This document shows, piece after piece, positions 1-9,372 of a stretch of 9,372 nucleotides of DNA. The notes beneath the pieces are model-generated. The model was not told the origin of the DNA and searched no databases. It saw only the letters and a program-made list of their open reading frames with translations. The DNA comes from Pseudomonadota bacterium (lineage in GTDB: Bacteria > Pseudomonadota > Gammaproteobacteria > GRL18): the NCBI GenBank assembly GCA_030632745.1, contig DAOVUE010000023.1, positions 1 to 9,372 on the forward strand, written 5' to 3'. How positions within the stretch are numbered: the first letter of the stretch is position 1; the number at the start of each line of letters is the position of its first letter. The translations under genes were made by a program, and so were the position numbers.

Positions 1-106
1 AATAGGGCAACTATTCGCCTAAAATGATAGCAAAATCTGACTTTGCTATACCCTTTGGGTGCAAAACAGCTTTCCCTCGCTACGGTGTCCATTCTCGGAT
101 AAGCTC
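1..106. other. Structured sequence downstream of the operon, no recognised gene
   Basis: This stretch follows the last gene of the minus-strand operon. It holds three short inverted repeats: AATAG/CTATT at 1-15, ATAGCAAA/TTTGCTAT at 27-49 and CCC/GGG at 51-59. On the minus strand an open frame begins with an ATG at 92-90 and runs off the window edge without a stop, giving about 30 codons (MDTVARESCF...). It has no family signature I recognise. The stretch could be an intergenic repeat, the end of an element, a partial small gene, or simply a structured operon end. Nothing here decides between them. Confidence 0.3.
27..49 (-). terminator. Possible hairpin downstream of the operon
   Basis: Two perfect 8-base arms, ATAGCAAA (27-34) and TTTGCTAT (42-49), flank a 7-base loop. 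For minus-strand transcripts the stem is followed by CATTTTAGG, a run of only four T. It is therefore a weak candidate for an intrinsic terminator about 60 bases past the last stop codon of the operon. The stem is AT-rich, so it may instead be an RNA 3'-end structure or part of a repeat. Confidence 0.25.
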
Positions 107-310
107 CTAGCGATTTTTGAGGTAGGTGCCCAGCAGTATCAGAGGTATCATTGATAAGATCAGTGCAGCTGAAAATATAATGATCTGAGGCAGATACCAG
201 ACCTCAGGCATTACCCACCAGCCGGTGATCAGCAGGCAGGCACCTGTGATAAAAAAAATACCTGCGGTAATAATCCCGTCTTTTATTGTTTTACAGCCTA
301 GTGCTCGCAT
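107..310 (-). CDS. Small two-helix membrane protein, downstream paralogue
   Basis: This is a 67-residue, very hydrophobic protein of unknown function. Two predicted membrane helices (about residues 12-33 and 39-62) are joined by a short loop containing Trp and Pro (GWWVMPEVWYLP), and the protein ends in a basic tail (LKNR). Residues 4-12 (LGCKTIKDG) match LGCQTMREG of the gene just upstream, and similarity continues through both helices (IFFITG against IFFIAG; PLILLGTYL against PIILVSTFL). The two are clearly tandem duplicates. The ATG lies inside the end of the upstream gene (13-base overlap), so translation is probably coupled; a weak GGA sits just before the start. It is the last gene of the cytochrome operon. 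A helper role in assembling or anchoring the membrane cytochromes is conceivable but only inferred. I know of no named family for it. Confidence 0.75.
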   Translation of the reverse strand: MRALGCKTIKDGIITAGIFFITGACLLITGWWVMPEVWYLPQIIIFSAALILSMIPLILLGTYLKNR

Positions 311-543
311 TTATCCATTCTGTCTTTTGCCTTAGGCAAAACTGAGAGTAAAAAAGTAGAAACTAATATTATCGGTGCAAGTAATAATAATATAAAACCT
401 GTAAAAACAACAACATGATTCAAATGCCATATTGCCGGTACGACGTTCGCTCCGGCAAGAATAACCAGCACACCGGCAATAAAGAATATCACTGTGGCAA
501 TCACGCCTTCGCGCATTGTCTGACAACCTAAAGATAATAACAT
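298..543 (-). CDS. Small two-helix membrane protein, upstream paralogue
   Basis: This is an 81-residue protein of unknown function, paralogous to the 67-residue protein encoded just downstream. Helices lie at about residues 13-34 and 42-68, joined by a loop with Pro and Trp (NVVPAIWHLNH). A charged C-terminal tail (PKAKDRMDKCEH), absent from the paralogue, carries a second Cys. The N-terminal LGCQT motif places a Cys right before the first helix. It does not look like a lipobox, because no hydrophobic segment precedes it. The gene starts 21 bases after the stop of the NapC/NirT-type cytochrome, with GGAG five bases before the ATG, and its end overlaps the next gene by 13 bases. Being translationally packed with a quinol-dehydrogenase-type cytochrome suggests a role in that membrane complex, but this is inference. 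A minimal haem- or quinone-binding subunit is an alternative. Confidence 0.78.
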   Translation of the reverse strand: MLLSLGCQTMREGVIATVIFFIAGVLVILAGANVVPAIWHLNHVVVFTGFILLLLAPIILVSTFLLSVLPKAKDRMDKCEH

Positions 544-564
544 AATACTCCAGTTCCTCCAGTT

Positions 565-1194
565 TTAGTGTTGCAGAATTTTCTGTGCTGAACCTTTTTC
601 CAGACCAAATTCTTCTTCTATCATGGCATTCCATTTATCCTGTTTAAAGACCTTTTCATCAGGTATTATACGATGCACCAGATTATAATGACATTCAATA
701 CAATTCTTGTCTTTAGCATCTTCCAGATGTATTTGTAAGGTATCAGGTCGATCACCATAAATTGCCTGTTTTACATGACAGCGTTTACAGGTGGCTGAAT
801 TCCTTTTTTTAAACCATTTGCGTGCACTAAAGGCTGCTTCAGGCAGATGTAATGCATTCACTACCGGATCATCATAATCCGGGCCAAATATTTGATTATA
901 TAAATCCTTACTGCCCATAACATGATCCCAGGTAGCAGACAGCACACCTTCCGAAACATGACAATCACCACAACTGGCCCGGACTCCGGATTTCGGTTTA
1001 TAATGTGTCGAATTTCGATACGGCTCTGCAGCCAGTTCCATGGAATGACAGGAAGTACAAAATTCTTCAGTACTGGTATAGTGGTCAAATTCGATTAAAA
1101 ACAGAATGAAACCAATACCGCATATACCGCCAAATATCAGAGCAAACAGCACATGCCGGGTAATAAAGGCGGGCAGCAGATCATTAATCTTCAT
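565..1194 (-). CDS. NapC/NirT-family membrane-anchored tetrahaem cytochrome c
   Basis: From the chosen start the protein has 209 residues. One N-terminal membrane helix (about 14-36) is followed by a periplasmic domain with four CXXCH sites at residues 46-50, 75-79, 136-140 and 165-169. This is the NapC/NirT/NrfH layout, and the size fits. The first site is followed by Met52 (CXXCHxM); in NrfH the Met at this place ligates haem 1. Family members oxidise membrane quinol and pass electrons to a periplasmic reductase. The likely partner is the HAO-like octahaem cytochrome encoded directly upstream, whose end overlaps this start by 11 bases. HAO-like proteins paired with NapC/NirT cytochromes are known from other bacteria, where the complex is proposed to act on nitrite or hydroxylamine. 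I preferred the ATG at 1194 to the one at 1212 because AAAGGAA lies seven bases before it, while the earlier ATG has only a badly spaced GGG. The family call is firm; the partner is inferred. Confidence 0.92.
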   Translation of the reverse strand: MKINDLLPAFITRHVLFALIFGGICGIGFILFLIEFDHYTSTEEFCTSCHSMELAAEPYRNSTHYKPKSGVRASCGDCHVSEGVLSATWDHVMGSKDLYNQIFGPDYDDPVVNALHLPEAAFSARKWFKKRNSATCKRCHVKQAIYGDRPDTLQIHLEDAKDKNCIECHYNLVHRIIPDEKVFKQDKWNAMIEEEFGLEKGSAQKILQH

Positions 1195-2638
1195 TACTGC
1201 TTCCTTTGCCATAACCCAGTATAGGGTTTGCCTTAGCAGGGTGATTTAACCACTGATGATGTTCTGATTCGTTGATATACTGCTTGATCAAGGCATCCCC
1301 TTTTTCAGCACCAGCCACTTTACGCACCTGAGGCAGGAACTTGCCGTAAAACAGACTGCCGACATCAGCCATGCCTTTCCAGGTATCGCTGGGACTACCC
1401 ATCGCCGCTCCATGACGGGCTCGGGTACCGCCTTTATGCCAGAGATTCCAGTAGGAAATTTCCACAGGCTCATCAAAGGGCAATGGTGTGAGTATATTTT
1501 CAGCATAAAGTGCCTGCATAATGTCTCGTGACGGCTTGCCGTATTTTTCATTATACAGCTTTACAACCTCATCAAACTGCTTCATAGCATTATTGGCAAA
1601 ATTTTTACTATGACACTCCAGGCAGGTTTTGGTCATTGCAGCTCGACGTCGTTTAGGTGAAGCAACCGCTTTAACCTTGCCCATAGTACCGTCCATTTTG
1701 GAAATGCTTTCACCTTTACGGGGGATTGGATCTGAGCTTGATAGTTCACGTTTTTCGCCATCTGCAAAGATAACCAGATATTGCTGTGTTGATACTGCCT
1801 CATTGAGGTTCCAGGAATCACGCATGCCCACATCGTGAGTTGATTTCATTTTACCGGCTGCACCCATATGGCAGCTGACACAGGTAGGGGCAGCAGAATA
1901 ATCTTTACCGGCAACCCAGCTGTCACTGTCCATATTCATATCAGCTTTGTGAGCCTCATACATCATACCGTGTTTGGATGTTTCATAGATTGACTTATCC
2001 GGAGAGTCAGGGCCTGAATGGCAATAGGTACAGGCTGCGGGTTCACGAGCCTGGGCTTTGGAAAACTGATGACGTCCATGGCAGGCAGAGCAGGAACCTT
2101 TAGAACCATCCGGATTGATACGGCCAATGCCGCTATTGGGCCAGGTGCTCGGATCAAGAGTGCCGTCGCCTCTTACTATAACTTTCGAACCATGACACTT
2201 TGCACAGCCGGCATCATTAATGGAAAGGCTGCCGAAGTGTTCAGCCAGTGCCGGCATGCGGTTGTTGATAATGGAAACTGCTTTGGTATGCACAGAGCCC
2301 TGCTGCTGCTTTAATTCTGCTGTATGACAACGACCGCAGTCTTTAGGCGATACAATAGTGGCAATAACACTGCCCTCATGTTCTATCGCATCAGCATCAT
2401 CTTCATAGGCCTGATGACAATCCAGACAATTGACATTAGCCTGAGCATGGGCACTGTTTTTCCATTGATGAGTCAGGCCGGCAGAAGATTTAGCATGACA
2501 GTCAACACAGGCCTTACCTTCTTCCAGGCCCCAGCTGGAGGGTTCCAGAGTTACTTTTGCTGCAAAAACTGAGTGACTGAGTAAAACAAAGCTACTGACG
2601 GTCAGTAAATGAAAAAAGGAATGTTTTGACCGATTCAT
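1184..2638 (-). CDS. HAO-like octahaem cytochrome c, probably reductive type
   Basis: The protein has 484 residues. A signal peptide is likely cut near VFA-AK (residue 26). Eight CXXCH sites lie at 44-48, 71-75, 101-105, 145-149, 183-187, 203-207, 253-257 and 339-343. The segment from haem 4 to haem 6 (CHGSK, LDPSTWPNSGIGRINPDGS, CSACHGRHQFS, CHSGPD) carries the conserved signature of the hydroxylamine oxidoreductase family, as do THDVG and RARHGAAM. In HAO a Tyr near the C-terminus cross-links haem 4 to make P460. Here the equivalent segment reads GSPSDTWKG (414-422) without Tyr, so oxidative HAO activity is unlikely. The distal GPDHP motif reads GPDSP (209-213), so a conserved His appears to be Ser. 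A periplasmic reductase of nitrite, hydroxylamine or a related N-oxide is the best guess, fed by the NapC/NirT cytochrome encoded next. The start at 2638 has GGAG with a six-base gap; a longer frame to 2713 would bury the signal peptide. Activity is unproven. Confidence 0.9.
   Translation of the reverse strand: MNRSKHSFFHLLTVSSFVLLSHSVFAAKVTLEPSSWGLEEGKACVDCHAKSSAGLTHQWKNSAHAQANVNCLDCHQAYEDDADAIEHEGSVIATIVSPKDCGRCHTAELKQQQGSVHTKAVSIINNRMPALAEHFGSLSINDAGCAKCHGSKVIVRGDGTLDPSTWPNSGIGRINPDGSKGSCSACHGRHQFSKAQAREPAACTYCHSGPDSPDKSIYETSKHGMMYEAHKADMNMDSDSWVAGKDYSAAPTCVSCHMGAAGKMKSTHDVGMRDSWNLNEAVSTQQYLVIFADGEKRELSSSDPIPRKGESISKMDGTMGKVKAVASPKRRRAAMTKTCLECHSKNFANNAMKQFDEVVKLYNEKYGKPSRDIMQALYAENILTPLPFDEPVEISYWNLWHKGGTRARHGAAMGSPSDTWKGMADVGSLFYGKFLPQVRKVAGAEKGDALIKQYINESEHHQWLNHPAKANPILGYGKGSSNED
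1201..1207 (-). promoter_or_regulatory. Ribosome binding site deciding the tetrahaem cytochrome start
   Basis: AAAGGAA on the minus strand lies seven bases before the ATG at 1194. It makes that ATG a better start than the in-frame ATG at 1212, which has only GGG two bases away. The site lies upstream of the HAO-like gene's stop codon, inside its last codons, which suggests coupled translation. Confidence 0.6.
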
Positions 2639-2644
2639 TTTATA

Positions 2645-2648
2645 CTCC
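2645..2648 (-). promoter_or_regulatory. Ribosome binding site deciding the HAO-like start
   Basis: GGAG on the minus strand, six bases before the ATG at 2638, is well placed. That start puts the signal peptide (MNRSKH, hydrophobic core, VFA cleavage motif) at the very N-terminus. The same frame remains open for 25 more codons upstream, but those would add a non-conserved, charged leader overlapping the cytochrome b gene. Confidence 0.6.
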
Positions 2649-2688
2649 ATAATGTTTTTTAAAAAATTGCTGTGAAAAATAACTGTGA

Positions 2689-2704
2689 AATAATAGCTAT
2701 TATT
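2689..2704. repeat. 16-base perfect palindrome at the end of the cytochrome b gene
   Basis: AATAATAGCTATTATT is a perfect palindrome spanning the TAA stop of the cytochrome b gene, about 50 bases before the HAO-like start. Next to it lie two near copies of CTGTGAAA (2671-2690). It could be an mRNA stem, an operator, or chance in AT-rich sequence. Confidence 0.25.
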
Positions 2705-3296
2705 CTTTTTCATATCCGTGAAGCATAGCCTTGAGATAACCCAGCCGTTCTTCGCTGGTTGTCAGAGCCAGATAGAGATGGACAATCAAAAAAGCCAGCA
2801 TGGCGAATGCGGCGGCGGTATGGACGAAGGCAATCATTCCCAGACTCCAGCTGCCTATGCCGATGTTATCCCAGTATGGATAATAAAGATAAAGCAGGCC
2901 GCTTATCCAGGTAACAGGTGTAATTGCGATGTGCAGGGACAGATAAGCCATACGCTGCATAGGATTGAGTTTTGACTGGCGCGTTTTGTGATGCGGGTGA
3001 CCGCCGCCAAGAAAGATATCAAGGGCATAATACTTCATCATAGCCATCAGTTTATTGGTACTGGAGGGGATATATTGTTTCCATTCACCAGTTACCATAT
3101 GCCAGAAAAGGGTAAAAACCAATAAGCCCATTAGCAGCCAGGATGTAATGATATGAATATTAACAGCCTGTTCAAAGCTAACAATATGATAAGTGCCGTG
3201 GATATTAAATCCGGTCAACAGCAGAATCAGTATCAGAACCGCCAAAGCCCAATGCCAGAAACGCTCAAAACCACTGTACATAATTACTCGGGACAT
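2700..3296 (-). CDS. Cytochrome b, four-helix b561/Ni-hydrogenase type
   Basis: This is a 198-residue integral membrane protein with four predicted helices at about 13-31, 46-68, 117-138 and 153-177. Candidate haem b ligands are His15 in helix 1, His48 and His66 in helix 2, His122 in helix 3, and His159 and His173 in helix 4. The pattern matches the dihaem cytochrome b subunits of formate dehydrogenase and hydrogenase (PF01292-like). Such subunits exchange electrons between the quinone pool and a periplasmic partner. The start codon overlaps the stop of the OTR-family octahaem gene by one base (TAATG), with AAGGAG nine bases upstream, so the two are almost certainly translated together and probably form one complex. 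The open frame extends upstream to 3401, but those 35 residues are out-of-frame OTR sequence and are rejected. The C-terminal tail (TTSEERLGYLKAML) resembles that of cytochrome b proteins encoded beside multihaem cytochromes. The direction of electron flow is not visible in sequence. Confidence 0.9.
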   Translation of the reverse strand: MSRVIMYSGFERFWHWALAVLILILLLTGFNIHGTYHIVSFEQAVNIHIITSWLLMGLLVFTLFWHMVTGEWKQYIPSSTNKLMAMMKYYALDIFLGGGHPHHKTRQSKLNPMQRMAYLSLHIAITPVTWISGLLYLYYPYWDNIGIGSWSLGMIAFVHTAAAFAMLAFLIVHLYLALTTSEERLGYLKAMLHGYEKE

Positions 3297-4915
3297 TATT
3301 GTTTTCTCCTTCTTTTTGCAAAGAAATAACGTATTAGCCCATGCAGAGAGACGCCGCCCAGTGTTCCAAAGACGGCAAGCCAGCCAATAATATCCAGCCA
3401 TTTGTTGTTATCTCTGCCGGGCAGATAAAAGTCAGTCAGATTGGCCAGTCGTCCCTCTTTACTATGACACTCTCCACAGGATAGAGATTGCTCCTTAGGG
3501 GCAACCATATGAGCCAGAGGCCAATGTAAGGTGGTTTCAATAAAACCGTATTCTCCACTATAGTTCGCCTGCGCTTCATCCATAGCGGCTTTGATTGCAC
3601 TATTCCAGTTATAGGATTTCCAGTAGGCTGTTTTTTCCTTACCAAATAGATGCAATAGAGTCAGAGTATTATTAACCTTGTCGTAGGGCTGTTTACCGCG
3701 CATAATTTTAAACGGCCAGATACGCGCATCAGGATCATCATAAGAACCAGAGAAGGTGTTTAATGCGACCACCTGGCCGGGATCAATTTTTTCATCCAGC
3801 TGCTTGTATCTTATATTGCCTGACAGCCAGTCATATTCAGGTACTAAATCCTGTCCCCAGGTGAAGCTGCCTTTTTTAGTAAAATAGGTCAGTTGACCCT
3901 TGTCATTTTTCATTTTAATCAGCTTGCCATCAGCATCTTTTTTCCCTGCTGTAGACCAGTCCCACCACATTTTAGTGGCAACACCACCGCGTGCATAGGT
4001 AGGGATATGACAGGTGACGCAAGCGACTTTGTCGGTATGATCATTAATTTTATTATTAATGGTTTCAGGATGAGGTGTCATACCATGACAGGATTCACAG
4101 CTTGCGCGGCTGTGATCATCACGACCGGGTATGTCAATACCATGGGTGTCCTTGGCTGTAATATTAAAACGACTGCCTTTGATATCATGGCCATCGGTGC
4201 TATGGCATTCAGTGCAGGTAAAATTAAGTCCATCGACTCCCATATGGACATCCAGCTGTTTGTCCGGATTAGTCATAGATGAATCCAGATCACCATGCTT
4301 GACTCCGTCACCACCACCGCCATAGAAGTGGCAGGCGCCACAGTTTTCGCGTCGTGGTGGTCCGACATTTTGTGCAATATGAGAGAGATCAGGTGCTTTC
4401 CATATTTTTTTACTGCCTTTGGGAAAGGCTTTATCTTTATAGGTAGGATGCCCTGCTGCTGTGGGAAATTTTTTGTAGGTATCTGTAGTATCGTGGCACA
4501 CCAGACAATCTACATTTTCCTGTGAAGTGAAGTCAAAATCCTTGTCTTTCCAGCCATAACCGATATGACAACTGGTACAACGGGCATAATTTTTATTAAT
4601 GGCCAGGCAATAATTATTGATAATTGATTTTTTACCGACTTCCTGACCCGTATCAGGGTTGGTAAAAGTCCAGTTCCAATGCTTGGTTTTATGTAATTGT
4701 TTACTGGCTTCTGTGTGACAGCTGAGACAGGCCTTAGTGACATCAGGCCCTGTGGCAAATTGTTCTTGCAGAATTTCGAATTTAGAATGATCAGCCGTTG
4801 AGGATGTTGTTTTTTCAGCTTCAACATCTGCATAGCTGTTTGAACAGGCGATAAACAGGGCGGAATATAATATTCCAGACGCTAGCGCACTGTTTTTCAG
4901 TTTAGAGAAAAACAT
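3296..4915 (-). CDS. otr: Octahaem cytochrome c of the tetrathionate reductase (OTR) family
   Basis: The protein has 539 residues. A signal peptide (cut likely at SYA-D, residue 29) precedes eight CXXCH sites at 63-67, 113-117, 137-141, 192-196, 234-238, 273-277, 299-303 and 480-484. A C-terminal membrane helix (about 506-530) is followed by a basic tail (AKRRRKQ), which would leave the haem domain in the periplasm. KACLSCHTEA, the NNYC...CTSCH block, and the Gly-rich CGACHFYGGGGDGVKHGDLD are family hallmarks. The Shewanella homologue reduces tetrathionate and also nitrite and hydroxylamine in vitro. I recall its active-site haem 2 being lysine-ligated, with a modified non-haem Cys nearby. 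Cys103 (NNYC) and Lys206 (VKHGD) are candidates for these, without a structural alignment. The cytochrome b gene overlaps the end by one base and is the likely quinone partner. The ATG at 4915 has GGGGG eight bases upstream; GTG at 4930 is an alternative. The family call is firm; the physiological substrate is unknown. Confidence 0.92.
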   Translation of the reverse strand: MFFSKLKNSALASGILYSALFIACSNSYADVEAEKTTSSTADHSKFEILQEQFATGPDVTKACLSCHTEASKQLHKTKHWNWTFTNPDTGQEVGKKSIINNYCLAINKNYARCTSCHIGYGWKDKDFDFTSQENVDCLVCHDTTDTYKKFPTAAGHPTYKDKAFPKGSKKIWKAPDLSHIAQNVGPPRRENCGACHFYGGGGDGVKHGDLDSSMTNPDKQLDVHMGVDGLNFTCTECHSTDGHDIKGSRFNITAKDTHGIDIPGRDDHSRASCESCHGMTPHPETINNKINDHTDKVACVTCHIPTYARGGVATKMWWDWSTAGKKDADGKLIKMKNDKGQLTYFTKKGSFTWGQDLVPEYDWLSGNIRYKQLDEKIDPGQVVALNTFSGSYDDPDARIWPFKIMRGKQPYDKVNNTLTLLHLFGKEKTAYWKSYNWNSAIKAAMDEAQANYSGEYGFIETTLHWPLAHMVAPKEQSLSCGECHSKEGRLANLTDFYLPGRDNNKWLDIIGWLAVFGTLGGVSLHGLIRYFFAKRRRKQ

Positions 4916-4950
4916 GATTGGAACCCCCACTCAAGAATTTATTTTATAAA

Positions 4951-4998
4951 CAGTAGCAACAGGTGGATTAGAGTGACCAATCTACCTGGTTGCTACTG
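4951..4998 (-). terminator. Long intergenic hairpin, possible attenuator or processing stem
   Basis: Arms CAGTAGCAAC (4951-4960) and GTTGCTACTG (4989-4998) pair perfectly. After a one-base bulge the stem continues through AGGTGGATT against AATCTACCT with one mismatch, leaving a loop of about nine bases. Read on the minus strand, the stem is followed by TTTATAAAATAAATT, a broken T tract. It lies between the pentahaem and OTR genes, 36 bases before the OTR start. It may be a leaky terminator that lowers expression of the downstream genes, or a stabilising stem at an mRNA processing site. A full terminator would leave the downstream genes without an obvious promoter. Confidence 0.5.
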
Positions 4999-5027
4999 CT
5001 CGTATAAAAAGTACTACAAAGTAGCTT

Positions 5028-6353
5028 CTATAGAGCGTTTTCAGATGTCGATATCAGCTTGGGTGCTGTCACATCTGCAGGGATTTTATCACCAAATTTC
5101 TTGACCAGTCCGGGCCATAAAAGATTATAGTAGAGTTCAGCACGAACCAGTACAATATCCTTAGCAGGAATGTCATAGAACAGCTCACGTGTTTCAAAGG
5201 CTTTTAAACGATTATCAGCGCCCTGACCTTTAGCTGTTGGCGGTGCTGTAGGCTTACCTTTATCATCGACTAATACCATATGCATATAAGCCTGTTTATC
5301 AGTCTTGCCCGGATGACCCTTGGCATTTTCCCAAACCACATTGCCAGTTTTATCATAAGCCATCACCTTCATGTGCAGATTTCTAAAAGGAGCTCCAGTA
5401 GGCATGGTATGCGGTTGTTTATTTTGTATAGTAATGACTGATTTGATGGTATTACCGTCTTTTTTACTCTCCATAGAGAACACAACGGAGCGCTGCAGCA
5501 TCGGTAAACTATGCCCGCCACCCATACTATGATCCGATTTACTCCCGGTAGTAGGCATATGACAGGAGAGACAATCTGCCTTAGCCTGACTCTCAATATA
5601 TTCATCACCGGTTGCACACAGAGGCACACCATGAGCATTATTTCTTTTATCATGACAACCCATACAGGCATCTGAGGTTCTTAATTGCTTTGGATTGCTT
5701 TCCATCGGCAGAGCAGGAATATCTTTTCCATCTACTGTGACGGGCTTACCTAAATGCGGATTGGGTTTTTTATCATCATCACCATCAGTGAAACCAAATT
5801 CATCGCCCATGGCAGTTAAAGCATTTAATAGATGATTGGAGTTACGGCCGGTACCCTGGATTTTATCAGTATATTCATAAGCCTTTATACCCAGATTCAG
5901 TTTGCCGTTTTTTCCATCAATACCGTTATACTTTTTCAGGGTATGACAGGCAATACAGTTAACACCTTCTGCATAAGCGGGTTTGGAGTCCAGTTTGGTG
6001 ACCTTATCTTTAGCTGCATTGGGAGCATGACATTGCAAACACACAGGGTATTTGCCATTTTTCATTGTTACGCCTTCTTTACCCGGATCACCAACGACTT
6101 TGCGATAAAATGTACCATGAATAGGGTCATTAAATGCTGTGCTATTGGCATGCATAGAACCCTTCCATTGTTTGTAGGTTTCTTTATGACAGGTTTTACA
6201 TACAGTGGCTGAAACATGATGAATGGAGCCATCAGCCTGTGAAGAGTCATTGGCTTTTGTATTAGCGAATGCCGAATTAACGATAAAGAGTGAGCCCAAT
6301 AGACCGGCAGAGATGCCGGAAAGAATGACAGGTATTTTTTTTATTACAGACAT
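5028..6353 (-). CDS. Exported pentahaem cytochrome c, cytochrome c554-like
   Basis: This 441-residue protein has a signal peptide cut probably at AFA-N (residue 30). Five CXXCH sites lie at 52-56, 105-109, 133-137, 230-234 and 261-265, in a region resembling the cytochrome c554/c-prime multihaem fold (PF13435-like). A haem-free C-terminal part (about 285-430) looks beta-rich. Its NKQPHTMPTGAPFRNLHMKV motif recalls a segment seen in other multihaem cytochromes (N..GH..PTG.P.R). An extra Cys, Cys246, in HGVPLCATGDEY sits between haems 4 and 5 and is not part of a CXXCH site; it could be a haem ligand or redox residue. It is the first gene of the operon, with AGGGG six bases before the ATG. It is probably a periplasmic electron carrier for the octahaem proteins, or an enzyme in its own right. 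The haem content is certain from the motifs; the role is inferred and I do not recognise a characterised orthologue. Confidence 0.88.
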   Translation of the reverse strand: MSVIKKIPVILSGISAGLLGSLFIVNSAFANTKANDSSQADGSIHHVSATVCKTCHKETYKQWKGSMHANSTAFNDPIHGTFYRKVVGDPGKEGVTMKNGKYPVCLQCHAPNAAKDKVTKLDSKPAYAEGVNCIACHTLKKYNGIDGKNGKLNLGIKAYEYTDKIQGTGRNSNHLLNALTAMGDEFGFTDGDDDKKPNPHLGKPVTVDGKDIPALPMESNPKQLRTSDACMGCHDKRNNAHGVPLCATGDEYIESQAKADCLSCHMPTTGSKSDHSMGGGHSLPMLQRSVVFSMESKKDGNTIKSVITIQNKQPHTMPTGAPFRNLHMKVMAYDKTGNVVWENAKGHPGKTDKQAYMHMVLVDDKGKPTAPPTAKGQGADNRLKAFETRELFYDIPAKDIVLVRAELYYNLLWPGLVKKFGDKIPADVTAPKLISTSENAL

Positions 6354-6523
6354 ACTATTCCCCTAAGAATAAATTATTCCATGCTAATATTTGATACAGC
6401 TTGAATTAGAGTTGCGTTTATTACGTTTATTATGGTTATAGTTATTATAATTATTTTTATTATGTCGATATTTTCAATTAGCATAACGTTTCTTTAATAA
6501 AAAATAAATAGTTTTATGATAAA

Positions 6524-6537
6524 TTGATATTTTTCAA
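6524..6537. promoter_or_regulatory. Candidate FNR/CRP-family operator
   Basis: TTGATATTTTTCAA matches the FNR consensus TTGAT-N4-ATCAA in nine of ten specified positions, and the flanking bases extend the symmetry to ATTGA...TCAAT. Its centre is about 177 bases upstream of the pentahaem start and 131 bases upstream of polA. Control by an oxygen-sensing or NO-sensing FNR-type regulator would suit an anaerobic respiratory operon. Such matches also arise by chance in AT-rich DNA, and no convincing -10 is seen at the ideal spacing. Confidence 0.35.
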
Positions 6538-6543
6538 TATATT

Positions 6544-6562
6544 GGGATATTATAATATTCCC
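6544..6562. promoter_or_regulatory. Palindrome with TATAAT on both strands
   Basis: The core TATTATAATA (6548-6557) is a perfect palindrome, flanked by GGGA and TTCCC in near-symmetry. Because of the symmetry it contains a TATAAT on each strand, so it could supply overlapping -10 elements for divergent transcripts (plus-strand hexamer at 6551-6556). The FNR-like box would then lie in the -35 region of the polA-side promoter. It may instead be an operator. Confidence 0.35.
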
Positions 6563-6661
6563 ATGATCAGTTAGCTTTTATTTCATTAATCAGTATAATT
6601 CAGCCTAGCCAAACTAACAAAATTAGAATGAACAAAAACTGCAGGGAATAGCCAAAGTATT

Positions 6662-9372
6662 ATGTCAAGTACTACACAGCCAATAGAACGCAATACAAAA
6701 GATAATCAACTGGTGCTGGTCGATGGTTCCTCCTACCTTTACCGTGCTTTTCATGCCATGCCTGAATTAAATAATTCTAAGGGTCAGCCTACGGGGGCAA
6801 TTTATGGTGTGGTGAATATGCTCAAACGTCTGCTCAATGATCATCCGACTCAGAGAGTGGCGATGATTTTTGATGCAAAGGGTAAGACTTTTAGAGACGA
6901 TATGTATCCTGAGTATAAGGCTAACCGTGCTTCCATGCCGGATGATTTACGTTGCCAGATTGAACCACTGCACGATGTGATTAGGGCACTGGGCTTTCCA
7001 TTAATTGCTGTTCCGGGAGTTGAAGCCGATGATGTTATTGGAACTCTGGCCGTGCAGGCTGCTGAAAAAGGTCTGCAGGTTGTTATTTCTACCGGTGATA
7101 AAGACATGGCGCAACTGGTGAATGAGCAGGTTTCTTTAGTGGACACCATGAAAAATCAAATCATGGATATTGACGGAGTGCAGAAAAAATTCGGTGTCAA
7201 ACCGGAACAGATTATTGACTACTTATCATTAATAGGTGATACCTCAGATAATATTCCCGGAGTCGCAAAAGTAGGTCCTAAAACTGCAGTAAAATGGCTG
7301 GATGAATATCATAGTGTGGCTAATATTATTGATAATGCTGAGCGGTTTAAAGGTAAGGTGGGTGAAAATCTGCGTAACTCTGTTGCACAGCTCAAACTAT
7401 CCTACCAGCTGGTGACGATTAAACTGGACGTTACTGTAGATAAAACTATTGAACAATTGTGTTTGACTGAAGCAGATAATGAAAAATTAAAAACACTCTA
7501 TACTGAACTGGAATTTAAAACCTGGCTGTCACAAATACTGAGTAAAGAATTTACCGGAACGCAGCAGGAATTGTTAGAGGATGAAGAGCTACTTCCTCAT
7601 AGTGATGCAAAAGGGGACTATACAACTATAACTGACTGGCATACTTTTGAATTGTGGGAAAACAAATTACAGCAGTCTGATTTATTTGCTGTTGATACCG
7701 AAACTACATCACTGGATTCTATGCAGGCTGAAGTTGTGGGTATTTCCTTTGCTGTAGAAAGCGGCAAGGCAGCCTATATCCCTCTGCTTCATAAAGATGT
7801 TGAATGTCCTGAACAACTGAATCGGCAGGAAGTTTTAGCACGACTGAAACCCTTACTTGAAAATCCGCATAAAGCTAAAGTGGGTCAGAATCTAAAATAT
7901 GATCGTAATGTGCTGTTAAATCATGATATCTGTCTGCAGGGCATTGCCTTTGATACCATGCTGGAATCTTATGTCCTGGACAGTACGGCTACACGGCATA
8001 ATATGGATGCTTTGGCGTTGAAATATCTGGCTTATCAAACCACAAAATATGAAGATATTGCCGGTAAAGGGGTCAAGCAGTTACGCTTTGATGAAGTCCC
8101 CGTTGCACAGGCTGCACCCTATGCGGCAGAAGATGCGGATATTACTTTACGTTTACATGAAACACTATGGCCCAAACTGCAGCAGCAGGAAGGTCTGAAA
8201 AAACTCTTTCAGGAGGTGGAGCTGCCCTTACTGTCAGTGCTGTCTCGTATTGAACGTAACGGGGTGTTGATTGATGCTGATTTATTACAGCAGCAAAGTC
8301 ATGATATTGCTATAAAAATAAAGGCCATTGAAGTGGAAGCCTTTGAACTGGCCGATGAAGCCTTTAACATGGCATCACCCAAGCAGATTCAACACATATT
8401 ATTTGATAAAATGGAATTGCCGGTTAAAGCAAAAACACCCAAAGGACAGCCGTCTACAGCTGAATCTGTGCTGCAGGAACTGGCATTGGATTATCCAATG
8501 CCTAAGCTTATTTTAGAGCATCGCTCTCTGGCAAAGCTCAAATCTACCTATACTGATAAGCTGCCCTTACAGATCGATGCTAATACCGGTCGTGTTCATA
8601 CTTCTTATAATCAGGCCGTTGCAGTAACAGGCAGACTCTCTTCTACAGATCCTAATCTGCAGAATATTCCTGTTCGAACAGCACAGGGACGAAAAATACG
8701 TCAGGCTTTTATTGCACCACCAGGTAAAAAAATTGTAGCTGCTGATTATTCTCAGATTGAATTACGTATTATGGCTCATTTATCAGAAGATAAAGGCTTG
8801 CTTAATGCCTTTGAGCAGGGTCTGGATGTGCATAGGGCTACAGCAGCTGAAGTCTTCGGAGTGGAAGTGGAAGCTGTTAGTACAGAGCAGCGACGTAGTG
8901 CCAAAGCGATTAATTTTGGTTTAATTTACGGCATGTCAGCCTTTGGTTTAGCTAAGCAGCTGGATATTACACGAGGTGATGCACAGGGCTATATTAATCT
9001 CTATTTTGAACGCTATCCCGGAGTTAAAAAATATATGGACAGTATGCGTGAACTGGCAAAACAGCAGGGCTATGTTGAAACGGTGTTTGGTCGTCGTCTC
9101 TATATTCCGGAAATCAACTCGCGCAACGGTCAGCGCCGTCAATATGCGGAACGCAGTGCTATTAATGCGCCCATGCAGGGTAGTGCGGCTGATATTATCA
9201 AACGAGCTATGTTGTCTATGGATCACTGGCTGCAGTCCGAAGCCGTTTCAGGTGCTCCATTTGAAGGAATTATCATGACCATGCAGGTACATGATGAACT
9301 GGTTTTTGAAGTTCCGCAGGCTATTCTGGACCCTGCGGCGGCAAAAATCACCGCTATTATGAGTGATGCGGC
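6662..9372 (+). CDS. polA: DNA polymerase I, 3' end cut by the window
   Basis: 903 complete codons are present, against 928 residues in E. coli Pol I, so only the C-terminal end is missing. The 5' nuclease domain (about 17-300) shows Asp21 in VDGSSYLYRAF and GDTSDNIPG at 192-200. The 3'-5' exonuclease has Asp345 and Glu347 (DTET), Asp414 (NLKYDRN) and Asp491 (YAAEDAD), so proofreading should be intact, unlike in many Gram-positive homologues. The polymerase domain has motif A DYSQIELR with Asp695, the O-helix residues Arg744, Lys748, Phe752 and Tyr756, and motif C VHDELVFEV at 876-884 with Asp878. A roughly six-residue insertion relative to E. coli precedes motif C (near 860-868). The frame is continuous. 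The ATG at 6662 follows an in-frame stop at 6629; the nearest GGGA is about 14 bases upstream, a long spacing. It repairs DNA and processes Okazaki fragments in the cytoplasm, and has no functional link to the divergent cytochrome operon. Confidence 0.98.
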   Translation, partial: MSSTTQPIERNTKDNQLVLVDGSSYLYRAFHAMPELNNSKGQPTGAIYGVVNMLKRLLNDHPTQRVAMIFDAKGKTFRDDMYPEYKANRASMPDDLRCQIEPLHDVIRALGFPLIAVPGVEADDVIGTLAVQAAEKGLQVVISTGDKDMAQLVNEQVSLVDTMKNQIMDIDGVQKKFGVKPEQIIDYLSLIGDTSDNIPGVAKVGPKTAVKWLDEYHSVANIIDNAERFKGKVGENLRNSVAQLKLSYQLVTIKLDVTVDKTIEQLCLTEADNEKLKTLYTELEFKTWLSQILSKEFTGTQQELLEDEELLPHSDAKGDYTTITDWHTFELWENKLQQSDLFAVDTETTSLDSMQAEVVGISFAVESGKAAYIPLLHKDVECPEQLNRQEVLARLKPLLENPHKAKVGQNLKYDRNVLLNHDICLQGIAFDTMLESYVLDSTATRHNMDALALKYLAYQTTKYEDIAGKGVKQLRFDEVPVAQAAPYAAEDADITLRLHETLWPKLQQQEGLKKLFQEVELPLLSVLSRIERNGVLIDADLLQQQSHDIAIKIKAIEVEAFELADEAFNMASPKQIQHILFDKMELPVKAKTPKGQPSTAESVLQELALDYPMPKLILEHRSLAKLKSTYTDKLPLQIDANTGRVHTSYNQAVAVTGRLSSTDPNLQNIPVRTAQGRKIRQAFIAPPGKKIVAADYSQIELRIMAHLSEDKGLLNAFEQGLDVHRATAAEVFGVEVEAVSTEQRRSAKAINFGLIYGMSAFGLAKQLDITRGDAQGYINLYFERYPGVKKYMDSMRELAKQQGYVETVFGRRLYIPEINSRNGQRRQYAERSAINAPMQGSAADIIKRAMLSMDHWLQSEAVSGAPFEGIIMTMQVHDELVFEVPQAILDPAAAKITAIMSDA

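What the first reader, a model, noticed from the sequence alone, without database searches (positions are those of the whole stretch)
107..6353. One operon with 25 haem c sites joining two octahaem families
Counting CXXCH motifs gives 5, 8, 8 and 4 in four consecutive genes, plus a b-type cytochrome. An OTR-family protein with its own cytochrome b and an HAO-like protein with its own NapC/NirT partner sit in one co-oriented, overlapping set of genes. Each octahaem enzyme thus seems to have its own quinone link. The arrangement suggests a composite periplasmic system that could couple sulfur (tetrathionate) and nitrogen (nitrite or hydroxylamine) reduction, or use the two enzymes in sequence on one N-oxide pathway. 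I do not know of a described system with this exact gene set.
Basis: partly seen in the sequence, partly recalled or inferred. Interest (0 to 1): 0.75.

Follow-up and report, generated by a model that had tools for sequence, protein, structure and literature searches.

The report
Modular double-octahaem cytochrome operon
Seven neighbouring genes with 25 haem-binding sites form a block, whose main genes recur side by side in three different orders in several groups of predicted sulfur-oxidising bacteria, and which would likely carry respiratory electrons to two eight-haem proteins, at least one of them predicted to reduce nitrite or tetrathionate.

Summary
In detail: seven minus-strand genes (107-6353) with 5+8+8+4 = 25 in-frame CXXCH sites plus a b-type cytochrome. 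In 34 related loci the HAO-like gene has NapC beside it in 33 and a pentahaem c552 in 32 (misses are contig ends), and OTR with cytochrome b in 10, in three gene orders with the window's genus counted. OTR is optional, absent or decayed in sister loci: a c552/HAO-like/NapC core plus an OTR/cytochrome-b module, not a fixed pair. OTR keeps its Lys ligand and has a hydrophobic C-terminal tail. The HAO-like protein lacks the HAO cross-link Tyr and has Ser for the distal His in 42 of 42 members, against His in 55 of 55 of a sister group. Likely function: quinol-fed periplasmic reduction of nitrite, hydroxylamine or tetrathionate; substrates untested. NapA occurs in 16 of 16 operon-linked genomes and NrfA over cut-off in 0 of 54, but 13 of the 16 also carry cd1-type proteins. 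A new variant of known kinds.

The parts
5028..6353 (-). pentahaem c552-type cytochrome (5 CXXCH, signal-like N-terminus), first gene of the block
   Evidence: Solved relative 5ze8, T. tepidum c552, 535 bits; PF13435; near the HAO-like gene in 32 of 34 related loci
3296..4930 (-). OTR-family octahaem cytochrome (8 CXXCH) with hydrophobic C-terminal tail; likely start near 4915
   Evidence: TIGR04315 638 bits; 1sp3 395 bits; Lys153 equivalent kept; tail with H[GAS]xxR in 41 of 42 rows
2700..3296 (-). b-type cytochrome, presumed quinone-side partner of OTR; likely start overlaps the OTR stop by one base
   Evidence: PF01292; four His kept in 59 of 59 aligned homologues; next to OTR in 30 of 30 loci
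1184..2638 (-). HAO-like octahaem cytochrome (8 CXXCH), likely start 2638; no cross-link Tyr, Ser in place of the distal His
565..1194 (-). NapC/NirT-family tetrahaem cytochrome (4 CXXCH), presumed quinol dehydrogenase for the HAO-like protein
   Evidence: PF03264 125 bits; next to the HAO-like gene in 33 of 34 loci
298..543 (-). 81-aa hydrophobic protein, probably two membrane helices, N-terminal Cys and C-terminal CxH
   Evidence: No Pfam family over cut-off and no PHROGs family; a relative of this or the 67-aa protein in 14 of 34 loci; sequences
107..310 (-). 67-aa hydrophobic protein, probably two membrane helices, relative of the 81-aa one

Best explanation
The block encodes 25 haem c sites in a recurring core (pentahaem c552, HAO-like octahaem protein, NapC-type cytochrome, here with two small predicted membrane proteins) into which an OTR/cytochrome-b pair is built, and it would likely work as a quinol-fed periplasmic reduction system in which the OTR reduces nitrite, hydroxylamine or tetrathionate. 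Shown here: gene content, families, recurrence in three gene orders, scattered absence and decay of the OTR pair, and active-site residues kept (OTR Lys) or changed (HAO-like). Inferred: cytochrome b feeds OTR and NapC feeds the HAO-like protein from the quinone pool; c552 is the periplasmic carrier that joins them, as the small tetrahaem cytochrome STC joins CymA (a NapC-family protein, recalled) to OTR in Shewanella; the HAO-like protein runs in the reducing direction or only relays electrons. Untested: every substrate, the direction of flow, the quinone links and co-transcription.
For: Same main genes in three orders: c552-OTR-cytb-HAO-NapC; divergent (cytb-OTR-c552)(HAO-NapC); c552-HAO-NapC-small protein-OTR-cytb. 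OTR beside cytochrome b in 30 of 30 and 29 of 30 loci. The 16 operon OTRs group with one unlinked row (support 89/87): 2 label changes on the tree against 13.1 when shuffled. OTR Lys153 equivalent kept in 42 of 42 rows; at 16 sites where the operon OTRs differ from 24 unlinked ones, Shewanella OTR has the operon residue at 8 and the unlinked one at 1. No Tyr in the cross-link column of the HAO-like protein; that absence is given in print as a mark separating N-oxide-reducing from N-oxide-oxidising members (PMC3701875, passages). NapA in 16 of 16 linked genomes, 3 of them as fragments, against 16 of 24 other core carriers, Fisher p 0.013, kinship not corrected for. NrfA over its (strict) cut-off in 0 of 54. 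DsrA in 49 of 54. Published: an OTR of Beggiatoaceae reduced nitrite and tetrathionate in vitro (PMC6449678, passages); OTR interacts with STC and reduces nitrite, hydroxylamine and tetrathionate in Shewanella (PMC4484225, passages).
Against: 13 of 16 linked genomes also carry cytochrome cd1-type proteins (PF02239), so another nitrite sink probably exists. 8 of 24 other core carriers have no NapA hit above 161 bits, several of them purple sulfur phototrophs, so the core is not tied to nitrate respiration. The HAO-like protein has changed the distal His and three other sites nearly fixed in its sister group, so it may not act on N-oxides at all. Strict monophyly of the operon OTRs is rejected (p-AU 0.00026) because one Thiodiazotropha OTR outside an operon falls inside. 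OTR is the minority partner: 10 of 34 loci. A Fnr-like site upstream of c552 in the window is not conserved in relatives.
Confidence: 0.5

Rival explanations
1. The two octahaem proteins would act in series on one N-oxide path: the HAO-like protein with NapC reduces nitrite to hydroxylamine (reverse-HURM) and OTR with cytochrome b reduces hydroxylamine to ammonium, replacing NrfA.
For: NapA in 16 of 16 linked genomes and NrfA over cut-off in 0 of 54. OTR can reduce hydroxylamine (PMC4484225, passages). Reverse-HURM is proposed as HaoA plus a NapC-family protein, without the Tyr (PMC3701875, passages). A related NapC/HAO-like pair (37.7% identity) lies near norR and a nitric-oxide reductase gene on a Desulfosarcina plasmid.
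Against: Distal His replaced by Ser in 42 of 42 core members; the core persists where OTR is absent or decayed; cd1-type proteins in 13 of 16 linked genomes. Hcp was not searched.
Confidence: 0.25
2. The core would serve sulfur chemistry: the HAO-like protein acts on a sulfur oxyanion or polysulfide, OTR works as tetrathionate reductase, and c552 links them, in sulfur-oxidising hosts.
For: Carriers are mostly dsrA-bearing (DsrA in 49 of the 54 genomes searched) and include Thiocapsa, Halochromatium and Thiodiazotropha. Sites fixed in the sister group are changed in the HAO-like protein. c552 has been suggested to act in sulfur metabolism (PMC11976967, passage citing Chen 2019). The BOGUAY_2386 OTR was more active with tetrathionate than with nitrite, and has thiosulfate/tetrathionate reductase genes downstream (PMC6449678, passages). 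An otr gene of lucinid symbionts lies near a soxY gene (PMC11237559, passages; which OTR that is was not checked).
Against: No sulfur-oxyanion site is recognised in the HAO-like protein; NapA is present in all 16 linked genomes; OTR-type enzymes are promiscuous, so activity in vitro shows little. The 54 genomes include non-carriers of the same order that also have DsrA, so DsrA does not single out carriers.
Confidence: 0.25
3. An oxidising hydroxylamine:quinone module as in nitrifiers, with c552 in the place of c554.
For: c552 carries the c554-type domain PF13435 and the NapC-family protein stands where CycB does; the layout of carrier, octahaem protein and NapC-family protein is HURM-like (HURM as described in PMC3701875, passages).
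Against: Cross-link Tyr absent (W in 12 of 16, gap in 4 of 16); distal His absent. haoB and amo were not looked for.
Confidence: 0.05
4. Chance neighbours: two unrelated units that happen to touch.
For: OTR is common in these genomes (27 of 30) and most OTRs found are not linked to an HAO-like gene.
Against: Same genes adjacent in 10 of 34 loci, in 6 of 24 genomes of the window's order and in one genome of another family, G206, in three orders; 0 of 46 loci of the sister HAO group show OTR within the held flanks.
Confidence: 0.03

Closest known systems
Octahaem tetrathionate reductase (OTR, TIGR04315; Shewanella oneidensis 1sp3)
   Same: 8 CXXCH, Lys153 equivalent kept, 395 bits to 1sp3
   Different: Hydrophobic C-terminal tail with H[GAS]xxR (41 of 42 rows) and a cytochrome b next door; the 1sp3 chain has only 22 residues beyond the last matched one
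Octahaem cytochrome IhOCC of Ignicoccus hospitalis (4qo5; the name IhOCC is recalled)
   Different: Val where this family has Ser; NapC and c552 neighbours; bacterial
Hydroxylamine oxidoreductase (HAO) and HURM of nitrifiers; reverse-HURM of Nautilia (HaoA plus CycB/NapC)
   Same: Octahaem protein with NapC-family partner and a protein with the c554-type domain
   Different: No cross-link Tyr, no distal His, pentahaem rather than tetrahaem carrier, OTR/cytochrome b added
Thermochromatium tepidum pentahaem c552 (5ze8)
   Same: 535 bits over about 400 residues
   Different: No clear role assigned in print (PMC11976967, passage); here near the HAO-like gene in 32 of 34 loci. Whether T. tepidum has the HAO-like gene was not tested
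Group B HAO-like octahaem proteins (Thiomargarita, Thiothrix, Vibrio, Geobacter and others)
   Same: 38-47% identical; the commonest haem spacings agree up to haem 7
   Different: Distal His kept in 55 of 55; no OTR and no c552 above 20 bits in the held flanks of 46 loci

Membership tests
OTR family | TIGR04315 over its cut-off | tested here: met
   638 bits against 375
OTR family | Eight CXXCH haems and the Lys153 ligand (role of Lys153 recalled) | tested here: met
   8 CXXCH; Lys in 16 of 16 linked and 26 of 26 unlinked rows
OTR family | Reduction of tetrathionate, nitrite or hydroxylamine | not testable with these tools
   No assay possible
HAO (hydroxylamine-oxidising) | Tyr cross-linked to the catalytic haem | tested here: not met
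   Column of R. pomeroyi HAO Tyr489, taken as Nitrosomonas Tyr467 (number recalled) by counting on from printed pieces: W 12 of 16, gap 4 of 16, no Tyr
HAO (hydroxylamine-oxidising) | Distal Asp-His pair (recalled as catalytic) | tested here: not met
   Ser at the His site in 42 of 42; Asp kept in 12 of 16, Glu in 4 of 16
HAO fold family | Octahaem HAO fold | tested here: met
Reverse-HURM (HaoA + CycB/NapC) | HAO-like protein without the Tyr, with a NapC-family protein | tested here: met
Reverse-HURM (HaoA + CycB/NapC) | Nitrite reduction to hydroxylamine | not testable with these tools
   No assay possible
Reverse-HURM (HaoA + CycB/NapC) | Hcp hydroxylamine reductase in the genome | not tested
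NapC/NirT family | PF03264, four haems, one N-terminal membrane helix | tested here: met
   125 bits, 4 CXXCH, one hydrophobic stretch, residues 6-38; the curated TIGR02161 model scores 86 of 310 bits, so the named subfamily is not reached
Pentahaem c552 of T. tepidum type | Five haems and similarity to 5ze8 | tested here: met
   535 bits, 5 CXXCH
ExtKL | NF040886 over its cut-off | tested here: not met
   67 bits against 250
NrfA | PF02335 over its cut-off (HAO-like protein) | tested here: not met
   17.5 bits against 24.1

The most novel reading that the evidence does not exclude
The core is an undescribed quinone-linked respiratory module of sulfur bacteria: its octahaem protein descends from HAO-type enzymes but has exchanged the N-oxide pocket (Ser for His, Val for His, Asn for Arg relative to its sister group) for a new substrate, perhaps a sulfur oxyanion, or for pure electron relay, and it recruits a membrane-anchored OTR as an exchangeable terminal reductase.
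Probability: 0.3. Interest if true: 0.75.

Novelty: new variant of a known kind. Interest (0 to 1): 0.52.

Why it matters
T. tepidum c552 has no assigned role in the passage I read, OTR's role outside the test tube is argued over, and HAO-like proteins are readily named hydroxylamine dehydrogenase (two source names). A recurring block that ties all three to specified membrane partners gives a concrete set for expression, and cultured hosts such as Thiocapsa or Halochromatium carry the core. It would also bear on how seep and vent symbionts without canonical NrfA handle nitrite and tetrathionate. If the changed pocket has a new substrate, that naming is misleading.

Tried and rejected
Chance clustering of CXXCH: rejected. 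First AlphaFold model from 16 close rows: mean pLDDT 52.3, discarded; a 71-row alignment gave 87.5. Fnr site: one site with one mismatch in the window, not conserved, not used. Rfam: no match at gathering score. Flanking genes as clues: of 10 flanking proteins from 7 loci, 8 had Pfam families (methyltransferase, polyketide cyclase, SCO1/ZnuA, two NiFe hydrogenase subunits, carbonic anhydrase, Crp-type regulator, GGDEF protein); no family was shared between loci. My Fisher test used a wrong count (17 linked genomes); the corrected one is. Strict clade of operon OTRs: rejected. Literature: ten searches; in their listings, and in the passages read from 13 papers, none describes OTR and an HAO-like gene in one operon. 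Deferribacter autotrophicus has both genes apart (PMC6896113, passages), and Thermosulfurimonas and Dissulfuribacter have OTR and HaoA homologues under separate locus tags (PMC5276818, passages). No paper was read whole. The library holds only openly licensed papers, so this is weak evidence of novelty.

Limits of the counts. The 24 'other core carriers' in the NapA test include G014, G035 and G046, where a contig end hides part of the neighbourhood, and G014's NapA is a 329-bit fragment; G001 (core cut by a contig end) was left out. In one search the unlinked rows L123 and L130 were set aside for the site comparison (24 of 26 used). Genomes are not independent. G400 looks like the same genome as G031 (same contig number, nearly the same places). 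PF02239 also covers NirF- and NirN-like proteins (recalled), so 13 of 16 counts cd1-type proteins, not proven NirS.
Full report
What is there. The window holds seven co-oriented minus-strand genes between 107 and 6353: a pentahaem cytochrome, an OTR-family octahaem protein, a b-type cytochrome, an HAO-like octahaem protein, a NapC/NirT-family cytochrome and two small hydrophobic proteins. CXXCH counts are 5, 8, 8 and 4 in the four c-type genes, far above chance (28 pattern matches against 0.96 expected). Upstream and divergent lies what looks like polA (6662 onward; named by me from its sequence, no family call).

Recurrence. An alignment of 16 HAO-like proteins (A1) was used for the one genome-contig scan; 80 loci were kept of 559 confirmed. 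In the 34 nearer ones (L008-L041, 55% identity or more) NapC is beside the HAO-like gene in 33, c552 near it in 32, and OTR with cytochrome b in 10; the misses of NapC (L021) and c552 (L008, L033) are contig ends. In the 46 more distant ones (L042-L087) no OTR is seen in the held flanks. In the 24 genomes held of the window's order, the core is seen in 11, with OTR/cytochrome b inside the block in 6 (G000, G010, G011, G012, G013, G016), without it in 3 (G005, G007, G008), and cut by contig ends in 2 (G001, G014). In an even draw of 369 Gammaproteobacteria, 31 have an OTR relative at E 1e-60 or better. Of the 27 of these outside the window's order, 2 have a window-type HAO-like gene (over 890 bits) and both have OTR adjacent: G206, whose OTR reading frame looks broken, and G400, probably the same genome as G031. 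The 338 genomes without an OTR hit were not searched for the HAO-like gene.

Three gene orders and an optional module. Order I is c552-OTR-cytb-HAO-NapC (window's genus, L019, G206). Order II has cytb-OTR-c552 facing away from HAO-NapC (L011-L013 and L015-L018, among them Thiodiazotropha, a Ctena symbiont and a Lamellibrachia symbiont). Order III is c552-HAO-NapC-small protein-OTR-cytb (G016, L020, L026). On the OTR tree (43 rows) the 16 operon OTRs and one unlinked Thiodiazotropha OTR form one group (89/87); holding the 16 alone as a clade is rejected (p-AU 0.00026). At 16 sites that separate the operon OTRs from 24 unlinked ones, Shewanella OTR agrees with the operon type at 8 and with the other type at 1. 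On the HAO tree (44 rows) loci without OTR lie next to loci with it: L010 with L103, L009 with L187, L014 with L011. L009 keeps fragments of OTR and of cytochrome b in several frames where the two genes would be, and L014 keeps a cytochrome b remnant with a stop. The simplest reading is repeated loss of OTR/cytochrome b from a lasting core; independent gains are not excluded.

A remodelled octahaem protein. Aligned with Ruegeria HAO, the cross-link Tyr column is W (12) or a gap (4) in the 16 A1 rows, and W (40), H (3) or Q (3) in 46 group B rows. Four sites separate 42 window-type proteins from 55 group B proteins: Val141 (40 of 42) for His (53 of 55), Ser237 (42) for His (55), Asp239 (42) for Gln (54) and Asn304 (41) for Arg (55). 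Ser237 aligns with the distal His of HAO. The window's own genome also carries a group B paralogue (C395, 51% identity in its best stretch) with the His kept. This is the result that most weakens a plain nitrite or hydroxylamine role for the core protein. The Ignicoccus protein also lacks that His, and published work treats it as a HAO-family member, so the loss does not by itself exclude such activity (its activities were not looked up here).

Metabolic setting. Among 54 genomes (24 of the order, 30 behind loci) NrfA is over its cut-off in 0, with two weaker relatives at about 155 bits and the rest at 24 bits or less. NapA is over cut-off in 39 of 54, and present in all 16 operon-linked genomes if the fragments in G000, G011 and G034 are counted, against 16 of 24 other core carriers (p 0.013). 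NarG is over cut-off in 9 of 54, cytochrome cd1-type proteins are found in 35 of 54 and in 13 of the 16 linked genomes, and DsrA in 49 of 54, 45 of them over cut-off. So the hosts are predicted sulfur oxidisers, mostly with a periplasmic nitrate reductase, without canonical NrfA but often with another candidate nitrite reductase. This fits nitrite as a substrate but does not require it; genomes of the order without the core look alike on these markers.

Mechanism. The pairing data support two membrane entries, cytochrome b for OTR and NapC for the HAO-like protein. c552 stands near the HAO-like gene in every locus of the 34 where the contig allows it to be seen, and next to OTR in orders I and II, so it is the natural carrier between them. 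A published parallel is Shewanella, where CymA passes electrons to a small tetrahaem cytochrome, which interacts with OTR (PMC4484225, passages). I commit to a quinol-fed reducing system with OTR as the main terminal reductase for nitrite, hydroxylamine or tetrathionate; these are activities published for OTR proteins (PMC4484225, PMC6449678, passages). The role of the HAO-like protein is left between second reductase and relay.

Relation to the known. Parts and partial layouts are known: OTR, HAO-like proteins, NapC-family partners, and the reverse-HURM proposed for Nautilia (PMC3701875, passages). Genomes with OTR and HAO-like genes apart have been described (PMC6896113, PMC5276818, passages). 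What I did not find in the ten searches listed is the joint block; the OTR/cytochrome-b pairing, the Ser-for-His subfamily and the small CxH proteins were not met in the passages read, but only the joint block and the OTR with cytochrome b561 were searched for by name. I rate it a new variant of a known kind.

Noticed in passing
298-543 and 107-310; also L101, L012, L009, L108, L113, L187: Small hydrophobic proteins with an N-terminal C-x-x-[MI]-[RK]-x-[GA] motif in most; most long forms end in C-x-H at the very C-terminus (C-x-R in L020 and L132). In these six loci a further member lies on the strand opposite to NapC. No Pfam family over cut-off, no PHROGs family.
   Followed up: partly
L121 (G000 C94) and L122 (G000 C15, 5396-8215): The same genome has a second OTR with its own cytochrome b, and a long OTR-like protein (939-951 aa depending on the start) with 9 CXXCH.
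   Followed up: partly
L120 (G000 C395): Group B HAO-like paralogue with the distal His kept, in the window's own genome.
   Followed up: partly
upstream of c552 in L107, L108, L112, L113, L114, L119: Conserved block with a near-palindrome of the AAATAAAT...ATTTATTT kind; not clear in the window or in L111.
   Followed up: no
6524-6537: Fnr-like site, one mismatch, 184 bases before the c552 start; not conserved in relatives.
   Followed up: partly
L111 6316-7008: Crp/Fnr-type regulator divergent from the c552 gene in the nearest relative G010.
   Followed up: partly
L154 (Desulfosarcina ovata plasmid) and L155 (Desulfobaculum bizertense plasmid): NapC plus HAO-like gene pairs on plasmids; in L154 near norR and a nitric-oxide reductase gene.
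   Followed up: partly
L011 12595-15470: NiFe hydrogenase small and large subunit genes follow the NapC/small-protein end of the block in Thiodiazotropha endoloripes.
   Followed up: no
OTR rows among L094-L152 marked unlinked: A second gammaproteobacterial OTR group, also beside cytochrome b, differs from Shewanella OTR at sites that the operon OTRs keep, such as Arg73, Ser76 and Trp280.
   Followed up: partly
L184 (G206): A distant genome with the block in order I whose OTR frame looks broken into two overlapping pieces; assembly error or decay cannot be told apart.
   Followed up: no
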